Source: Collibacillus ludicampi (GTDB taxonomy: Bacteria > Bacillota > Bacilli > Tumebacillales > BOQE01). Taken from it: a DNA stretch of 64,000 nucleotides. Made by a program: the position numbers and the translations under genes. The number at the start of each line of letters is the position of its first letter. Within the stretch, counting starts at the first letter, position 1. Below the pieces are notes generated by a model that saw only the letters and a list, made by a program, of their open reading frames with translations, was not told where the DNA came from and did not search any database. Positions 1 through 64,000 of this stretch are shown in pieces. The stretch covers positions 3,752,710 through 3,816,709 of the forward strand of contig NZ_BOQE01000001.1 in NCBI RefSeq assembly GCF_023705585.1, given 5' to 3'.

Positions 1-1302
1 CAGAAATTCGAGGATGGTTTTCGCTGTCCACCCTTCCTGAAAGGCACGATAGACACTTTGTTTCGTGATGCGATGGATACGCATGACCCCTGTTTTGCTC
101 ACATCCGAAAATTGACTGAGATCCCATCCCAATCGGCCGATCTCTTCCCCAGGAAGAAGGATTTCAAAGTTCGGCTGAATAATGAGCGGCATATGCACTT
201 GCGCAGGGGACTCTTCCACAATCGTCTCTTCCAATAGAATTTCCCGACCAAGGTCGGTAAGTCTGATCACTGCACGGCCGTCCGCTAACTGACCCTGGCA
301 CAATAATCCGAGATGTACGAGCATCGTGTAAATTCTTTTTTCCAACACCTGTTGTTTATTATCATAATAATAATCGTTCACATGCGGCAGAAGCAGTTCG
401 TTGAGCGACTCAACCAACACCCAATCGCTGCCAACCGCTTGTGACAACCTTTGCAAGACTGTCGTCAACGTAGGGATCGGGCGCCTGTAGGTAAGACGCC
501 AATATTTGAATAGATCCCTGATTTTATCCCGATCATCATCTTCCATCCATTCTTGTGTTTGCGGAGTACAAGTCAGCTTACATGAATCTTCATGCTCGAT
601 GATTAGATTTCTTGCATAACAATAATCATAAATCAAGGAGAAACGGTCAGGATAATCACGGAATCTTCTTCCATAACCAAATCGCCATCCTACCTGACCA
701 AGCGGCTGCTCCATGATCTCCATCAGACTGAGTATCGCAACCTGATTTCTTTTAAAAAGCACTCCGTCTTGTGTCAATCGGCAATCATGTCTGGCAACAT
801 ATGAAAGAAATGTCATGGTATCACGGACGATCGCCATGTTTTCATCCCGGTATGCGATCGGTGGACAAACCGGTCTTTGCACCTGTTGTTGCATCCTTTG
901 GGTCAGCCAATGTCTCATTCTCTTGCGCACATCTTCCGGTACATAGAAGATATGTCTTGCCGTCGATCCCAAGCGGAACAGCCATCCCTCCCTCAACAAA
1001 CGTTGCATGCAAGCCGATTCTTGTTCCTTTCCTTCACCGATCATTCTCCTGATCAAACCGACGATTTCTTCGCGGGAAAAATATGAACGCTTGTCCATCA
1101 TGATTTGCGTAATCATCTCGCGAAATGTCAGATCTTCCTCTGCAACAAGTACACGTTCCGCGAAAGAACGATTGTGAAAATGCGCGAGAATCGATTGTAT
1201 CAAAGCGTTTTTTGAACTCTTCGAACAATCAAGTTGATAATGTTCAGCAATGGCCCGTAATGTTTGGATATCGGAAGAATTTAAACAATCAGCCAGACGC
1301 AT
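1..1302 (-). CDS. Helicase-associated protein, partner of XPB-type helicase (3' end cut by window)
   Basis: The reading frame is open from an ATG at 1302 down to base 1, 434 codons with no stop, so the C-terminus lies outside the window. An AGGTG ribosome site precedes the ATG. The protein is rich in charged and aromatic helices, without a visible P-loop or membrane segment. Its start lies 12 bases beyond the stop of the XPB-like helicase, so the two are co-transcribed and probably co-translated. In Bacillales an 'helicase-associated domain' protein commonly pairs with such a helicase; that identity is inference from context and overall character, not from a motif I can prove. A role in nucleotide excision repair or replication stress is possible. 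Confidence 0.65.
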   Translation of the reverse strand, partial: MRLADCLNSSDIQTLRAIAEHYQLDCSKSSKNALIQSILAHFHNRSFAERVLVAEEDLTFREMITQIMMDKRSYFSREEIVGLIRRMIGEGKEQESACMQRLLREGWLFRLGSTARHIFYVPEDVRKRMRHWLTQRMQQQVQRPVCPPIAYRDENMAIVRDTMTFLSYVARHDCRLTQDGVLFKRNQVAILSLMEIMEQPLGQVGWRFGYGRRFRDYPDRFSLIYDYCYARNLIIEHEDSCKLTCTPQTQEWMEDDDRDKIRDLFKYWRLTYRRPIPTLTTVLQRLSQAVGSDWVLVESLNELLLPHVNDYYYDNKQQVLEKRIYTMLVHLGLLCQGQLADGRAVIRLTDLGREILLEETIVEESPAQVHMPLIIQPNFEILLPGEEIGRLGWDLSQFSDVSKTGVMRIHRITKQSVYRAFQEGWTAKTILEFL

Positions 1303-1314
1303 CTCTTTTTCACC

Positions 1315-2979
1315 TCACACCTTCAAAACATCTTCTGCGTCGAGATGCACATATTGATACCCTTGTTCCGTAAGAAATAGTTGTCTGTGTAGTGACTTCT
1401 CTTGATCCCGTGAATCTTTGGTAACGATTGAATAAAAATAGGACTCCCTTCTTCCAGTTTTGGGGCGAAGGATCCTGCCGAGCCTTTGCGCCTCTTCCTG
1501 ACGTGAACCGAATGCACCGGATATTTGAATCGCCACATTCGCTTCCGGAAGATCGATGGCGACATTCGCCACTTTCGAGACCACAAGTGTACGAATCTTC
1601 CCTTTACGAAAAGCGGAAAAAAGCTTTTCGCGCTCACGCTCCGGCGTTTTCCCAGTGAGCAAAGGCACATGCAATACATTCGCGACTTGTTTCAATTGAT
1701 CGATATACTGTCCAATTATAAGTACACGGTCTTCGTCATGTTTACGCAGCAGGGCACGAATCACTTCAATCTTTACCGGATTCTCTGCAGCGATGCGATA
1801 TTTTTGTCGCTCGGGTGAACTTATGTATTCCAACCGCTTGTCAGGTGCCATATCCACAGCGATTTCATAACAGCTGGTCGAAGCCACAAATCCCTGTCTC
1901 TCCATTTCTTTCCAAGGAACATCATATCTTTTGGGGCCAATTAATGAGAACACATCTTCTTCCGCTCCGTCTTCCCTGACAAGCGTAGCAGTCAATCCCA
2001 GCCTTTTCGTCGCCTGCATCATGGCTGTCAAACGAAAGACGGGAGCCGGTAAGAGATGTACCTCGTCATAAATCATGAATCCCCAAGGTTGGCGATTGAG
2101 TGTTTCAAAATGAGGATACCGTCCATTCTTTTCATAGGTGATCATTTGATAGGTTGTTACGGTAATCGGGCATATGTGTTTTCTTTCTGCCGAATATTCG
2201 CCAACTGAACGAGTGTCTACATCCGTTTTATCGATGATCTCATGGATCCATTGCCGCACTGACGTAATGTTGGGCGCCAAAATCAACGTATATGCAGAAA
2301 GTTCACTCATGGCGGCGAGACCAACGAGCGTTTTGCCGGCGCCACACGGTAACACCACTACGCCTGACCTTCCTTCCAATCCGCCTGAAAGAAATGACTG
2401 TACCGCTTCTCGCTGATAAGGGCGCAGTTCGAACCGTTTGCCCGATTTCGTGATTTTACGCAGACGAATCGCAAAAGGTGCCCCATCGACAAAACCGACC
2501 AAGTCCTTCGCCGGGTATCCAAGTTTTGCAAGAAGCCGCTTGACTTCGCCGCGCAGAGAAGGCTCGATGAACAAACGATTTCGTTCCCGATTTCGGATGA
2601 ATGGTTGTAAAGCAGTGATGTTACCCAATACGTCAATAAGTCCCTCATCCCCAGTGAGTATCAGATCCTCCCCTTCGGCGGCAAGCTCAAGCTTTCCGTA
2701 TTTGCTCATCTCTTCACGGATAAACGTTTGAACGCTTGCAGGTATCGGGTAACGCGAATGTCCGGCTAATAGAGCAATTACCTGATCTGCTGACCAGCCA
2801 ATCGATGCAGCGTTCCAAAGCGATAAACGGGAAAGGCGGTACGTATGAAACAAGTCGGGACTTTTGATCAACTCAGCGAAGACAAGTAGGCGATCCCGAA
2901 CCCATCCATAACCTGGATGACCCGCTTCCGCCAAGATCGTCCGATCATTTTGCACGATGAGAGACCGGGAGTTCTCCAT
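1315..2979 (-). CDS. XPB/Ssl2-type superfamily 2 DNA helicase
   Basis: ATP-dependent DNA translocase/helicase of the bacterial XPB family. Visible motifs in order: motif I PCGAGKT near residue 215, DEVH box near 305, motif III LTATLVREDG carrying the RED-type sequence of XPB proteins, and motif VI QRLGRILRPK near the C-terminus. The N-terminal 180 residues hold the helicase-associated and damage-recognition-like region. About 554 residues, usual for bacterial XPB. Start placed at the ATG at 2979, nine bases after GTGGAG; the longer frame begins at a GTG at 2994. It is first in a two-gene operon with the downstream helicase-associated protein. Family assignment is firm; the in vivo role in bacteria is not well settled. 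Confidence 0.88.
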   Translation of the reverse strand: MENSRSLIVQNDRTILAEAGHPGYGWVRDRLLVFAELIKSPDLFHTYRLSRLSLWNAASIGWSADQVIALLAGHSRYPIPASVQTFIREEMSKYGKLELAAEGEDLILTGDEGLIDVLGNITALQPFIRNRERNRLFIEPSLRGEVKRLLAKLGYPAKDLVGFVDGAPFAIRLRKITKSGKRFELRPYQREAVQSFLSGGLEGRSGVVVLPCGAGKTLVGLAAMSELSAYTLILAPNITSVRQWIHEIIDKTDVDTRSVGEYSAERKHICPITVTTYQMITYEKNGRYPHFETLNRQPWGFMIYDEVHLLPAPVFRLTAMMQATKRLGLTATLVREDGAEEDVFSLIGPKRYDVPWKEMERQGFVASTSCYEIAVDMAPDKRLEYISSPERQKYRIAAENPVKIEVIRALLRKHDEDRVLIIGQYIDQLKQVANVLHVPLLTGKTPEREREKLFSAFRKGKIRTLVVSKVANVAIDLPEANVAIQISGAFGSRQEEAQRLGRILRPKTGRRESYFYSIVTKDSRDQEKSLHRQLFLTEQGYQYVHLDAEDVLKV

Positions 2980-3056
2980 CGAAACCATCTCCACAAATTT
3001 GCATATTTGTGAAGATAGTATGTGAAATTCCCATATTTAACATGCAAGTCGCGAGC

Positions 3057-3569
3057 TTACTTGTATGGAAATAACCTTTTGTCGAGCATAGGATGCTCAT
3101 CAAGGAAAACCCAAACGCCTAACAGATAAAAACTTCCCAGAACGAGTAAGCCCACCCAATCGACCCACGAGCCGTAAAATCCGACGAGAATCATCGGATG
3201 CGTGATGACTGATAGCCAGCCTGACAGCCAGAGAAGCAACGCGTTATTCCACGCGGCTCCATAGAGAAACTTATAGAACAAAAAAAGAATTAAAGGCGCA
3301 TGAAGAAGAATCATATGAACAAAAGCAAACCACATGGTTCGAGTTTTTTGTCGGTAATATTTCGCCTGCGCATAACCGAGCGCCCCCATCCCCAATGCGC
3401 AGCCAACTCCCATGATCAGAGCCGTAATATCCAGAACAATGGCTGCACCGGCGGAGGTGCCAAACATTTTCCATACGAGATAGGGCAAGAGCCACAGTTT
3501 AAGCAAGATCATGAATACGATAAATAATTGCGTATAGAACGTATAGATAAAAAGTGTTTTTCGCTCCAC
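3057..3569 (-). CDS. Multi-pass membrane protein of unknown function
   Basis: About 170 residues, almost entirely hydrophobic, with roughly five membrane segments and a short charged loop (QAKYYRQKTRT) between the second and third. I do not recognise the family. The start is taken as the GTG at 3569, eight bases after a GAGGGAGG ribosome site; the longer frame starts at a TTG inside that site. It stands alone: 77 bases before the helicase gene on the same strand and followed upstream by the repeat region. Confidence 0.6.
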   Translation of the reverse strand: MERKTLFIYTFYTQLFIVFMILLKLWLLPYLVWKMFGTSAGAAIVLDITALIMGVGCALGMGALGYAQAKYYRQKTRTMWFAFVHMILLHAPLILFLFYKFLYGAAWNNALLLWLSGWLSVITHPMILVGFYGSWVDWVGLLVLGSFYLLGVWVFLDEHPMLDKRLFPYK

Positions 3570-3667
3570 ATCATGTTCCTCCCTCAACTCTCTCGTTATA
3601 GTCTATGAGAAAGGGAAGCAGACAAGAAGTACCTTTTGAGAACCGGGAGACCTTGAAAATTAGTGCT

Positions 3668-3846
3668 TGGGTGGGTGTATCGCTTTGCGCTTGGGTTCGA
3701 CGAAGGTCGTCTTTGGGTTATATGCTTTGCGCTCATGCTCCGTGGAGGTCGCTATTACGCGCAAAGCATATAACCCCATATACAGCCAATGGATGCGGAA
3801 CGACCTTCCACTCACCTCTGCGCCGCAAAGCGATACGCCCCACCCA
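3668..3846. repeat. Nested hairpin repeat, copy A
   Basis: A 179-base imperfect palindrome. The outer arms begin TGGGTGGG and continue with GTATCGCTTTGCG; the inner arms carry GGGTTATATGCTTTGCGC; a GAAGGTCGT block occurs in both arms between them. The arms differ in length by about 25 bases, so the structure would have internal loops. Blocks GCTCCGTGGAGGTCG and TATTACGCGCAA are shared with the element at 46891-47119. Short open frames across it have no ribosome site and are mere translations of the repeat. Function unknown: folded RNA, mobile hairpin or protein-binding element are all possible. Confidence 0.85.
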
Positions 3847-3972
3847 AAATCCACACCGTTTCTTGTGGCAGCTTTATACATCTGTTTCAACACAGGAAAC
3901 TTTTCATCCTATGATGGCGCCTCCGCTAGCAGTATGGATTACTAGTTTGGGGTTCGTGTTCATGTTGACAAT

Positions 3973-3999
3973 AAAAAAACTGCCCAACGTCGTGGGCAG
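3973..3999 (-). terminator. Intrinsic terminator
   Basis: Stem CTGCCC/GGGCAG with a short loop, followed on the minus strand by seven T residues. It lies about 100 bases beyond the aroA terminator and probably ends a short RNA begun at the promoter at 4051-4079. Confidence 0.75.
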
Positions 4000-4044
4000 A
4001 AAAATAAAATGATAGGAGTGGAGAGAAACCAGAACTAACCTTCC
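3973..4044 (-). ncRNA. Candidate small RNA of about 72 nt
   Basis: A promoter-like pair (TTGAAT, 17 bases, TACAAT) reads on the minus strand just inside the end of aroA and an intrinsic terminator closes the unit at 3973. The predicted transcript is about 72 nt, begins near 4044, has a purine-rich GGAAGG near its 5' end and a pyrimidine-rich middle, and contains no ATG, GTG or TTG frame of any length within it. The placement between two terminators argues for an independent transcript. Inference only; no family recognised. Confidence 0.45.
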
Positions 4045-4050
4045 GTTTTC

Positions 4051-4079
4051 ATTGTACCAAACGATAGGTAGTAATTCAA
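4051..4079 (-). promoter_or_regulatory. Sigma-A-like promoter for candidate small RNA
   Basis: On the minus strand: TTGAAT at 4079-4074, a 17-base spacer, TACAAT at 4056-4051. Both boxes match the housekeeping consensus at five of six positions or four of six with ideal spacing. Confidence 0.5.
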
Positions 4080-4100
4080 CGAAATTTTTTGTCAATTGAT

Positions 4101-4133
4101 AAAAGCTTGCCAGACTTATTCTGACAAGCTTTT
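4101..4133 (-). terminator. Terminator at the end of aroA
   Basis: Stem AAGCTTGTCAG/CTGGCAAGCTT with an AATAAGT loop and a following TTTT on the minus strand. The aroA stop codon lies inside the hairpin, so the operon trpD...aroA ends here. Confidence 0.7.
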
Positions 4134-5423
4134 CATTTTGCATCCGAGTGCATTCATCGTGTTGCAAAAACCGGGAAACGATACGTCGACCGATTCACAG
4201 TCACGGATGACAGTCGTTCCCTCAGCTACACTACCTGCTACAGCGAGAGCCATACCGATACGATGGTCATGATAACTTTCACAGGTAGCTCCTACCAGTG
4301 GTGTAGGACCGTCGATGATGAGGCCATCCTCCAACTCTTCGATTCGCGCGCCCATTTTCCGTAACTCAGTGGTGATCGTATGTAAACGATCCGACTCTTT
4401 CACCCGAAGTTCGGCCGCGTCGCGAATCACAGTTCTTCCTTCCGCTTGTGTGGCCGCGACTGCGAGAATAGGGATTTCGTCGATCATGCGCGGAATCAAG
4501 TCACCTCCGAACTCAGCCGCACGCAACTGCGTTCCTTTGACCCATAGATCCGCAACGACTTCTCCCGAAAGCATACGTGTATTTTCAAGTCGAATCTCCG
4601 CACCCATCTTAATGAGCGCATCGATCAAACCTGTGCGCGTAGAGTTGATACCCACATTCTCAATGAGAATTTCGCTTCCTTCGAGTAAACAGGCCGCTAC
4701 CAGCGGGAAGGCCGCCGAAGAAATGTCTCCGGGTACATGCACGTCGGTGGCTCTTAACCGGGAGCCCCCCCGCACGCATATATACCCATCCTCCTGAAAG
4801 ACATCTACAGAAAATGAACGCAACATTCGCTCTGTATAATCCCGCGTCAACGTTGGTTCCTTAACACCTGTAACGCCTTCCGCATACAAACCTGCCAGTA
4901 ATATACATGATTTGACCTGGGCGCTCGCCATCGGTGTCTCATATCGAATGGCGGAAAGATTTCCTCCACGTATCGACAAGGGAGCATATTTCCCTTCTCC
5001 CCGTCCGTCGATAACAGCTCCCATTTGCCGTAAAGGTATCGTAACACGCCCCATGGGACGGCGGCGGATTGAGGCATCCCCTGTCAATGTGGTATGAAAG
5101 GGTTGTCCCGCCAGGATCCCAAGAAGCAAACGAATCGTTGTTCCCGAATTTCCGACGTCAAGTACATCTTCCGCTTCCTTCAGGCCATCCACCCCGACCC
5201 CGTGTATGCGCAGGCGAGTGGAGCTAATCTCATCGATTTTTACACCGAGTTGCCGGAATGCGCGAACGGTCGACCGACAATCGGCACCCGGCAGAAACCC
5301 GGATACTTCTGTAATTCCATCGGCCAAAGCGCCTAACATGACTGCGCGGTGAGAAATCGATTTGTCTCCAGGTACGACCGTTTGTCCATTGAGTTCGGGC
5401 GCTTTTTCGACTGCAATCTTCAT
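4116..5423 (-). CDS. aroA: 3-phosphoshikimate 1-carboxyvinyltransferase (EPSP synthase)
   Basis: Condenses shikimate-3-phosphate with phosphoenolpyruvate, the sixth step of the shikimate pathway, in the cytoplasm. At 435 residues it has family length. It shows PGDKSISHR near the N-terminus, the LDVGNSGTT loop near 90, RRPMGR near 122, and the C-terminal DHRIGMA. This is the gene called aroE in B. subtilis. It lies 65 bases downstream of trpA on the same strand, so it is probably the last gene of the trp unit; hisC and tyrA, which separate trpA and aroE in B. subtilis, are missing here. A terminator overlaps its stop. Confidence 0.97.
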   Translation of the reverse strand: MKIAVEKAPELNGQTVVPGDKSISHRAVMLGALADGITEVSGFLPGADCRSTVRAFRQLGVKIDEISSTRLRIHGVGVDGLKEAEDVLDVGNSGTTIRLLLGILAGQPFHTTLTGDASIRRRPMGRVTIPLRQMGAVIDGRGEGKYAPLSIRGGNLSAIRYETPMASAQVKSCILLAGLYAEGVTGVKEPTLTRDYTERMLRSFSVDVFQEDGYICVRGGSRLRATDVHVPGDISSAAFPLVAACLLEGSEILIENVGINSTRTGLIDALIKMGAEIRLENTRMLSGEVVADLWVKGTQLRAAEFGGDLIPRMIDEIPILAVAATQAEGRTVIRDAAELRVKESDRLHTITTELRKMGARIEELEDGLIIDGPTPLVGATCESYHDHRIGMALAVAGSVAEGTTVIRDCESVDVSFPGFCNTMNALGCKMKSLSE

Positions 5424-5488
5424 AAACTACCTCCGTTACAAAACTCTGTTAGAGTAATCTAAAGTATCGCTACCATTCTATTATTTTA

Positions 5489-6310
5489 TCATCGCAAGGA
5501 GGCCTTCAATGATTGGGCGAAGTGCACGATCTCTGCAAATGCTTTCTCTGCTTTCTCCTGATCACCGATTTCACGAGCTTTTGCCAGGAGAGATACGCGA
5601 TTGACGAGCGCAGAACCGACGATCACGCCGTCTGCATATTTTCCAATCTCTTCTGCCTGCTCGGGCGAACCTACGCCAAACCCGACCGCTATCGGCAAAG
5701 AAGTCTTCTTTCGCACTTCTTGCACGAATGCAGGCAATCCTTCCGCGAATGCGGCGCGTACCCCTGTAACACCTAATGAGGACACGCAGTAAATAAAACC
5801 GCTCGCTTGTTTACAGATCGTCTCGATACGGCCTACGCTCGTAGGTGCTACCAGAGGGATCAAATCCACTCCATACGTCTTGGCTGCATTCCGTGCTTCT
5901 TCCGCCTCTTCTGCGGGCAAATCAGGAATGATTACCCCGTCCGCCCCAATCTCAGCAGCCGTTTGAAAAAATCGTTCTGTTCCCCATTGGATGACCGGAT
6001 TCACGTAAGTAAACAAAACGAGCGGAACGGAAACCCCTTCCGCACGCATTTGACGAACCAACGCGAACACATTGGGCAAGCGCGTTCCCTGTATGAGGCT
6101 TCGCAAGGCGGAGGCTTGTATAGTCGGTCCGTCGGCAAGCGGGTCTGAATAAGGAATGCCTAATTCAATGATATCCGCCCCTACGCTTTCGAGTAAACGA
6201 ACAATTCGTTTCGTATCCTCAAGCGATGGGTCTCCGGCTGTTACGAAGGGAATGAATGCGCGTTCCCCTTTCTCCGCCAATTGTTTGAAACGTTCCGTAA
6301 TTCGGCTCAT
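5489..6310 (-). CDS. trpA: Tryptophan synthase alpha subunit
   Basis: Cleaves indole-3-glycerol phosphate to indole and glyceraldehyde-3-phosphate, passing indole to TrpB through the alpha2-beta2 tunnel. 273 residues. Visible: [10 protein letters not shown] near 20, [14 protein letters not shown] with the catalytic Glu and Asp near 47-60, and GFGVGSPEQ near 210 for the phosphate site. Start overlaps the trpB stop by four bases (ATGA), giving translational coupling and equal amounts of both subunits. Confidence 0.97.
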
Positions 6311-7515
6311 TGAACGCGCCCCCCTTGATATTTCAAAATGCTTTGCACATCCTTATCACCACGTCCCGAAAGATTGATGACCATCAAATGGTCTTTTGGC
6401 AAGCTCGGAGCCATTTTCATCGCTTGTGCGACCGCATGTGCGCTCTCCAATGCAGGAATGATGCCTTCAAGTTTTGTTAAGAGAGCGAACGCTTCCAGCG
6501 CCTCTTCATCACTGATCGGTACGTACGTTGCACGTCCGCTCGATGCAAGAAATGCATGTTCCGGACCGATACCGGGATAGTCAAGCCCTGCCGATATCGA
6601 ATGTGCGGGAAGTACTTGTCCATATTCGTCTTGCAATAACATCGTCAATGAACCGTGGATGACACCAGGCCGCCCTTTGGTAATGGTGGCCGCATGACGG
6701 TCCGTATCGACTCCTTCCCCGGATGCCTCGACACCGATCAAACGAACGCTCTCGTCTTCTAAGAAAGGATAAAAAATACCGATCGCGTTGGAACCCCCTC
6801 CTACACAAGCGATAATTGTGTCAGGAAGCCGTCCCTCTTTTTCTATCATTTGTTTGCGCACTTCATCCCCAATGATCCGTTGAAAATCACGGACGATCAT
6901 AGGATATGGATGCGGACCAACGACCGAACCGATGATATAAAACGTATCCTCAACATGTTCAACCCAATGGCGAATCGCTTCATTCGTGGCATCTTTCAAT
7001 GTTCGTGTTCCTGATGTCGCGGGAATCACTTCCGCGCCTAACATCCTCATGCGAAACACATTTAACTCCTGACGAGCTATATCTTCTTCCCCCATGAAGA
7101 CCTTGCATTCCAATCCCAATAAAGCGGATACGGTCGCTGTTGCTACACCGTGCTGGCCAGCACCGGTTTCGGCGATCACCCTTTTTTTCCCCGTGTATTT
7201 TGCCAACAAACCCTGGCCTAACGTATTATTGATCTTATGGGCACCCGTATGATTTAAATCTTCCCGTTTCAGATAAATTTTGGCGCCCCCAAGATAAGAG
7301 GTTAATCGTTCCGCAAAGTACAAAGGAGTTTCACGACCGCTATATTCTTTTAATAGATATTGTAATTCGGCTTGAAATTGCGGATCGACACGGTATTTAC
7401 GGTAATCACTCTCCAATTGATTCAAGGCAGCCATCAAGGTCTCGGGAACGAACTTGCCGCCAAAAGCTCCGAAGCGTCCGCGTTCGTCCGGATATTTGCT
7501 ATACATTCCATTCAT
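6307..7515 (-). CDS. trpB: Tryptophan synthase beta subunit
   Basis: PLP enzyme joining indole and serine to give tryptophan. About 402 residues from the ATG at 7515, chosen because it overlaps the trpF stop as ATGA; a longer frame to 7563 lies within trpF. The PLP lysine is in the HTGAHKINN segment, the glycine-rich phosphate loop is GGGSNAIG, and the N-terminal [15 protein letters not shown] is typical. It is the usual TrpB1 type that works with the adjacent TrpA. Confidence 0.97.
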
Positions 7516-8150
7516 GCGCTTTCTCTCACTTTCTTGACAAAACGTTCGATTAAATGGGGACATTTTTGTCCATTGAGTTCTACTCCGGAAGAAACGTCAA
7601 CACCATCGGGACGATAATGACTGATCAAAGCGGAAACGTTTGCGACAGTCAATCCTCCAGCGACAAAAAGAGGCACAGTTCCCAACCTCCGGCGAAATTC
7701 CGGGATACACCCCCAGTGGAATACCTGACCCGTTCCCCCTAGTTGTCCGGCGCGATAACTGTCCAGCAGTATGGCATCTACCGCACTACCATACCGTTCG
7801 ATCATATGATCATCCGCATTGTTTCGCACGCGCCATGCTTTCCAAACTTCCTTGCCTGTCATTTCTTTCAAAATACGGCACAATTCCGGACTTTCGTCAC
7901 CATGCAACTGATAAACGGATAAATTCGCTTCCTGCCCGATCCGAACCAATTCATTCAGAGGGGCATTCACAAATACGCCTACCCTCTTGATATATTCCGG
8001 AATCCCTTCGCCAATGGCCCTCGCGGTTGCCGCATTCACTTGTCGCTTACTACTCGCAAAAACAAAACCGAGGTGGGTGACCGATTGATGAACCGCAGCT
8101 CGTGCCGCAGCGTGATCCATAATGCCGCAGATTTTGATCTTCACTGACAT
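7512..8150 (-). CDS. trpF: Phosphoribosylanthranilate isomerase
   Basis: Amadori rearrangement of phosphoribosyl anthranilate to CdRP. 212 residues. The N-terminal KIKICGI supplies the catalytic Cys and the later [19 protein letters not shown] segment the catalytic Asp and phosphate-binding loop; FVAGGL and DVSSGVE follow in the order expected for this barrel. Overlaps trpC by ten bases and trpB by four. Confidence 0.95.
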
Positions 8151-8935
8151 GGCGAACCTCCGAGCAATGTTTTGATCGCATGCTGTATCGATTGTGCACG
8201 CATTAGCGATTCACCGACCAAGATCGCTTTGGCTCCTGCGTTACGGACAAACTCAACATCCGCGTATGAACTGATCCCGCTCTCCGATACGAGGAATGTG
8301 CCTGGCGGGATACAATCGGCAAGTCTCGCCGTCGTGTGAAGGTCAACCGTAAAATCGTGCAGATCCCGGTTATTCACACCGATGAGAGTCGCTCCAGATG
8401 AGAGAGCGCGATCCAATTCCCTTTCATCATGCACTTCCACGAGCGCATCGAGCCCAAGGCTCTCAGCAAGCCTGCGAAAATTGCGCAACTCTCTCTCTGA
8501 TAACACCGCTGCGATGAGAAGAATCGCATCGGCCCCTATGAGACGCGCTTCATAAATTTGACGCTCATCGATGATAAAATCCTTACGCAAAATTGGAAGT
8601 TTAACCGTTTGACTCACATTTGTAAGATATTTCGGGCTTCCTTGGAAGAAACGGACATCAGTCAACACGGAAATGCAAGCCGCACCGAACGCTTCATACT
8701 GCGACGCGATGTGGACCGGGTCAAAATGTGCGGCAATCACACCTTTAGAAGGAGAGGCTTTTTTCACTTCTGCGATCAATGCTACCGGTCCCCCCGCTTC
8801 TTCTAACGTTCGACGAAAACCGCGGGTGGAAGGAAGCGATGCGATCTTTTTCTCAACATTCCCCAGTTGGAACGTCTCGGCGAGACGTTCCAACTCTTGC
8901 CGTTTCACTGCGATAATTTGATCCAAAATCATCAT
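8141..8935 (-). CDS. trpC: Indole-3-glycerol phosphate synthase
   Basis: Closes the indole ring of CdRP with loss of CO2. 264 residues, monofunctional as in Bacillus. Visible: IAEVKKASPSKG near 55 with the catalytic Lys, ILRKDFIID near 115, LIGVNNRDL near 183 and SESGIS near 215. Start overlaps the trpD stop (ATGA). Confidence 0.96.
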   Translation of the reverse strand: MMILDQIIAVKRQELERLAETFQLGNVEKKIASLPSTRGFRRTLEEAGGPVALIAEVKKASPSKGVIAAHFDPVHIASQYEAFGAACISVLTDVRFFQGSPKYLTNVSQTVKLPILRKDFIIDERQIYEARLIGADAILLIAAVLSERELRNFRRLAESLGLDALVEVHDERELDRALSSGATLIGVNNRDLHDFTVDLHTTARLADCIPPGTFLVSESGISSYADVEFVRNAGAKAILVGESLMRAQSIQHAIKTLLGGSPCQ

Positions 8936-9966
8936 GCCAACTCCTTCTGCGCCACGTATTGCTGCGATACTTCACAAAGATGTGAAAGGAGAGCGTACGC
9001 ACTGCCGCTATCGATCGCCTGCTCCGCCATTCGCACGCCGTGCTCTAATGTTTCTGCTTTTCCCGCTACGTAGATGCTTGCGGCCGCATTCAGAACAACG
9101 ATATCCCTTGCTCCGCCGGGCTCTCCTTTCAATACGCGGCGAATGATCTCCGCATTTTCCTTCGGTAATCCGCCTCGTACAGATCGTAACGGATGACGTG
9201 ATAAGCCCAATTCTTCGGGGGTGACCGTATATGTCACTATTTCTCCGTTTTTCAACTCTGCGACAAATGTTTCTCCCGTGATCGTGAATTCGTCCAAGCC
9301 GTCACAGCCATGGACGATCAGCGCATGTTCCGAACCCAGTAAACGTAATACGTGAGCAACTTTTACAGGCAAATCAGCGGAAAATGTACCGATCACCTGC
9401 CTTTTCGCACCGGCCGGATTCGTCAGCGGTCCTAAAATATTGAATACCGTGCGAAATCCCAGTTCTTGGCGCGGTACCGCAGCGTATTTCATCGCTTGGT
9501 GATACAAAGGTGCAAACAAAAAGCAAATGCCCGTTTTCTTCAGACATGCCACTGCTTGCTCCGGTGTTAACTCTATGGCAACTCCCAATTCAGAGAGTAC
9601 GTCCGCACTCCCGCTTTGGCTGGAGACCGCTCGATTCCCGTGCTTTGCAATCGGTACGCCCGCCGCTGCAGCTACAAACGAGGCGGCTGTCGAAATATTA
9701 AACGTCCTTGCACCATCTCCACCTGTACCGCAAGTATCGACCAATCCCTCAATTCCCGTTTCAAATGAAAAGGAAAGGCTTCTCATCGTTTTCGCAAAGC
9801 CTGCGATTTCATCGGGAGTTTCCCCTTTGACACGCAGGGCCGTGATGAATCCCGCGATTTGTGCGGGTGTGGCAAGACCGGTCATGATATGTTCCATGAT
9901 CGCTTGTGCTTCCTCGAAGGACAGGTGTTTCCCGTCAATGAGCTTGTTCAGCGCTTGTTTCATCAT
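8932..9966 (-). CDS. trpD: Anthranilate phosphoribosyltransferase, first gene of this trp unit
   Basis: Transfers phosphoribose from PRPP to anthranilate. About 344 residues; DTCGTGGDG near 80 binds PRPP and KHGNRAVSS near 108 is the partner loop. The start is taken at 9966, nine bases after AGGAG, because family members begin with this segment; the longer frame to 10053 would translate the leader. The ribosome site is embedded in an array of GAG triplets, so TRAP binding could block initiation. There is no trpE before it, although B. subtilis has trpE in this place; anthranilate synthase must be encoded elsewhere. Confidence 0.95.
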   Translation of the reverse strand: MMKQALNKLIDGKHLSFEEAQAIMEHIMTGLATPAQIAGFITALRVKGETPDEIAGFAKTMRSLSFSFETGIEGLVDTCGTGGDGARTFNISTAASFVAAAAGVPIAKHGNRAVSSQSGSADVLSELGVAIELTPEQAVACLKKTGICFLFAPLYHQAMKYAAVPRQELGFRTVFNILGPLTNPAGAKRQVIGTFSADLPVKVAHVLRLLGSEHALIVHGCDGLDEFTITGETFVAELKNGEIVTYTVTPEELGLSRHPLRSVRGGLPKENAEIIRRVLKGEPGGARDIVVLNAAASIYVAGKAETLEHGVRMAEQAIDSGSAYALLSHLCEVSQQYVAQKELA

Positions 9967-9971
9967 CTTTC

Positions 9972-10010
9972 TCTCGCTCCTCTCATCTTCACTCGACTCG
10001 TCTCTACTCA
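9972..10010 (-). promoter_or_regulatory. GAG-triplet array over the trpD ribosome site (putative TRAP site 2)
   Basis: On the minus strand triplets begin at 10009, 10004, 9999, 9994, 9989, 9984 and 9979, each five bases apart: GAG, GAG, GAG, GAG, AAG, GAG, GAG, then one more GAG at 9975. The GAG at 9979-9977 is part of the AGGAG ribosome site of trpD. TRAP (MtrB) binds (G/U)AG repeats spaced by two or three bases, and in B. subtilis such arrays over ribosome sites repress translation (trpG, trpP). mtrB is present in this window. Confidence 0.8.
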
Positions 10011-10072
10011 CGTGAACGGACGCTGGAACCTCATGGAGTCGTAGCCAGTACATTCTGCCAATGAATGTATAG

Positions 10073-10098
10073 AAAAAGTCAGAGCGATCGCCCTGACT
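10073..10098 (-). terminator. Attenuator-like terminator in the trpD leader
   Basis: Stem GTCAGGGCGAT/ATCGCTCTGAC-like palindrome followed by five T residues on the minus strand. It lies between the upstream GAG array and trpD, as the overlapping terminator does in the B. subtilis trp leader. A second hairpin, ATAAGAAC/GTTCTTAT, lies just upstream. Confidence 0.7.
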
Positions 10099-10146
10099 GA
10101 AACATTCAAAGAGTATGACAAAATATAAGAACCAGATGTTCTTATG

Positions 10147-10200
10147 CTCTCATCTCACTCAACTCTGCTCGTCTCAGCCTGGCCTTACTCACTGATCTAC
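10147..10200 (-). promoter_or_regulatory. GAG-triplet array in the trpD leader (putative TRAP site 1)
   Basis: Minus-strand triplets UAG at 10199, GAG at 10090 relative position 10190, then GAG at 10175, 10170, 10165, 10160, 10156 and 10151/10149. The central ones have the two-base spacing that TRAP requires. The array precedes a terminator hairpin, so TRAP bound with tryptophan could favour termination as in B. subtilis. Number of usable triplets is about eight, fewer than the eleven of the B. subtilis trp leader. Confidence 0.75.
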
Positions 10201-10249
10201 TGAACCATCATAGAATCCACATATTTGGACTCTCCATTTCTTACAAAAG

Positions 10250-10278
10250 AGTGTAACCCGTATGCTCGAGATCGTCAA
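10250..10278 (-). promoter_or_regulatory. Sigma-A-like promoter for trpDCFBA
   Basis: Minus strand: TTGACG at 10278-10273, 17-base spacer, TACACT at 10255-10250. It lies downstream of the aroH stop and would begin a leader of about 275 nt containing both GAG arrays and the terminator. Confidence 0.65.
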
Positions 10279-10330
10279 GAGCTCTCTGATTGAATATGCA
10301 AACGTATAAGTATTTTTAGTCAGATGACAC

Positions 10331-10702
10331 TCATATCTTGTTGACGAGATCCGGGCGTAACACAGTTGCCCCTCGCAAATACACATGGTGAATTTCACTT
10401 TGCGATTTCACCGTGTTCACATGCATGAGAACGCGGATACAACGAGGAAGAGAACCTGGAACGGGCATCTCAAGCGCACACATGACGGGAACAAGCTCCC
10501 ATCCTGCTCTTCCCCTGATCACACGTGCGGGGAAATCCGCGTTCAAGTCTGAAGTTACCGTTACCATGACGGATGCAACGTCATCAGGTACAAGATGATT
10601 GGCTTCGATCATTCGCGAAACCAGCTCCTCGGTAGCGGAGATGATCGCTTCGGATGTATTCGCTTCGACAGTAGTCGCCCCGCGCACTCCTCGTACCATC
10701 AT
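10331..10702 (-). CDS. aroH: Chorismate mutase, AroH type
   Basis: Converts chorismate to prephenate for phenylalanine and tyrosine. 123 residues, the size of the monofunctional trimeric B. subtilis enzyme. [10 protein letters not shown] at the N-terminus includes the active-site Arg, and the VPVMCALEMPVPGSLPRCIRVL stretch (written here in part) holds the Cys and Arg of the pocket. Start overlaps the aroB stop (ATGA). Confidence 0.95.
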   Translation of the reverse strand: MMVRGVRGATTVEANTSEAIISATEELVSRMIEANHLVPDDVASVMVTVTSDLNADFPARVIRGRAGWELVPVMCALEMPVPGSLPRCIRVLMHVNTVKSQSEIHHVYLRGATVLRPDLVNKI

Positions 10703-11814
10703 GAAGCTCTCTCCCTTCGTACGTCGATCGAATCAATAACTGATTGAAGAGGCACGTCTTTCACAATAGAAACACGCCCTATGTCTTCGGCAATAACAAA
10801 CGTCAGTGTCTTACCGATTGCTTTCTTATCTTGACGCATAAAAGAGACTAATTCATTCGTGGACAACGAAGCCGGAATATGAACGGGCAATCCCGCCTTT
10901 AGAAGGCAACGCTCCGTTCGAACCAAGTCTTGACTCGATAAGTAACCGAGCCGCGAAGATAACTCGGCGGCAAAGGCAATTCCTATGGAAACCGCCTCTC
11001 CGTGTGTGAAGACTCCGTATCCCGCAAGACCTTCTATTGCGTGCGCGAGCGTATGTCCGTAATTTAAGATCGCTCTCAATCCCTGCTCTTTTTCGTCCTT
11101 CGCGACGACGGCCGCCTTGATCGCGCAGGATCTTGCCAACATATCCACGAGAATGGCCGAATCCAACGACAACATCTCCTCCATGTTCCGCTCGATCCAG
11201 AAGAAAAATTCACGATCCCAAATTAATCCGTGCTTGATCACTTCAGCAATCCCTGAACGGATTTCCCGTGGAGGCAATGTACGCAGGGTATTTACGTCAT
11301 ATAATACGAATTCCGGTTGGTGAAATGCGCCAATAATATTTTTCCCTCGCGGATGGTTGACAGCCACCTTGCCGCCTACAGCACTATCATGTGCTAGGAC
11401 GGTCGTCGGGACTTGAACGAATGAGATCCCGCGCATGTATGTAGCCGCGACAAAGCCAGCCAAGTCTCCTACCACCCCGCCTCCTAATGCGATAATAGTC
11501 GATCGGCGGTCGAGCCCGGCGTTAAACGCGGCATCATATAACCGTTCAGCCTGGTCGAGGTTTTTTGATTCCTCACCAGGTGGCACTTCAACAACGGTGA
11601 CTGAATATCCACTTTGCTCGAGCGACTCTTTCGCCACTTCGAGGTGGCCCGCCTTGCTCACATGTTCGTCCGTCACCAGTAGAATGTGAGACGTCTCAGA
11701 CAAATCCGCCCGTCTCATCTCCTCCCCCAAAGAGCGCAAAACTCCATCCCCTATGATGATCTCATATCCGCGCTCCCCCAAATCGACTCGCAACCTTTTC
11801 ACATCGTCCGTCAT
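10699..11814 (-). CDS. aroB: 3-dehydroquinate synthase
   Basis: NAD- and metal-dependent cyclisation of DAHP to dehydroquinate, second step of the shikimate pathway. 371 residues. Visible: [15 protein letters not shown] near 108, [14 protein letters not shown] near 137 (family usually has LAQ or LAH), and the metal-site region [12 protein letters not shown] near 250. Coupled by ATGA overlaps to aroC before it and aroH after it. Confidence 0.97.
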
Positions 11815-12971
11815 CGTGCTCTCACCGCCGACAAATAACTTTCGTAATTGCGTTTCATTTCTTCCAGCGAATCTCCGCCAAACTTTTCACAGAATGCCTG
11901 GGCGATCGTCCAGGCAGTTACCGCTTCGCCTACTACCGCTGCTGCAGGCGCGGCACAAACATCTGAACGTTCGACCGTCGCTTCATACTTCTCTTTTGTT
12001 TTCAAATCGACACTGCGCAGCGGTTTGTAGAGTGTTGGAATAGGTTTCATCGCCGCGCGCACGATGATTGGCTCACCGTTCGAAATTCCTCCTTCGATAC
12101 CTCCCGCACCATTCGTTTCGCGATAAAATCCACGTTTTTCGTCATAGAAGATCTCATCATGTACTTCCGATCCCACTCTCCTTGCTGCATCAAATCCCAG
12201 ACCGATTTCCACTCCTTTGATCGCCTGGATACCCATCAATGCGCATGCCAAACGGGCATCGAGCCGCCGATCGGGCATCGAGTAGGAACCAAGTCCAACA
12301 GGTACACCTGTCACTACAACTTCGAATATCCCTCCGAGTGAATTGCCCTCCTTACGCGTTCTCTTAATCAATTCAATGATTTCCTGTTCCTTGACAGGAT
12401 CCGCGACGCGAACTTCCGACTTCTCTGCTCTTGCTGCGATCTCTTCGATACTTCCTTCAAGAGGTCCCACTTGAATCGGGCCAATTTCGACCAAATGGCT
12501 GTAAATACGAATATTAAAAATTTCCAACAATTGTCTCGCTACTGCCCCGACGGCAACCAGTGTCGCCGTGTTCCGTGCGCTTGCTCGTTCGAGCACATTT
12601 CTCACATCATCGTGTGCGTATTTCAAAGCGCCTGAGAGATCCGCATGACCTGGCCGGGGCTTGGTGACAACAGCCAGATCAGCCGGAGGTTCCCCTTCAA
12701 CAGCCATCCGCTCTTGCCAGTTCTTCCAATCTTTATTGATGACATGCAGGGTTAGTGGAGAACCCAACGTTTTCCCAAACCGCAGACCGCTTGTAATTTC
12801 CACGCGATCCGTTTCGATTTTCATTCGGCCCCCCCTGCCGTATCCTTGCTGGCGACGCCATAACTGATGGTTGATCTGGTCGGTGGAAAGCGGCACATGG
12901 CTCGGCAACCCTTCTATGATCGCCGTTAATTCCGGTCCATGAGATTCACCGGCAGTCAAATAGCGTAGCAT
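11811..12971 (-). CDS. aroC: Chorismate synthase
   Basis: Makes chorismate from EPSP with reduced FMN. About 386 residues. Signature segments: [10 protein letters not shown] at the N-terminus, [12 protein letters not shown] near 43, RPGHAD near 105, [15 protein letters not shown] near 132, and the C-terminal [14 protein letters not shown]. Called aroF in B. subtilis. Start set at the ATG at 12971, nine bases after AAAGGGG; a TTG precedes it at 12974. It opens the operon aroC-aroB-aroH. Confidence 0.97.
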
Positions 12972-12989
12972 CAATCGAATCCCCTTTCC

Positions 12990-13076
12990 ATCTATGCAGT
13001 TCGGTTATGATTTGTCTATAAAACCGAACGACGATTCTTTCTCAATACTGTTATACTGTACAGCACGAAAATTCAA
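12990..13076 (-). promoter_or_regulatory. aroC leader: weak promoter candidate and a stem-loop
   Basis: On the minus strand TTGAAT (13076-13071) and TATAAC (13055-13050) are 15 bases apart, a poor spacing. Downstream an eight-base stem GTTCGGTT/AACCGAAC (12999-13006 with 13022-13029) would form in the leader. No T-run follows, so it is not an intrinsic terminator. Confidence 0.35.
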
Positions 13077-13136
13077 GATATTGTTGTACATTATATATCA
13101 ATCTTCTAATTAAAAAAAGAGCTAATTCTCCATATA

Positions 13137-13163
13137 GAAAAAGCACTTCCTTAAGGAAGCGCT
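13137..13163 (-). terminator. Terminator after the M42 peptidase operon
   Basis: Stem AGCGCTTCC/GGAAGTGCT around TTAA, followed by TTTTTC on the minus strand. It overlaps the last codons of the gene ending at 13151. Confidence 0.75.
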
Positions 13164-14149
13164 CGCTTTAAAACTTCTATCCCCAATTCAATCGTTCGTT
13201 CCATATCCGCAAGTGACACCATTTGTGATGGGGAATACGGATAGCGTAAAGGTACTGACAAGGCGGCTGTCGGAATACCGCCCTGTGTCAAGTGAACCGC
13301 TCCCGCATCACTTTTTCCCTGCGGTGAAACTTCCATTTGGTAAGGAATGCCGCACGCCTCCGCACAGGCCTTCATCTTGCGACGAATCTCCGGTGGAACG
13401 ACGATCGTGTCATCGAGAACTTTGATCGCCGGACCCTTTCCCAGTTTCACCTCGCTGCGTTCCGCTCCGGGAGTATCTCCCGTTACAGCAGTGCCGATGA
13501 CGAGAGCAAAATCCGGTTCAATCCGATATGTTGCAGTTTTGATACCGCGGGAACCGACTTCTTTTTGTACGGAAAAGACGATGTATAGGTCATGATCCAG
13601 CACACCGATACGCTTGACTATTTCCGTCAATATGACACAACCCACGCGGTTATCGAGAGATTTACCTATGATTCGCTCGCCGATGATCTCCGGCGGCGTG
13701 TGTTCGATCACAGCTGAATCTCCGATCGCGACGGTTCGCAAGGCTTCTTCAGCGTTCGATGCACCTATATCGATAAACAGTTCCGTACATGTCACATCTT
13801 TTCCTGACGTCTGCTCCGCACCGATGATTCCTTTCACACCATTGGTAAAACGGACACGTTCCCCGATCAAACGCACAGGTTCGATAGTACCAATCGGCAC
13901 AAAACGCCAAAAGCCGCTTTCTTCCACGTGAGTGACCATAATCCCACGCTCGTCCATGTTAGCGGTAAGCATCAGTCTGCCGCTTTGCGGGTTGGTTCCT
14001 TTCTTCCATGCGATGAGGTTTCCCAATACGTCCGTATGTATTTCATCCACAAAAGGCTCGATTTCTTTTTTTAGTTGTTGAAGGAGTGTGCCTTCCGCAC
14101 CTGAAGGGGCCACCGTCTGGCTAAGTTGCAGAAGCAGCTCGTTATTCAT
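13151..14149 (-). CDS. M42-family peptidase homologue lacking the catalytic residues
   Basis: 332 residues with the full M42 (TET aminopeptidase) fold length, but the active site is lost. Where M42 enzymes have a HxD motif this protein reads TANMDE (His to Asn); the VQEE motif reads VQKE (catalytic Glu to Lys); the Asp/Glu of the next strand is replaced (LVIGTAV); and the terminal RYxHSP motif reads RYPYSP (His to Tyr). Only the Asp of SLDNRVG remains. It is the last of three tandem M42 genes and overlaps the second by four bases. A structural or regulatory subunit of a mixed oligomer is a reasonable inference; loss of activity is read directly, function is not. Confidence 0.85.
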   Translation of the reverse strand: MNNELLLQLSQTVAPSGAEGTLLQQLKKEIEPFVDEIHTDVLGNLIAWKKGTNPQSGRLMLTANMDERGIMVTHVEESGFWRFVPIGTIEPVRLIGERVRFTNGVKGIIGAEQTSGKDVTCTELFIDIGASNAEEALRTVAIGDSAVIEHTPPEIIGERIIGKSLDNRVGCVILTEIVKRIGVLDHDLYIVFSVQKEVGSRGIKTATYRIEPDFALVIGTAVTGDTPGAERSEVKLGKGPAIKVLDDTIVVPPEIRRKMKACAEACGIPYQMEVSPQGKSDAGAVHLTQGGIPTAALSVPLRYPYSPSQMVSLADMERTIELGIEVLKRALP

Positions 14150-15171
14150 AAGCGAACCTCCCCTTTCTCAATCGCGCGCAGAAACGCTTCCACTAATCGA
14201 ACGGTATGTTCATAATCATCAAGATTGATCACTTGAGCAGGAGAATGGATATAACGTGTCGGTACGGAAATCGCACCCACCGCTACTCCTTCCCTGATAT
14301 TATGAATACGTCCCGCATCATTTCCTCCTCCGGAAACCCGTCGGAACTGATAGGGAATGTTATGATTCTCCGCCGTACGAATGATCGCTTGCAGAACCGC
14401 ACGATTTGCGATGGTTGAAGCATCGATGACCGAGAGCGCAGGACCTTGACCCAAGACGGTACCCTGGCCATGAGCCACCGCATCCACGGCGTCAAAACAG
14501 ACGGTTGATTCGAGTACGAGGGCAATGTCCGGCTTGACGGCATATGTGGCAGGTCCGACACCCCGGAGTCCGATCTCCTCTTGCACGGTAAATACGAATG
14601 AGAGTGGCAACGCAAACGATTTTTTCAACGTTTCTATCATGATCGCACATCCCACTCGATCATCGAACGACTTTGCTTTCGCGATGCGCGGGGCGATTTC
14701 TTCATACTCGGTCGTAAAGACGGCTACATCTCCCAGTTTCACGTATTTCTCCGCATCCTGACGGCTCGTTGCACCGATGTCGATAAACATATCATCGATT
14801 GCGAGAGGCTTATCCCTTTCCGCACCGGACTGGAGATGATAGGGTTTCGCACCGATCACACCATAGATTTTCTTTTCACCGATCCGTAGCGGTTTACTCA
14901 CCAGAACACGCGGATCCACGCCTCCGATCGGCCGAAAACGCAACATCCCCGTCTCTTCAATATGTACGATCATAAAGCTGACTTCATCCATATGGGCGCA
15001 GACCATGACCTTCGGGCCTTCGAGCGAACCGTCTTTCTCCGCGATCAAGTTTCCCATGGAATCGGTATAAACCCGATCCACGTGATCCTTAATTTCCTCA
15101 TATATGATTTGCCGGACTTCATCTTCGAAACCGGACGGTCCCATCGCTTCCGTTAATTTTTTAAGTAACAA
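14146..15171 (-). CDS. M42-family metallo-aminopeptidase
   Basis: Dinuclear metal peptidase of the TET type, expected to form large tetrahedral shells that trim peptides in the cytoplasm. 341 residues. Ligands and base are all visible: CAHMDEVS near 62, FDDRVGC near 175, TVQEEIGLRG near 205, LVLEST near 228, and RYIHSP near 310. Start is the TTG at 15171 after GGAGGGG; it overlaps the end of the preceding gene by 19 bases. Resembles B. subtilis YsdC/YtoP; which one cannot be said from reading. Confidence 0.88.
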   Translation of the reverse strand: MLLKKLTEAMGPSGFEDEVRQIIYEEIKDHVDRVYTDSMGNLIAEKDGSLEGPKVMVCAHMDEVSFMIVHIEETGMLRFRPIGGVDPRVLVSKPLRIGEKKIYGVIGAKPYHLQSGAERDKPLAIDDMFIDIGATSRQDAEKYVKLGDVAVFTTEYEEIAPRIAKAKSFDDRVGCAIMIETLKKSFALPLSFVFTVQEEIGLRGVGPATYAVKPDIALVLESTVCFDAVDAVAHGQGTVLGQGPALSVIDASTIANRAVLQAIIRTAENHNIPYQFRRVSGGGNDAGRIHNIREGVAVGAISVPTRYIHSPAQVINLDDYEHTVRLVEAFLRAIEKGEVRL

Positions 15172-16232
15172 CGTAACCCCTCCACGAACGAACGGTCTAT
15201 GGATGCAACGAAATGGGCAAGAAGCTTTCCGGTCATTTCAATATCGGCGAAGTTAACCGTTTCCACTGATGTATGCATATAACGCAAAGGAATGGATACG
15301 AGGCCTGAAGGTATGCCCCCTTGAGTCACTTGAATTGCCCAGGCGTCCGTTCCGGTTGACGCCTGTGTAAGCTCGATCTGATGCGGAATGCGAAGATCCT
15401 CGGCGACATCGAGAAAACGCCGATGGATATTTCTATGGATATTGGGACCGAAACAAATGGCCGGGCCTTCTCCGAGGATCATCGATTGATCGGGAGCTTG
15501 CCCGGGGAGCTTGCCGAAAGTCACATCCACCGCGATCGCGAGATCCGGGTGGATGCCAAACGCAGCCGTCCCCGCCCCCCGCAATCCCAGTTCCTCCTGT
15601 ACCGTAGTAACCATATAGACATCCGCTTGTACACGAAGGCGTTTCATCTCTTGCAAACAGACAAACAACGCCGCTACACTCGCGCGATTATCGAGCGATT
15701 TTCCCGCGATATAACCGTTTTGAAGTTCCATGGGACGACGATAAACAGTCACGCAATCACCAAGTTCGACATATTCACGAACTTGATGTTCGGGCATGGC
15801 GAGATCGACATACAGGCTTTCCAGCGGAATCGCTTTTTTGCGCTCTTCAGCACTGGTCAAATGAGGTGGTTTCGAACCGACAATTCCGCGTAGATCCCCT
15901 TTTTTCGTATGGACGGTCACTTCTTGAGCCACAATCGTACGCGCGTCGACTCCCCCCAGATTCGCCACTCGCAAATAACCGCCCTCCTCAATCTTTGTGA
16001 CGATGAGACCGATCTCATCCATATGCGCGGCGATCATGATTCGAGGTCGATCGTTCGCCCCTTCCCCCTGTACACAGGCGATCAATGATCCTAATGGATC
16101 CACACGAATATCGTCGGTAAAACAGGAAAGTACGTCCCTAATCTTGCGGGCGACTCGTTGTTCATGACCGGATGGGCCCGCAAGCTCAAGGAGTTCAAGC
16201 AGTATCCCCTTGGCATCCATTGTTTCATTCAT
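15153..16232 (-). CDS. M42-family metallo-aminopeptidase
   Basis: Third M42 paralogue, first in transcription. About 359 residues from the ATG at 16232, eight bases after GGAGG; the frame extends to 16250. Complete active site: AAHMDEIGLI near 75, SLDNRAS near 188, TTVQEELGLRG near 220, AIAVDVT near 243 and RYMHTS near 326. Forms a translationally coupled trio with the two genes that follow. Confidence 0.88.
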   Translation of the reverse strand: MNETMDAKGILLELLELAGPSGHEQRVARKIRDVLSCFTDDIRVDPLGSLIACVQGEGANDRPRIMIAAHMDEIGLIVTKIEEGGYLRVANLGGVDARTIVAQEVTVHTKKGDLRGIVGSKPPHLTSAEERKKAIPLESLYVDLAMPEHQVREYVELGDCVTVYRRPMELQNGYIAGKSLDNRASVAALFVCLQEMKRLRVQADVYMVTTVQEELGLRGAGTAAFGIHPDLAIAVDVTFGKLPGQAPDQSMILGEGPAICFGPNIHRNIHRRFLDVAEDLRIPHQIELTQASTGTDAWAIQVTQGGIPSGLVSIPLRYMHTSVETVNFADIEMTGKLLAHFVASIDRSFVEGLRCYLKN

Positions 16233-16246
16233 CTTTCCTGCCTCCA

Positions 16247-16570
16247 TCACTGTCCATCATTTTCCTCCGATTCCCCACGGTTTAACATGCGCATGGCCAA
16301 TCGCGCATTGCGTGCATAAAGAATCTCGCCGATTGCGATTGCAAGTAAAGTGGGAATGACGCTTTTTTCCCATACGGAACCATTCGGTTGTAAGGGCAAA
16401 ATCGCGGTAATACTGACAGAAAGAGAAATTGTCAAACCTACGATCATAAAAAAAGCGTAAGCAAACCAATCGTAAATCTCCCGCTTGAACAATTTCGCTT
16501 TAAACATATTGCGAACGCCCCAAGTATAAAAGAGATAACTGCTTCCTAATATAAGGAAGAAATCCAACAT
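16247..16570 (-). CDS. Small membrane protein of unknown function
   Basis: 107 residues from the ATG at 16570, preceded by GGGGGCG; an upstream in-frame start at 16630 is less likely. Three hydrophobic segments: residues 1-20, about 32-52 and about 62-80. The C-terminal 25 residues are polar. It precedes the M42 trio closely (stop at 16247, next start at 16232). Family not recognised. Confidence 0.6.
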   Translation of the reverse strand: MLDFFLILGSSYLFYTWGVRNMFKAKLFKREIYDWFAYAFFMIVGLTISLSVSITAILPLQPNGSVWEKSVIPTLLAIAIGEILYARNARLAMRMLNRGESEENDGQ

Positions 16571-16633
16571 CCTCACTTCGCCCCCATTTCTGGTAACGTA
16601 TACAATCACGCCAATCGCGTGGAGATACACACA

Positions 16634-17536
16634 CTAACTTAATCTCCCAATTAAATTCACCATATCGGCAGGTAACGGGGCATTCCAGACCATCTTTTCC
16701 TTCGTACGCGGATGAATGATCCCCAGAGTTCCCGCATGTAACGCCTGACGTTCTATAAAGGCCGGCTCTTCACGTCCGTAGAGGAAATCGCCGAACAGCG
16801 GGTGTCCTATATGGGACATATGGACGCGTATTTGATGAGTTCTTCCCGTCTCCAAACGTAACTTCACCCATGTCGCATCGGCAAAACGGTTGACCACGCG
16901 ATAATGGGTAACGGCAGGGCGGCCTTCTTGCATCACTTTCCGTTTCTGCGGATGTTCCGGATCGAGTCCGATCGGGGCAGAAACCGTTCCTTCGTCATGT
17001 GTCATTCTCCCGTGCACGATCGCATGATATTCGCGTTCTAGATTATGGGAAACAAATTCCTTCGCGACCTGTTGATGGGCAAAATGGGTCTTTGCGATCA
17101 ATACCAGACCTGAAGTATACTGGTCGATCCTGTGAACGGGTCGAAAGCGTACTTTTTCTCCGCGCATCATCCAATGATAGACCGCACCGTTCGCCAATGT
17201 ACCCGTATAGTGTCCGCGCGTCGGATGTACGATCATCCCCGCCGGTTTATTCACGACCAACAAATGATCATCTTCGTACACGATATTGAGTTCGATCGGT
17301 TCGGGTAAAATGGCGTCAGATGCTTCCTCTTGCGCATACAACTGCAACAGATCGTCACACTTCACGCGTGAGCTGAGAAAAGCGGGGAGACCGTTAACCC
17401 GCACCCCTTGAACGCTCACAAGTCGACGGATCAGACGCCTGGAAAGACCCAAACGGTTCTGTAAAATCTGGCGAACCATCTTTCCTTCATCCCGGACTTC
17501 ACAGCGATAACGGATAATTTCTTTCAGGTTCTCCAT
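16634..17536 (-). CDS. RluA-family 23S rRNA pseudouridine synthase
   Basis: Isomerises uridine to pseudouridine in RNA. 300 residues: an N-terminal S4-like RNA-binding region (LSRRLIRRLVSVQGVRVNG, residues 30-48) and the catalytic domain with HRIDQYTSGLVL near 140, where the Asp is the nucleophile. RTHQIRVHM near 230 and FGDFLYG near 248 are family hallmarks. Length and S4 domain fit RluD-like enzymes of Firmicutes (YlyB/YhcT/YjbO group); the target base cannot be read. Confidence 0.9.
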   Translation of the reverse strand: MENLKEIIRYRCEVRDEGKMVRQILQNRLGLSRRLIRRLVSVQGVRVNGLPAFLSSRVKCDDLLQLYAQEEASDAILPEPIELNIVYEDDHLLVVNKPAGMIVHPTRGHYTGTLANGAVYHWMMRGEKVRFRPVHRIDQYTSGLVLIAKTHFAHQQVAKEFVSHNLEREYHAIVHGRMTHDEGTVSAPIGLDPEHPQKRKVMQEGRPAVTHYRVVNRFADATWVKLRLETGRTHQIRVHMSHIGHPLFGDFLYGREEPAFIERQALHAGTLGIIHPRTKEKMVWNAPLPADMVNLIGRLS

Positions 17537-17548
17537 GTCATCTGAAGC

Positions 17549-17728
17549 TCACCATACTTTACGGGGAACCGTTTTTTTTCGAACGATGTTCGGAGCGTCT
17601 TCATGTTGATGTTCAAAAATATCTCTTGTCTGATCCCGACGGTCATGCTCAAGCAGACGTCCGCAACGGCAACAACGATCAGCATTCATTTCATTTAATT
17701 CGTAACAATCACTGCAACGGATCTTCAT
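17549..17728 (-). CDS. Small zinc-ribbon-like protein, 59 residues
   Basis: ATG at 17728 ten bases after AAGGGG, stop at 17549. The N-terminus holds CSDC and CCRC, a likely single zinc site; the C-terminal half is charged and basic at the end (RKKTVPRKVW). It fits exactly between the OsmC gene and the pseudouridine synthase gene on the same strand, so it is probably expressed with them. Family not recognised. Confidence 0.6.
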   Translation of the reverse strand: MKIRCSDCYELNEMNADRCCRCGRLLEHDRRDQTRDIFEHQHEDAPNIVRKKTVPRKVW

Positions 17729-17743
17729 GTATGGTTTCCCCTT

Positions 17744-18172
17744 CTATGACATCGTATGTTCTGCACCATTGAGTACGAACGATGTTGTAATGTTGGCATT
17801 TAAGGAAGCGGATGCGGAACAGTATTTTTCTTTTGATAAACGAATCGCCCGCTCCACCTTGTCCGGTGTCAAATCATGACCATTGATGATATAACGGAGA
17901 TGGATGTCCGTATACCGCTGGGGATACTCTTCCGCTCGTTCCCCGTCGATCTCGATCGTAAGAGATTCGACGTGTAACCGCATCTTTTCTAATGTACTGA
18001 CGATATCGATCCCTGTGCAACCGCCAAGACCTGCCAACAAAAGCTCCATAGGCCGTGCCCCTTGATTCTCACCGCCGAAATCGGGACTCGCATCCATGAC
18101 GATTGTATGGCCTGACGCCTCCCCTTTTGCGGAAAACTTCCGCTTTCCTTGCCAATCTACATGCATTTTCAT
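17744..18172 (-). CDS. OsmC-family peroxiredoxin-like protein
   Basis: Thiol-dependent peroxide reductase family, cytoplasmic. About 142 residues. The first redox Cys is in GLGGCTGIDI near 53 and the second in KEKYCSASAS near 117, in the family spacing. Start set at the ATG at 18172, nine bases after AAAGGAAAGG; the frame reaches a TTG at 18181 which is too near that site. Confidence 0.88.
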   Translation of the reverse strand: MKMHVDWQGKRKFSAKGEASGHTIVMDASPDFGGENQGARPMELLLAGLGGCTGIDIVSTLEKMRLHVESLTIEIDGERAEEYPQRYTDIHLRYIINGHDLTPDKVERAIRLSKEKYCSASASLNANITTSFVLNGAEHTMS

Positions 18173-18511
18173 CTCGATCAACCTTTCCTTTATGCGATGC
18201 CTTCACGGCGTGCAATTTTTGCTATTACTTTACATTCTATCTTATAAATTATATTTTTCAATCGTGTGTCACGTATTATTCCCATCCTCTCATTCTGAGA
18301 AACAATGTGTATCCGAAATGAGACAGTCATGGTGAATTGACTGATGTAAGAACTGCATCCGCCAACCCCCCTTGTTAAAGTTCTATATATTTTTGGCTTG
18401 TGGAGTGGTGTAGTATTAGACGCGACTTATTGGAATCCTCCAATGAATAATACAAGTGAATTTCCGCAAAAATAATGATCAAACATGATTGTACTGTAAG
18501 GTGAGATAAAA
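18173..18511. other. Intergenic region without a recognised element
   Basis: About 340 AT-rich bases between the divergent OsmC and orphan membrane-protein genes. I see no convincing hairpin, repeat or small gene; it must hold promoters for both directions. Confidence 0.4.
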
Positions 18512-18922
18512 ATGAGATTACTAACTTTGTTAGACATTCAAGGTCATATCATAGAACTTTGTGGTTCATATTTTATTTCTAGCTCTCGTCTCCACGAAAA
18601 AACGAAAGATATTTATAACGTATTTAAATCGTCCCATAATCATTCAATCGACAATAGCGACATTAATCAAAATGCATTTTTAGAATCATTCATAAAGCAA
18701 TCGATTGCTACTAAAAATGGTTTTATTTTGGTAGCCATCGGCATTCTTTTCCTAACAATCAGAGATTTTATGTCTTATTATTCAGTCGGGACGAAAATAG
18801 AATTCAAAGGATCATTACCGATATTAGTTGTATTGTTTATCTCAATTACATTAACGATTATTACCTGTGTTTCAATTCGAAGACAAAGAAACAAAGCTAG
18901 AAAAGAATTGCTCTCTAAGTAA
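18512..18922 (+). CDS. AT-rich orphan membrane protein
   Basis: 136 residues. Start ATG eight bases after AAGGTGAG. Two hydrophobic segments (about 72-88 and 100-120) follow a polar, Asn/Ser/His-rich N-terminal half; the tail is basic (RRQRNKARK). Codon use is strikingly A/T-rich compared with the neighbours, which suggests recent acquisition. It is followed by a terminator and stands alone between minus-strand genes. Family not recognised. Confidence 0.6.
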   Translation: MRLLTLLDIQGHIIELCGSYFISSSRLHEKTKDIYNVFKSSHNHSIDNSDINQNAFLESFIKQSIATKNGFILVAIGILFLTIRDFMSYYSVGTKIEFKGSLPILVVLFISITLTIITCVSIRRQRNKARKELLSK

Positions 18923-18994
18923 TTCACATCCTCCATTTTCAGACTTCTTCTCATTGACACTGTGACGAATCTACCCATCTGTGCGTTATAAATC

Positions 18995-19058
18995 GGCTTA
19001 CCTGACAACCAAGCAGAAATCGAACGCAGGTAAAGCCGGGCCGAGTGCCCGGTTTTTT
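18995..19058 (+). terminator. 3' stem-loop and intrinsic terminator of the orphan gene
   Basis: A stem GGCTTACCTG/CAGGTaAAGCC (18995-19004 with 19027-19037) is followed at once by CCGGGC/GCCCGG and six T residues (19036-19058). The two helices share two bases, so they may compete. Confidence 0.7.
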
Positions 19059-19068
19059 CATGCCATTT

Positions 19069-19848
19069 TTACGTCTTTTGATACATGAAAGTATCATATG
19101 ATTTCAACCCGTATTCACCAGGGTTAAAGATTTGTTCCGTTGAACCTACGAAAAGGATCCCCCCTTGCCTGAGCGCACCAGCAAACTTGCGATAGAGATC
19201 CGCTTTCGCTTCCTCCGTAAAATAGATAATAACGTTACGACAAACAATCAGATCAAAATCTTCCCCAAACGGATCTTCCAACAAATTGTGCTTTCGGAAA
19301 ATGACCGCACGTTTTAGCTCTGGGGAAATTTCATATGTTTGCGTATCGATTTCACGAAAAAACTCATGAAACATAGGGGAAGGAATAGACTGTAATGAAC
19401 GCCTATGATAGATCCCTTTTTTAGCCGTCTCCAATGCGTTCACATCAAGATCGGTAGCAAGGATTTGGATTTCTTTGAGCGGCAAGAACTGTTTCATGAT
19501 CATGGCGATCGTGTAAGGTTCTTCTCCTGTTGAACAAGCAGCTGACCAAATCTTTAATTTCCGTCGACTCCGAAGAAGCTCTGGCAATACTTTCTTGCTA
19601 ATGACTTCCCAACGTCCCGGGTTACGAAAAAACTCTGAAACATTAATTGTGATTCTGTCTAAAAATTCGGCAAACAGTTGTTCATCGTTTTCGATCGCTT
19701 GAAAGTATGCACGAAAGTTCGCAAATCCACGCTTGCTATAGAGGGCGGTCAACCGCCTTTCCATTTGTGGGCGTTTATACTTTCGCAGGTCTATACCTGT
19801 TTTCCGATACACCCATTCGGTAAATTGGTCGTAATCACATGAACTCAA
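19069..19848 (-). CDS. cheR: Chemotaxis protein methyltransferase CheR
   Basis: Methylates glutamate residues of chemoreceptors using SAM, for adaptation. 259 residues. The N-terminal helical domain is followed by the SAM domain with ISEFFRNP-like NVSEFFRNPGRW near 68, WSAACSTGEEPYTIAM near 100, ILATDLD near 128 and DLIVCRNVIIYF near 203. Start is a TTG at 19848, eight bases after GGGGAG. Neighbours match the ndk-cheR-aro order of B. subtilis, with a phospholipase gene inserted. Confidence 0.95.
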   Translation of the reverse strand: MSSCDYDQFTEWVYRKTGIDLRKYKRPQMERRLTALYSKRGFANFRAYFQAIENDEQLFAEFLDRITINVSEFFRNPGRWEVISKKVLPELLRSRRKLKIWSAACSTGEEPYTIAMIMKQFLPLKEIQILATDLDVNALETAKKGIYHRRSLQSIPSPMFHEFFREIDTQTYEISPELKRAVIFRKHNLLEDPFGEDFDLIVCRNVIIYFTEEAKADLYRKFAGALRQGGILFVGSTEQIFNPGEYGLKSYDTFMYQKT

Positions 19849-19907
19849 TGTTTCTTCTCCCCTAATTCTTTCTCATGATTCCTGATTACACAGGAAGGTG
19901 AAACGAA

Positions 19908-20828
19908 ATGAAGATCGGTCTCGCTCTATCAGGAGGTACGCTACGAGGATTTGCCCATATCGGCGTATTGGAAGTCTTGCTCGATGCGGGGATCGAAGCG
20001 GATGTCGTTGCTGGTACAAGCGTGGGATCCATCGTCGGGGCCATGTACGCACTGGGATACTCACCCAACCTCATGAGCCAGTTGGTGTGTTCCTTTCCCG
20101 GTCCGAAGTTGATCGATTGGTCACTCCCTGCATGGAGCCTTGCAAAGATCGTTCTTCTCTTCCCATTTTACTATCTAGGAGTTGTCAAAGATATCTCACG
20201 TTTATTGCCCATGGGACTCATCGCAGGAGACAAACTTGAAAGTTATCTGCGGAAACTGTTCAAACTGACTCCCGTTCGCAAGCCAGTTCCTCTCTATGTG
20301 ATTACAACCGATTTGTACACGGCAGATACGGTCATTTTTACAAACGATAAAAATCATGAAATGCAAAGAACGCAATCACAGCAAGTGTACTCCCAGCCCC
20401 GAACGGTCATATTGCCTATTGATGATTTGCCATCGGTTGTAAGGGCAAGCGCTTCGATTCCCGGCGTTTTCAAGCCCAAACAGATGGGGCGCCATGTACT
20501 CATCGATGGCGGTCAACGAAACAATGTACCCGTAGACATTCTGTATAATATCGGATGTCAGAAAATCATCGCAGTCGATCTGCATCGTGGTTCGATCCAC
20601 TCGAATTCGATTGAGACGTTTGTTGATGTATTCAACCGGTCAATGGATATCATGATGGAAGATCTGTCAGCCCTTCGGCTTTCCAAATATCAATTTTTTC
20701 CTATAATCCCCAAGATTGAAGGGGTTACTTGGACGTCGTTCAATAAGATCGAGTACTGTCTCGAAATAGGTCGGCAAACGGCAAGAGACGCCCTGCCTGC
20801 TCTGCGCAAGTACCTACAATCCACATGA
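19908..20828 (+). CDS. Patatin-like phospholipase, RssA family
   Basis: Serine hydrolase of the patatin fold, expected to act on membrane lipids or acyl esters. 306 residues. Ser-Asp dyad visible: LALSGGTLRGFAHIGVLE is the oxyanion loop region, GTSVGS near 42 carries the nucleophile, and IDGGQRNNVPV near 200 the Asp. Divergent from cheR and convergent with ndk, sharing a bidirectional terminator with the latter. Confidence 0.88.
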   Translation: MKIGLALSGGTLRGFAHIGVLEVLLDAGIEADVVAGTSVGSIVGAMYALGYSPNLMSQLVCSFPGPKLIDWSLPAWSLAKIVLLFPFYYLGVVKDISRLLPMGLIAGDKLESYLRKLFKLTPVRKPVPLYVITTDLYTADTVIFTNDKNHEMQRTQSQQVYSQPRTVILPIDDLPSVVRASASIPGVFKPKQMGRHVLIDGGQRNNVPVDILYNIGCQKIIAVDLHRGSIHSNSIETFVDVFNRSMDIMMEDLSALRLSKYQFFPIIPKIEGVTWTSFNKIEYCLEIGRQTARDALPALRKYLQST

Positions 20829-20836
20829 TTGTGCGG

Positions 20837-20869
20837 AAATACCCCCTGCCTTTTCAGCAGAGGGTATTT
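20837..20869. terminator. Bidirectional terminator between the phospholipase gene and ndk
   Basis: AAATACCC..CTGC pairs with GCAG..GGGTATTT around a TTTTC loop; A/T tails on both sides allow use from either strand. Confidence 0.75.
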
Positions 20870-20871
20870 CA

Positions 20872-21315
20872 CTAGATCCATGCAGATACTGTCTTTTCGT
20901 AAGAGATGATCGCATCCTCGCCGAACCAGAGTCCAATTTCTCTCTGAGCGGACTCAGGGGAATCCGATCCATGAATGATATTCATCCCGACGGAGAGCGC
21001 ATAGTCACCGCGGATCGTGCCAGGGGCCGCATCGAGCGGATTGGTTTTTCCCATCATCGAACGGGAAATCGCGATCGCTTGATTACCTTCCCATACCATC
21101 GCGAATACAGGGCCAGAAGTAATGAAATCAACGAGTTCACCAAAGAAAGGCTTCTCCTTGTGTTCCGCATAGTGCGCTTCAGCCAATTCGCGGGAAACGT
21201 TCATCAACTTCGCCCCGACCAATTTCAATCCTTTCTTTTCAAAACGGCTGACGATCTCACCGATTAAACCGCGTTGTACACCGTCCGGTTTCACCATGAT
21301 AAACGTACGTTCCAT
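20872..21315 (-). CDS. ndk: Nucleoside diphosphate kinase
   Basis: Transfers the gamma phosphate between nucleoside di- and triphosphates. 147 residues from the ATG at 21315, which follows GAGGAG by eleven bases. [15 protein letters not shown] at the N-terminus and the active His in [12 protein letters not shown] near 115 are characteristic. Convergent with the phospholipase gene, in the conserved hepT-ndk-cheR order. Confidence 0.97.
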
Positions 21316-21426
21316 TCTCGAAACACTCCTCATATGTAATTCCTATGTACCATAGTTCATTGTAACGTACCCATCAACGGCACTTCAAGCCAAAAACGAT
21401 AAAAATGTCCTCTTACATGATCCTGT

Positions 21427-22392
21427 TCAATGATCGCGTGCGGCAATGAAGCGAGCGATTTGTTCAAGTGACTGGGACGCTTGATTTTGCGGCAATTCAC
21501 GCAATGCCGAAAAACATTTTTCCAAATACTGTTCTGCCATACGATGCGAATATTCAATTCCGCCGGATGAGGTGACGAGGGAGATCGCTTCATTCGCTTC
21601 CTCTTCTGTCATATTCCGGTGAATTCGCTTGCGTAACAAATCGCGTTCCGGTGAATGTTCAAGCGCATACAAGACGGGCAATGTAAGGTTCCCCTGACGC
21701 AGATCATTGCCTACTGGTTTTCCTAATTTTTCCTGAGTGGATGTAAAATCAAGAATATCGTCAACAATTTGGAAAGCCATCCCCGCAAAATACCCGTATC
21801 GTCTGATGTTTTTCAGATCCTTGTCGTTTACGTTGGCTACGAGCGCTCCGAGCGTACAAGCCAATTCAATGAGCAAAGCTGTTTTTCTCTTAATGCGCCT
21901 CAAATATGTCCGCAATCCTTGATCCAAATTGTAGAAATCGCGTATCTGTTCGATTTCTCCTTCACACATCGCGACGATCGCCTCGGATAACAGTTGATGG
22001 ATTCTGACTTGAGGAAATTCGGACAACAACAATAATGCTCTCGCAAAAATGAAATCGCCCGTATACATCGCCATACGGCTCCCCCATTCCGCTTTCACCG
22101 TAGGAAGGCCTCGGCGCGTCTTTGCATTATCGATCACATCATCATGAACCAATGTAGCCATATGAATCAGCTCGAGAACAACGGCGATTTTACCTAACTT
22201 CTCGATGTCATAATCGCCAAATTGACCGGCCAAGAGCACAAACACAGGGCGGATCCGCTTCCCACCCGCTTTTAACAAGTGGGAAGCAGCTTTTTGCAGA
22301 TTGCGTTCTTGCGCGTTGATTTCCTCATTCAGCCACCGTTCCACATATTCCAGATCAGGCTTTAAATGAAAATAAATATCCATCAACTTCAT
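21427..22392 (-). CDS. hepT: Heptaprenyl diphosphate synthase component II
   Basis: Catalytic subunit that elongates farnesyl diphosphate with isopentenyl diphosphate to make the menaquinone side chain, with HepS. 321 residues. GGKRIRPV near 45, the first Asp-rich motif HDDVIDNA near 84 and the second VDDILDFT near 210 are visible. The ATG at 22392 follows AAGGTGG by nine bases. It lies 14 bases after mqnC in the menaquinone operon. Confidence 0.95.
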   Translation of the reverse strand: MKLMDIYFHLKPDLEYVERWLNEEINAQERNLQKAASHLLKAGGKRIRPVFVLLAGQFGDYDIEKLGKIAVVLELIHMATLVHDDVIDNAKTRRGLPTVKAEWGSRMAMYTGDFIFARALLLLSEFPQVRIHQLLSEAIVAMCEGEIEQIRDFYNLDQGLRTYLRRIKRKTALLIELACTLGALVANVNDKDLKNIRRYGYFAGMAFQIVDDILDFTSTQEKLGKPVGNDLRQGNLTLPVLYALEHSPERDLLRKRIHRNMTEEEANEAISLVTSSGGIEYSHRMAEQYLEKCFSALRELPQNQASQSLEQIARFIAARDH

Positions 22393-22406
22393 CAAACAAA
22401 TCCACC

Positions 22407-23495
22407 TTAGAACGTTCGAAGTATTTGATATTGGGTCGTTCGTTGGGCAGCGATCTTTCCGGCGTCTTGGATCAAGCGAACCAGCTCATCCCGGTTCATC
22501 CGATTATGTGCCCCTGCAGCGGCAACCACGTTTTCTTCGATCATCGTGCTTCCCATGTCATTACAACCGAATTCCAGGGAAATCTGCCCGATCTTGCTAC
22601 CCATTGTAACCCAGGACGCTTGTATGTTCTTTATATTATCAAGCACCAGACGCGAAATCGCAACCGTTTTGAGATACTCCACAGCTGTCGCCCGTGTCCC
22701 CCGCAACGCGGTATTATCCGGTTGATAGGTCCATGGAATAAAAGCGGTAAAGCGACCTGTCTTGTCTTGTTGTTCCCGTACGCGTAACATGTGCAAGACA
22801 CGCTCCTCGTACGATTCGCCGAACCCGATGACCATTGTCGCCGTCGTGTTCATCCCTAACCGGTGTGCAGTATCGTGAACCTCCATCCACTTGGTCCATG
22901 ATCCTTTTAATCGGGAAATACGCATGCGCGTACGGTCGTCAAGAATTTCTGCACCTCCGCCAGGAAGGGAATCAAGACCCGCCTCTTTCAACTGACGGAT
23001 CACTTCCTCCAGCGATAACCCGGAAACTTCAACCATCTTCCAAATTTCCGCCGCCGAGAAGGAGTGCATCGTTATATCGAATCGGGCTTTTATTTTACGC
23101 AAAAGGTCGAGGTAATACTCGAAAGGAAGATCAGGGTGTGTTCCTCCTTGCATCAAAATTTCCGTTCCGCCCAGATCGATCGTCTCTTGAATTTTATCAA
23201 AAATAATCTCATCCTTCAGGACATAAGCTTCTTTATGCCCAACTTTTCTATAGAATGCACAAAATGTACAGTACGTATCACATACGTTTGTATAATTGAT
23301 ATTGCGGTTGATCACAAATGTGACAATGTTGTCCGGATGAAGCCGCATCATGACTTTTTTCGCTGCGGATCCGATCTTAAGCAGATCGTCCGATTCGTAA
23401 AGGGCGATTCCATCTTCTAACGTCAAGCGCTCCCCCGATAAAGCTTTATCCAATACTTCATCCACGGGCGTTGATTTTGTATTTACCATAGTCAT
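22407..23495 (-). CDS. mqnC: Cyclic dehypoxanthine futalosine synthase (radical SAM)
   Basis: Radical-SAM spiro-cyclisation of dehypoxanthine futalosine in the futalosine menaquinone pathway. 362 residues. The cluster motif is CDTYCTFC near 72; GGTEILMQGGTHPDL, LPGGGAEIL and NTTATMVIG follow in family order. Start ATG is six bases after GGGGTG and lies 38 bases inside the end of mqnA. Confidence 0.93.
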   Translation of the reverse strand: MTMVNTKSTPVDEVLDKALSGERLTLEDGIALYESDDLLKIGSAAKKVMMRLHPDNIVTFVINRNINYTNVCDTYCTFCAFYRKVGHKEAYVLKDEIIFDKIQETIDLGGTEILMQGGTHPDLPFEYYLDLLRKIKARFDITMHSFSAAEIWKMVEVSGLSLEEVIRQLKEAGLDSLPGGGAEILDDRTRMRISRLKGSWTKWMEVHDTAHRLGMNTTATMVIGFGESYEERVLHMLRVREQQDKTGRFTAFIPWTYQPDNTALRGTRATAVEYLKTVAISRLVLDNIKNIQASWVTMGSKIGQISLEFGCNDMGSTMIEENVVAAAGAHNRMNRDELVRLIQDAGKIAAQRTTQYQILRTF

Positions 23496-24318
23496 TTACA
23501 TCACCCCACAGACTCACCTTCGCAGGTGAAGAAAGTAATCCCAAACGATGTGCGGTAGCAAAATACGCCTCGAGTCCCGAAACCAGATGTTCATCAAAAT
23601 CATAAATTAAGCGGGAGAAATACGATCGCCAAAATTTCTCCGAAAAACCGCACTGTGTCATCGCTGCAAAAATCACCTGATCGAGATGCTGTTCCCCCAA
23701 CCGTTTACTTTCTAAAAAGAGACGATGAATGTTTTCCACCTTGTGGGGATCTTCCAGCAACAAACGTTTTGAAACAGCAAAGACGGCAAACGTCATGGGA
23801 AGGCCTGTATTCCGGTACCATTCGGCTCCAAGATCATACACATGATATGGATGCTTCTGCTGTGACCAGAAGAGTGCCTCATCTCCAATGAGAAGGGCAG
23901 CTTCCGCCACTTGCATCATCTCGGGGAGATGAGGATTCATCGTGACATACGACGGATGAACACCGTAATATTCTTCTAAAATGATCTTTAATAGGTTGAC
24001 TGAAGTAGCGGATGTCCACGTCAATGCCACCGTGCAATCCGCGAGCAAATCGATAGGACGTTTCGAAAACAGGAATATAGATCCAACCGGACCGAGCGAC
24101 GAGACCGATAAACCACGCAAAGCCACATATTCATCCGCATGTTCTCCGTAAGAAAATGAGGAAATAGGCCCGCAGTCGATCTCCCCTTCCGCCAACCAGG
24201 CATTCAGTTGGGAAGGAACTGCCGGCACAAATTCGAATTGCGGGTTGGATGTATCAACGAAATGATAGATCGGCAAGATATTGGTATAACTGATTCTTCC
24301 GATACGAATCTTGCTCAT
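23458..24318 (-). CDS. mqnA: Chorismate dehydratase
   Basis: Dehydrates chorismate to 3-(1-carboxyvinyl)oxybenzoate, the entry step of the futalosine pathway. 286 residues, periplasmic-binding-protein-like fold without a signal peptide. IGRISYTNILPIYHF at the N-terminus and GEIDCGPISSFSY near 52 are typical. Overlaps the shortened mqnE-like gene by four bases (ATGA) and mqnC by 38. Chorismate is supplied by aroC encoded in this window. Confidence 0.93.
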   Translation of the reverse strand: MSKIRIGRISYTNILPIYHFVDTSNPQFEFVPAVPSQLNAWLAEGEIDCGPISSFSYGEHADEYVALRGLSVSSLGPVGSIFLFSKRPIDLLADCTVALTWTSATSVNLLKIILEEYYGVHPSYVTMNPHLPEMMQVAEAALLIGDEALFWSQQKHPYHVYDLGAEWYRNTGLPMTFAVFAVSKRLLLEDPHKVENIHRLFLESKRLGEQHLDQVIFAAMTQCGFSEKFWRSYFSRLIYDFDEHLVSGLEAYFATAHRLGLLSSPAKVSLWGDVNDYGKYKINARG

Positions 24319-24947
24319 TTGACTGGTAGCCCCAAATCCAAAAAGTTGTAATGAGCGTCTCTCGCAACGGGTATTTGTCCAGCCTTCTCGATCAGCCGGT
24401 GTAATTCTTTTGGTTCAATGGTTCTCTTATCTTTTTCAAGCGACTGACGGTTCTCCACCGTCACGAGCAAATCATCCACACCGAAGAGAAGCGCGGTTTG
24501 TACCAGCTTTTCGTCGGCAAAAGAGAATGAGGTTTGTATATGTTCGATGTTATCCAGCAATAAACGGGAAACGGCGATCACCCGCAAATCGTCATACCCC
24601 GTGGAATCGTGACCATACGGATCACGAGTGATCTGAAATGCTTGATAAACAGCTCGTTGATCCTGAAGTTCTCTCGCTTGAAGAAGGCGATCCACGCGTT
24701 CTTCCATTGTTAAAGAAAAAAAGTCGGGATCCATTTCTAATGTATTTGTTTCATCTCCATGTTCGTCCACAGAATAGTACACGCGCTTGGCGTGTCTCCC
24801 TTCTTTCACGTAGTTGGCCATATAGCCCAATGCGATGATATCGGTCGAACGCATTAATCGATACCCATCCTCTTGGGTCAAGCGTTCACCGGTTTTCACT
24901 TTTTCCCACAGATCCGCAAGAGGATGAGAAGCTTCAATCACATCCAT
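24315..24947 (-). CDS. MqnE-like protein without the radical-SAM core
   Basis: 210 residues, whereas MqnE (aminofutalosine synthase) has about 370. Residues 10-55 match the MqnE N-terminus (LADLWEKVKTGERLTQEDG ... ALGYMANYVKEGRHAKRVYY). Residues from about 80 match its C-terminus (MEERVDRLLQARELQD, then TGYDDLRVIAVSRLLLDN, then EKAGQIPVARD). The segment that would contain the CxxxCxxC cluster motif and barrel strands is absent, in frame, replaced by about 20 acidic residues. It cannot bind the iron-sulfur cluster. The gene is intact, has coupled neighbours and a normal start at 24947. Possible roles: scaffold or regulator for pathway enzymes; a complete MqnE should exist elsewhere if the pathway works. 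Confidence 0.75.
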   Translation of the reverse strand: MDVIEASHPLADLWEKVKTGERLTQEDGYRLMRSTDIIALGYMANYVKEGRHAKRVYYSVDEHGDETNTLEMDPDFFSLTMEERVDRLLQARELQDQRAVYQAFQITRDPYGHDSTGYDDLRVIAVSRLLLDNIEHIQTSFSFADEKLVQTALLFGVDDLLVTVENRQSLEKDKRTIEPKELHRLIEKAGQIPVARDAHYNFLDLGLPVK

Positions 24948-24977
24948 TTGTTGTCCTCCCCTCTAGGAAGCAAAAAA

Positions 24978-26432
24978 TTACACGTTGATCCCGTAACGGT
25001 GCCACTTCTCATCAACCAGGCGTTTGATTTCTTCCGACATGACGATATCGTTCGGCCATTCGCGGTGATGTCCTTCAGACGGCCATTTTTTTGTCGCGTC
25101 GATACCCATTTTCGTGCCGATCAGCGGCATGGGCGATGCATGATCGAGCGCATCGACCGGCCCCTCTACGATCGTGATATCACGTTTCGCGTCGATATTA
25201 TTAAACACGCGCCATGCAACTTCCGAGAGGTTGTGCACATCGACATCTTCGTCAACCACAATGATGAGTTTCGTAAACATCATTTGTCCTGTGCCCCAAA
25301 CGGCGTGCATTACTTTTTTAGCCTGCCAGGGGTAGCGTTTCTTGATCGAGAGGATAACACAGTTGTGAAACACGCCTTCAAGCGGCATGTTCATATCGAC
25401 AACCTCTGGAACAATCGTCCGCAGGAGCGGCAGAAAGATTCTCTCCGTTGCTTTACCCAAAAACGCATCTTCCTGAGGGGGAATCCCTACGATCGTTGTC
25501 ATATAAATCGGGTTCTTTCGATGTGTAATCGCCGTTAAATGAAAAACTGGGTACAGATCGGCGAGAGAATAGTAACCGGTGTGATCCCCGAAAGGACCCT
25601 CCATGCGTAATTCGTCAAGATCAACATATCCTTCTAATACAATTTCCGCATGTGCCGGAACTTCTATATCCACCGTCTTGCACTTTACCATTTCTACGGG
25701 AGCCTTTCGCAAAAAACCGGCGAACATCATTTCGTCGATAACAGGAGGAAGGGGAGCTGTAGCCGAATATACGACCGCCGGATCGGCGCCAATCGCAACA
25801 GCGACCTCCATGCGCCCTTTTTTTCCCGATTTTTTGAGTTTATCAAAATGATGGGCCCCATCCTTGTGTTTATGCCAATGCATCCCTGTGGTCTTCCCAT
25901 CAAACACGTGCATGCGGTACATTCCGCAATTGCGTTTACCGGTTTCCGGATCTTTGGAAAAGACCAGAGGCATCGTGATAAATTTGCCTCCGTCATCCGG
26001 CCAGCATTTTAAGATCGGCAGCATATCCAGCGACGGTTCGTCAGTGATGACAACTTCCTGACACGGTGCGTGTTTTACCATCTTCGGCAAAAACGAAGAG
26101 AGTTCCGCTAATTTCGGCAATGCTTTAAGCTTGTCGAGAAAGGAAGCGGGTGTCGGCGGTTGGATGAGTTCCTTCACTTGTTCGCCGATCTCGTCGAGTG
26201 AATGGACTTCCAACGCGAGATTCATTCGCTCGTATGAACCAAACGTATTAATTAAAACAGGTATGTCGAATCCTTTAACATTTTCAAAGAGGAGCGCAGG
26301 ACCGAATTTTTTTGTTACACGATCGGTGATCTCCGTGATCTCATAAACGGGATCAACCTCCTCACGTACCCGCACCAACAACCCTTTTTTTTCGAGAACT
26401 TCTATAAAATGACGTAAGTCTTTATAAGCCAT
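24978..26432 (-). CDS. mqnL: UbiD-family prenylated-FMN decarboxylase for menaquinone
   Basis: Non-oxidative decarboxylase using prenylated FMN; in the futalosine pathway it removes the carboxyl group of the prenylated 1,4-dihydroxy-6-naphthoate. 484 residues. ERMNLALEV near 70, MHWHKHKDGA near 190, and the catalytic EGPFGDHTGYY near 275 are visible. Lies 12 bases after menG and 30 before the mqnE-like gene. The family is sure; the substrate is inferred from the operon. Confidence 0.85.
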   Translation of the reverse strand: MAYKDLRHFIEVLEKKGLLVRVREEVDPVYEITEITDRVTKKFGPALLFENVKGFDIPVLINTFGSYERMNLALEVHSLDEIGEQVKELIQPPTPASFLDKLKALPKLAELSSFLPKMVKHAPCQEVVITDEPSLDMLPILKCWPDDGGKFITMPLVFSKDPETGKRNCGMYRMHVFDGKTTGMHWHKHKDGAHHFDKLKKSGKKGRMEVAVAIGADPAVVYSATAPLPPVIDEMMFAGFLRKAPVEMVKCKTVDIEVPAHAEIVLEGYVDLDELRMEGPFGDHTGYYSLADLYPVFHLTAITHRKNPIYMTTIVGIPPQEDAFLGKATERIFLPLLRTIVPEVVDMNMPLEGVFHNCVILSIKKRYPWQAKKVMHAVWGTGQMMFTKLIIVVDEDVDVHNLSEVAWRVFNNIDAKRDITIVEGPVDALDHASPMPLIGTKMGIDATKKWPSEGHHREWPNDIVMSEEIKRLVDEKWHRYGINV

Positions 26433-26444
26433 ACGAATCTCCTT

Positions 26445-27164
26445 TTACACTTTCGACTTATAACCGATATGTACCGCTGCGATGCCTCCAGTGAGCAGCC
26501 AATATTTCACATGATCAAGTCCTGCCTGTTCAAACATACCCGCCAAAGTGGGAGCATCCGGAAAATCCTTTAAAGACTCCGGTAACCACTGATATGAAAC
26601 ATGGTCTTTAGAAGCCAACGAGCCGATCGCAGGCAAGATTTTCTCGAAATACAGGTAATACAACTTGGAAAACGGAGGCCATGTCGGCTTCGATAACTCG
26701 AGGGAAACGACCATTCCACCCGGTTTCACTACGCGGGTCATCTCCTGTAAAACATGCTTGACATCAGGCACGTTGCGCAAAGCAAACCCGATCGTGGCAT
26801 AATCGAATGTATTATCTGCGAAAGGTAAATCCATGGCATTCCCCTGTATCAGCTGTACCTGTTTGGATACCCCTGCCTCCGCCACTTTCGGTATGGCACA
26901 GTCAAGCATTTCTTGACAAAAATCGAGTCCCACAATGCGCCCTTGAGGACCTACGGCCTGCGCCAACGAAATCGTCCAATCCCCTGTTCCCGCAGCGACA
27001 TCGATCGCGCTTTGGCCAGGCTTGACATTCATTCGAGACATCGCAAATTTTCGCCAGGCTTTATGTCTGCGAAAGCTTAACACGGTATTCATTAAATCGT
27101 AATGTTTCGCAATACGCGAGAAAACATAATGAACTTTCTCTTCTTTCGAGAGGAAATCAGCCAT
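26445..27164 (-). CDS. menG: Demethylmenaquinone methyltransferase
   Basis: SAM-dependent C-methylation that completes menaquinone (MenG/UbiE). About 239 residues from the ATG at 27164, seven bases after AGGAGG; an in-frame extension to 27191 overlaps hepS. IDVAAGTGDW near 52, VGLDFCQEML near 75 and GFALRNVPD near 128 are the usual motifs. Conserved hepS-menG pair. Confidence 0.95.
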   Translation of the reverse strand: MADFLSKEEKVHYVFSRIAKHYDLMNTVLSFRRHKAWRKFAMSRMNVKPGQSAIDVAAGTGDWTISLAQAVGPQGRIVGLDFCQEMLDCAIPKVAEAGVSKQVQLIQGNAMDLPFADNTFDYATIGFALRNVPDVKHVLQEMTRVVKPGGMVVSLELSKPTWPPFSKLYYLYFEKILPAIGSLASKDHVSYQWLPESLKDFPDAPTLAGMFEQAGLDHVKYWLLTGGIAAVHIGYKSKV

Positions 27165-27174
27165 ATCGCTCCTC

Positions 27175-28059
27175 CTATCCTTGCTCCACAAACTTCCATT
27201 TATTTTGCATCGCTTGCGATATGAATTGGCAAACTGATTGTAGGTGAGAGCGCATGGTTTCTGTCGTCAGAACTGTTGACAGGCGTTCCACTGTAAGCAC
27301 ACATGAGTTCATCAATCGGAACAAGTAAGAAGAAGTGCGGTACTTGACATGATAGGACAACAAACGATTGTCCAACATCTGTCCTAAAGGAACCGATTTC
27401 ATATATCGTCTCTCTTCAGTAGAAGCTTGATCATACATGTAGATGTTCGCCAAATTCAGAACCCAGTTTCCTTGTTTCAATCCCATATATTCTTCCTTAA
27501 GCACATATGCCCTTACCGCAAATGAAACGATATCCTCCCACAAGGAGTCGTTAGGCAAATAGATTTCACGCAATGTGTGCAGAAGTTCACCGTGAATCCT
27601 CTCGCTGATACGCATATATCTTTCTTCCGTGCAACTGAAATCGCGCATGTATTTTTCGCGTTCCGCTTTGGCTTCGTTAATTCGGCTAATCGCCCGGGCA
27701 AACCGTCCGATTGCGTAGACGTGCCCGTCCTGGGCGAGAAGATGAAAATATTTGCTGGAAAAATAATCCCCCGCCAACACATTCAATTGACGATACCTCT
27801 CATCAGGTTGAGCGCTGGCTAACAGAATATCATCATGCACGCGAAGGCCATGATGGATCAGCAGAACGACTGTCATTAAAAGTTCTACGTCTTCAGATGG
27901 CAATTCAGCGGCTTGCAACAGGATAAGAGATATGTGCATATGAAACATGTCGAGTTTGGGATTCGGCTGAAAACGCGCCAGATAGGGATGATTCATCTCT
28001 CGCAGCACGCGTTCTCGAACTCTTTGAAAGATGTAATTCTCTGTTTTTTCAATCGACAC
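27175..28059 (-). CDS. hepS: Heptaprenyl diphosphate synthase component I
   Basis: Non-catalytic partner of HepT; sets chain length. About 294 residues. IHHGLRVHDDI near 90 and VLAGDYFSSKYFHLLA near 115 match HepS. I favour the GTG at 28059, nine bases after GGAGG; an in-frame GTG at 28077 lies at the start of that site. First gene of the menaquinone operon hepS-menG-mqnL-(mqnE-like)-mqnA-mqnC-hepT. Confidence 0.85.
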   Translation of the reverse strand: MSIEKTENYIFQRVRERVLREMNHPYLARFQPNPKLDMFHMHISLILLQAAELPSEDVELLMTVVLLIHHGLRVHDDILLASAQPDERYRQLNVLAGDYFSSKYFHLLAQDGHVYAIGRFARAISRINEAKAEREKYMRDFSCTEERYMRISERIHGELLHTLREIYLPNDSLWEDIVSFAVRAYVLKEEYMGLKQGNWVLNLANIYMYDQASTEERRYMKSVPLGQMLDNRLLSYHVKYRTSSYLFRLMNSCVLTVERLSTVLTTETMRSHLQSVCQFISQAMQNKWKFVEQG

Positions 28060-28140
28060 CGTCCCCATCCTCCACACAAGAACAAAATGACAAACCTATA
28101 ACAAAAACAGTATATCATAAGACAGATAAGAACATAAAAG

Positions 28141-28166
28141 AAAAAATGTCCGATGCTAATCGGACA
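28141..28166 (-). terminator. Terminator after mtrB
   Basis: Stem TGTCCGAT/ATCGGACA with a TAGC loop and six T residues on the minus strand. It separates mtrB from the hepS operon. Confidence 0.8.
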
Positions 28167-28190
28167 ATGCACATCATGGATTTGCGTCTG

Positions 28191-28421
28191 TCAATCTTCT
28201 GAAGTCGTATCGATTTGTCCTACTTTCGTATAAACGACCGCTTTCCCTCGGACTTTGATGGCTGACGTGTGTTCCGTGAATTGAGCGATCATGATTTCGC
28301 CTTTATCCAACTTCTCTGCATGATGAAAGCGGGTATCCTGGCCTCGCGTCAAGCCGAAGACTTGAACACCGTTCTCTTTAGCCCGAATGACTATATAATC
28401 TCCCAGTGATGGTTCTGACAT
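28191..28421 (-). CDS. mtrB: trp RNA-binding attenuation protein (TRAP)
   Basis: Ring-forming RNA-binding protein that, with tryptophan, wraps RNA carrying (G/U)AG repeats and lowers trp expression. 76 residues from the ATG at 28421, nine bases after [26 protein letters not shown] and [13 protein letters not shown] match the B. subtilis protein closely and include its Lys and Arg contacts with RNA and Gly/Thr contacts with tryptophan. Its likely targets are the GAG arrays at 9972-10010 and 10147-10200. Confidence 0.96.
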
Positions 28422-28586
28422 GCGATTTCTCCCTCTCAATGATTACACTTAAGGATTCTCAATAAAAAAGTTTCCTTGTTAAGTATTGATTGAATGTTAA
28501 TTATACCACAAGACAATCCTATTTGCCATCCTGTCCACGAATACGTGAAGCGCGAGCGGTTATTCTATAAGTGGGAGGTGATGAAG

Positions 28587-28769
28587 ATGCCAAACGGCGT
28601 CAGATGCGGTGTTGAAGAATGCATCTATAACTCCGATTATGCTTGTACGGCAGAAAGTATCGAAGTGATGAGCAACGGAAACGATATTGTCGGGACAACC
28701 AAAGGTACGCGATGCGCTACGTTTGAGTTCGAAAAACACACAAACAGACACGGGGAAATCGTGCGTTAA
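28587..28769 (+). CDS. DUF1540 protein
   Basis: 60 residues from the ATG at 28587, eight bases after GGGAGG; the frame could be extended to 28494 but without a ribosome site. Four cysteines in the spacing typical of DUF1540 (VRCGVEECIYN, YACTAESIEV, TRCATFE) suggest metal binding. Function unknown. Divergent from mtrB; followed by its own terminator. Confidence 0.8.
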   Translation: MPNGVRCGVEECIYNSDYACTAESIEVMSNGNDIVGTTKGTRCATFEFEKHTNRHGEIVR

Positions 28770-28782
28770 TAGACTGAATCAG

Positions 28783-28815
28783 AGAGTTCCCATTCAGGTA
28801 TGGGAACTCTTTTTC
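28783..28815 (+). terminator. Terminator after the DUF1540 gene
   Basis: Stem AGAGTTCCCAT/ATGGGAACTCT with a TCAGGT loop and TTTTT on the plus strand. Confidence 0.85.
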
Positions 28816-28841
28816 TCTTGGAGGGACATGCACAAGGAAAT

Positions 28842-30470
28842 CTAGCCCATTTTCCTCTCTTTTTCGCGCATGCGCAGTTCGACACGCCGAATCTTGCCAG
28901 AAGTCGTTTTCGGTAATGAATCGACAAATTCGATTTCACGCGGATACTTATATGGAGCCGTCAATTTCTTTACATGTTCCTGTAATTCTGAAACCAGCGT
29001 TTCTGACGCGAATTCGGGTTGCCGTAAGACGACAAATGCCTTAACGATATGTCCGCGTTCGGGATCCGGACTGGCAACAGCGGCACATTCCGCAACGGCA
29101 GGATGTTTAACCAAGGCGTCTTCTACCTCGAAAGGACCGATCGTATATCCCGATGAGATGATAATATCATCCGCACGGCCTTCAAACCAGATATAGCCTT
29201 CTTCGTCCCATCTTCCTTGGTCGCCTGTTACATACCATTCGCCGCGGAAAGCTTTTCCTGTACGTTCCGGGTCGTGCAGATAACCACGGAATAATACAGC
29301 CGTATCCTTGTGAACGGCTATATCGCCGACTTCCCCTACAGGCAGTTCTTTTCCTTCTTCATCAATGATCGCTATGCGGATACCGGGTGCCGGTCGTCCC
29401 ATTGAACCCGGCTTCATTTTCATACCTGAAAAAGTTCCCACCAGAAGCGAATTTTCAGTTTGTCCGTAACCATCCCGCACGCGGACATTAAATACACGTT
29501 GAAAGGTTTCAATCACTTCGCGGTTCAGAGGTTCACCTGCTGAACAAGCGGAACGCAGAGCACGAAGCTTATATTGTTCAAGATCCTTCACCTTTGCCAT
29601 CATACGATATTCCGTCGGCGTTGCACAGAGTAAAGAAATCGGATATTTTTCTAAAAATTCGAGATATTTGTTCGCCGAAAAACGTCCATGGTAAACGAAT
29701 GCGGTTCCTCCTTTCCCCAATATGGAAACGAAAGGACTCCAGACCCATTTCGCCCAACCTGGACTGGCTGTAGCCCATGCGATATCGTCTTCCCGAACAT
29801 CGAACCAGTACGTGGCTGAAATAGCTAAATGAGCATAAGGCCAAGCATGTACATGTTGTACGCCTTTCGGTCCCCCTGTCGTCCCGGACGTGTATGACAG
29901 AAAAGCAAGTTCGTTTGCGTCTGTATCGACAACCTGCCAAACCGTATCTGCATCCCGGATCAGTTCTTCCATGGAAATCCAGCCTTCAGCGGCACCATCA
30001 AGCAGGACAAAGAATTGCAATGATTTACATTTATGTCGTATAGAATCCACTTCCGACCGGACGTTACCAAGAGCGATCACCGCTTTTGCTTGTGCATGGT
30101 CGGCTCGATATTCGATATCTTTCGCGCGCAGCATTTCTGAACCCGGCATGATCACGGCGCCCATTTTGTTTAATGCCAAGTAAATCGCATAGGCTTCAAT
30201 CACACGAGGCACCAACACGATCACCTTATCCCCTCTGCAGATGCCCAAACGATGTAACCCGTTCGCTATACGGTTTGATAGCGCTTTCAAATCTCCATAC
30301 GTAATGCGTCTTGTCTCGCCCGCTTCGTTCTCCCATATGATCGCAGTTTTGTCCGGATTAGCGTCTGAATAGCGATCAATTTCTCCTCCGAAATTATATT
30401 TCTCCGGGATCTCCAAGCGGAACTCTTGTACCGCTTTCTCATAATCAAAATCAAATACATGCGTGCTCAC
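28842..30470 (-). CDS. Acyl-CoA synthetase (AMP-forming), MbcS/AcsA-like
   Basis: Activates a carboxylic acid to its CoA ester through an acyl-adenylate. About 542 residues from the GTG at 30470, eight bases after AGGAGG; in-frame ATGs upstream lie in that site. YTSGTTGGPKGV near 193 is the AMP motif, DGYGQTEN near 330, and the C-terminal LPKTTSGKIRR supplies the catalytic Lys. Close to medium- or branched-chain acyl-CoA synthetases of Firmicutes (MbcS); substrate not readable. Confidence 0.85.
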   Translation of the reverse strand: MSTHVFDFDYEKAVQEFRLEIPEKYNFGGEIDRYSDANPDKTAIIWENEAGETRRITYGDLKALSNRIANGLHRLGICRGDKVIVLVPRVIEAYAIYLALNKMGAVIMPGSEMLRAKDIEYRADHAQAKAVIALGNVRSEVDSIRHKCKSLQFFVLLDGAAEGWISMEELIRDADTVWQVVDTDANELAFLSYTSGTTGGPKGVQHVHAWPYAHLAISATYWFDVREDDIAWATASPGWAKWVWSPFVSILGKGGTAFVYHGRFSANKYLEFLEKYPISLLCATPTEYRMMAKVKDLEQYKLRALRSACSAGEPLNREVIETFQRVFNVRVRDGYGQTENSLLVGTFSGMKMKPGSMGRPAPGIRIAIIDEEGKELPVGEVGDIAVHKDTAVLFRGYLHDPERTGKAFRGEWYVTGDQGRWDEEGYIWFEGRADDIIISSGYTIGPFEVEDALVKHPAVAECAAVASPDPERGHIVKAFVVLRQPEFASETLVSELQEHVKKLTAPYKYPREIEFVDSLPKTTSGKIRRVELRMREKERKMG

Positions 30471-30544
30471 GTCAAATTCCTCCTGCATGTTTATCTTTTC
30501 AGCCTTGTTACTATTATACGAATAAAACAACAATTCCTACAAGA

Positions 30545-30571
30545 AGAAAAAAGAGGCTCTAGAAGAGCCCC
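30545..30571 (-). terminator. Terminator after hbs
   Basis: Stem GGCTCT/AGAGCC with a short TCT loop and TTTTTT on the minus strand. Confidence 0.8.
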
Positions 30572-30847
30572 TTATGTATTGACTATGTCCTTGAATGCTT
30601 TTCCTGGCTTAAATGACGGTACTTTGCTTGCTGCAATCTCAATTTCCTCGCCTGTTTGCGGATTTCTCCCCTTTCGTGCGGAGCGTTCGCGTATCTCGAA
30701 ATTACCGAAGCCAACGATCTGTACTTTATCGCCAGCAGCCAACGCTTCCATAATCGTTTCGAACAATGCGTCGATCGCCTTCCCCGCATCTTTTTTCGTG
30801 AGGTTCGCTTTCTCGGATACCTGATTAATTAGGTCGGTCTTATTCAT
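30572..30847 (-). CDS. hbs: DNA-binding protein HU
   Basis: Histone-like dimer that bends and compacts DNA. 91 residues from the ATG at 30847, with GGAGGTGG before it. [35 protein letters not shown] and the C-terminal [11 protein letters not shown] are typical of Bacillus HU. Neighbour of spoIVA as in B. subtilis. Confidence 0.96.
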
Positions 30848-31002
30848 TATCTTCCACCTCCAGTCCGGTGAACGGAAAACTTGTATTATCTTTCTATCCA
30901 TGATAACAATATTTATACATTAATAGGCAAAAAAACTTTATTCTATTTTGTATTATATCACACGGTCACAGAAAGCTTTTATCGCAACATCACGTAAACA
31001 AT

Positions 31003-31044
31003 AAAAAAGAGAGTCAAGTAGCAAGCCCCTCTGCCCTGACTCTC
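31003..31044 (-). terminator. Terminator after spoIVA
   Basis: Stem GAGAGTCA/TGACTCTC enclosing about 20 bases, followed by TTTTTTA on the minus strand. Confidence 0.75.
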
Positions 31045-31056
31045 CCGGTTTGATGA

Positions 31057-32534
31057 CTATAAAATGATCGCGATCAGACCGCCACTGCCTTCGTTGATGA
31101 TCCTCTCAAGTGTTTCCTTCAACTTATATTGGGCATTCTCGGGCATCATCGCCAATTTCGCGGAGATGCCTTCTCGAACAATAGCAGCGAGCGATTTGCC
31201 GAAAATATCTGAATCCCAGATTTTCAGCGGATCTTCTTCAAAATCTTGCATCAAATAGCGAACAAGCTCTTCACTTTGTTTTTCAGTACCCACGATCGGT
31301 GCAAACTCTGATTCAACATCCACGCGGATCATATGGATCGAGGGAGCCGTCGCTCGAAGCCGCACGCCGAAACGTGAACCTTGGCGAATCAGTTCCGGCT
31401 CATCCAATGTCATCTCTTCAAGAACCGGAGGAGCGATACCGTAACCGGTCAACTTCACCATGCGCAATGCTTCAGCAACCTTATCATATTCTCGTTTTGC
31501 ATACGTGAAGTCTTTCATGAGCTGCAAGAGATGATCTTTCCCGCGGATTTCCACGCCGACGATCTCCGTCAATACTTGGTCATATAGATCATCAGGAGCT
31601 GATAAGTCGATATCGGCGATTCCTTGACCCATGTTCATATGTGACAGGGCTGCCCGCGAAACAAAATCGTAATCGTTAAACTGTCCCACCACGCGATCAA
31701 TGTCGCGCAGTCGCTTGATATCTTTGACTGTGTTGCGCACACATTCTTCAAAATTGGAGCGCAACCAATGATCATTATCGAGAACCATGACCCATGACGG
31801 TAAGTTGACATTGACTTCATGTACAGGAAATTCGTACAACGCTTCACGAAGTACCGCTATAATATCTTCCTGAGACATGCTGTTCACCGACAACGGAATC
31901 ACGGGGATATCATACTTGTCAATTAAATCTTGTCGCAATTGCTCCGTTTCCGGATGATGCGGATGCACTGAATTGATGATCATGACAAACGGTTTCCCCA
32001 GTTCCTTTAATTCATTAACCACACGTTCTTCCGCTTCCACATAAGAGTCTCTGCCGATTTCGGAGATTGTTCCGTCTGTCGTTACAACGAGACCAAGAGT
32101 CGAGTGATCAGCAATTACTTTACGCGTTCCGACTTCCGCAGCTTCTTGAAAAGGGATCGGTTCATCAAACCAAGGTGTTGTTACCATACGAGGACCATTT
32201 TCATCTTCGTACCCCCGCGCCCCCGTACCGCATATCCTACACAATCCACGAGTCGAACATTGATCTCCAAACCTTCGGAGACATTGATTTCTACCGCTTG
32301 GTTCGGGATGAACTTCGGCTCGGTCGTCATGATGGTACGGCCGGCTGCACTCTGCGGCAGTTCATCGGTAGCGCGTACCCGATCGGCCTCATCCTTGATA
32401 TTTGGCAGGACGATCAGTTCCATGAACTTTTTGATGAAGGTCGATTTACCCGTACGAACCGGGCCGACTACGCCGAGGTAGATGTCTCCACCCGTTCGCT
32501 CAGCGATATCTTTAAAAATATCGAACTTCTCCAC
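31057..32534 (-). pseudogene. spoIVA: Stage IV sporulation protein A, interrupted by a one-base frameshift
   Basis: SpoIVA is the ATPase that builds the basement layer of the spore coat. The two halves lie in different frames: residues 1 to about 105 from the GTG at 32534 (Walker A GPVRTGKST near 24), and the rest, beginning GYEDENGPRM, to the stop at 31057 (C-terminal EGSGGLIAIIL). The break is at about 32225, where VPGAR would be expected and one G is missing after a run of five C on the plus strand. Restoring one base gives 492 residues, the exact length of the B. subtilis protein. A sequencing error in a C/G run and a real mutation cannot be told apart here. Confidence 0.92.
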
Positions 32535-32665
32535 TCTTTTCCCTCCCTCAAATTGTTCGGCGTAGATAATACGCTACCCCTCTGCTCATCCCCTCCCCTT
32601 GAACAACTCTTAACGGCGTATGAAAGGCTCAGATGACTCGCACTCAAAAACATAGGACAATACCA

Positions 32666-32693
32666 TATATATGAGCCCCGCAAAGATTTATTC
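32666..32693 (-). promoter_or_regulatory. Sigma-E-like promoter of spoIVA
   Basis: Minus strand GAATAAA at 32693-32687, 13-base spacer, CATATATA at 32673-32666. The -10 resembles the sigma-E consensus CATAnnnT; the -35 is weaker. spoIVA is known to be sigma-E controlled. About 130 bases of leader follow. Confidence 0.4.
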
Positions 32694-32826
32694 CGAGATG
32701 GCTTCGGGGTGTTTTTCTCAGAACAATTTTTCTATTTCTACTTATATGTTTGAAAGAGTGCAAGTAGAACAAGCCTCTCTTCCATAACAAAAAAGACTTT
32801 CGAAGCACTTACTTTCCGGTGAAATG

Positions 32827-32858
32827 AAAAAAGCATTCGAGAAAAGCTCCCGAATGCT
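32827..32858 (-). terminator. Terminator after lipM
   Basis: Stem AGCATTCGGGAG/CTCGAATGCT with a TTTT loop and TTTTTT on the minus strand. Confidence 0.8.
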
Positions 32859-32872
32859 ATGTTTATGTCCGT

Positions 32873-33703
32873 TTATCGTCTAAAATTCCACGCATCAGTC
32901 GTATATTTTTCACGTCGCAATTGTTCGGTCAGTTTCTTTTCAAATTCCGTCAGATCTTCCTGAACAAGACGGATACCAAGCCCTTTTTCAAACCCCGTGC
33001 GAAAAGCCTCAACCGCTTCCTCGTAGCTGACATCTTTTCCACTAGAACCCTTTATTGAAACGGCTTTTTCAAGAAAAGACCGCTTCATTTGCTCCCGTTC
33101 TTCTTCCGTCGGGAAGAGCAACACACGAAACAGCAAATCTACGTCCATATCCAACAAGATCGAGCCATGCTGTAAAATCGTACCTCGTTGCCGTGTCTGT
33201 GCACTCCCCGCGACTTTGCGTCCTTCAACCACCAATTCATACCAGGACGGTGAATCAAAACATGCGGCCGATCCTAAGCTGGCATAACGATTTTTTTCAT
33301 CTTCGTCTGCGAGGGATACCATTTCTGCCGATAACCCCAAGGCACGAAACCCTTCCATTAAGCCTTTTGACAAAATTCGGTACGATTCGTTGACCGAACG
33401 GGGCATCAATGGATGCGATTCCGCCAACACGACCGAGTAAGTGAGTTCCTTGTCATGGAGGACAGCTCTGCCTCCTGTTGGACGGCGTACAAATCCCAAT
33501 CGGTGTTCATGCAATTGATCGAAATCGATCTCACGCTTCGCCCGTTGAAAATAACCAATGCTCAAAGTAGGCGGATTCCAAGCGTAAAAGCGCACGGTCG
33601 GGGGAACGAGCCCCTGGCTGTGCGCTGTCAATATCGCTTCATCAATTGCCATGTTCGTGGCCGGGTCACTTACGCCAGTATCGAGTAAACGCCACGTCTC
33701 CAT
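32873..33703 (-). CDS. lipM: Octanoyl-[acyl carrier protein]:protein N-octanoyltransferase
   Basis: Moves the octanoyl group from ACP to GcvH, the first step of lipoate assembly in Bacillus-type bacteria. 276 residues. RRPTGGRAVLH near 75, the active Cys in AACFDSPSWYEL near 149 and KVAGSAQTRQRG near 163 match LipM rather than LplA or LipB. It follows gcvH, its acceptor protein, by 14 bases, so enzyme and substrate are co-expressed. Confidence 0.9.
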   Translation of the reverse strand: METWRLLDTGVSDPATNMAIDEAILTAHSQGLVPPTVRFYAWNPPTLSIGYFQRAKREIDFDQLHEHRLGFVRRPTGGRAVLHDKELTYSVVLAESHPLMPRSVNESYRILSKGLMEGFRALGLSAEMVSLADEDEKNRYASLGSAACFDSPSWYELVVEGRKVAGSAQTRQRGTILQHGSILLDMDVDLLFRVLLFPTEEEREQMKRSFLEKAVSIKGSSGKDVSYEEAVEAFRTGFEKGLGIRLVQEDLTEFEKKLTEQLRREKYTTDAWNFRR

Positions 33704-33717
33704 AGCTCTATCAGTCC

Positions 33718-34101
33718 TTATTCGTTGATCGATGCCTCATACTGATCCGCTGTGAGGAGGGCGTCCAGTTCAGCCGCATCCTTAATTTCCACAACGATCA
33801 TCCAGCCTTTTCCATATGGATCTTCATTTACCAATTCAGGGGAATCATCCAGTTCCGTATTGACTTCGACCACTTTTCCGGAAACAGGAACGTATAAATC
33901 GGAAACCGTTTTTACCGACTCCACGGTACCAAACGTTGAATTTTGTTCAATCTCAGTCCCTACTTCCGGCAGTTCAACAAAAACGACATCCCCTAACTCG
34001 GATTGTGCAAAATCGGTAATGCCGATGTATGCACGGTTTCCTTCCACGCGTACCCATTCATGTTCTTTCGTGTACTTCAATTCTTTTGGCGTATGGCTCA
34101 T
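33718..34101 (-). CDS. gcvH: Glycine cleavage system H protein
   Basis: Lipoyl carrier of glycine cleavage and, in Bacillus, the hub from which lipoyl groups pass to other complexes. 127 residues. The lipoylated Lys is in [13 protein letters not shown] near 64. No P, T or L subunit genes are adjacent; the pairing is with lipM. Confidence 0.96.
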
Positions 34102-34166
34102 GGCACAATACCTCCTGGCAATTATTCAAGTATGTACTGCTAAAATACGTAATTATTGTAGCAAAA

Positions 34167-35210
34167 TTATGATTCCCAGGAAAGTGATACCGCACGCGCG
34201 ACTTCTTCCATCTCATGGGTTCTGCCGCGCTCCATGAGATCTTCAACCGCTTCCATAGGTTCTTTTCCTTCGAACAGCACTTGATAAATCGCTCTCGTAA
34301 TCGGCATTTCCACATCGTATTGGGCAGAAAGGCGGTATGCGATCTCAGTTGTACGAACCCCTTCGACTACCATGTTCATTTTCCGTAAAACTGCGTCTAA
34401 TTTTTCTCCTTTTCCCAGCAAAAAACCTGCACGCCAATTTCTGCTGTGCTGTGAGGTGCATGTGACGACGAGATCCCCCACACCTGCCAATCCGGTAAAA
34501 GTCAGCTGGGCCGCTCCCATCTTCACGCCGAGCCGACTGATTTCCGCCAAACCACGTGTCATCAAAGCGGCTTTTGCATTATCTCCGAAACCGAGACCAT
34601 CTGATAAGCCGCATCCGAGCGCAATGATATTCTTTAATGCGCCGCCAAGTTCCGTTCCGATAACGTCTGGATTTGTGTAGACACGAAAAGAATTATTCAT
34701 TAACAGATTTTGGATTCTCTCCGCTGTAGCCCGCGCCGCCGAAGCCACCACGACCGTCGTCGGCAAACGGCGGCTCACTTCTTCCGCATGACTCGGCCCG
34801 GAAACGACTGCAATCTGCCTCTTTGTGAGTTGCGTCAACTCCGCTTGTAAAACTTCGCTCATGCGTTGATAACCTTGGATATCAAATCCTTTGGTCGCAT
34901 GGGCAACGAAAGCATCCTCACGTACATATGGAACCATCATGCGGACAGTTTCCCGGAAAGAGCCGGACGGAACGACGACAAAAATGTGTTCTTGCCCCTC
35001 AATGACAGATTGTAAATCCGACGTAGCGCGAATCCCCTCAGGCAATCTCACGTGAGGAAGATACTTCTCATTGGTACGTCTATACGTAATCTCATCCGCC
35101 ACTTCCTGCCGCCGCGCCCATAACCGTACATCATATCCGTTATCGGCCAATACCATAGCCAATGCTGTGCCCCAACTGCCGGCACCAACAACAGCAACCG
35201 AACCGTTCAT
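34167..35210 (-). CDS. gpsA: Glycerol-3-phosphate dehydrogenase [NAD(P)+]
   Basis: Reduces dihydroxyacetone phosphate to sn-glycerol-3-phosphate for phospholipid synthesis. 347 residues. VVGAGSWGTALA near 8 binds the cofactor; GGALKNIIALGCG near 190 has the catalytic Lys; SRNWRAG near 254 fits the family. Next to plsY, which uses its product, and der, as in B. subtilis. Confidence 0.96.
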   Translation of the reverse strand: MNGSVAVVGAGSWGTALAMVLADNGYDVRLWARRQEVADEITYRRTNEKYLPHVRLPEGIRATSDLQSVIEGQEHIFVVVPSGSFRETVRMMVPYVREDAFVAHATKGFDIQGYQRMSEVLQAELTQLTKRQIAVVSGPSHAEEVSRRLPTTVVVASAARATAERIQNLLMNNSFRVYTNPDVIGTELGGALKNIIALGCGLSDGLGFGDNAKAALMTRGLAEISRLGVKMGAAQLTFTGLAGVGDLVVTCTSQHSRNWRAGFLLGKGEKLDAVLRKMNMVVEGVRTTEIAYRLSAQYDVEMPITRAIYQVLFEGKEPMEAVEDLMERGRTHEMEEVARAVSLSWES

Positions 35211-35227
35211 AAGCTCCCCCTTCCCGG

Positions 35228-35827
35228 CTATTTCAGTTCCCGCTTCTTCCCTAACCGTTTTTCCTCACCTTTCAATAATCTGTCAATGTTCGAGCGATGG
35301 CGCCACAAAGCCATCACTGCGAGAATCAATGTGAACCAAAAATCATTCATCGGCAGGTGATAAATGAATACAAAAATGGGCATGAGTGTGGTGAATGTTA
35401 GGGAAGCGAGAGAGACGATCCGCAAGAGCAAGAGCAACAAGATCGCCACAAGACCGGCTGAGAGTGCCGCCAGGGGCACGAGAGTAAAAGTAACTCCGAT
35501 CGTTGTAGCGATACCTTTCCCACCGCGAAAGCCATAATAGATCGGCCAATTATGGCCTGCGATCGCAGCAATTCCTGCGAATACTCCCGCGGTCTCCTGT
35601 CCTCCTGTCAGCCTTTCAGCGATAAGTACGGCGACGACCCCTTTTAAAAGATCGGCCAGCAACACAACCGCGGCCACTTTCGGCCCCAAAACCCGTAACG
35701 TGTTCGTTGCACCCGCGTTACCGGAGCCATGCTCACGGATATCAATTCCGGCAATCATGCGTCCTGCCAAATAGCTGGATGAAATCGAACCAAGCAAATA
35801 AGCGATTGCAACTGCGAATATGAGCAC
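35228..35827 (-). CDS. plsY: Acyl-phosphate:glycerol-3-phosphate acyltransferase
   Basis: Integral membrane enzyme that makes lysophosphatidate from acyl-phosphate and glycerol-3-phosphate. 199 residues and about five membrane segments. SGNAGATNTLR near 37, GHNWPIYYGFRGGKGIAT near 92 are the active-site motifs. Lies 18 bases before gpsA in the same operon. Confidence 0.95.
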   Translation of the reverse strand: MLIFAVAIAYLLGSISSSYLAGRMIAGIDIREHGSGNAGATNTLRVLGPKVAAVVLLADLLKGVVAVLIAERLTGGQETAGVFAGIAAIAGHNWPIYYGFRGGKGIATTIGVTFTLVPLAALSAGLVAILLLLLLRIVSLASLTFTTLMPIFVFIYHLPMNDFWFTLILAVMALWRHRSNIDRLLKGEEKRLGKKRELK

Positions 35828-35895
35828 CCCGGTTTCTCCTCCAATACCTTATTAATGAATAGAAAGGGAATCGTTCTCTCTTCGTACTCGCACTT

Positions 35896-37209
35896 TTATG
35901 TCTTTTGACGGATGTACAGACGAATCGGTGTCCCTTCAAAACCGAACGCGTCACGCAGTTTGTTCTCTAAATAACGTTCATACGAAAAATGACTAAGTTC
36001 CGGGTCGTTGACAAAAACGGCAAACGTCGGTGGCTTGACGGACACTTGAGTCGCATAGTAGATCCGTAACTTGCGACCTTTATCGGTAGGAGGAGGTGTC
36101 ATGACCACCGCGTCTTCAATGACGGAATTGACTGTAGACGTCGGAATACGCATCGCGTGTTGCTCGGCAACCGCAACAACCAAATCTAATATTTTGTGAA
36201 CGCGCTGTCTCGTTTTTGCCGACACAAATAAAATGGGAGCCCACGGCATAAATGGAAATTCTTTTCGGATTAATTTTTCAAAATTTCTCGCCGTCTTGTC
36301 ATCCTTCTCGACGAGATCCCACTTGTTTACCACGATAATGATCGCTTTTCCTTCTTCCAAGGCATAGCCCACGATGCGTTTATCCTGTTCGATAATCCCT
36401 TCTTCGCCATTGATAACGAGAACGGCGACATCACACCGTTCGATCGCACGCATCGCACGCATGACTGAATATCGTTCGGTCGTCTCATATACCTTTCCGC
36501 GCTTTCTCATACCCGCCGTATCGATCAACACGAAATCCTGACCATCTTTGTAGAAAAGTGTATCGACTGCATCTCGTGTGGTACCGGCGATCGGTGATAC
36601 CATGACGCGATTTTCACCGAGGATCGCATTCACGAGAGATGATTTTCCCACATTGGGGCGCCCGATCAGAGCCACCCGGATCACATCTTCATCGTATTCT
36701 TCCTCATCATCTTCCGGAAAGTGCTTAATGACCTCATCGAGCAGATCCCCCAGCCCGGTCCCATGTCCCGCAGAAATGGGAATCGGTTCACCGAATCCAA
36801 GCTCATAAAAATCGAAACGATTATGTAGCTTACTGGGGTCGTCCAACTTATTCACAGCGAGTATTACCGGCTTTTTGGAGCGGCGCAAGATTTCTGCCAC
36901 TTCTTGATCGGCCGGTGTGAGCCCTGTGAGTCCGTCCACCAGAAAGATAATCACATGCGCTTCATCGATCGCCAATTCAGCTTGCTCACGAATACGCATT
37001 AGGATTTCATCTTCGTCCCCGACTTCGATTCCACCCGTATCAATGATATGGAAATTCCGATCCAACCACTGCGCTTTCGAATAAATACGATCCCGGGTGA
37101 TTCCGGGTTTATCTTCGACGATTGCAATTCGTTCCCCTGCGAGTCGATTAAATAATGTGGACTTTCCCACATTCGGTCTGCCAACGATGGCTACCACAGG
37201 TTTGGGCAT
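35896..37209 (-). CDS. der: Ribosome biogenesis GTPase Der (EngA)
   Basis: Tandem-domain GTPase needed to mature the 50S subunit. 437 residues: first G domain with GRPNVGKST near 10 and NKLD near 118, second with GRPNVGKSS near 183 and NKWD near 297, then the KH-like C-terminal domain. Typical length and domain order. Confidence 0.97.
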
Positions 37210-37320
37210 TGTAAAAGATCCCTGCCTTTCTTTTATTCAATTAGATATTATCCTATGTGCTTTGGAGTCAGTCAACCTCGGTCTTCTTGCATCCACTTGT
37301 GCTATAACTTACATGGCCCG

Positions 37321-37512
37321 TCAGTGTCTCACGAGTATGATTGTACCAGGTTTGACTTCATGCGCCATCGCATCCATTATTTTTTCAAGATTGAAAGCTG
37401 TTTTTTGTAGCTCTTCTTCATCTTTCGCAAAAAAAATAGGACCGCTGCCGCCTACACTTTCCCGGTCTGTCGTAATCACTGCGAGGATAAAATTTTCAAG
37501 CGTATTCGCCAT
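37321..37512 (-). CDS. Small capping subunit of the YIEGIA protein
   Basis: 63 residues with a mixed alpha/beta pattern (ILAVITTDRESVGGSGPIFF at 10-29, then a helix and a strand). ATG is seven bases after GGAGG. It lies four bases after the YIEGIA membrane protein gene. Such a small partner beside YIEGIA is known in spore formers as a 'capping complex subunit'; the molecular role is unknown to me. Confidence 0.65.
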   Translation of the reverse strand: MANTLENFILAVITTDRESVGGSGPIFFAKDEEELQKTAFNLEKIMDAMAHEVKPGTIILVRH

Positions 37513-37516
37513 AACA

Positions 37517-38431
37517 TTACCTCCCGGCAGGATCCATGTGGCGATCCGGTTTTACATCCGCCTGCAAAGGCTTACGCAGAGAGCTCTCGAGCATCGGGGA
37601 TTTTTTGATAATTTCAATGGCCTTCTTTGGATCTTTGTCCAATGGAAGGAGAAAGAAACCGACATTCCCCGTTTCCAAGTCTCGTTTTGCCAAGGGAACC
37701 AGGGAGGGTTCACCGCTGTCCCGGTAGACTCCGAGAATCGTGGAGACATCGTGCAATATCGATTGCCTTTGCCCGAGATGTGCGAACGATGTGCGCCCAT
37801 TCGGGTTATTGGGTTCGACCACAATCCCTATTCCATGTTTAAGAATCCTTTCACGGGTATCCTTCAATCCGATGTTCATGATGACGATATCATCCACCAT
37901 CAAATAAGGACCCTTGAAATACAACTTTCCTTCTCGGACTTTCGCAAAATCTTGTACCGTTTTTCCGCTCATATAACGGCTTAAAACAAAAATGGTGATC
38001 ACACCGGCAAGAATTCCTCCCCACCAATGCAAGAGATAAGTAAAGAGAGAAGAAAGAAAGGAAGTGAAGATAACGAGATAATTGCGCCCTTCAAAGACCA
38101 TCGCAATCCCTTCGATGTAGGTGACTCCCCTCGGAACTAATTCCATCTGATCGACATTGGATAACATCTGCCGTTCCATGTTACGTACTTCACGAAATTG
38201 TGAAGCGGCTAATGTCAGGAATGTGATGGCCGTATAATCTTTTTTCAGCAAAGAAGGGACAGCCACTGCCCCCAACCCGGATGCGATTACACCTAAAGCG
38301 ATATGAATGACACGTCCATGAGGATATGTAGGATAATAACGATAGTCTGTCCGAAGCATGTATAACCGCGAGAAAACCCCCAAGATCGTACCAACGATGA
38401 TCATGCGTGTATATTGATCGATTTGCATCAT
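37517..38431 (-). CDS. YIEGIA-family membrane protein
   Basis: About 304 residues. The signature YIEGIA is present near residue 113 (VTYIEGIAMVFEG). Four or five hydrophobic segments lie in the first 165 residues; the C-terminal half is soluble. The ATG at 38431 overlaps the preceding stop (ATGA); an open extension to 38698 lies within the upstream gene in another frame and has no ribosome site. Expected to be a spore-former-specific membrane complex with its small neighbour; function unknown. Confidence 0.75.
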   Translation of the reverse strand: MMQIDQYTRMIIVGTILGVFSRLYMLRTDYRYYPTYPHGRVIHIALGVIASGLGAVAVPSLLKKDYTAITFLTLAASQFREVRNMERQMLSNVDQMELVPRGVTYIEGIAMVFEGRNYLVIFTSFLSSLFTYLLHWWGGILAGVITIFVLSRYMSGKTVQDFAKVREGKLYFKGPYLMVDDIVIMNIGLKDTRERILKHGIGIVVEPNNPNGRTSFAHLGQRQSILHDVSTILGVYRDSGEPSLVPLAKRDLETGNVGFFLLPLDKDPKKAIEIIKKSPMLESSLRKPLQADVKPDRHMDPAGR

Positions 38432-39069
38432 GATGTTCCCCTCTCGTATGACTCTTTGCTGTTCATGATGCGTGTGCGAACGAATTGAAAAGCGGTGCGT
38501 AAGAAATAGTGCAACAAAACACTCCCCAATGCTGCAGATGCCATAAGATCGCGTGTATCCCCGTCCGCCCACACGATTTGCATCGCTGACATTTGAAAAT
38601 GAATGACCGGATAAAGGAGAGAAGCGGTAAAAATACCAGCAACCCCTCCTGTGACAGCAGCCAATTGTGATCGCATAAAGATGACTGAAATCAAACACGC
38701 AACAAATGGATAAAGGATTTTCCCATCCACTAAAAACATGGCCGGGTCATAAGGGACCAGCGTCATGAGAATCAGTTCCACCGATGCGACCGTACATACA
38801 CAAGAAAGAATATAAATGGAATGTGTCAACCGTTTTGACTTATACATTGAAACTGTTGTTACAAACAAGAGAAAAAGCATACCGCCCAGATTGAACGATC
38901 CAAACCTAGTATCCACATCCTTCGTTGTTGCAAATAGAAAAGCGAGCAATAGGATCCCAAACGCTTTTGGCGAGATGCCGATCTCACCGCACAGGCTCTT
39001 CCCCCAATCGGTTAGGAGCAAAATCACACCGACGATAGCGAGTACGGTGGCTATTACACCCGGATTCAT
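38428..39069 (-). CDS. Multi-pass membrane protein next to YIEGIA
   Basis: 213 residues, about six hydrophobic segments, C-terminal tail charged (NSKESYERGTS). Coupled to the YIEGIA gene by an ATGA overlap, so probably part of the same membrane system. Position matches yphA/yphB-type genes between der and fni in Bacillus, but I cannot name the family. Confidence 0.6.
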   Translation of the reverse strand: MNPGVIATVLAIVGVILLLTDWGKSLCGEIGISPKAFGILLLAFLFATTKDVDTRFGSFNLGGMLFLLFVTTVSMYKSKRLTHSIYILSCVCTVASVELILMTLVPYDPAMFLVDGKILYPFVACLISVIFMRSQLAAVTGGVAGIFTASLLYPVIHFQMSAMQIVWADGDTRDLMASAALGSVLLHYFLRTAFQFVRTRIMNSKESYERGTS

Positions 39070-39140
39070 GGAATCCCTCCTTATCTATCAATCAACAGTT
39101 TTACCGAGTGTAATAGCGGTTATACATTTCCAAGAAAGTA

Positions 39141-39172
39141 AAAAAGACCGCTGAACTCATCATCAGCGGTCT
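39141..39172 (-). terminator. Terminator after fni
   Basis: Stem AGACCGCTGATG/CAGCGGTCT with TTTTTT following on the minus strand; it overlaps the fni stop codon. Confidence 0.8.
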
Positions 39173-40227
39173 TTGCGACACCGTGTCGCATACCTCTGTA
39201 TATCAATTGTACGCGCATGACACCAATCAGCCGTAAAACCTGTGATTACGAGAGGGACGTCACGCAGTTCCGAAATCGTATTGCATCCCAATATCGTCAT
39301 GATCACACGCAATTCTTCATGTAAATGAGTGATCTCATCGATGAGGGCTTCTAGTCCTTCCTCCTGCAAGATACGCAAAAAGGAACCGGCGATCCCGACG
39401 ACTGATGCCCCCAAAGATAGTGATTTGGCGACATCCAATGCATTGCGTATGCCCCCGGAAGCAATCACGTCAACACGATCGAGAAAAGGCCCAGCCTCCA
39501 GTAATGAGATCGCGGCGGACTGTCCCCATGTTTCAATAGAGACAAACCGCCTGTGCTTACGGCGCTCATTTTCAATACGGATAAAATTCGTTCCGCCGCG
39601 TCCCCCCACGTCAATGATGCGAACACCGATATCGATGAGTTCTTTGTAGGTCTCATACGACATTCCGAAACCGACTTCTTTTACAATCACGGGAACGGGG
39701 GAGTACTTGACAATTTCCGCGATCCGTTTCCGTATACCGCGAAATGATCGATCTCCTTCCGGCATAATGAGTTCTTGCGGCACATTTACATGCAACTGTA
39801 ACAGATCCGCTTGAATCATCTCAACCGCTCGAATCGCATCTTCGACACTTGCGTCCGCACCGAGATTTGCCGCAATAATCCCCTGTGGATTCACTTCGCG
39901 AACGACCGAATAGGTATGTATGAGCGCAGGATCAACTATGGCAGCACGTTGGGAACCGACAGCCATCGCTACACCAGTTTCGGCAGCAGCGATCGCCAAC
40001 TTCCTGTTGATCTCTTTCGTTTTGTCTGCGCCGCCCGTCATCGCATTGATAAGAATCGGCGAACTGAAAGTCAGTTCGCCGATTCGAGTTTCCAAAGCCG
40101 TTTCGGAAAGATCACTCTCAGGCAGGGATTGATGTACAAAGCGGATATCTTCAAATCCTCCGCATTCATGAGTCCTTTGAGCCAGCGCGAGCCGAATATG
40201 TTCGAGTTTACGAGTCTCGCGTGACAA
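39163..40227 (-). CDS. fni: Type 2 isopentenyl-diphosphate isomerase
   Basis: FMN- and NADPH-dependent isomerase of isopentenyl and dimethylallyl diphosphate, feeding HepS/HepT. 354 residues. LINAMTGGAD near 56, VGSQRAA near 90, VKEVGFGMS near 187 and ASGGIRNALD near 256 are family segments. Start is a TTG at 40227 after GAGGG. 14 bases after the S1-like gene. Confidence 0.93.
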   Translation of the reverse strand: MSRETRKLEHIRLALAQRTHECGGFEDIRFVHQSLPESDLSETALETRIGELTFSSPILINAMTGGADKTKEINRKLAIAAAETGVAMAVGSQRAAIVDPALIHTYSVVREVNPQGIIAANLGADASVEDAIRAVEMIQADLLQLHVNVPQELIMPEGDRSFRGIRKRIAEIVKYSPVPVIVKEVGFGMSYETYKELIDIGVRIIDVGGRGGTNFIRIENERRKHRRFVSIETWGQSAAISLLEAGPFLDRVDVIASGGIRNALDVAKSLSLGASVVGIAGSFLRILQEEGLEALIDEITHLHEELRVIMTILGCNTISELRDVPLVITGFTADWCHARTIDIQRYATRCRKDR

Positions 40228-40241
40228 ATCTATCCCTCGCT

Positions 40242-41393
40242 TTACTGATTTCTTTTAAACAGATCACCGAAGACATCACCAATGGTTACACCCGTTCCGT
40301 GTGCGTGTGTTTTTTCCACATACTCTTTCACGTCACGACGATTTTTCTCATGTTCCGCTTGGCGGATCGACAAGGAAATGCGTTGCTTTTCCTCGCTTAC
40401 ATCGAGAATTTTCACTTTCACTTGTTGACCAACTTCTAATACATCGTGCGGTGTGGCAATATGACGGTTCGCGATCTGCGAAATATGAACGAGTCCTTCA
40501 ATTCCAGGCAGGAGCTCGACAAAAGCTCCGAAAGAAACCAGACGTTTGACCGTTCCGGTGACAACATCCCCCGGTTTGAATTTCTCTTCGACGCCCGCCC
40601 AAGGACCGGGTTGCGCTTCTTTGATGGACAATGAAATTCGTCCCTTTTCAGGATCAACTTTCAAGACTTTTACATTTACACGATCTCCTACTTGGACAAC
40701 TTCAGTAGGATCCTCTACACGATGCCATGCCAGTTCCGAGATATGAACCAATCCGTCAACACCGCCGATATCGACGAATACCCCGAAATTCGTGAGTCGT
40801 TGAACGGTTCCTTCGATGATTTGCCCGGGCTGGAGAGAGTGTAGCAATTCCTGTTTCTTGCGCTCCATCTCTTCATCAAGAACCGCTTTCGCCGAAAGAA
40901 TGACCTTATTGTTTTCCCGGTCGAATTCAACGATCTTAACACGCAATGTGCGTCCCTTATAATCGGAAAAGTCTTCAACAAAATGCTGTTCTACCAAGGA
41001 CGCAGGAATGAATGCGCGCACACCCAAATCGGCTACAAGCCCGCCTTTGACGATATCCGCCACTTTAACTTCCAGAACTTCTCCTTCTTCATACGAACGT
41101 TGCAAACGCTCCCACGCTTTCTCAGCATCGACAGCCTTTTTGGAAAGAATCAGTTTCCCTTCCTCATCGTTGATGCGCAAAACCTTGACTTCCACTTCAT
41201 CTCCTTCTGCCAGCACATCGGATACATGTTCTATACGGAGCGGTGAAAGTTCACCGATTGGAATGACACCGTCAAACTTATAACCGACATTGACGATCGC
41301 TTGACCATCTTCAACTTTTGTTACACGACCTTTTACAACATCACCTTTTCTTAATGTCAGAACATCTGTTATTTGATTCATTTCCTCCGACAT
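40242..41393 (-). CDS. rpsA: S1-domain RNA-binding protein (30S ribosomal protein S1 homologue)
   Basis: 383 residues with four S1 domains, at about 15-85, 103-169, 190-258 and 275-345, each with the GxVxxxxxxGxxVxxG-like pattern (for example EGTVQRLTNFGVFVDIGG). Four repeats are the Firmicute form (YpfD); its need for translation is less than in E. coli. ATG at 41393 follows AGGAGG. Part of the cmk-plsC-rpsA-fni run conserved in Bacillus. Confidence 0.93.
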   Translation of the reverse strand: MSEEMNQITDVLTLRKGDVVKGRVTKVEDGQAIVNVGYKFDGVIPIGELSPLRIEHVSDVLAEGDEVEVKVLRINDEEGKLILSKKAVDAEKAWERLQRSYEEGEVLEVKVADIVKGGLVADLGVRAFIPASLVEQHFVEDFSDYKGRTLRVKIVEFDRENNKVILSAKAVLDEEMERKKQELLHSLQPGQIIEGTVQRLTNFGVFVDIGGVDGLVHISELAWHRVEDPTEVVQVGDRVNVKVLKVDPEKGRISLSIKEAQPGPWAGVEEKFKPGDVVTGTVKRLVSFGAFVELLPGIEGLVHISQIANRHIATPHDVLEVGQQVKVKILDVSEEKQRISLSIRQAEHEKNRRDVKEYVEKTHAHGTGVTIGDVFGDLFKRNQ

Positions 41394-41561
41394 GAACGGG
41401 AACCTCCTTTTTCTTTCATCCATCCTTGAAAGAATATATTTGCAGTCCGACGATCAGTGCGAAGCATTGCCACTTTGTCGAACGACATGATCCTTGTTAA
41501 AGAAATGCACTTATAGTATGCTTACTAACCTCGACATGATATGCAAAACGTTCCTGAATGA

Positions 41562-42149
41562 TCAATCTCTTGTTTCCATCAATGCGCGGATTTCATCCAT
41601 GATTTTTAAACTCACTTCATCAAGGAAAGCGGAAGTCAATTTCTGATCCCGGTATTGGCTCAAGTCGATCGGTTTCCCAAAGACGATTCGAATCGGTCGG
41701 AACATCCGAAAGGGACCGATGATGGCAGCAGGTACAACCACCGCATTCCCTTTTATCGCCAATAATGAGACACCGGATTGCGGTTTGCCCAACCGTCCCG
41801 TCTTGCTTCTCGTTCCCTCGGGAAAGATGCCAAGCACATCGCCGCGCTGCAAAATGGAGAGAGCCGTGCGCAAGGCGGCGCGATCACCTGCCCCTCTTTT
41901 TACCGGAAAAGCGCCAAAACGACGAATCAAAAATGAGATGACGGGAATACGAAACAATTCTTCTTTCGCCATAAAGAAGACTTGACGCTCCAAGGACGCT
42001 CCCAGCAAAGGGGGATCAAGCAACGATATATGATTGGAACAAACAACCACCGCTCCGCTCGTCGGGACATTTTCTCGACCTTCGATACGCCAACGGTACA
42101 CAACTTTGAACAGCAAGCGGAAAAGGCTGCGGAAAGCGACATACAACAT
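41562..42149 (-). CDS. plsC: 1-acyl-sn-glycerol-3-phosphate acyltransferase
   Basis: Second acylation in phosphatidate synthesis. 195 residues. The HX4D motif is NHISLLDP near 38; FPEGTRSKTG near 110 binds the phosphate. An N-terminal amphipathic hydrophobic segment probably attaches it to the membrane. It starts one base after the cmk stop. Confidence 0.93.
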   Translation of the reverse strand: MLYVAFRSLFRLLFKVVYRWRIEGRENVPTSGAVVVCSNHISLLDPPLLGASLERQVFFMAKEELFRIPVISFLIRRFGAFPVKRGAGDRAALRTALSILQRGDVLGIFPEGTRSKTGRLGKPQSGVSLLAIKGNAVVVPAAIIGPFRMFRPIRIVFGKPIDLSQYRDQKLTSAFLDEVSLKIMDEIRALMETRD

Positions 42150-42150
42150 C

Positions 42151-42843
42151 CTACTCAGCCCCTTTTCGATCTGTGCCTAGATAGTTGAGGCAAATACCCA
42201 AGATTCGCTCAACCACTTGTCCGATCGAGAGTCCAGTGGAATCGATCAACACGGCATCGCTAGCCTGCTCAAGCGGTGCGATATCACGCTTACTATCCAA
42301 TTCATCACGCTTGCGTATCTCTTCTTCTATTTCTTCTAATGTGACCAAATATCCTTTCTCTAACATATCCTGAAAACGTCGTTCTGCTCGCGTGCGTAGG
42401 GACGCGGTTAAAAAAATCTTCACATCGGCGTCGGGCAAAACATATGTACCAATATCCCTTCCGTCCATCACGACACCCTGTCGGCTGGCCAGAGCCCTTT
42501 GTTTCACGACCATATGTTTGCGAACACCCGGAATTGCAGAAATGACCGATACAGCTCTTGTAACTGAAGGCGTACGAATCTCTTCGGTTACATCTTCCCC
42601 ATCAAGAATCACGAGTTGCCCCGAAGGACTGTTTTGCAAAAGAATCTGCGTACGTTCAGCCAAATCAGTCACCATATCTCGATCAGAAAAATCAATATGA
42701 TTTCGAATGACTTTCAGAGTTAAAGCGCGGTACATCGCCCCTGTATCCACGTAAAGAATACCGAGTCTCTGGGCGACTCGTTTGGCCACAGTACTCTTTC
42801 CAGCCCCAGCCGGCCCATCTATGGCCACACGCAATCGTTTCAT
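42151..42843 (-). CDS. cmk: Cytidylate kinase
   Basis: Phosphorylates CMP and dCMP. 230 residues from the ATG at 42843; the open frame extends to 42903 through a terminator-like hairpin. VAIDGPAGAGKST at the N-terminus is the P-loop, DTGAMYRALT near 33 and DGRDIGTYVLP near 128 bind substrate. A folded leader lies upstream. Confidence 0.95.
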   Translation of the reverse strand: MKRLRVAIDGPAGAGKSTVAKRVAQRLGILYVDTGAMYRALTLKVIRNHIDFSDRDMVTDLAERTQILLQNSPSGQLVILDGEDVTEEIRTPSVTRAVSVISAIPGVRKHMVVKQRALASRQGVVMDGRDIGTYVLPDADVKIFLTASLRTRAERRFQDMLEKGYLVTLEEIEEEIRKRDELDSKRDIAPLEQASDAVLIDSTGLSIGQVVERILGICLNYLGTDRKGAE

Positions 42844-42890
42844 GAAAATACAATGCCCCCCGAGATCTTCTTTTTGAACACGTTTAAAAC

Positions 42891-42985
42891 AAAAAGCAGG
42901 CAACGCCCGCTTTTGAATGACAACTATTTACTTAACACGACATCCGTATGTCAGGACGAGATTAAGCAAACGGTGTGCAGTTGTC
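42891..42985 (-). promoter_or_regulatory. Structured leader upstream of cmk: nested stem plus terminator-like hairpin
   Basis: Minus strand: GACAACT at 42985-42979 pairs with AGTTGTC at 42925-42919; inside it CTTAA pairs with TTAAG and GACAT with ATGTC. Immediately after comes AAGCGGGC/GCCTGCTT and TTTTG (42914-42891). Either an attenuator or riboswitch for cmk, or the terminator of the gene ending at 43065. The known riboswitch classes I can recall do not fit. Confidence 0.45.
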
Positions 42986-43064
42986 ACTCCGACGAAGCCC
43001 AAATATTGGAGCAGTAAGGTTTAATCCCATACTACCACAAGGAAAATGAGGGTGCAAGCATACT

Positions 43065-43547
43065 TCACGGAATCAATTCTACAGGCCAAAGTTTTGTCAC
43101 TTGATCGCCGGGAACCTCCACTTCATAACCGGACGGAGGAAAAGCGATCGAAGGATCGTCGTTTTCTATGATGAAACGATAGATTCCCGGACCGTTCACG
43201 CGCAATGAGATCTGGCTTTGATCCTTCACATGAACCGAAACCGCTCGATCCGAAAATTGCGCGACCTCTTTTCCGTCAACGAAAACCCATGCATTCTGCG
43301 GCAGATCGGATGAAAGAACGCGTATGGTCAGGTCCCCTCCGTCGGCTTGCACACGACCCTCCTTTGAAACACTATCGACCGCCGGCACTTTGCTCATGAG
43401 ATGGGAACGTGTGGAAGGAATGGCCAAAAAAAACTGAATCATAAGGATCGAACCCATGCCCAGAAGAATCAGACGTAGCATCAGCCTGTCAAAACGATTC
43501 GTTCCCATCAGATGAGACATGGATTCTTTTCTCACGTTTTTCCGCAT
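43065..43547 (-). CDS. Membrane-anchored extracytoplasmic protein of unknown function
   Basis: 160 residues from the ATG at 43547, just after GGGGGTG. One hydrophobic segment at about 23-42 after a short basic N-terminus, then an extracytoplasmic domain with alternating strands (WVFVDGKEVAQF, ISLRVNGPGIYRF). It reminds one of RodZ C-terminal or PEGA-like domains, but I cannot assign it. Divergent from cwlD, so a spore or envelope role is possible. Confidence 0.55.
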   Translation of the reverse strand: MRKNVRKESMSHLMGTNRFDRLMLRLILLGMGSILMIQFFLAIPSTRSHLMSKVPAVDSVSKEGRVQADGGDLTIRVLSSDLPQNAWVFVDGKEVAQFSDRAVSVHVKDQSQISLRVNGPGIYRFIIENDDPSIAFPPSGYEVEVPGDQVTKLWPVELIP

Positions 43548-43682
43548 CACGTACACCCCCATCTGGTACATGTCTATGTTCGTACAATTCGGTTGATGCG
43601 AATCGATAACAGATATGCATGCGAATGAACGGACAGCCCATGACATAGATATATAGCAAAACATGAGACGAGGAGTATCATC

Positions 43683-44393
43683 ATGGCACGGATCCTGATT
43701 AAAAGCGTTCGTATTTCGTTTTCACGTTTTATCATTCCAGGCATATTACTCATCGTCTTTATCTGTACGATTTCCTTTTTTTCTGGCTCAGGAATTCTTC
43801 GAACAACTACCCATACTGCAGAAACGATCGTATTAGTGGATGCAGGTCACGGTGGATATGACCCCGGAGTGAAAGCGGGAAAAGTCTTGGAAAAAGATCT
43901 GACTCTGACAGTTGCCAAGAAACTGAAAACCGCCCTTGAACAGCGAGGGATGCAGTGTGCGTTGACACGCGATACGGATACCGATTTTGCGGAGAAAGGC
44001 CAACAAGGAAAAATAGCGAAAAGGGGAGATCTTAATAAACGAATCGAGATAGCCACGCAAACCCGCGCACAAATCTTTGTCTCCATTCATGTCAACAATT
44101 CCACGCTCGCCACACGCGGGGGAGCCGAAGTATTTTACAACCAGGTTGACGGAGCACAACAACTTGGGGAAGCAATACAAGACTCTCTTCACCGAATACC
44201 TGGGATGTCAAAACGCTCAGCAAAACCGGAAACGTACTACTTATTGCGAAATTTGAATATGCCAGCTGTCATCGTTGAGATCGGTTATCTCAATATTGCG
44301 GTTGAGCGTCAAAAATTGACAAATCCCGAATACCAAGAACAACTCGCACAAGCGATCGCCTCTGGTATCGAAGAATTTGTAAAAGGAAAATAA
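43683..44393 (+). CDS. cwlD: N-acetylmuramoyl-L-alanine amidase, CwlD type
   Basis: Zinc amidase that strips peptides from muramic acid, the first step in making muramic lactam of the spore cortex. 236 residues, as CwlD of B. subtilis. N-terminal membrane anchor at about 15-37; Amidase_3 domain with VDAGHGGYDPG near 57 (zinc His), KRGDLNKRIE near 113, SIHVNNS near 137 and VIVEIGYLN near 199 (catalytic Glu). Near sleB/ypeB, which act on the modified cortex. Confidence 0.85.
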   Translation: MARILIKSVRISFSRFIIPGILLIVFICTISFFSGSGILRTTTHTAETIVLVDAGHGGYDPGVKAGKVLEKDLTLTVAKKLKTALEQRGMQCALTRDTDTDFAEKGQQGKIAKRGDLNKRIEIATQTRAQIFVSIHVNNSTLATRGGAEVFYNQVDGAQQLGEAIQDSLHRIPGMSKRSAKPETYYLLRNLNMPAVIVEIGYLNIAVERQKLTNPEYQEQLAQAIASGIEEFVKGK

Positions 44394-44425
44394 AACATTC
44401 ACAAAGATGAAACACGTGGTTTCCT

Positions 44426-44464
44426 TGGTGGCCGTGACGGTTTCGTGATTCCATCCGGCCACCA
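44426..44464. other. Stem-loop between convergent cwlD and ypeB
   Basis: TGGTGGCC pairs with GGCCACCA around a 23-base loop. No T-run follows on either strand, so a terminator role is uncertain. Confidence 0.4.
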
Positions 44465-44485
44465 GTCACCACAGGCTACCTCTTC

Positions 44486-45811
44486 TTACGAAACAGTCTT
44501 CAACTTCTCTACCCCTTGTTCCTCACCCGTGTTCGCATCGATGAAGACTTTGTACGTGTTGTTATCTAGAGTACCTAAAAATTCCCATACCAACTTTTCT
44601 TTGCCCAAATCATTCTGTACAATTGCCAAGCGCCGTTCTGCCACTCGCATAGTTGGAGAGACGAATTTTCTCGCCTGCTCGGCTGTCAACTTCGGTGTTA
44701 CATCCATCCTTTGTCTATGATGAAATAACCAATCCTGATCATTGAAGCCTACCACATCTCCATTATCCAAAGCCACTTTTACAGTGATCGTGTCCGGGTA
44801 CACGGTCACATTGCCTTGCTGATATGCGAACGTGTAGATCCCTACATTATCAAATTGATTCGTTTTTGTTAGTGTCAAATTTTTGAATCCGTGATTGGCG
44901 AGCCAAGCTTCTGCTTTTTCCTGTGCTTGCACGAGATCCAACCTCGCTTCTCCTACCTCCCGTTGATCCACCATCCACACGACATGGCCGCCTTTGACCG
45001 TTTGACCCAAGAAGATTTTTCCACCCTTCGACTTATCAACAGTCACAGAATATGAAGGATACGACGTGCCTTGCCCATTTGGCATCACTTGAATCGGTTT
45101 GGTATCACTCATTCCGAAGAAGTTGGCCACCTGTTTTGCCGCCTGCTCCGGTGTGACGTTATTCCCAGATACGTTTTGGATATTCGGTCGGTTACGCGAT
45201 TTCAGATCCGTGACAGTCGGAGACTGCAGTTCCGGATATTGCGAAACTCTTTTATCAATCATGCGAAATCCATCGACGATTTGATTATCTGTTTTCTTAT
45301 TCTGCTCGGAGAGAGCGATTTCCGCATCCATCCAACGAAGATTCTTCTCGATCACAGCCGTCTGCAGTTTTCTCAAATTCTGTTCCACATCGTTCGACTC
45401 TTTATACAATTGATGTAATGTTTTCCTTTCCTGTTCATTGAGCGGTTGTTTTTGTGTATCCCGTATGGCAATGTGATATGTAAAATTCCCGAGATCTTGC
45501 AGAAATTCCTGTGTACGGTTGAAGGGCATCAATGTTAACGGGAGTTGACCCACATCCGCCTGTGCCGAGTACGCCAATCTCCACACGTTCGATAAACAAG
45601 GGGATAATTGTCTCGCCGAATTGATCGCTAATGATTTACCCAATTCATCTTGTAAAAGATCCATATGTGAGGACAGATCATGAAAAGCCCGCTGGTACTG
45701 GTTTTCCGCTTTCAATAAGAGCGCTTGTTTCTGTTGGTGCTCACGGTAACCCCAAAAACCAGTGATCACAAGCGCAATAAACAAGACGCCTGACAACACT
45801 TTACTCACCAT
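44486..45811 (-). CDS. ypeB: Germination protein YpeB
   Basis: Needed to place and protect the cortex hydrolase SleB in spores. 441 residues: N-terminal membrane segment (residues 5-22), a long helical region to about 200, then PepSY-like repeats (EQAAKQVANFFG, QEKAEAWLANHGF, EQARKFVSPTM). It follows sleB by 25 bases in the conserved sleB-ypeB operon. Confidence 0.93.
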   Translation of the reverse strand: MVSKVLSGVLFIALVITGFWGYREHQQKQALLLKAENQYQRAFHDLSSHMDLLQDELGKSLAINSARQLSPCLSNVWRLAYSAQADVGQLPLTLMPFNRTQEFLQDLGNFTYHIAIRDTQKQPLNEQERKTLHQLYKESNDVEQNLRKLQTAVIEKNLRWMDAEIALSEQNKKTDNQIVDGFRMIDKRVSQYPELQSPTVTDLKSRNRPNIQNVSGNNVTPEQAAKQVANFFGMSDTKPIQVMPNGQGTSYPSYSVTVDKSKGGKIFLGQTVKGGHVVWMVDQREVGEARLDLVQAQEKAEAWLANHGFKNLTLTKTNQFDNVGIYTFAYQQGNVTVYPDTITVKVALDNGDVVGFNDQDWLFHHRQRMDVTPKLTAEQARKFVSPTMRVAERRLAIVQNDLGKEKLVWEFLGTLDNNTYKVFIDANTGEEQGVEKLKTVS

Positions 45812-45836
45812 TTGATCCTACCTCCTTTATAAACGA

Positions 45837-46574
45837 CTAACGACAGAAAATGTGTTTGCCAATCTGCTTGATTTGCGGGCGTGACCATATCCATTTGGAA
45901 GACGCTGTCGCCGGATTGAAATAGTAAACGGCACCGTCTGACGGATCCCAACCGTTTAACGCATCCAGAACGGCTTTGTAAGCTGTACTATTGGGAGACA
46001 ACCAAATTTGCCCATCTGAGACTGCCGTAAATGCACCTGGTTGATAAATAATTCCCGGAATCGTTTTGGGAAAACGGGGATCCTCAAGGCGGTTCAAGAT
46101 GGTTGCAGCCACGGCAACTTGCCCGATGAACGGCTCTCCTCTGGCTTCTCCATTGACGGCTCTCGCTAGTAACATGATATCGTTGTTAGTGATTCTGCCG
46201 CGTGGTGAATAGTGCATGATCGATCCCTTGTGAGATCTGGTTGCGCGATAATTGCGCGTCGCCCGATACAGTTTTTCTTTTGTTTGCTGCCCAACGATCC
46301 CATCCGCGCGAATTCCGAAGCGGTATTGAAAGTTCCGCACCGCCCAGTACGTTCTCCAGCCAAAGATTCCGTCGATCGGACCATGATAATACCCTAAATG
46401 CTTTAGACGGCCTTGCAATTCGTAAACATCACCACCGGTGCTTCCTCTCACCAGGTTACGATTCGTAAACGCGGGCGAGGAAGGGTCTTTTAATTCAGCG
46501 ACTGGAGCCCTTACGGTGATAAATGATACGAGGATACTCATAGACGCGATGAACAAACCCCATTTCAGTTTCAT
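45837..46574 (-). CDS. sleB: Spore cortex-lytic enzyme SleB
   Basis: Lytic transglycosylase acting on muramic-lactam cortex during germination. 245 residues. Signal peptide or anchor in the first 25 residues, peptidoglycan-binding domain at about 45-110 (VYELQGRLKHLGYY, FQYRFGIRADGIVG), and the hydrolase_2 domain from about 130 (ARAVNGEARGEPFIGQVAVAA, with the catalytic Glu; YYFNPATASSKW). Confidence 0.95.
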   Translation of the reverse strand: MKLKWGLFIASMSILVSFITVRAPVAELKDPSSPAFTNRNLVRGSTGGDVYELQGRLKHLGYYHGPIDGIFGWRTYWAVRNFQYRFGIRADGIVGQQTKEKLYRATRNYRATRSHKGSIMHYSPRGRITNNDIMLLARAVNGEARGEPFIGQVAVAATILNRLEDPRFPKTIPGIIYQPGAFTAVSDGQIWLSPNSTAYKAVLDALNGWDPSDGAVYYFNPATASSKWIWSRPQIKQIGKHIFCR

Positions 46575-46660
46575 TTTTCCCCCTCCAAATGAGAATGGCT
46601 TGACTTCCTTTCTTTAGATTTGCAAATCACGAAAGGAATTATGCCGAAACGGAGGAATAG

Positions 46661-46686
46661 AAAAAGCGGAAGACAAAGTCTCCCGC
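46661..46686 (-). terminator. Terminator after the small zinc-site gene
   Basis: Stem GCGGgAGAC/GTCTtCCGC with a TTT loop and TTTTTC on the minus strand. Confidence 0.75.
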
Positions 46687-46694
46687 CAAAATCA

Positions 46695-46853
46695 TTAGTT
46701 TAGTGTCTCGATTTCAAAATCCCGTTCATTGTCGCATAAGCAGCGTTTGAATCCTGTATCGATATGTCCTTTAACGTTTCGCGTGCCTCGCAATATGTAG
46801 CTTTCACCACACAGTCTGCATCGGATATGCACTTTGATACGGTCTTTCGGCAT
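46695..46853 (-). CDS. Small cysteine-pair protein, 52 residues
   Basis: ATG at 46853 with AAGGAG upstream, stop at 46695, then an intrinsic terminator. CRLC near 12 and CLC near 38 suggest a small zinc finger; the rest is charged. It resembles short Bacillales zinc-ribbon proteins but I cannot name it. Confidence 0.6.
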   Translation of the reverse strand: MPKDRIKVHIRCRLCGESYILRGTRNVKGHIDTGFKRCLCDNERDFEIETLN

Positions 46854-46890
46854 GAATGATCACACTCCTTCCTCCATTGAAAATGTGTAG

Positions 46891-47119
46891 TTTGGCGGGC
46901 GTAATGCTTTGCGTTCGCGCTCCGTGGAGGTCGTTTCAGCGGGTATATGCATTGCGCTTATGCTCCGTGAAGGTCGTCTCGCATGGAATCATAATCAAAT
47001 GTTACGAGACGGCCTTCAAAGTCGCTATTACGCGCAATGCATATACCCTTTACGTCCGAAAGAAAGCGAGACGACCTCCAAAGTCGCGGTCTCACGCAAA
47101 GCATTACGCCCATCCAAAG
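46891..47119. repeat. Nested hairpin repeat, copy B
   Basis: A 229-base imperfect palindrome in the 480-base gap before gdh. Outer arms TTTGG..GGGCGTAATGCTTTGCG; middle arms GGGTATATGCATTGCGC; inner arms GAAGG(T/C)CGTCTCG around a 23-base loop. GCTCCGTGGAGGTCG and its variant GCTCCGTGAAGGTCG occur twice, and TATTACGCGCAA is shared with copy A. The inner loop, read in reverse, resembles the hairpin at 58695-58745. Confidence 0.85.
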
Positions 47120-47291
47120 ACACTATTCACTCTTCTGCTGGTGCCGTTTACGGTATGAATGTGACTTTGTAAAAACTTGTAGCTCGGTGGTTGATCCCTC
47201 TTTTTCGTCCGAAAGCATTCCATCTGATCATCAACAGTATCGTCTCGCGTCCTGTTCGACTATACATACAATCTTGTACTGATCTCAATAC

Positions 47292-47320
47292 AAAAAAGAC
47301 CTGACAGTGAATGTCAGGCC
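47292..47320 (-). terminator. Terminator after the glutamate dehydrogenase gene
   Basis: Stem GGCCTGACA/TGTCAGGTC with a TTCAC loop and TTTTTT on the minus strand. Confidence 0.85.
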
Positions 47321-47333
47321 TCGAATTTTTTGC

Positions 47334-48611
47334 TTATATCCAACCGCGCAGTTGGCACGCTTCAGCTGTACGGCGGATCCCCACCATATAAGCAGCCAAA
47401 CGCATATCAACTTTTCTTGCTTTCGCCGTTTCATATACCGTATGGAAAGCGCGGACGAGAATATCCTGAAGTCGGCGGTCAACCTCTTCCTCCGTCCAGT
47501 ACAGTCCTTGGTTATTTTGTACCCATTCAAAATAAGATACGATCACACCGCCGGCGTTACCCAGCACGTCAGGAACAAGCAAAATGCCGCGTTCCGTAAG
47601 GATTTTGGTCGCTTCGATCGTGGTCGGGCCGTTTGCTGCTTCGACGACGATTTTTGCGCGGATGTTATGAGCATTTCGGCTGGTGATTTGGTTTTCGATG
47701 GCAGCAGGTACGAGAATATCGCAATCCAACTCCAACAATTCTTCGTTTGTGATCGTGTTTTTAAACAGTTTGGTCACAGTACCGAAAGAGTCACGGCGAT
47801 CCAACAAATAATCAATATCGAGCCCATTCGGATCATACAATGCACCATATGCATCGGAGATACCGATCACCTTGGCACCGGCGTCATGCATGAATTTCGC
47901 CAAGTAACCACCCGCATTGCCGAATCCCTGTACGACAACGCGCGCTCCTTTCAATTCGATTCCTTTTACTTTAGCAGCTTCCTGAATCGCGATCGTCACA
48001 CCGCGCGCAGTTGCGGAATCCCGTCCGAGAGAACCGCCGAGAACCAATGGTTTACCTGTAATGAAACCTGGAGAGTCGTGTTCGCGGATACGGCTATATT
48101 CATCCATCATCCACGCCATGATTTGAGAGTTTGTGTATACATCAGGCGCCGGGATGTCTTTCGACGGACCGACCACTTGAGAGATTGCACGAACATAGCC
48201 GCGGCTCAATCGTTCAAGCTCGCGGAATGACATTTCGCGGGGTTCGCAAATGATTCCACCTTTACCACCGCCATATGGCAAGTTCGCGATCCCGCATTTT
48301 AAAGTCATCCAGAGCGAGAGCGCTTTCACTTCGTCTTCTGTTACATCCGGATGAAAGCGAATTCCACCTTTGGTGGGGCCAACCGCATCGTTATGCTGTG
48401 CGCGGTAACCCGTAAATACTTTGATGCTCCCGTCATCCATTCTCACGGGAATGCGAACAGTGATAAAACGAAGCGGTTCTTTTAACAACTCATACATCTC
48501 TTGGCTGAAGCCAAGTTTATTCAACGCTTCTTTGATAACCATCTGTGTCTGTGTCAACACATTCAGGTTTTCCGCTTGTTTTGTTTCTTGAGTCGTATTC
48601 TGAGCACTCAT
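47334..48611 (-). CDS. NAD-specific glutamate dehydrogenase
   Basis: Oxidative deamination of glutamate to 2-oxoglutarate, hexameric. 425 residues from the ATG at 48611. [11 protein letters not shown] near 78, the catalytic Lys in PYGGGKGGI near 113, [11 protein letters not shown] near 150 and [10 protein letters not shown] near 220 are visible. RocG/GudB type by length; which one cannot be read. It has its own terminator. Confidence 0.94.
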
Positions 48612-48774
48612 GTTATTTATTCGACCACCTTTATGTAAGTACAAGGAGTATTTCGCCTACAGTATATACCTCATTCGTCATCTTGAAAAGATGAAACAAT
48701 ACTTTCCTTTTTCGATCGCTGAACAATTAGGCTGAAATAAAGACCTTGTGTAGCCCTATGTACCTTTTTTAACG

Positions 48775-48936
48775 TTATCCTCCAATATCCGCATCAACGT
48801 CATCCGGATTGTCATACACAATCAAGGTTTCTTCGTCACCTTTCGCTTTGCCAACAGGTACCGCTTCCAAATCGTCCGGATTATCTTTGTCCGCTTCTTC
48901 GTGAAATATCTGTTTCCTATTCTTTTCATCTGCCAT
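48775..48936 (-). CDS. Small acidic protein with a DNPDD repeat
   Basis: 53 residues, ATG at 48936 eight bases after AGGAGG. The sequence is strongly acidic and carries DNPDD twice (residues 18-22 and 42-46). Follows the antiporter gene on the same strand. Family not recognised. Confidence 0.55.
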   Translation of the reverse strand: MADEKNRKQIFHEEADKDNPDDLEAVPVGKAKGDEETLIVYDNPDDVDADIGG

Positions 48937-48948
48937 GACGGTCTCCTC

Positions 48949-49032
48949 CTATGGCTCGTCGTCGTGCACGTCTATTGTATTGTCTAGGATCATTTTTCCC
49001 GTCGGCAGTTCATTCATGCAAATTGCGATCAT
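48949..49032 (-). CDS. Possible 27-residue peptide after the antiporter gene
   Basis: ATG overlaps the antiporter stop (ATGA) and GGGGAG lies five bases before it; the stop at 48949 runs into the ribosome site of the next small gene. Compact packing is the only evidence; composition is unremarkable. Confidence 0.25.
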   Translation of the reverse strand: MIAICMNELPTGKMILDNTIDVHDDEP

Positions 49033-50256
49033 CGTCTCTCCCCGATGATCAATCCCAATTTTCCTGCCACCCATGCAGTGGTGCCTGCTTGCAAGACAAT
49101 GGTGATCAAAATCGCCATAAAAGTGACAGAAGCGATCGCTTCCATATGTGCGACTCCCATTCCTGCGATCAGCCCAACGAGTGCGGCAGGAATGACTCCC
49201 GTTTCTCGTATCCAAAACATAAAAAGGATTTCATTCCATCTCCACTTTGCCTTACGGTCCGGGAGCGTACATGCGAGTACGGTCAGCGGCCTCGCGATCA
49301 ACATAAACACTGCGACAATCCCGAGTCCTGGCAGCCAATACGTTTTCAGCGCTCCCAGATTGACTTGCGTACCTAACAGAACAAAAATCAACATGCGCAT
49401 CATCAGGGTGATACCATCGAATACGTGAACGACAGCCGACAACTTCTCGTCGCTTTGCCGTAATCCCAAAGCTTCATGATTGCCCAGCAGGACACCTGAC
49501 GTGAATGTAGCCATAAAACCGGAAAAACCGAGTTGATCAGCAGTGAAATATGAACCAATCGCCGCGGTGATATACGCGATCGCCGGATAGTCACGAAGAA
49601 ATCCGTATCGTTCGGAAATCAAGACCGCAGTCATCCAACCCGTAAGCAAGCCGATACCGATCCCACCGCCTGCCATTTTGATAAATGAAAAAGCACTTGC
49701 GGTAATCGACCACGTTGAAGTCCCAAGCACGATCCCTAGGATCGTAAAAGTCAGGATCGAACCTGTTGCGTCATTAAAGGCACTCTCGCTTTCCACCGTT
49801 TGTCTTACTCGTTCATCAATATGTACCTGTTTGAAAACAGGTATGAGTGTCGCTGGATCCGTCGATGGCTGTCAGCAGCCATGCATAGATCATAGGCAGA
49901 TGCAGGAACTTATAGGCGGCAAGTGCCGTCACGGCAGCCGTAATCAATACGCCGGGAACCGATAAAAACAAAATGGTGGGCCACACCTGTTTTAATACAC
50001 GAAAGCTAATGCCGCGTCCCCCATCAAAAAGAATCAGGGTGGCTACAAGGACGATGACAAATTGATTGAACGTCGATCCGACCGGTACATGAACCAAGTG
50101 GAAAAAAGGACCGATGATGATGCCCGCTAGCAGAAAGATAGCAACATCAGGAATTTTAAGAGAATCGGCCAGTTTTCCAGCCAGCATTCCCGTCAACAAA
50201 ACGATAATCATTAAAAAAAGACTCTGATGAACGATCTGCAAAGCTTCCGATTCGAT
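49029..50256 (-). pseudogene. Cation:proton antiporter (CPA family), frameshifted
   Basis: Twelve-segment antiporter of the CPA1/CPA2 type, about 410 residues when repaired, without a cytosolic TrkA domain. The N-terminal part (GKLADSLKIPDVAIFLLAG, then FDGGRGI) stops at about 49816 in its frame; the rest (STDPATLIPVFK, ESESAFNDATG, then GFMATFTSGV) is in another frame. The break is at about 49866: LLTA should be followed by three residues and STDPA, but only one base lies between. The strong AGGAGG at 50266-50271 precedes an ATC codon at 50256 rather than a normal start; the first usual start is a TTG at 50241. Damage at both places suggests a decaying gene, or sequence error. Confidence 0.85.
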
Positions 50257-50289
50257 ATTAATATACCTCCTTTTTTATAACTTGGAAAA

Positions 50290-50365
50290 ATTCGTGTGCC
50301 GAGCGTAGGGTACCCCCGCAAGGCGTTTGCACTTTGGAGAGAAAACTCGGCGGTGTCTACCCGAA
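50290..50365 (-). promoter_or_regulatory. Structured leader RNA upstream of the antiporter gene
   Basis: Minus strand: helix GCCGAG (50351-50346) with CTCGGC (50303-50298). Inside are a GCAA/TTGC hairpin and GGGGGTACCC. GGGTA at 50362-50358, outside the helix, can pair with TACCC at 50312-50308 inside it, giving a pseudoknot. This compact fold before an ion antiporter suggests a riboswitch, possibly of the sodium-responsive kind; class not proven. Confidence 0.5.
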
Positions 50366-50408
50366 TGTATCATATGTTCGACCCGATTCACAAGCAGATG
50401 TCAATTGC

Positions 50409-51569
50409 TCAAGATCTTTCCAGAACGGAACCGGAGACGGTCAATGCGTGATCCAGATCCGAAATGATATCTTCATGATGTTCGATTCCTACGGAGAAAC
50501 GCAATAGACGGTTCGTCACTCCTAAAGAATTGCGAATCTCTTCCGGGATGTCAAAATGAGTCTGTCGGGCTGGATACGTGATCAGAGATTCTACCCCACC
50601 TAGACTTTCGGCGAATGTAACCAGTCGAACTGCAGAAAGAATGTGTTCGACAAGGCGTTCATCCACCACATCGAATGACAGCATTCCTCCAAAGCCCTTG
50701 CTCTGTTTCTTTTGTACATCATACCCGGGGTGAGTTTCGAGCCCTGGATAATAAACTTTTTCCACAAGTGGATGTTGAGACAGCCATTGAGCCACGCGCC
50801 AAGCATTTTCTTGATGACGTTCCATACGCAAAGCAAGTGTTTTGATCCCCCGCAGCAATAGCCAACAATCCTGAGGTCCCAAAACGGCACCGATTGAATT
50901 TTGCAAGAAATACAACCGTTCCGCCAACTCCGGATCTCGGGCAACCACCAATCCTGCAAGGACATCGTTATGACCTCCAAGATACTTTGTAGCTGAATGG
51001 ACGACAAGATCTGCTCCCCAATCAAGAGGTCTTTGCAAATAGGGAGTCATAAACGTATTATCCACAATCGAGAGAATATTATGCCTCTTTGCAAAACGGC
51101 AAAGTTCTTGCAAATCGGTAATTTTCATTGTCGGATTTGTTGGGGTTTCCACAAACACCGCTTTTGTTGAAGGCAAGAGCGAAGCCTCCACCGCGTTCAG
51201 ATCCGATGTATCTATATAAGTGGCTTCTAATCCATATGAACGAAATACTTGCTCCAATAACCGATACGTACCTCCGTACAAGTCATTGGAAACAATCAGG
51301 TGATCACCGGGACGAAAAAGAGTGAACACACAGGAAACAGCTGCCATTCCGGAAGCGAAGGCAAATCCCCGGCACCCACCTTCCAGTTCCGCTATCGCTT
51401 CTTCCAAAACTTTCCGAGTTGGATTTAAGGTGCGCGTATAATCAAAACCGGTACTTTGTCCTAAAGAGGGATGAGCAAATGTCGTGGAATGATGAATAGG
51501 AAAAGAGATCGCACCCGTTACGGGATCCTTGCGATTTCCGACTTGCGCTAATAATGTGTCCATTCTCAT
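50409..51569 (-). CDS. metI: Cystathionine gamma-synthase / O-acetylhomoserine thiolyase, MetI type
   Basis: PLP enzyme of methionine synthesis. 386 residues from the ATG at 51569, after AAGGAG. STGFDYTRTLNPTR near 37, the PLP lysine in HSATKYLGGHND near 195, and ESLGGVESLITYPA near 330 are closest to MetI. A SAM-I riboswitch with terminator stands in its leader, so SAM turns it off. metC is not adjacent. Confidence 0.9.
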   Translation of the reverse strand: MRMDTLLAQVGNRKDPVTGAISFPIHHSTTFAHPSLGQSTGFDYTRTLNPTRKVLEEAIAELEGGCRGFAFASGMAAVSCVFTLFRPGDHLIVSNDLYGGTYRLLEQVFRSYGLEATYIDTSDLNAVEASLLPSTKAVFVETPTNPTMKITDLQELCRFAKRHNILSIVDNTFMTPYLQRPLDWGADLVVHSATKYLGGHNDVLAGLVVARDPELAERLYFLQNSIGAVLGPQDCWLLLRGIKTLALRMERHQENAWRVAQWLSQHPLVEKVYYPGLETHPGYDVQKKQSKGFGGMLSFDVVDERLVEHILSAVRLVTFAESLGGVESLITYPARQTHFDIPEEIRNSLGVTNRLLRFSVGIEHHEDIISDLDHALTVSGSVLERS

Positions 51570-51597
51570 CGTGATCAACTCTCCTTCAAACATAAAA

Positions 51598-51627
51598 TAA
51601 AAAAGTCTTTCTCCTAAGAGAAAGACT
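51598..51627 (-). terminator. Riboswitch-controlled terminator before metI
   Basis: Stem AGTCTTTCTC/GAGAAAGACT followed by TTTTTT on the minus strand, immediately before the metI ribosome site. Confidence 0.9.
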
Positions 51628-51637
51628 ACGGTTTCCA

Positions 51638-51756
51638 GAACGGAATCTCTTATCTCTCAGGATGGTAATCCTGCAGGAATTGGCACCGCTGCATCGAAAG
51701 ATGCCGGTTGCCGGGCTTCATCGGGCCAGTCCCTCCGCCAACTCTGGATAAGAATC
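51638..51756 (-). promoter_or_regulatory. SAM-I riboswitch (S box)
   Basis: Minus strand holds the S-box core: GGAGGGACTGGCCCGATGAA, then GCCCGGCAACC, GGTGCCAATTCC and the closing helix TCTTATC/GATAAGA (51753-51747 with 51654-51648). A terminator follows. Well-known class; SAM binding would end transcription before metI. Confidence 0.96.
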
Positions 51757-51782
51757 AGAATCTATTCAATTTATGTTATATT

Positions 51783-52940
51783 TTACTTTACAGTCTTCCT
51801 GTTCGTCAAGAGATATTTCCCAAAAAGAATGTCTATGATCATACCAATCATTAGCTTCACTGGAAAAATATAAGCCATCCATTTGTCCACAACATGAAAG
51901 GATTGGGAGTGGGTATGACCTCTTGTACCGCCGATGAGCGGTTGAATGGTCGGGATGCGTCTCGCTACATTCCCTAGATCAGTCGCTCCTTGTATCACAG
52001 GACGAATCATGACCGCATCTTTACCGAGCAGTCGTGTAATCTGCTGTGAAGCAAGATCGGTTAATACACTGTCTTGGGAGAAAGGAGCATATCCGTTTTC
52101 TTTTTCTATATGAAACCGGAAAAAAACCTGTCGAATCGAGTTTCTCAGTTGTTGTATCAACCTTTCCTGGATAACTTCGTCGTAAGAAGTTTCAAAAATA
52201 TACAATACTATCTCAATCGCCCCATCCCCTCCTTTTTCGCTCAGCACAACACGCCGTTGTCCATCCGCCTGCACAAGTCGAATCCATTCTTGCAGATGTT
52301 GATGGATCTGGCACCATGCGCGAAATCGTGAACCTTGGTATTCACAAATCAGCCGCAGAAGCCAAAAACCCTCCGTTTGAAAACCTACAATCACCCGTCG
52401 TTCAGGGAGATCATCAGCGAGATGTACGGATATAACCGCATCGATATCATCAAATAATCCTCTCTGCAGGAAATCCAGCTTTCCTGACCAATCCATAATT
52501 CGTCGTTCTAGCAAAAGCTTTTTGCGGTATTCGCTTTCCTCATATTCTTCTGCAGGACATGCGAGAAACCGCACCTCTCCTCCTGCCCAATGCATGATGC
52601 CACAGTTCGCCAAAATCATGGCTGTTGCCGCCATCGTAGAAATTTGCATATGATGCCCGCATAAATGTCCGTTCTCCAGCCCATCCAGATCCGCCGTAAC
52701 GGCTATGCGAGGGCCTGGGCGTCCTGTATATAAGGATGCAGCGACACCGGTGACTGCGATACCCCATTTCACATCTAGATTAGGGATATGTTTAAAGTAG
52801 TCCGCGAGCATACGGCTCGTTTGAAATTCCGAAAAACCTGTCTCCGGCGTATTTTGAAATTGCTCTGCAAGCCTGATGATTTCATGTCCCCTGTTTTCCA
52901 CCTCTAACCAAAGGTGTTCTTTCCAATTTGTGGTAACCAT
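51783..52940 (-). CDS. M20-family amidohydrolase-like protein
   Basis: Metal-dependent aminoacylase/carboxypeptidase fold, about 385 residues from the ATG at 52940 after GGAGG. Metal-site regions: AVTADLDGLENGHLCGHHMQ near 100, PAEEYEE near 132, SVHLADD near 172 and THSQSF near 350. The usual CGHD is CGHH here, so an Asp expected next to the second metal site is replaced by His; activity may differ. Substrate unknown. Confidence 0.75.
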   Translation of the reverse strand: MVTTNWKEHLWLEVENRGHEIIRLAEQFQNTPETGFSEFQTSRMLADYFKHIPNLDVKWGIAVTGVAASLYTGRPGPRIAVTADLDGLENGHLCGHHMQISTMAATAMILANCGIMHWAGGEVRFLACPAEEYEESEYRKKLLLERRIMDWSGKLDFLQRGLFDDIDAVISVHLADDLPERRVIVGFQTEGFWLLRLICEYQGSRFRAWCQIHQHLQEWIRLVQADGQRRVVLSEKGGDGAIEIVLYIFETSYDEVIQERLIQQLRNSIRQVFFRFHIEKENGYAPFSQDSVLTDLASQQITRLLGKDAVMIRPVIQGATDLGNVARRIPTIQPLIGGTRGHTHSQSFHVVDKWMAYIFPVKLMIGMIIDILFGKYLLTNRKTVK

Positions 52941-53036
52941 TTCCACCTCCACAGGTCGTTTCTTCTCCTCTACAAGTCTTGCCAGTCATAGCGTTTATGA
53001 AATCGCGCAAAATATCCCTATGAAAGGAGCGATCGT

Positions 53037-54353
53037 ATGAGTGAAACGGACACAAAGCAAACAGAGCGAGCCAAAACAACTTTGTCTGTTTGGCCTGTCA
53101 TTGCACTTTCACTCGTGCCACTGATTATGGTATTAGGCAATTCGATGCTCATACCGATCCTGCCTACCATGCAAGAACAACTTCACATCAGCAAATTACA
53201 AGTCAGTCTCGTCATCACCTTGTTTTCCGTTCCTGCTGGCATCATTATACCATTTGCAGGATACTTGTCTGACCGTTATGGAAGAAAAAACGTGATCATA
53301 CCTTCCTTGGTTCTGTATGCGCTTGGGGGACTGGTGGCGGGTCTTTCCGCATGGTTATCAAAAAACCCATACTGGATGATTATGTTAGGAAGAGTTCTTC
53401 AGGGCGCAGGCGCCGCAGGGACAGCTCCGATCACGATGGCACTCATCAGCGATATTTTTAAAGGGGATCAACGCAGCAAGGTACTGGGTATCAATGAAGC
53501 GGCAAACGGATTGGGTAAAGTATTGTCCCCCATACTCGGCGTTCTCGTCGCAATGATCGTCTGGTATGCCGCTTTTTTTACATTCCCCATTCTCTGCAGC
53601 CTTTCTGTTCTCCTCTTATGGTTCTTAATCAAAGAACCTGCGATGCAGGGTGAACCTCAACCATTTTCACAGTATATGCAAACACTCAAAATCATTTTTA
53701 AGAGGGAATGGAAATGGTTACTTACCGCTTATTTCGCTGGAGCGTGCGCTTTGTTCATTCTATTTGGTGTACTTTTTTATTTGTCTCAACTTCTTGAAGA
53801 ACAATATCGTATCGATGGGATCCCCAAAGGCGGAATCCTTGCCGTTCCATTGCTAGCTATGGCAAGTACATCTTATATCACAGGAATAAAAATCAAAAAA
53901 CGATTTGGTCTTATGAAATGGCTTGTCGTAACAGGTTTTTTCCTGCTTGCAGGCTCTCTCGCATCTGCCGCTTTCTTTCGTAATCCTTATGTTTTGCTTT
54001 TCTTTCTCGTCATTTCCGGGATCGGTACGGGTCTTACACTCCCTTGCCTGAACACATTGATAACATCGGCTGTCTCCAAAGAAGAAAGGGGTATCGTCAC
54101 TTCCTTTTATGGTGCCGTACGTTTTTTTGGCGTCGCATTCGGCCCTCCCATTTTTACATGGTTAATTGATGTTTCTCGCGTTTTCATGTTCCTAACAGTT
54201 TCCGGGCTGGCACTACTCGTCGGACTTCTCTCCATGTGGTTGATTCGACCCCGTAGCCCCAACAAAGGAGGAACCAACCAACCGCGTAAACAGCCAGATC
54301 ATATCGTAATGGGCAAGAGACGTGTATTTGGCAGGATAAGAGCTCGGGTGTAG
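53037..54353 (+). CDS. MFS drug:proton antiporter
   Basis: Efflux pump of the major facilitator superfamily, 438 residues with about 12 membrane segments. Motif A GYLSDRYGRKNVI near 75 and the drug-antiporter motif C-like GAGAAGTAPITMAL near 122 are visible. Start ATG after AAAGGAGC. Divergent from the M20 gene. Substrate unknown. Confidence 0.88.
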   Translation: MSETDTKQTERAKTTLSVWPVIALSLVPLIMVLGNSMLIPILPTMQEQLHISKLQVSLVITLFSVPAGIIIPFAGYLSDRYGRKNVIIPSLVLYALGGLVAGLSAWLSKNPYWMIMLGRVLQGAGAAGTAPITMALISDIFKGDQRSKVLGINEAANGLGKVLSPILGVLVAMIVWYAAFFTFPILCSLSVLLLWFLIKEPAMQGEPQPFSQYMQTLKIIFKREWKWLLTAYFAGACALFILFGVLFYLSQLLEEQYRIDGIPKGGILAVPLLAMASTSYITGIKIKKRFGLMKWLVVTGFFLLAGSLASAAFFRNPYVLLFFLVISGIGTGLTLPCLNTLITSAVSKEERGIVTSFYGAVRFFGVAFGPPIFTWLIDVSRVFMFLTVSGLALLVGLLSMWLIRPRSPNKGGTNQPRKQPDHIVMGKRRVFGRIRARV

Positions 54354-54450
54354 CAACCTGCACCTGAGCTCGCATAACATATTGCAGTCTCTCCCGTGAC
54401 AAACACCCAGAGGAGTCAGGAAGAGGAATTGTTGGGAAAGGGGCCAGATC

Positions 54451-55281
54451 ATGGATCAACTTGCAATGAAGCGAGCTTGGGACGACCTTCTCGCGAATCC
54501 GATCGAAGGGCGCTTCTCTAAGCCTCGTATCAAAGGAATAACCATGTTGTTCGACACCGGCTTAGGCTTACATGAGACAGAAGATCTGATTGATCTTGCT
54601 TCCACTTACATCGATTTTGTCAAAATCGGTTTCGCTTCCTCGAAACTATACCCCGAATCGGTTTTGCGGCGTAAAATTATGCTTCTTAAAGAAAATCATA
54701 TTCACGTCTATCCGGGCGGTACATTTTTGGAAATAGCCATCCTGCAAAATAAATGGCGAGAATTCATGCAACGCTGTGCAGACTTAGGATTTAGCGCGAT
54801 TGAAGTATCTGACGGTACGATCGCATATGAACGCTTCCTCCGCCGCGAAGTGATCAAATTTGCTCAGTCGCTCGGCTTACTCGTATTAAGTGAAGTGGGA
54901 AAAAAAGAGAGTGGATGCTATCTTCCAGTTGATCATCTGTACGAATGTATTTGTTACGATCTGGAATACGGGGCTTTTAAAGTCATCATCGAAGGCAGAG
55001 AATCGGGGAAAGCTGTCGGTATGTTTGAAAAAGACGGAACATTACGCAAAACGGAAATTGAAGAACTTTGCGAGAAACTAGGGAGCTCGGATCCAATCAT
55101 TTGGGAGGCGCCTCTTAAGAACCAGCAAGTAGAATTCATTCACATGTTCGGAATCAACGTCAATGTCGGCAATATCAATCCCCGCGATGTCCTCTCATTG
55201 GAATCGTTACGTTGCGGGTTACGCAGCGATACATTGCGTTACACAGTCCATCCGGAATTTTCACTGAACAAGAAAGCATGA
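54451..55281 (+). CDS. comA: Phosphosulfolactate synthase
   Basis: Adds sulfite to phosphoenolpyruvate to give phosphosulfolactate. 276 residues with KPRIKGITMLFDTGLG near 23, DFVKIGFASS near 48, GGTFLEIA near 83 and EVSDGTI near 108. In B. subtilis the homologue YitD serves sulfolactate, stored in spores; methanogens use ComA for coenzyme M. No comB partner is adjacent. Confidence 0.85.
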   Translation: MDQLAMKRAWDDLLANPIEGRFSKPRIKGITMLFDTGLGLHETEDLIDLASTYIDFVKIGFASSKLYPESVLRRKIMLLKENHIHVYPGGTFLEIAILQNKWREFMQRCADLGFSAIEVSDGTIAYERFLRREVIKFAQSLGLLVLSEVGKKESGCYLPVDHLYECICYDLEYGAFKVIIEGRESGKAVGMFEKDGTLRKTEIEELCEKLGSSDPIIWEAPLKNQQVEFIHMFGINVNVGNINPRDVLSLESLRCGLRSDTLRYTVHPEFSLNKKA

Positions 55282-55336
55282 CTCGCCCTGATTGTCCATA
55301 TAGTGAAACAGATGGACAGAAGGGGCGATTGGAGGT

Positions 55337-55789
55337 ATGTTTGGAGAGATCGTATTAGTCATCCTCATTATCGTTGGCATCATCGGCCGATCGAACATTT
55401 TAGCAACTGCTGCCAGTGTACTTCTGATCTTAAAACTTACTCACCTGCAACGTTTTTTTCCAATGCTTGAGCGGCGAGGCTTGGAGTTGGGGCTCTTATT
55501 CTTAATGATTTCCGTACTCGTTCCGTTAGTGAACGGAAAAGTTCAAACGAAAGATTTATTAAGTACTTTTTTTACAATGTCAGGTTTGTTCGCACTGATT
55601 GGCGGCATCCTGGCTACATACCTTAACGGCCAAGGTCTTTCGATGTTGAAGGCTGAACCTCAGGTCATGATTGGTCTTGTCATCGGATCGATCATAGGGA
55701 TCGTTTTCCTGAAAGGAATCCCTGTCGGACCACTCATGGCTGCAGCGATTGCAGCGTTAATGCTTAATATTATTAAAATGTTTCAGTAG
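55337..55789 (+). CDS. DUF441 membrane protein (YtwI-like)
   Basis: 150 residues and four or five hydrophobic segments; the glycine-rich C-terminal region [20 protein letters not shown] is typical of DUF441. Function unknown. Ends at a bidirectional terminator. Confidence 0.8.
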
Positions 55790-55799
55790 AACGTATGAA

Positions 55800-55824
55800 A
55801 ACCCGGATGAGAACCATCCGGGTT
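55800..55824. terminator. Bidirectional terminator between DUF441 and mecA
   Basis: AACCCGGATG pairs with CATCCGGGTT around AGAAC, with A-rich flank before and TATTTC after. Confidence 0.75.
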
Positions 55825-55827
55825 ATT

Positions 55828-56430
55828 TCACGCAGGAAAGTATTTGATCAGTTCTTGGATAGCCGTACGGTCGATGATCCGTTTCCCATACTCTTCAAGT
55901 ACCGCGTGCGTGACAGAAGACAAATCCCCGTATTCATGCAAAACGGCCCAAACCGAATCATAATCGGCTCCAGCGACTGATTCCTCTTCAAAAAATAAAA
56001 AATAACGATCTCTATAATGATAAAGGGAACATCCCTCTTGTACGACTTCTTTTAGTTCACGAGCTACGCGAATGACTTCTTCAAAGTCATTGAATACGAA
56101 AGTGAAAGCGCCCAGAGAGTCAGCAGAATGGAGGTTCATTTCAATCGAGCCCAGTTCTTCATTTTGTTTTTCCACGGCTCCCGGTAACGATGAAATTTGC
56201 GTGACGATGACCACAACACCCTCTGTAGGCATCGTAAACGCTTCGATCGCGATCGGACCAATCACTTCAAAGCCAACCTCGACATAGGCGCGTTCCATCA
56301 TATCCCAAAATAATTCCTGCACCTTACGTCCGTTTTGCCAAATTTCCTCGCGATCAATTCCTCGTTCCTCCAAGTCATCATAGCTGATAAAGATTCGAAC
56401 TTTATTTTCTCCCAGCCTCTCCACGTGCAT
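55828..56430 (-). CDS. mecA: Adaptor protein MecA
   Basis: Adaptor delivering substrates such as ComK to ClpC-ClpP. About 200 residues from the ATG at 56430, eight bases after AAGGAG. N-terminal substrate domain (MHVERLGENKVRIFISYDDLEERGI), acidic linker, C-terminal ClpC-binding domain (FVFNDFEEVIRVARELKE). Could also be the paralogue YpbH. Confidence 0.9.
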   Translation of the reverse strand: MHVERLGENKVRIFISYDDLEERGIDREEIWQNGRKVQELFWDMMERAYVEVGFEVIGPIAIEAFTMPTEGVVVIVTQISSLPGAVEKQNEELGSIEMNLHSADSLGAFTFVFNDFEEVIRVARELKEVVQEGCSLYHYRDRYFLFFEEESVAGADYDSVWAVLHEYGDLSSVTHAVLEEYGKRIIDRTAIQELIKYFPA

Positions 56431-56512
56431 CCATATCACTCCTTCGTAGAGAGAAGACCTCTAGTTAGTAGTAAAGATTATGCGCAAGGGCATGTATACG
56501 TTCGGTATGCCC

Positions 56513-57502
56513 TTACGTCGATTGACGTATGACCATATCATGCGGCAAGATCACCGAATAGGAATCGACAGGTTCATCATGCAACAACTTCGTCATCAAG
56601 CGCATCGATACAGCTCCCACATCATAAAGAGGTTGAACAATCGTCGTTAATTCAGGACGAACCATGAAGGTCAGCCGCGAATTATCAAAACTGATGACTT
56701 TCACTTGTGAAGGAATTTGATACCCCGCCTCCTGGCAAGCATGCATCGCGGCTGTCGCCAATTCATCGGTAGCTGCCAATACAGCGTCCAATTGTTTTCC
56801 TTGGGCAAGCCATTGCTTCATAGCGGTCAGTCCGGTTTCATAATCGGTATCTTCACATTCGAAGAGGAGCGGTTCGAGCATTTGCTCTTGCATGACTTGC
56901 AAATACCCGGAATAGCGGGGTTCACCCAAGACCAAATGAGAACGCGGTCCTCCGAGAAATAAAATTCGTCTTGCACCTTCTTTCACAAGGAATTGTGTCG
57001 CTTCATATGCTGCCTGGCGGTTATCCACATTCACCGATGGTATACGGTTTTCCGGGTCCACCGTATTCACGAGTACAACAGGAAGTTGTGCATCCTCAAA
57101 CGTTTTTACCAACTCCTGAGAAATATCATGGCCCATGAACAAAAGTCCATCGACTTGTTTCTCCCACATGGTACCGATCAAATCTTTTTCGCGTTCCAAT
57201 TGTCCGTCTGAGTTACACAAGATAATATGATACTGATACATTCTGGCAATATCTTCTATTCCACGAACCATCTCAGCAACGACAGGTGCAGAAACATCGG
57301 GCACGATTACGCCGATCGTTTTGGTACGTTTGCTCGCTAGCCCCCTTGCCACCGCGTTGGGACGATAGTGAAGTTTTTTTATAGCATCCAATACTTTTTT
57401 TCGCGTTTCCTCTTTGACAACCGCTGTACCGTTTAATACCCGGGACACCGTTGCCATCGATACGCCTGCTTCTCTTGCAACATCATAAATCGTAACGTTC
57501 AC
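56513..57502 (-). CDS. ccpA: Catabolite control protein A
   Basis: LacI-type regulator of carbon catabolite repression, working with HPr-Ser-P. 329 residues: HTH TIYDVAREAGVSMATVSRVLNG at 3-24 (in part), hinge RPNAVARGLASKRT, effector domain with ARGIED-like VRGIEDIARMYQYHIILCNSD, and the C-terminal SFDNSRLTFMVRPELTTIVQP-type segment. Closest to CcpA among LacI proteins. Confidence 0.9.
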   Translation of the reverse strand: MNVTIYDVAREAGVSMATVSRVLNGTAVVKEETRKKVLDAIKKLHYRPNAVARGLASKRTKTIGVIVPDVSAPVVAEMVRGIEDIARMYQYHIILCNSDGQLEREKDLIGTMWEKQVDGLLFMGHDISQELVKTFEDAQLPVVLVNTVDPENRIPSVNVDNRQAAYEATQFLVKEGARRILFLGGPRSHLVLGEPRYSGYLQVMQEQMLEPLLFECEDTDYETGLTAMKQWLAQGKQLDAVLAATDELATAAMHACQEAGYQIPSQVKVISFDNSRLTFMVRPELTTIVQPLYDVGAVSMRLMTKLLHDEPVDSYSVILPHDMVIRQST

Positions 57503-57605
57503 CGGGTGAACACCTCATTTTTAGTTATCATTTCACTATATAATAGCATAAACGATAAAAAATAAAAACACAGACTTTTTATCGCCTGTGTTTGATAAAA
57601 GAATT

Positions 57606-57680
57606 TGGAGCGGAAAACGGGACTCGAACCCGCGACCCTCGCCTTGGCAAGGCGATGCTCTACCACTGAGCTACTTCCGC
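57606..57680 (-). tRNA. tRNA-Gly(GCC)
   Basis: Cloverleaf on the minus strand: GCGGAAG acceptor, anticodon loop CTTGCCAAG, GTTCGAGTC T loop, encoded CCA. Last of a ten-tRNA cluster. Confidence 0.97.
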
Positions 57681-57683
57681 ATC

Positions 57684-57759
57684 TGGTGGACGCTGACGGG
57701 ATCGAACCGCCGACCCCCTGCTTGTAAGGCAGGTGCTCTCCCAGCTGAGCTAAGCGTCC
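57684..57759 (-). tRNA. tRNA-Val(TAC)
   Basis: Acceptor GGACGC, anticodon loop CTTACAAG, T loop GGTTCGATCC, encoded CCA. Four bases separate it from tRNA-Gly. Confidence 0.97.
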
Positions 57760-57809
57760 AGCAAAATTCGGTATCTGTCTTCATTGATTTTTTACTTGAA
57801 TGTTCAACA

Positions 57810-57885
57810 TGGTGGAGGTAAGCGGATTCGAACCGCTGACCCCCTGCTTGCAAGGCAGGTGCTCTACCAACTGAGCTATACCCCC
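57810..57885 (-). tRNA. tRNA-Ala(TGC)
   Basis: Acceptor GGGGGTA, anticodon loop CTTGCAAG, T loop GGTTCGAATC, encoded CCA. Confidence 0.97.
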
Positions 57886-57888
57886 AAA

Positions 57889-57971
57889 TGGTGCGGGCGA
57901 AGGGACTTGAACCCCCACGGTTTCCCGCTGGAACCTAAATCCAGTGCGTCTGCCAATTCCGCCACGCCCGC
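57889..57971 (-). tRNA. tRNA-Leu(TAG)
   Basis: Class II tRNA with a long variable arm (GCGGGAAACCGT). Acceptor GCGGGCG, anticodon loop TTTAGGT, encoded CCA. Confidence 0.96.
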
Positions 57972-57987
57972 GCAATTACACTTTCTT

Positions 57988-58062
57988 TGGCTGGGGAGGT
58001 AGGGATCGAACCTACGCATGACGGAGTCAAAGTCCGTTGCCTTACCGCTTGGCGACTCCCCA
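57988..58062 (-). tRNA. tRNA-Gln(TTG)
   Basis: Acceptor TGGGGAG, GCCAAGCGG D loop, anticodon loop CTTTGACT, encoded CCA; the U-A first pair fits tRNA-Gln. Confidence 0.96.
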
Positions 58063-58063
58063 A

Positions 58064-58140
58064 TGGGGTGGATGATGGGAATCGAACCCACGAATGCCGG
58101 AGCCACAATCCGGTGCGTTAGCCACTTCGCCACATCCACC
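58064..58140 (-). tRNA. tRNA-His(GTG)
   Basis: Anticodon loop ATTGTGGC, encoded G-1 opposite C73 as required for tRNA-His, and encoded CCA. Confidence 0.97.
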
Positions 58141-58152
58141 AAGAATTATCAA

Positions 58153-58228
58153 TGGCAGGGGCAGCAGGACTCGAACCCACGACATGCGGTTTTGGAGACC
58201 GCCGTTCTACCAACTGAACTATGCCCCT
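58153..58228 (-). tRNA. tRNA-Trp(CCA)
   Basis: Acceptor AGGGGCA, anticodon loop TCTCCAAA, discriminator G, encoded CCA. Confidence 0.97.
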
Positions 58229-58236
58229 GCGTAACA

Positions 58237-58312
<76 letters not shown>

Positions 58313-58319
58313 ATGTAAA

Positions 58320-58396
58320 TGGCGGAGCTGACGGGATTCGAACCCGCGATCTCCTGCGTGACAGGCAGGCATGTTAGGCCTCTACACCACAGCTCC
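58320..58396 (-). tRNA. tRNA-Asp(GTC)
   Basis: Acceptor GGAGCTG, anticodon loop CTGTCACG, discriminator G, encoded CCA. Confidence 0.97.
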
Positions 58397-58400
58397 AATA

Positions 58401-58475
58401 TGGCTCCTCGAGTAGGATTCGAACCTACGACCCTCCGGTTAACAGCCGGATGCTCTACCGCTGAGCTATCGAGGA
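58401..58475 (-). tRNA. tRNA-Asn(GTT)
   Basis: Acceptor TCCTCGA, anticodon loop CTGTTAAC, discriminator G, encoded CCA. First of the cluster Asn-Asp-Thr-Trp-His-Gln-Leu-Ala-Val-Gly; no rRNA is adjacent in this window. Confidence 0.97.
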
Positions 58476-58694
58476 ATGCGACATGAAATAATATATCACG
58501 ATTCAATCATCTTGTCAACATATTTTCTCTCGCTCTTTGATTTTGGCAAATCTCGCGGTGACGTTTGTTATACTATCACGTTTTGTTTTTCTACTCAATA
58601 GTAATTGTTCATGATCAGAGAACAAAATTAATTATGAAATGAATTCATCCTGTCTTTTCATTTTCAATGAATCGATTCTCTAGTTTTTATACAG

Positions 58695-58745
58695 CTGGAA
58701 GTCGTCTCGCAACATTTGACAGTAATCTAAACGAGACGACTCCAG
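58695..58745. repeat. Single hairpin related to the nested repeats (copy C)
   Basis: CTGGAAGTCGTCTCG pairs with CGAGACGACTCCAG with one bulge, around a 22-base loop that begins CAACATTTGA. The inner hairpin of copy B, read on the other strand, has CGTCTCGTAACATTTGA and the same closing arm CGAGACGAC. It lies between the tRNA cluster and the end of the helicase gene. Confidence 0.7.
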
Positions 58746-58764
58746 GAAGCACAATATTAGCCCA

Positions 58765-61002
58765 TCAAAGATTTTCAGAGCCGTGTTTTACCGACACCTC
58801 ATTTTGCGTGACTGTCTTCAAAATCCCAAGGTACAAAGATAATTCCAAGTGCAATTGCTGCGGTTTCGCTCGATCAGGAATCAGAATGGTGACACGGCGG
58901 CCAAGTCCGTCTGTCAATTCTTGAACATCTTCAAGCGTACAGTTGCCGTAATCCCTATGAATCAGCGTCATGTTTTTTGTGACGGCAATAGAACCATAGC
59001 GTTCCACAGCCTTCTTCATCCGTTCCTGCGGCGAGAGCTCCAGTTGATTTTGCACTTCCGTTTTCACTTTCTTCTTTTGAAGAGCCACGCGCCATGTAGA
59101 CTTCAAAAGACCTGTCTCGTAGAGAAAACGGGACGGCTTGACCTTCTTGCCTTGATATCGCTCAGGCGCTGAGAGGTACAACCGTTCTTTTGCTCTTGTC
59201 ATACCCACGTAGAGAAGTCTTCGTTCCTCCTCTAGCGCTTCTTCTGTATGCTGATCGTTAAGCGCCTTTTCGTGCGGCATCATGTGATGCACAAGTCCAA
59301 TAATGTAAACACTGTGAAACTCTAAACCCTTGGCGCGATGCAAGGTCATCAGTTGAATCCCCCTGCGAGAGCTTCTGGACTGACGGACACATTCCTGTAC
59401 CCGATCCACGTGCTCTAAAAATGCGAATATCGATTCATACCCCTGCACCGCTTGCGCTAATTCATCCAACGGTTCCATAACCCTTTGCATGTCATTCCCT
59501 GTAGAATCAGCATACTCGCGCAAATATTTCTCATAACCGATTTCATCTCGGATATAGCGGAGTGCTTCTTGAGGATTCAAGAGTTTTATCCGTTCGATGT
59601 CACGGATGAATTGTTCCAATTTTTTAATCTGGTAGATTTCCAATCCTTGAAGCTTCGACAAGGAATCAACGAGGCTCAAACTTTGCGAACGGGAAATCCG
59701 GTGCAATTCATCGATCCACCTCGTTTCATACATATAACGTTTGGGCCGATTGATGATCTGTACGAGACTGTCAACATCATTTGGATTTTGAGCGAGTCTC
59801 ATGTAGGATAAAATATCCCGCACCTGCCATTGACGATAGAAATCGCTATCCGAATCATAAATCGTAAATGGAATCTCCCTTTCCACCAAAGCATCGATGA
59901 GCGCACGCACCTGATTGTTCGTCCGGTATAAAACAGCATGTTGTTCAGGGGGAATGCCGCTTTTGATCCCCTGTTCAATTTCGGATAGAATCTGCTCAGC
60001 CTCGTCTTTCTCATCGTTCGGTCGAATCACGTGCGGCTCTTCTCCCTCGCCGTTCATTCCTTTGAAATCCTTCTGTTGACGTTTCCGGTTATGTACAATC
60101 AAGCGTTTGCTTGCTTCTATGATCTGTTGGTGCGAGCGATAATTGGCCCCCAGAATTACTTTCGCCGCCCCGGGAAACGTTTTTTCGAAGTCAAGCAGGT
60201 ATTCGACCCGGGAACCTCGAAATCTATAGATCGATTGGTCGTCATCACCGACAACAAAAATGTTGTTATGTACAGCTAGTTGTTTGATCAATTCATATTG
60301 GGCATAATTCGTATCCTGAAACTCATCCACCAGGATATAACGGTACCGTCTTCTGTATTCTTCGAGTATCTGCACATTCGATTTTAATAGGCGATGACAT
60401 TCGACGAGAATATCGTCATAATCCCACCAGCCTTTTTCTTTCTTCAATTCTTCGTAGATGGTAAAACGATCGCGGAACTTGACATTCTCCGGCTTTTCCA
60501 CGCGAATCCGTTCAGGCAAAATGAGATTGTTCTTACAAAGTCCAATCTTTTGCAAGAGATCGGCAACTTCTTCCTCTGTGGCATCCGCTCCCGTTTCCTG
60601 TAATGCACGACGAAGCAACATTTTTTGTTCCGCTTCTCCCATCAATTTCGGTACAGAACCGAGCTTTCTGAGAAGTATCCGCAAAAAGACTGAGTGAAAT
60701 GTGCCGATTTCACACGCCTTTGCCCGCAAATCTCCCACTCCTGGCAATTGTGACAAGCGAACTCGCATTTCTTCAGCAGCAGCGCGGGTAAATGTAACGA
60801 TCAGCAATTCTTTCGGTAAAATGCCTCCTACTTTTAACATGTAGGCTGCACGGCAGGTCAAAACGGTCGTTTTTCCGCTGCCTGGGCCAGCAAATACAAC
60901 CAAAGGACCGTGAATATGACGAATCGCTTCTTTTTGCTCGGGACTGATTCGAATCCCGTGTTGTGAAAGCAACAGAAAAAACTCCATTTCCGTCAGGTTC
61001 AT
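58765..61002 (-). CDS. UvrD/Rep-family ATP-dependent DNA helicase
   Basis: 3'-5' DNA helicase of superfamily 1, about 745 residues from the ATG at 61002 after AAGGGG. Motifs in order: VFAGPGSGKTT near 33, VDEFQDTNYAQYE near 224, GDDDQSIYRFRG near 250, VILGANYRS near 280, LMTLHRAKGLEF near 555 and YVGMTRAKERLYL near 605. The terminal domain differs from PcrA, and no ligA or pcrB lies near, so it is probably a second UvrD-like helicase. Confidence 0.9.
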   Translation of the reverse strand: MNLTEMEFFLLLSQHGIRISPEQKEAIRHIHGPLVVFAGPGSGKTTVLTCRAAYMLKVGGILPKELLIVTFTRAAAEEMRVRLSQLPGVGDLRAKACEIGTFHSVFLRILLRKLGSVPKLMGEAEQKMLLRRALQETGADATEEEVADLLQKIGLCKNNLILPERIRVEKPENVKFRDRFTIYEELKKEKGWWDYDDILVECHRLLKSNVQILEEYRRRYRYILVDEFQDTNYAQYELIKQLAVHNNIFVVGDDDQSIYRFRGSRVEYLLDFEKTFPGAAKVILGANYRSHQQIIEASKRLIVHNRKRQQKDFKGMNGEGEEPHVIRPNDEKDEAEQILSEIEQGIKSGIPPEQHAVLYRTNNQVRALIDALVEREIPFTIYDSDSDFYRQWQVRDILSYMRLAQNPNDVDSLVQIINRPKRYMYETRWIDELHRISRSQSLSLVDSLSKLQGLEIYQIKKLEQFIRDIERIKLLNPQEALRYIRDEIGYEKYLREYADSTGNDMQRVMEPLDELAQAVQGYESIFAFLEHVDRVQECVRQSRSSRRGIQLMTLHRAKGLEFHSVYIIGLVHHMMPHEKALNDQHTEEALEEERRLLYVGMTRAKERLYLSAPERYQGKKVKPSRFLYETGLLKSTWRVALQKKKVKTEVQNQLELSPQERMKKAVERYGSIAVTKNMTLIHRDYGNCTLEDVQELTDGLGRRVTILIPDRAKPQQLHLELSLYLGILKTVTQNEVSVKHGSENL

Positions 61003-61073
61003 AAGCAACCCCTTAACAAAATAGAAATCAATCCAAAAAACATCCGATAAGAGTCCGAAGATAACCATATACC

Positions 61074-61154
61074 ATCTAAGCCAGTCCTGTTAAGAGGATG
61101 TTCAAAAGTAGGTCTTCTTCTTGAACACACTCTTTAATTTGGACTGGCTTAGAT
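61074..61154. repeat. 81-base palindromic element with 14-base perfect terminal inverted repeats
   Basis: ATCTAAGCCAGTCC (61074-61087) is the exact reverse complement of GGACTGGCTTAGAT (61141-61154). Inside, TGTTCAA (61099) pairs with TTGAACA (61121). No T-run follows, so it is not a normal terminator. It looks like a miniature inverted-repeat element or the remnant of an insertion sequence; no clear target duplication is seen. Confidence 0.75.
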
Positions 61155-61160
61155 CAGGAT

Positions 61161-61433
61161 CTATGGATATGGAACGGATTGCGAATCCCTATCCTGGCTG
61201 AATATACGCGATTCAATAAACTCCCACTTATCGACAAAAGCTTGAATATGTTGAATTCGTATGGCAAGGCGTTTCTTCTCATCCATTAATCTAGCAATTC
61301 CCGACAGATCATCCTGATAGAAACATTGCAACACTTCTTTCTCCTTTTGTTGCAACATATCCCGCCAAACATCAAGCAGTCTCCTTAATCGTTCAAAACG
61401 ATTCTCCAGTGAATCGGTGCTTGCATCTTTCAT
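61161..61433 (-). CDS. Helical protein related to the end of its neighbour
   Basis: 90 residues, mostly charged helices likely to coil. Its middle (CFYQDDLSGIARLMDEKKRL) aligns with the C-terminal part of the preceding protein (AYFHNDDLKGIERLMQERKR), so it arose by duplication of that domain. Six bases separate the genes. Family not recognised. Confidence 0.6.
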   Translation of the reverse strand: MKDASTDSLENRFERLRRLLDVWRDMLQQKEKEVLQCFYQDDLSGIARLMDEKKRLAIRIQHIQAFVDKWEFIESRIFSQDRDSQSVPYP

Positions 61434-61439
61434 AGGGGA

Positions 61440-62384
61440 TTACACATGCACCATTTCCTCAGCTTTTACATTCCATTTTTTTAACAGTTCTTGAAGATCT
61501 GTCGAAAATTCAGCGTTGCGTTTTCTCTCTTGCATGAGACGTTCGATACCTTTTAGATCATCATTATGGAAATAAGCCATCACTTCCTGAGGGATTTGTT
61601 GATCTCTTTCTTCCAAACGGTTCAAATACGCTTCCAACTCCATAAGAATGGATGCAATCAGATCTTTTTTTGCAGTCATGTATTTTTCCTCCGTTTCTTC
61701 GTTATTCAGCATGAAATGGCTCTCTTTATCTCTTTTGTCAGAAGCCTTGGCCTCGTTGGAAGGGGGATCTTGAAAAGCCAGCAATTCAATCTGTCCATCC
61801 GATCCGACTTGAAAACGGGGATCCAATTCCGGAAAGAAGACGATTGTCTCACCTTTGGAATCAACCGCTACTAATTCCAGTAATTCTTGGCGATTGGCAT
61901 TCCGGACATTGAGGGTTGTCATTAAATCGACAACTTCATCATTGATAATACTCCACTCCGTCAATGTCCACTCACCGCTTGTGAGACGAGCGAAACGCCA
62001 ATCCCGTTCGAAATCCACGCGCGACATCAATTCTCCTCGGCTTCGTTTCGTCACTTGTTGAATATGCCGTAAAAGCTCTCCATGTTTCTGGGGATACATT
62101 TTTTCCGCAAGAAACTTATAAGCGAGGTCATGCAAGTCATCCGGCACATGTTCACGCATCACGTACCGATTGCCCTTCCTTTCAAAGACCCCGCTTTCCG
62201 TTGAAAGAGCCATATGTACCCTTACCTCAATCGTATCTCTGTTCTTCTCATCCATAGCGAGCCAATGTTCTTTTACGATCTGGACAATATCCTCTTCTGT
62301 CATCGGTTCATTATAAACATAGAATGTTCGCTTCAGGAAGCCTTCAAGACTGTACCGCAGTGACCTGGAAACATGCTGCAGCAT
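61440..62384 (-). CDS. Hypothetical protein with winged-helix-like and helical domains
   Basis: About 314 residues from the ATG at 62384, nine bases after AAGGAG. The N-terminal 85 residues (EPMTEEDIVQIVKEHW, then FERKGNRYVMREH) look like a winged-helix or HARE-HTH-type unit; residues 100-190 are mixed; an acidic linker (NNEETEEKY) leads to a C-terminal helical domain shared with the next gene. May act with the adjacent UvrD-like helicase; that is inference. Confidence 0.5.
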   Translation of the reverse strand: MLQHVSRSLRYSLEGFLKRTFYVYNEPMTEEDIVQIVKEHWLAMDEKNRDTIEVRVHMALSTESGVFERKGNRYVMREHVPDDLHDLAYKFLAEKMYPQKHGELLRHIQQVTKRSRGELMSRVDFERDWRFARLTSGEWTLTEWSIINDEVVDLMTTLNVRNANRQELLELVAVDSKGETIVFFPELDPRFQVGSDGQIELLAFQDPPSNEAKASDKRDKESHFMLNNEETEEKYMTAKKDLIASILMELEAYLNRLEERDQQIPQEVMAYFHNDDLKGIERLMQERKRNAEFSTDLQELLKKWNVKAEEMVHV

Positions 62385-62520
62385 ACAGATCAACTCCTTA
62401 CATGGCGACGATAAACGTTTGTATTTTACTTCGACGTATACCACCGAATTCCTTTCTTGACTTTCTTTACTTTGCCGAATCCAGTACAATCTTTTTCATA
62501 GGAAGGAGTGGCATGAGAAA

Positions 62521-63210
62521 TTGGCACACATTTTTGCAATTGGAGATCTTCATCTCTCTTTTTCCGGCGAAAAGCCCATGGATATTTTCGGTAAACAATG
62601 GGTCAACCATCCGGCCTCCATCAAACATCACTGGGAACAAGAGATACATTCCGATGACTGGGTTCTGATTCCTGGAGACATTTCATGGGCTATGAAACTG
62701 GAACAAGCGGCTGTGGATCTCGAATGGATCGGCAAGTTGCCGGGGAAGAAAATTTTGACGCGAGGAAATCATGATTATTGGTGGACAACGATATCAAAAG
62801 TGCGAAAAACACTTCCGGATCACATGTTCGCTCTCCAAAACGACGCGATGTTGATCGGCGATATTGCCGTATGCGGAACAAGAGGTTGGAACTGTCCCGG
62901 GAGCTACGATTTTGATGCACATGATGAGCAAATCTATATGCGTGAAGCGGGGAGACTTCGTCTCGCTTTGGAAAACGCGAAAAAGCTGTCCTCTCGCATT
63001 TGGGTGATGCTGCATTACCCCCCAACAAACGAGAAACATCAACCTTCGCTTTTTCTTGATCTCATGCGTGAATATCAAGTCGAACATTGCATTTACGGTC
63101 ATTTGCATGGTGAAGGACATCGAGCAGCGTTATTGGGAGAATTCGAAGGTATTCACTTTCATTTGGTGTCATGCGATTTCCTTAACTTTGCTCCCAAGCG
63201 TATCATTTGA
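62521..63210 (+). CDS. Calcineurin-like metallophosphoesterase
   Basis: 229 residues. Metal motifs: IGDLHLS near 6, PGDISWAM near 51, GNHDYWW near 81, LHYPPTN near 160 and YGHLHGEGH near 193. The start is read as the TTG at 62521, 12 bases after AAGGAG; an ATG at 62514 is in a different frame. Substrate unknown. Confidence 0.85.
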   Translation: MAHIFAIGDLHLSFSGEKPMDIFGKQWVNHPASIKHHWEQEIHSDDWVLIPGDISWAMKLEQAAVDLEWIGKLPGKKILTRGNHDYWWTTISKVRKTLPDHMFALQNDAMLIGDIAVCGTRGWNCPGSYDFDAHDEQIYMREAGRLRLALENAKKLSSRIWVMLHYPPTNEKHQPSLFLDLMREYQVEHCIYGHLHGEGHRAALLGEFEGIHFHLVSCDFLNFAPKRII

Positions 63211-63220
63211 TTTATAATAC

Positions 63221-63257
63221 AAAAAGATGCCTTGTCCTTCTGCGACAAAGCACCTTT
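63221..63257. terminator. Bidirectional terminator between the phosphoesterase gene and folE
   Basis: AGrTGC..TTGTC pairs with GACAA..GCACCT around CTTCTGC; A and T runs on both sides. Confidence 0.8.
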
Positions 63258-63266
63258 TTCTAATTC

Positions 63267-63833
63267 TTAACTGCGATGGATGAGATCAAACACTTCCTTG
63301 CGCGCGACGGGGTCTTCAGCATAAATGCCTCTTACAGCTGTCGTAACTGTTTTGCTTCCAGGTTTATTGACCCCACGCATGGTCATGCACATATGTTCAG
63401 CCTCGATGACAACCGCTACTCCGTGTGGTTCCAACCGACTCATAATGGAATCTGCAACAGTAGCGGTAATCCGCTCTTGCAATTGCGGTCGGCGTGCAAC
63501 CGTCTCAACAAGCCGCGCCAGTTTCGACAAGCCCGTGACGCGACCTCCCTTCGGAATATAAGCAACATGAGTTTTTCCAAAAAAAGGTACGAGATGGTGT
63601 TCACACACAGAATAGAACGGAATATCACGAACGAGTACGAGTTCTTCATGAGATTCATTAAAAATCGTTGTTAACTCATCTTCAGGATCTTTATGTAACC
63701 CTGCGAAAATTTCTTCATACATTCGCGCGACCCGTTTGGGTGTATCCAACAATCCTTCGCGATCAGGATCTTCCCCAACCGCTTCAAGAATCATGCGTAC
63801 AGCTCGGACAATTTTATCTTGATCAAATGACAT
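63267..63833 (-). CDS. folE: GTP cyclohydrolase I
   Basis: First step of folate synthesis, GTP to dihydroneopterin triphosphate. 188 residues. Zinc ligands in [10 protein letters not shown] near 77 and [11 protein letters not shown] near 145; [10 protein letters not shown] near 100. In B. subtilis this gene (mtrA) directly precedes mtrB; here the two are 35 kb apart. Confidence 0.96.
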
Positions 63834-63953
63834 TGACGATTCCTCCCATTATGTACCGAAAGACCAAAAAATCACACCTACTATATCATAAGTTTAAAAT
63901 CATTCCAATACGATATATCTATTATGCGGGAGCCAAATATTTATCATGTATAT

Positions 63954-63979
63954 AAAAATGGGCAACCAAAAGTTGCCCA
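63954..63979 (-). terminator. Terminator of a gene beyond the window
   Basis: Stem TGGGCAACTTTT/GGTTGCCCA-type hairpin followed by TTTTTA on the minus strand, lying upstream of folE; its gene lies beyond base 64000. Confidence 0.75.
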
Positions 63980-64000
63980 TTAGGATGTTAATTGCTGTTA

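Follow-up and report, generated by a model that had tools for sequence, protein, structure and literature searches.

Two TRAP-type arrays in series on the trpDCFBA-aroA transcript of Collibacillus ludicampi suggest tandem control by attenuation and ribosome-site occlusion

In Collibacillus ludicampi, the transcript of trpDCFBA-aroA probably carries two TRAP sites in series (a probability of roughly 0.8 in our estimate), one of which would act by transcription attenuation and the other by direct occlusion of the trpD ribosome site. Both lie in a 64,000-nucleotide stretch of the genome, which was analyzed in full and is referred to here as the window. The regulation of trp genes in Bacillus subtilis is a textbook case, and attenuation and ribosome-site occlusion are each already known in that species; what appears to be new here is a second, dedicated TRAP-type site over trpD. 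No TRAP site at trpD was reported in the open-licence literature that we searched, and a report elsewhere is possible. A preliminary description of this DNA had proposed tandem transcriptional and translational control, and this is the reading best supported by the sequence: TRAP is encoded in the window, no promoter-like match separates the two arrays, a switch between alternative leader folds was computed, and the arrangement is conserved.

The features of the locus are listed in Table 1. The gap between aroH and trpD spans about 360 bases and contains, in order, a promoter, array A, a terminator, and array B. The first gene of the operon is trpD. Its start, for which relatives were also compared, was placed at the tandem ATG rather than at the first ATG of the open reading frame (10053). 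trpE is absent from the operon; a trpG-trpE pair is located on the same contig, at a distance of about 146 kb from trpD, and its trpG has a single ribosome-site array of the type seen at trpD. Judging from the promoter match, transcription would start near 10243. No promoter-like match was found between array A and array B, and a search of the 64-kb window gave no Rfam match for the trp leader. Elsewhere in the window, a SAM riboswitch (Rfam RF00162) was identified at 51647-51754 on the minus strand.

Table 1. Features of the trp locus and the TRAP gene, with positions counted from the first nucleotide of the window
Feature	Position	Strand	Details
mtrB (TRAP)	28191..28439	-	Pfam TrpBP PF02081, 132 bits, E 5.3e-39
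aroF-aroB-aroH (chorismate synthase, 3-dehydroquinate synthase, chorismate mutase)	10331..12974	-	upstream of the trp operon
Putative sigma-70-type promoter, TTGACG-N17-TACACT	10250..10278	-	sequence match; 12 of 13 order-mates carry a counterpart
Predicted 5' stem-loop	10212..10233	-	predicted fold; just past the inferred transcript start
Leader TRAP-type array A	10149..10199	-	core of six GAG (10175-10149); 11 NAG in total
Predicted antiterminator	10090..10183	-	overlaps the 5' arm of the terminator
Intrinsic terminator	10077..10098	-	followed by a T run to about 10072
TRAP-type array B, eight triplets	9973..10009	-	over the trpD Shine-Dalgarno site (AGAGGAG, 9983-9977)
trpD	8932..9966	-	start ATGATG at 9966/9963
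trpC, trpF, trpB, trpA, then EPSP synthase (aroA)	4116..8935	-	remainder of the operon

The two arrays differ in their regularity. Array B consists of GAG triplets at 10009, 10004, 9999, and 9994, AAG at 9989, and GAG at 9984, 9979, and 9975, so that seven triplets follow an exact 5-base period and the eighth lies one base closer. The coordinates (9972-10010) and spacing given in the preliminary description thus held, with the correction that one of the eight triplets is AAG. The array overlaps the Shine-Dalgarno region of trpD in the manner of the ribosome-site targets trpG, trpP, and ycbK, and no special folding was predicted for the array region itself (z 0.4). In array A, the core GAG triplets begin at 10175, 10170, 10165, 10160, 10156, and 10151, with one single-base spacer, and they are preceded by weaker triplets at 10199 (TAG), 10194 (CAG), 10190 (GAG), 10186 (AAG), and 10181 (CAG). 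This provides the (G/U)AG repeats in the leader, separated by 2-3 bases and downstream of the promoter, that are characteristic of attenuation arrays. Only six consecutive triplets are good and the remainder are weak, which counts against tandem control. The earlier placement of a second array at 10147-10200 ahead of a terminator hairpin agrees with the positions of this core and of the terminator with its T run.

Under an explicit array model, array B scored 33.0 bits and array A 25.8 bits, and these were the only arrays of at least 16 bits on either strand of the 64 kb. Ten Markov-shuffled windows (640 kb) yielded a single array in the 17-bit bin and nothing above it. When the whole genome was scanned with a pattern of five triplets allowing at most one mismatch, only the ribosome sites of trpD and trpG and a single isolated place were matched.

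We also analyzed the predicted folds of the leader. The predicted antiterminator pairs GCC and GGCTGAGAC, the latter reaching into array A, with GTTTCAGTC and GGC. When the whole leader is free, this antiterminator fold takes up the 5' arm of the terminator (-57.1 kcal/mol, z -3.6 against 200 shuffles), whereas holding array A unpaired allows the terminator to form (-42.9). The stretch 3' of array A, folded alone, gives the terminator and one small hairpin. By computation, antiterminator and terminator are therefore mutually exclusive in this genome and the antiterminator overlaps the array, which is the switch logic of the B. subtilis leader (PMC3913778). In most relatives, the terminator is the stronger fold whether the array is masked or not, and the energetic switch that is clear in this genome is not clear there. 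Because the switch energies in relatives are mixed, we do not claim that the energetic switch is conserved. A consensus fold of seven leaders contained two conserved hairpins, the terminator and one upstream of it, and no conserved antiterminator; in relatives, the antiterminator may be kinetic or absent.

TRAP forms a ring with 11 or 12 subunits, and in its tryptophan-loaded form it binds RNA. The MtrB protein encoded in the window scored well above the TrpBP family cut-off of 21.3 bits and matched solved TRAP structures with E values from 1e-26 to 1e-63, its best PDB matches being MtrB/TRAP. The protein (MSEPSL...) likely begins at the ATG at 28421. The genes that follow mtrB are a hepS-type gene and a menaquinone methyltransferase gene, and a gene for a small DUF1540 protein (28494-28769, plus strand) is divergent from mtrB. 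A search of this genome for the anti-TRAP gene (PF15777) gave no match at E 0.01.

The TRAP targets listed for B. subtilis are the trp leader together with trpG, trpP, and ycbK, and the sites of the latter three lie in the translation start region (PMC11255114). The B. subtilis trp leader contains a single array of 11 triplets (PMC3913778). The preliminary description assigned attenuation to this leader array and placed ribosome-site arrays on other genes; the division stands, but the leader array also regulates translation of trpE by refolding the RNA around the trpE Shine-Dalgarno site (PMC11255114). The C. ludicampi leader resembles that of B. subtilis trpEDCFBA in having a GAG/UAG array after the promoter, an antiterminator overlapping the terminator, and an encoded TRAP. 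It differs in that its first gene is trpD, with trpE elsewhere, and in that a second dedicated array is present at the ribosome site of the first gene, whereas one array serves both levels in B. subtilis. Array B is similar to the sites of trpG, trpP, and ycbK in overlapping a translation start region, and by analogy it would block ribosome binding directly. However, those genes are located outside the trp operon and are described as having a translation-start site only, while here such a site is found downstream of an attenuation array in the same transcript.

Binding, its dependence on tryptophan, and the effect on expression are what we infer from the computed arrays, promoter, terminator, competing folds, TRAP gene, and conservation. 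When tryptophan is plentiful, tryptophan-loaded TRAP would wrap array A as it leaves RNA polymerase, which would block the antiterminator and let the terminator stop transcription before trpD. On transcripts that escape termination, and on readthrough transcripts from the aro genes upstream, TRAP would bind array B. With the trpD Shine-Dalgarno site covered, initiation of translation would be directly blocked, as is known for B. subtilis trpG and trpP. When tryptophan is scarce, both sites would be free, the antiterminator would form, and trpD would be transcribed and translated. Since trpG-trpE also has a ribosome-site array, the whole chorismate-to-tryptophan pathway would answer to one sensor.

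To assess conservation, we compared 13 genomes of the same order (14 with C. ludicampi). In all 13, trpD likewise lies behind an aroH-like reading frame, and 12 have a promoter-like site ahead of the leader array. The leader array reached at least 18 bits in 13/13 and the array at the trpD start at least 14.9 bits in 12/13, the exception being L107. Both arrays are thus present before trpD in 12 of the 13 order-mates, as the preliminary description had proposed to look for. The 5-base periodicity, whose loss in relatives would have spoken against that proposal, is retained: within 60 bases upstream of trpD, the 14 genomes together have 51 pairs of GAG/TAG triplets at distance 5 against 11.6 expected (0 of 1,000 dinucleotide shuffles), with excesses also at distances 10 and 15. 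The spacers of the arrays vary among relatives while the triplets stay. TRAP was found in 11 of the 13 order-mates; the two without an MtrB match carry a leader array, and both are drafts of about 400 contigs.

We then extended the comparison to 60 further genomes of the class, picked by TrpD similarity, giving 74 in all. In most of the 60, the leader array is located about 1.7 kb upstream of trpD, a distance expected if trpE comes first, and some have a second array at trpD. Among named species, Alicyclobacillus herbarius, A. tolerans, and A. montanus have the two arrays. A search for TRAP gave a match in 59 of the 60 genomes, and the sole genome without one (G043) shows no array. Judged from these sequences, the double-array arrangement is not peculiar to C. 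ludicampi; it is order-wide and recurs in several other families.

Other readings of the two arrays were considered. The array-like look of array B might be a coincidence in a Shine-Dalgarno region that is merely rich in purines, given that AGAGGAG itself supplies GAG triplets and that, against composition-matched shuffles of their own 60-base region, most genomes scored exceptionally but 3 of the 14 were unremarkable (25/300 shuffles in L095 and 66/300 in L102, with no array in L107). However, an array of at least 14 bits was found at the trpD start in 32 of the 74 genomes, and the 763 control starts of other genes, taken from genomes that encode TRAP, included none. Together with the strict 5-base period across the order, maintained through changing spacers, this control led us to reject chance resemblance, which we regard as extremely improbable.

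It is also conceivable, though unlikely, that a single TRAP ring spans parts of both arrays with the terminator region looped out, making them one split site. The arrays share one transcript, and neither has as many strong triplets (6 and 8) as the leader of B. subtilis, with its 11 (PMC3913778). Such a ring is difficult to reconcile with the order of events, as termination is decided before array B exists, and with relatives in which both positions hold a nearly complete array (9 and 11 triplets in L096, 7 and 10 in L103). In other families, moreover, about 1.7 kb separate the trpD ribosome-site array and the leader array, and in two genomes of one family (L134 and L135, f24) the 4.5 kb read showed the trpD array and no leader array. 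Another reading holds that array B works chiefly through polarity, with TRAP blocking trpD translation and the untranslated message being ended by Rho or degraded, which would make the operon as a whole its real target. A block at trpD, the first gene, would expose the downstream message, and coupling and Rho effects in the B. subtilis trp operon are the subject of a paper cited in PMC11255114 (Yakhnin et al. 2001). Polarity of this kind would be an added consequence of tandem control rather than a true alternative to it, and as a separate account it seems doubtful.

If tandem control by two sites is correct, the stacking of two TRAP sites in a single operon has evolved repeatedly, and the trpD double site would offer a clean test of how attenuation and a translation block share the work. 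A broader and more tentative proposal is that TRAP control of the aromatic pathway in this part of Bacillota is far wider than in B. subtilis, with double arrays at trpD (and at trpG in relatives) and further arrays over the ribosome sites of the chorismate synthase, DAHP synthase, and prephenate dehydratase genes, such that one sensor might set the flow through the whole chorismate branch point. This wider regulon is plausible, and we consider it the point most worth following.

Arrays were also observed at other genes of the compared genomes. At the trpG-trpE locus of one order-mate (L226:1665-1804), a leader array and a ribosome-site array precede trpG, together with a terminator-like hairpin; in further order-mates, two separate arrays were found before trpG (L234, L235, and L224) or one long array (L233). 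A five-triplet array covers the prephenate dehydratase start in L230 and L237 (Pfam PDT and ACT for L230), and an array lies directly before a DAHP synthase/chorismate mutase gene in L236 and L238 (Pfam for L236). Short arrays run into the apparent start of chorismate synthase in L140, L166, and L170, where the gene was identified by its sequence only. Finally, an array precedes an EamA-type transporter gene (L228:1201-2178, minus strand); ycbK is a known TRAP target in B. subtilis.
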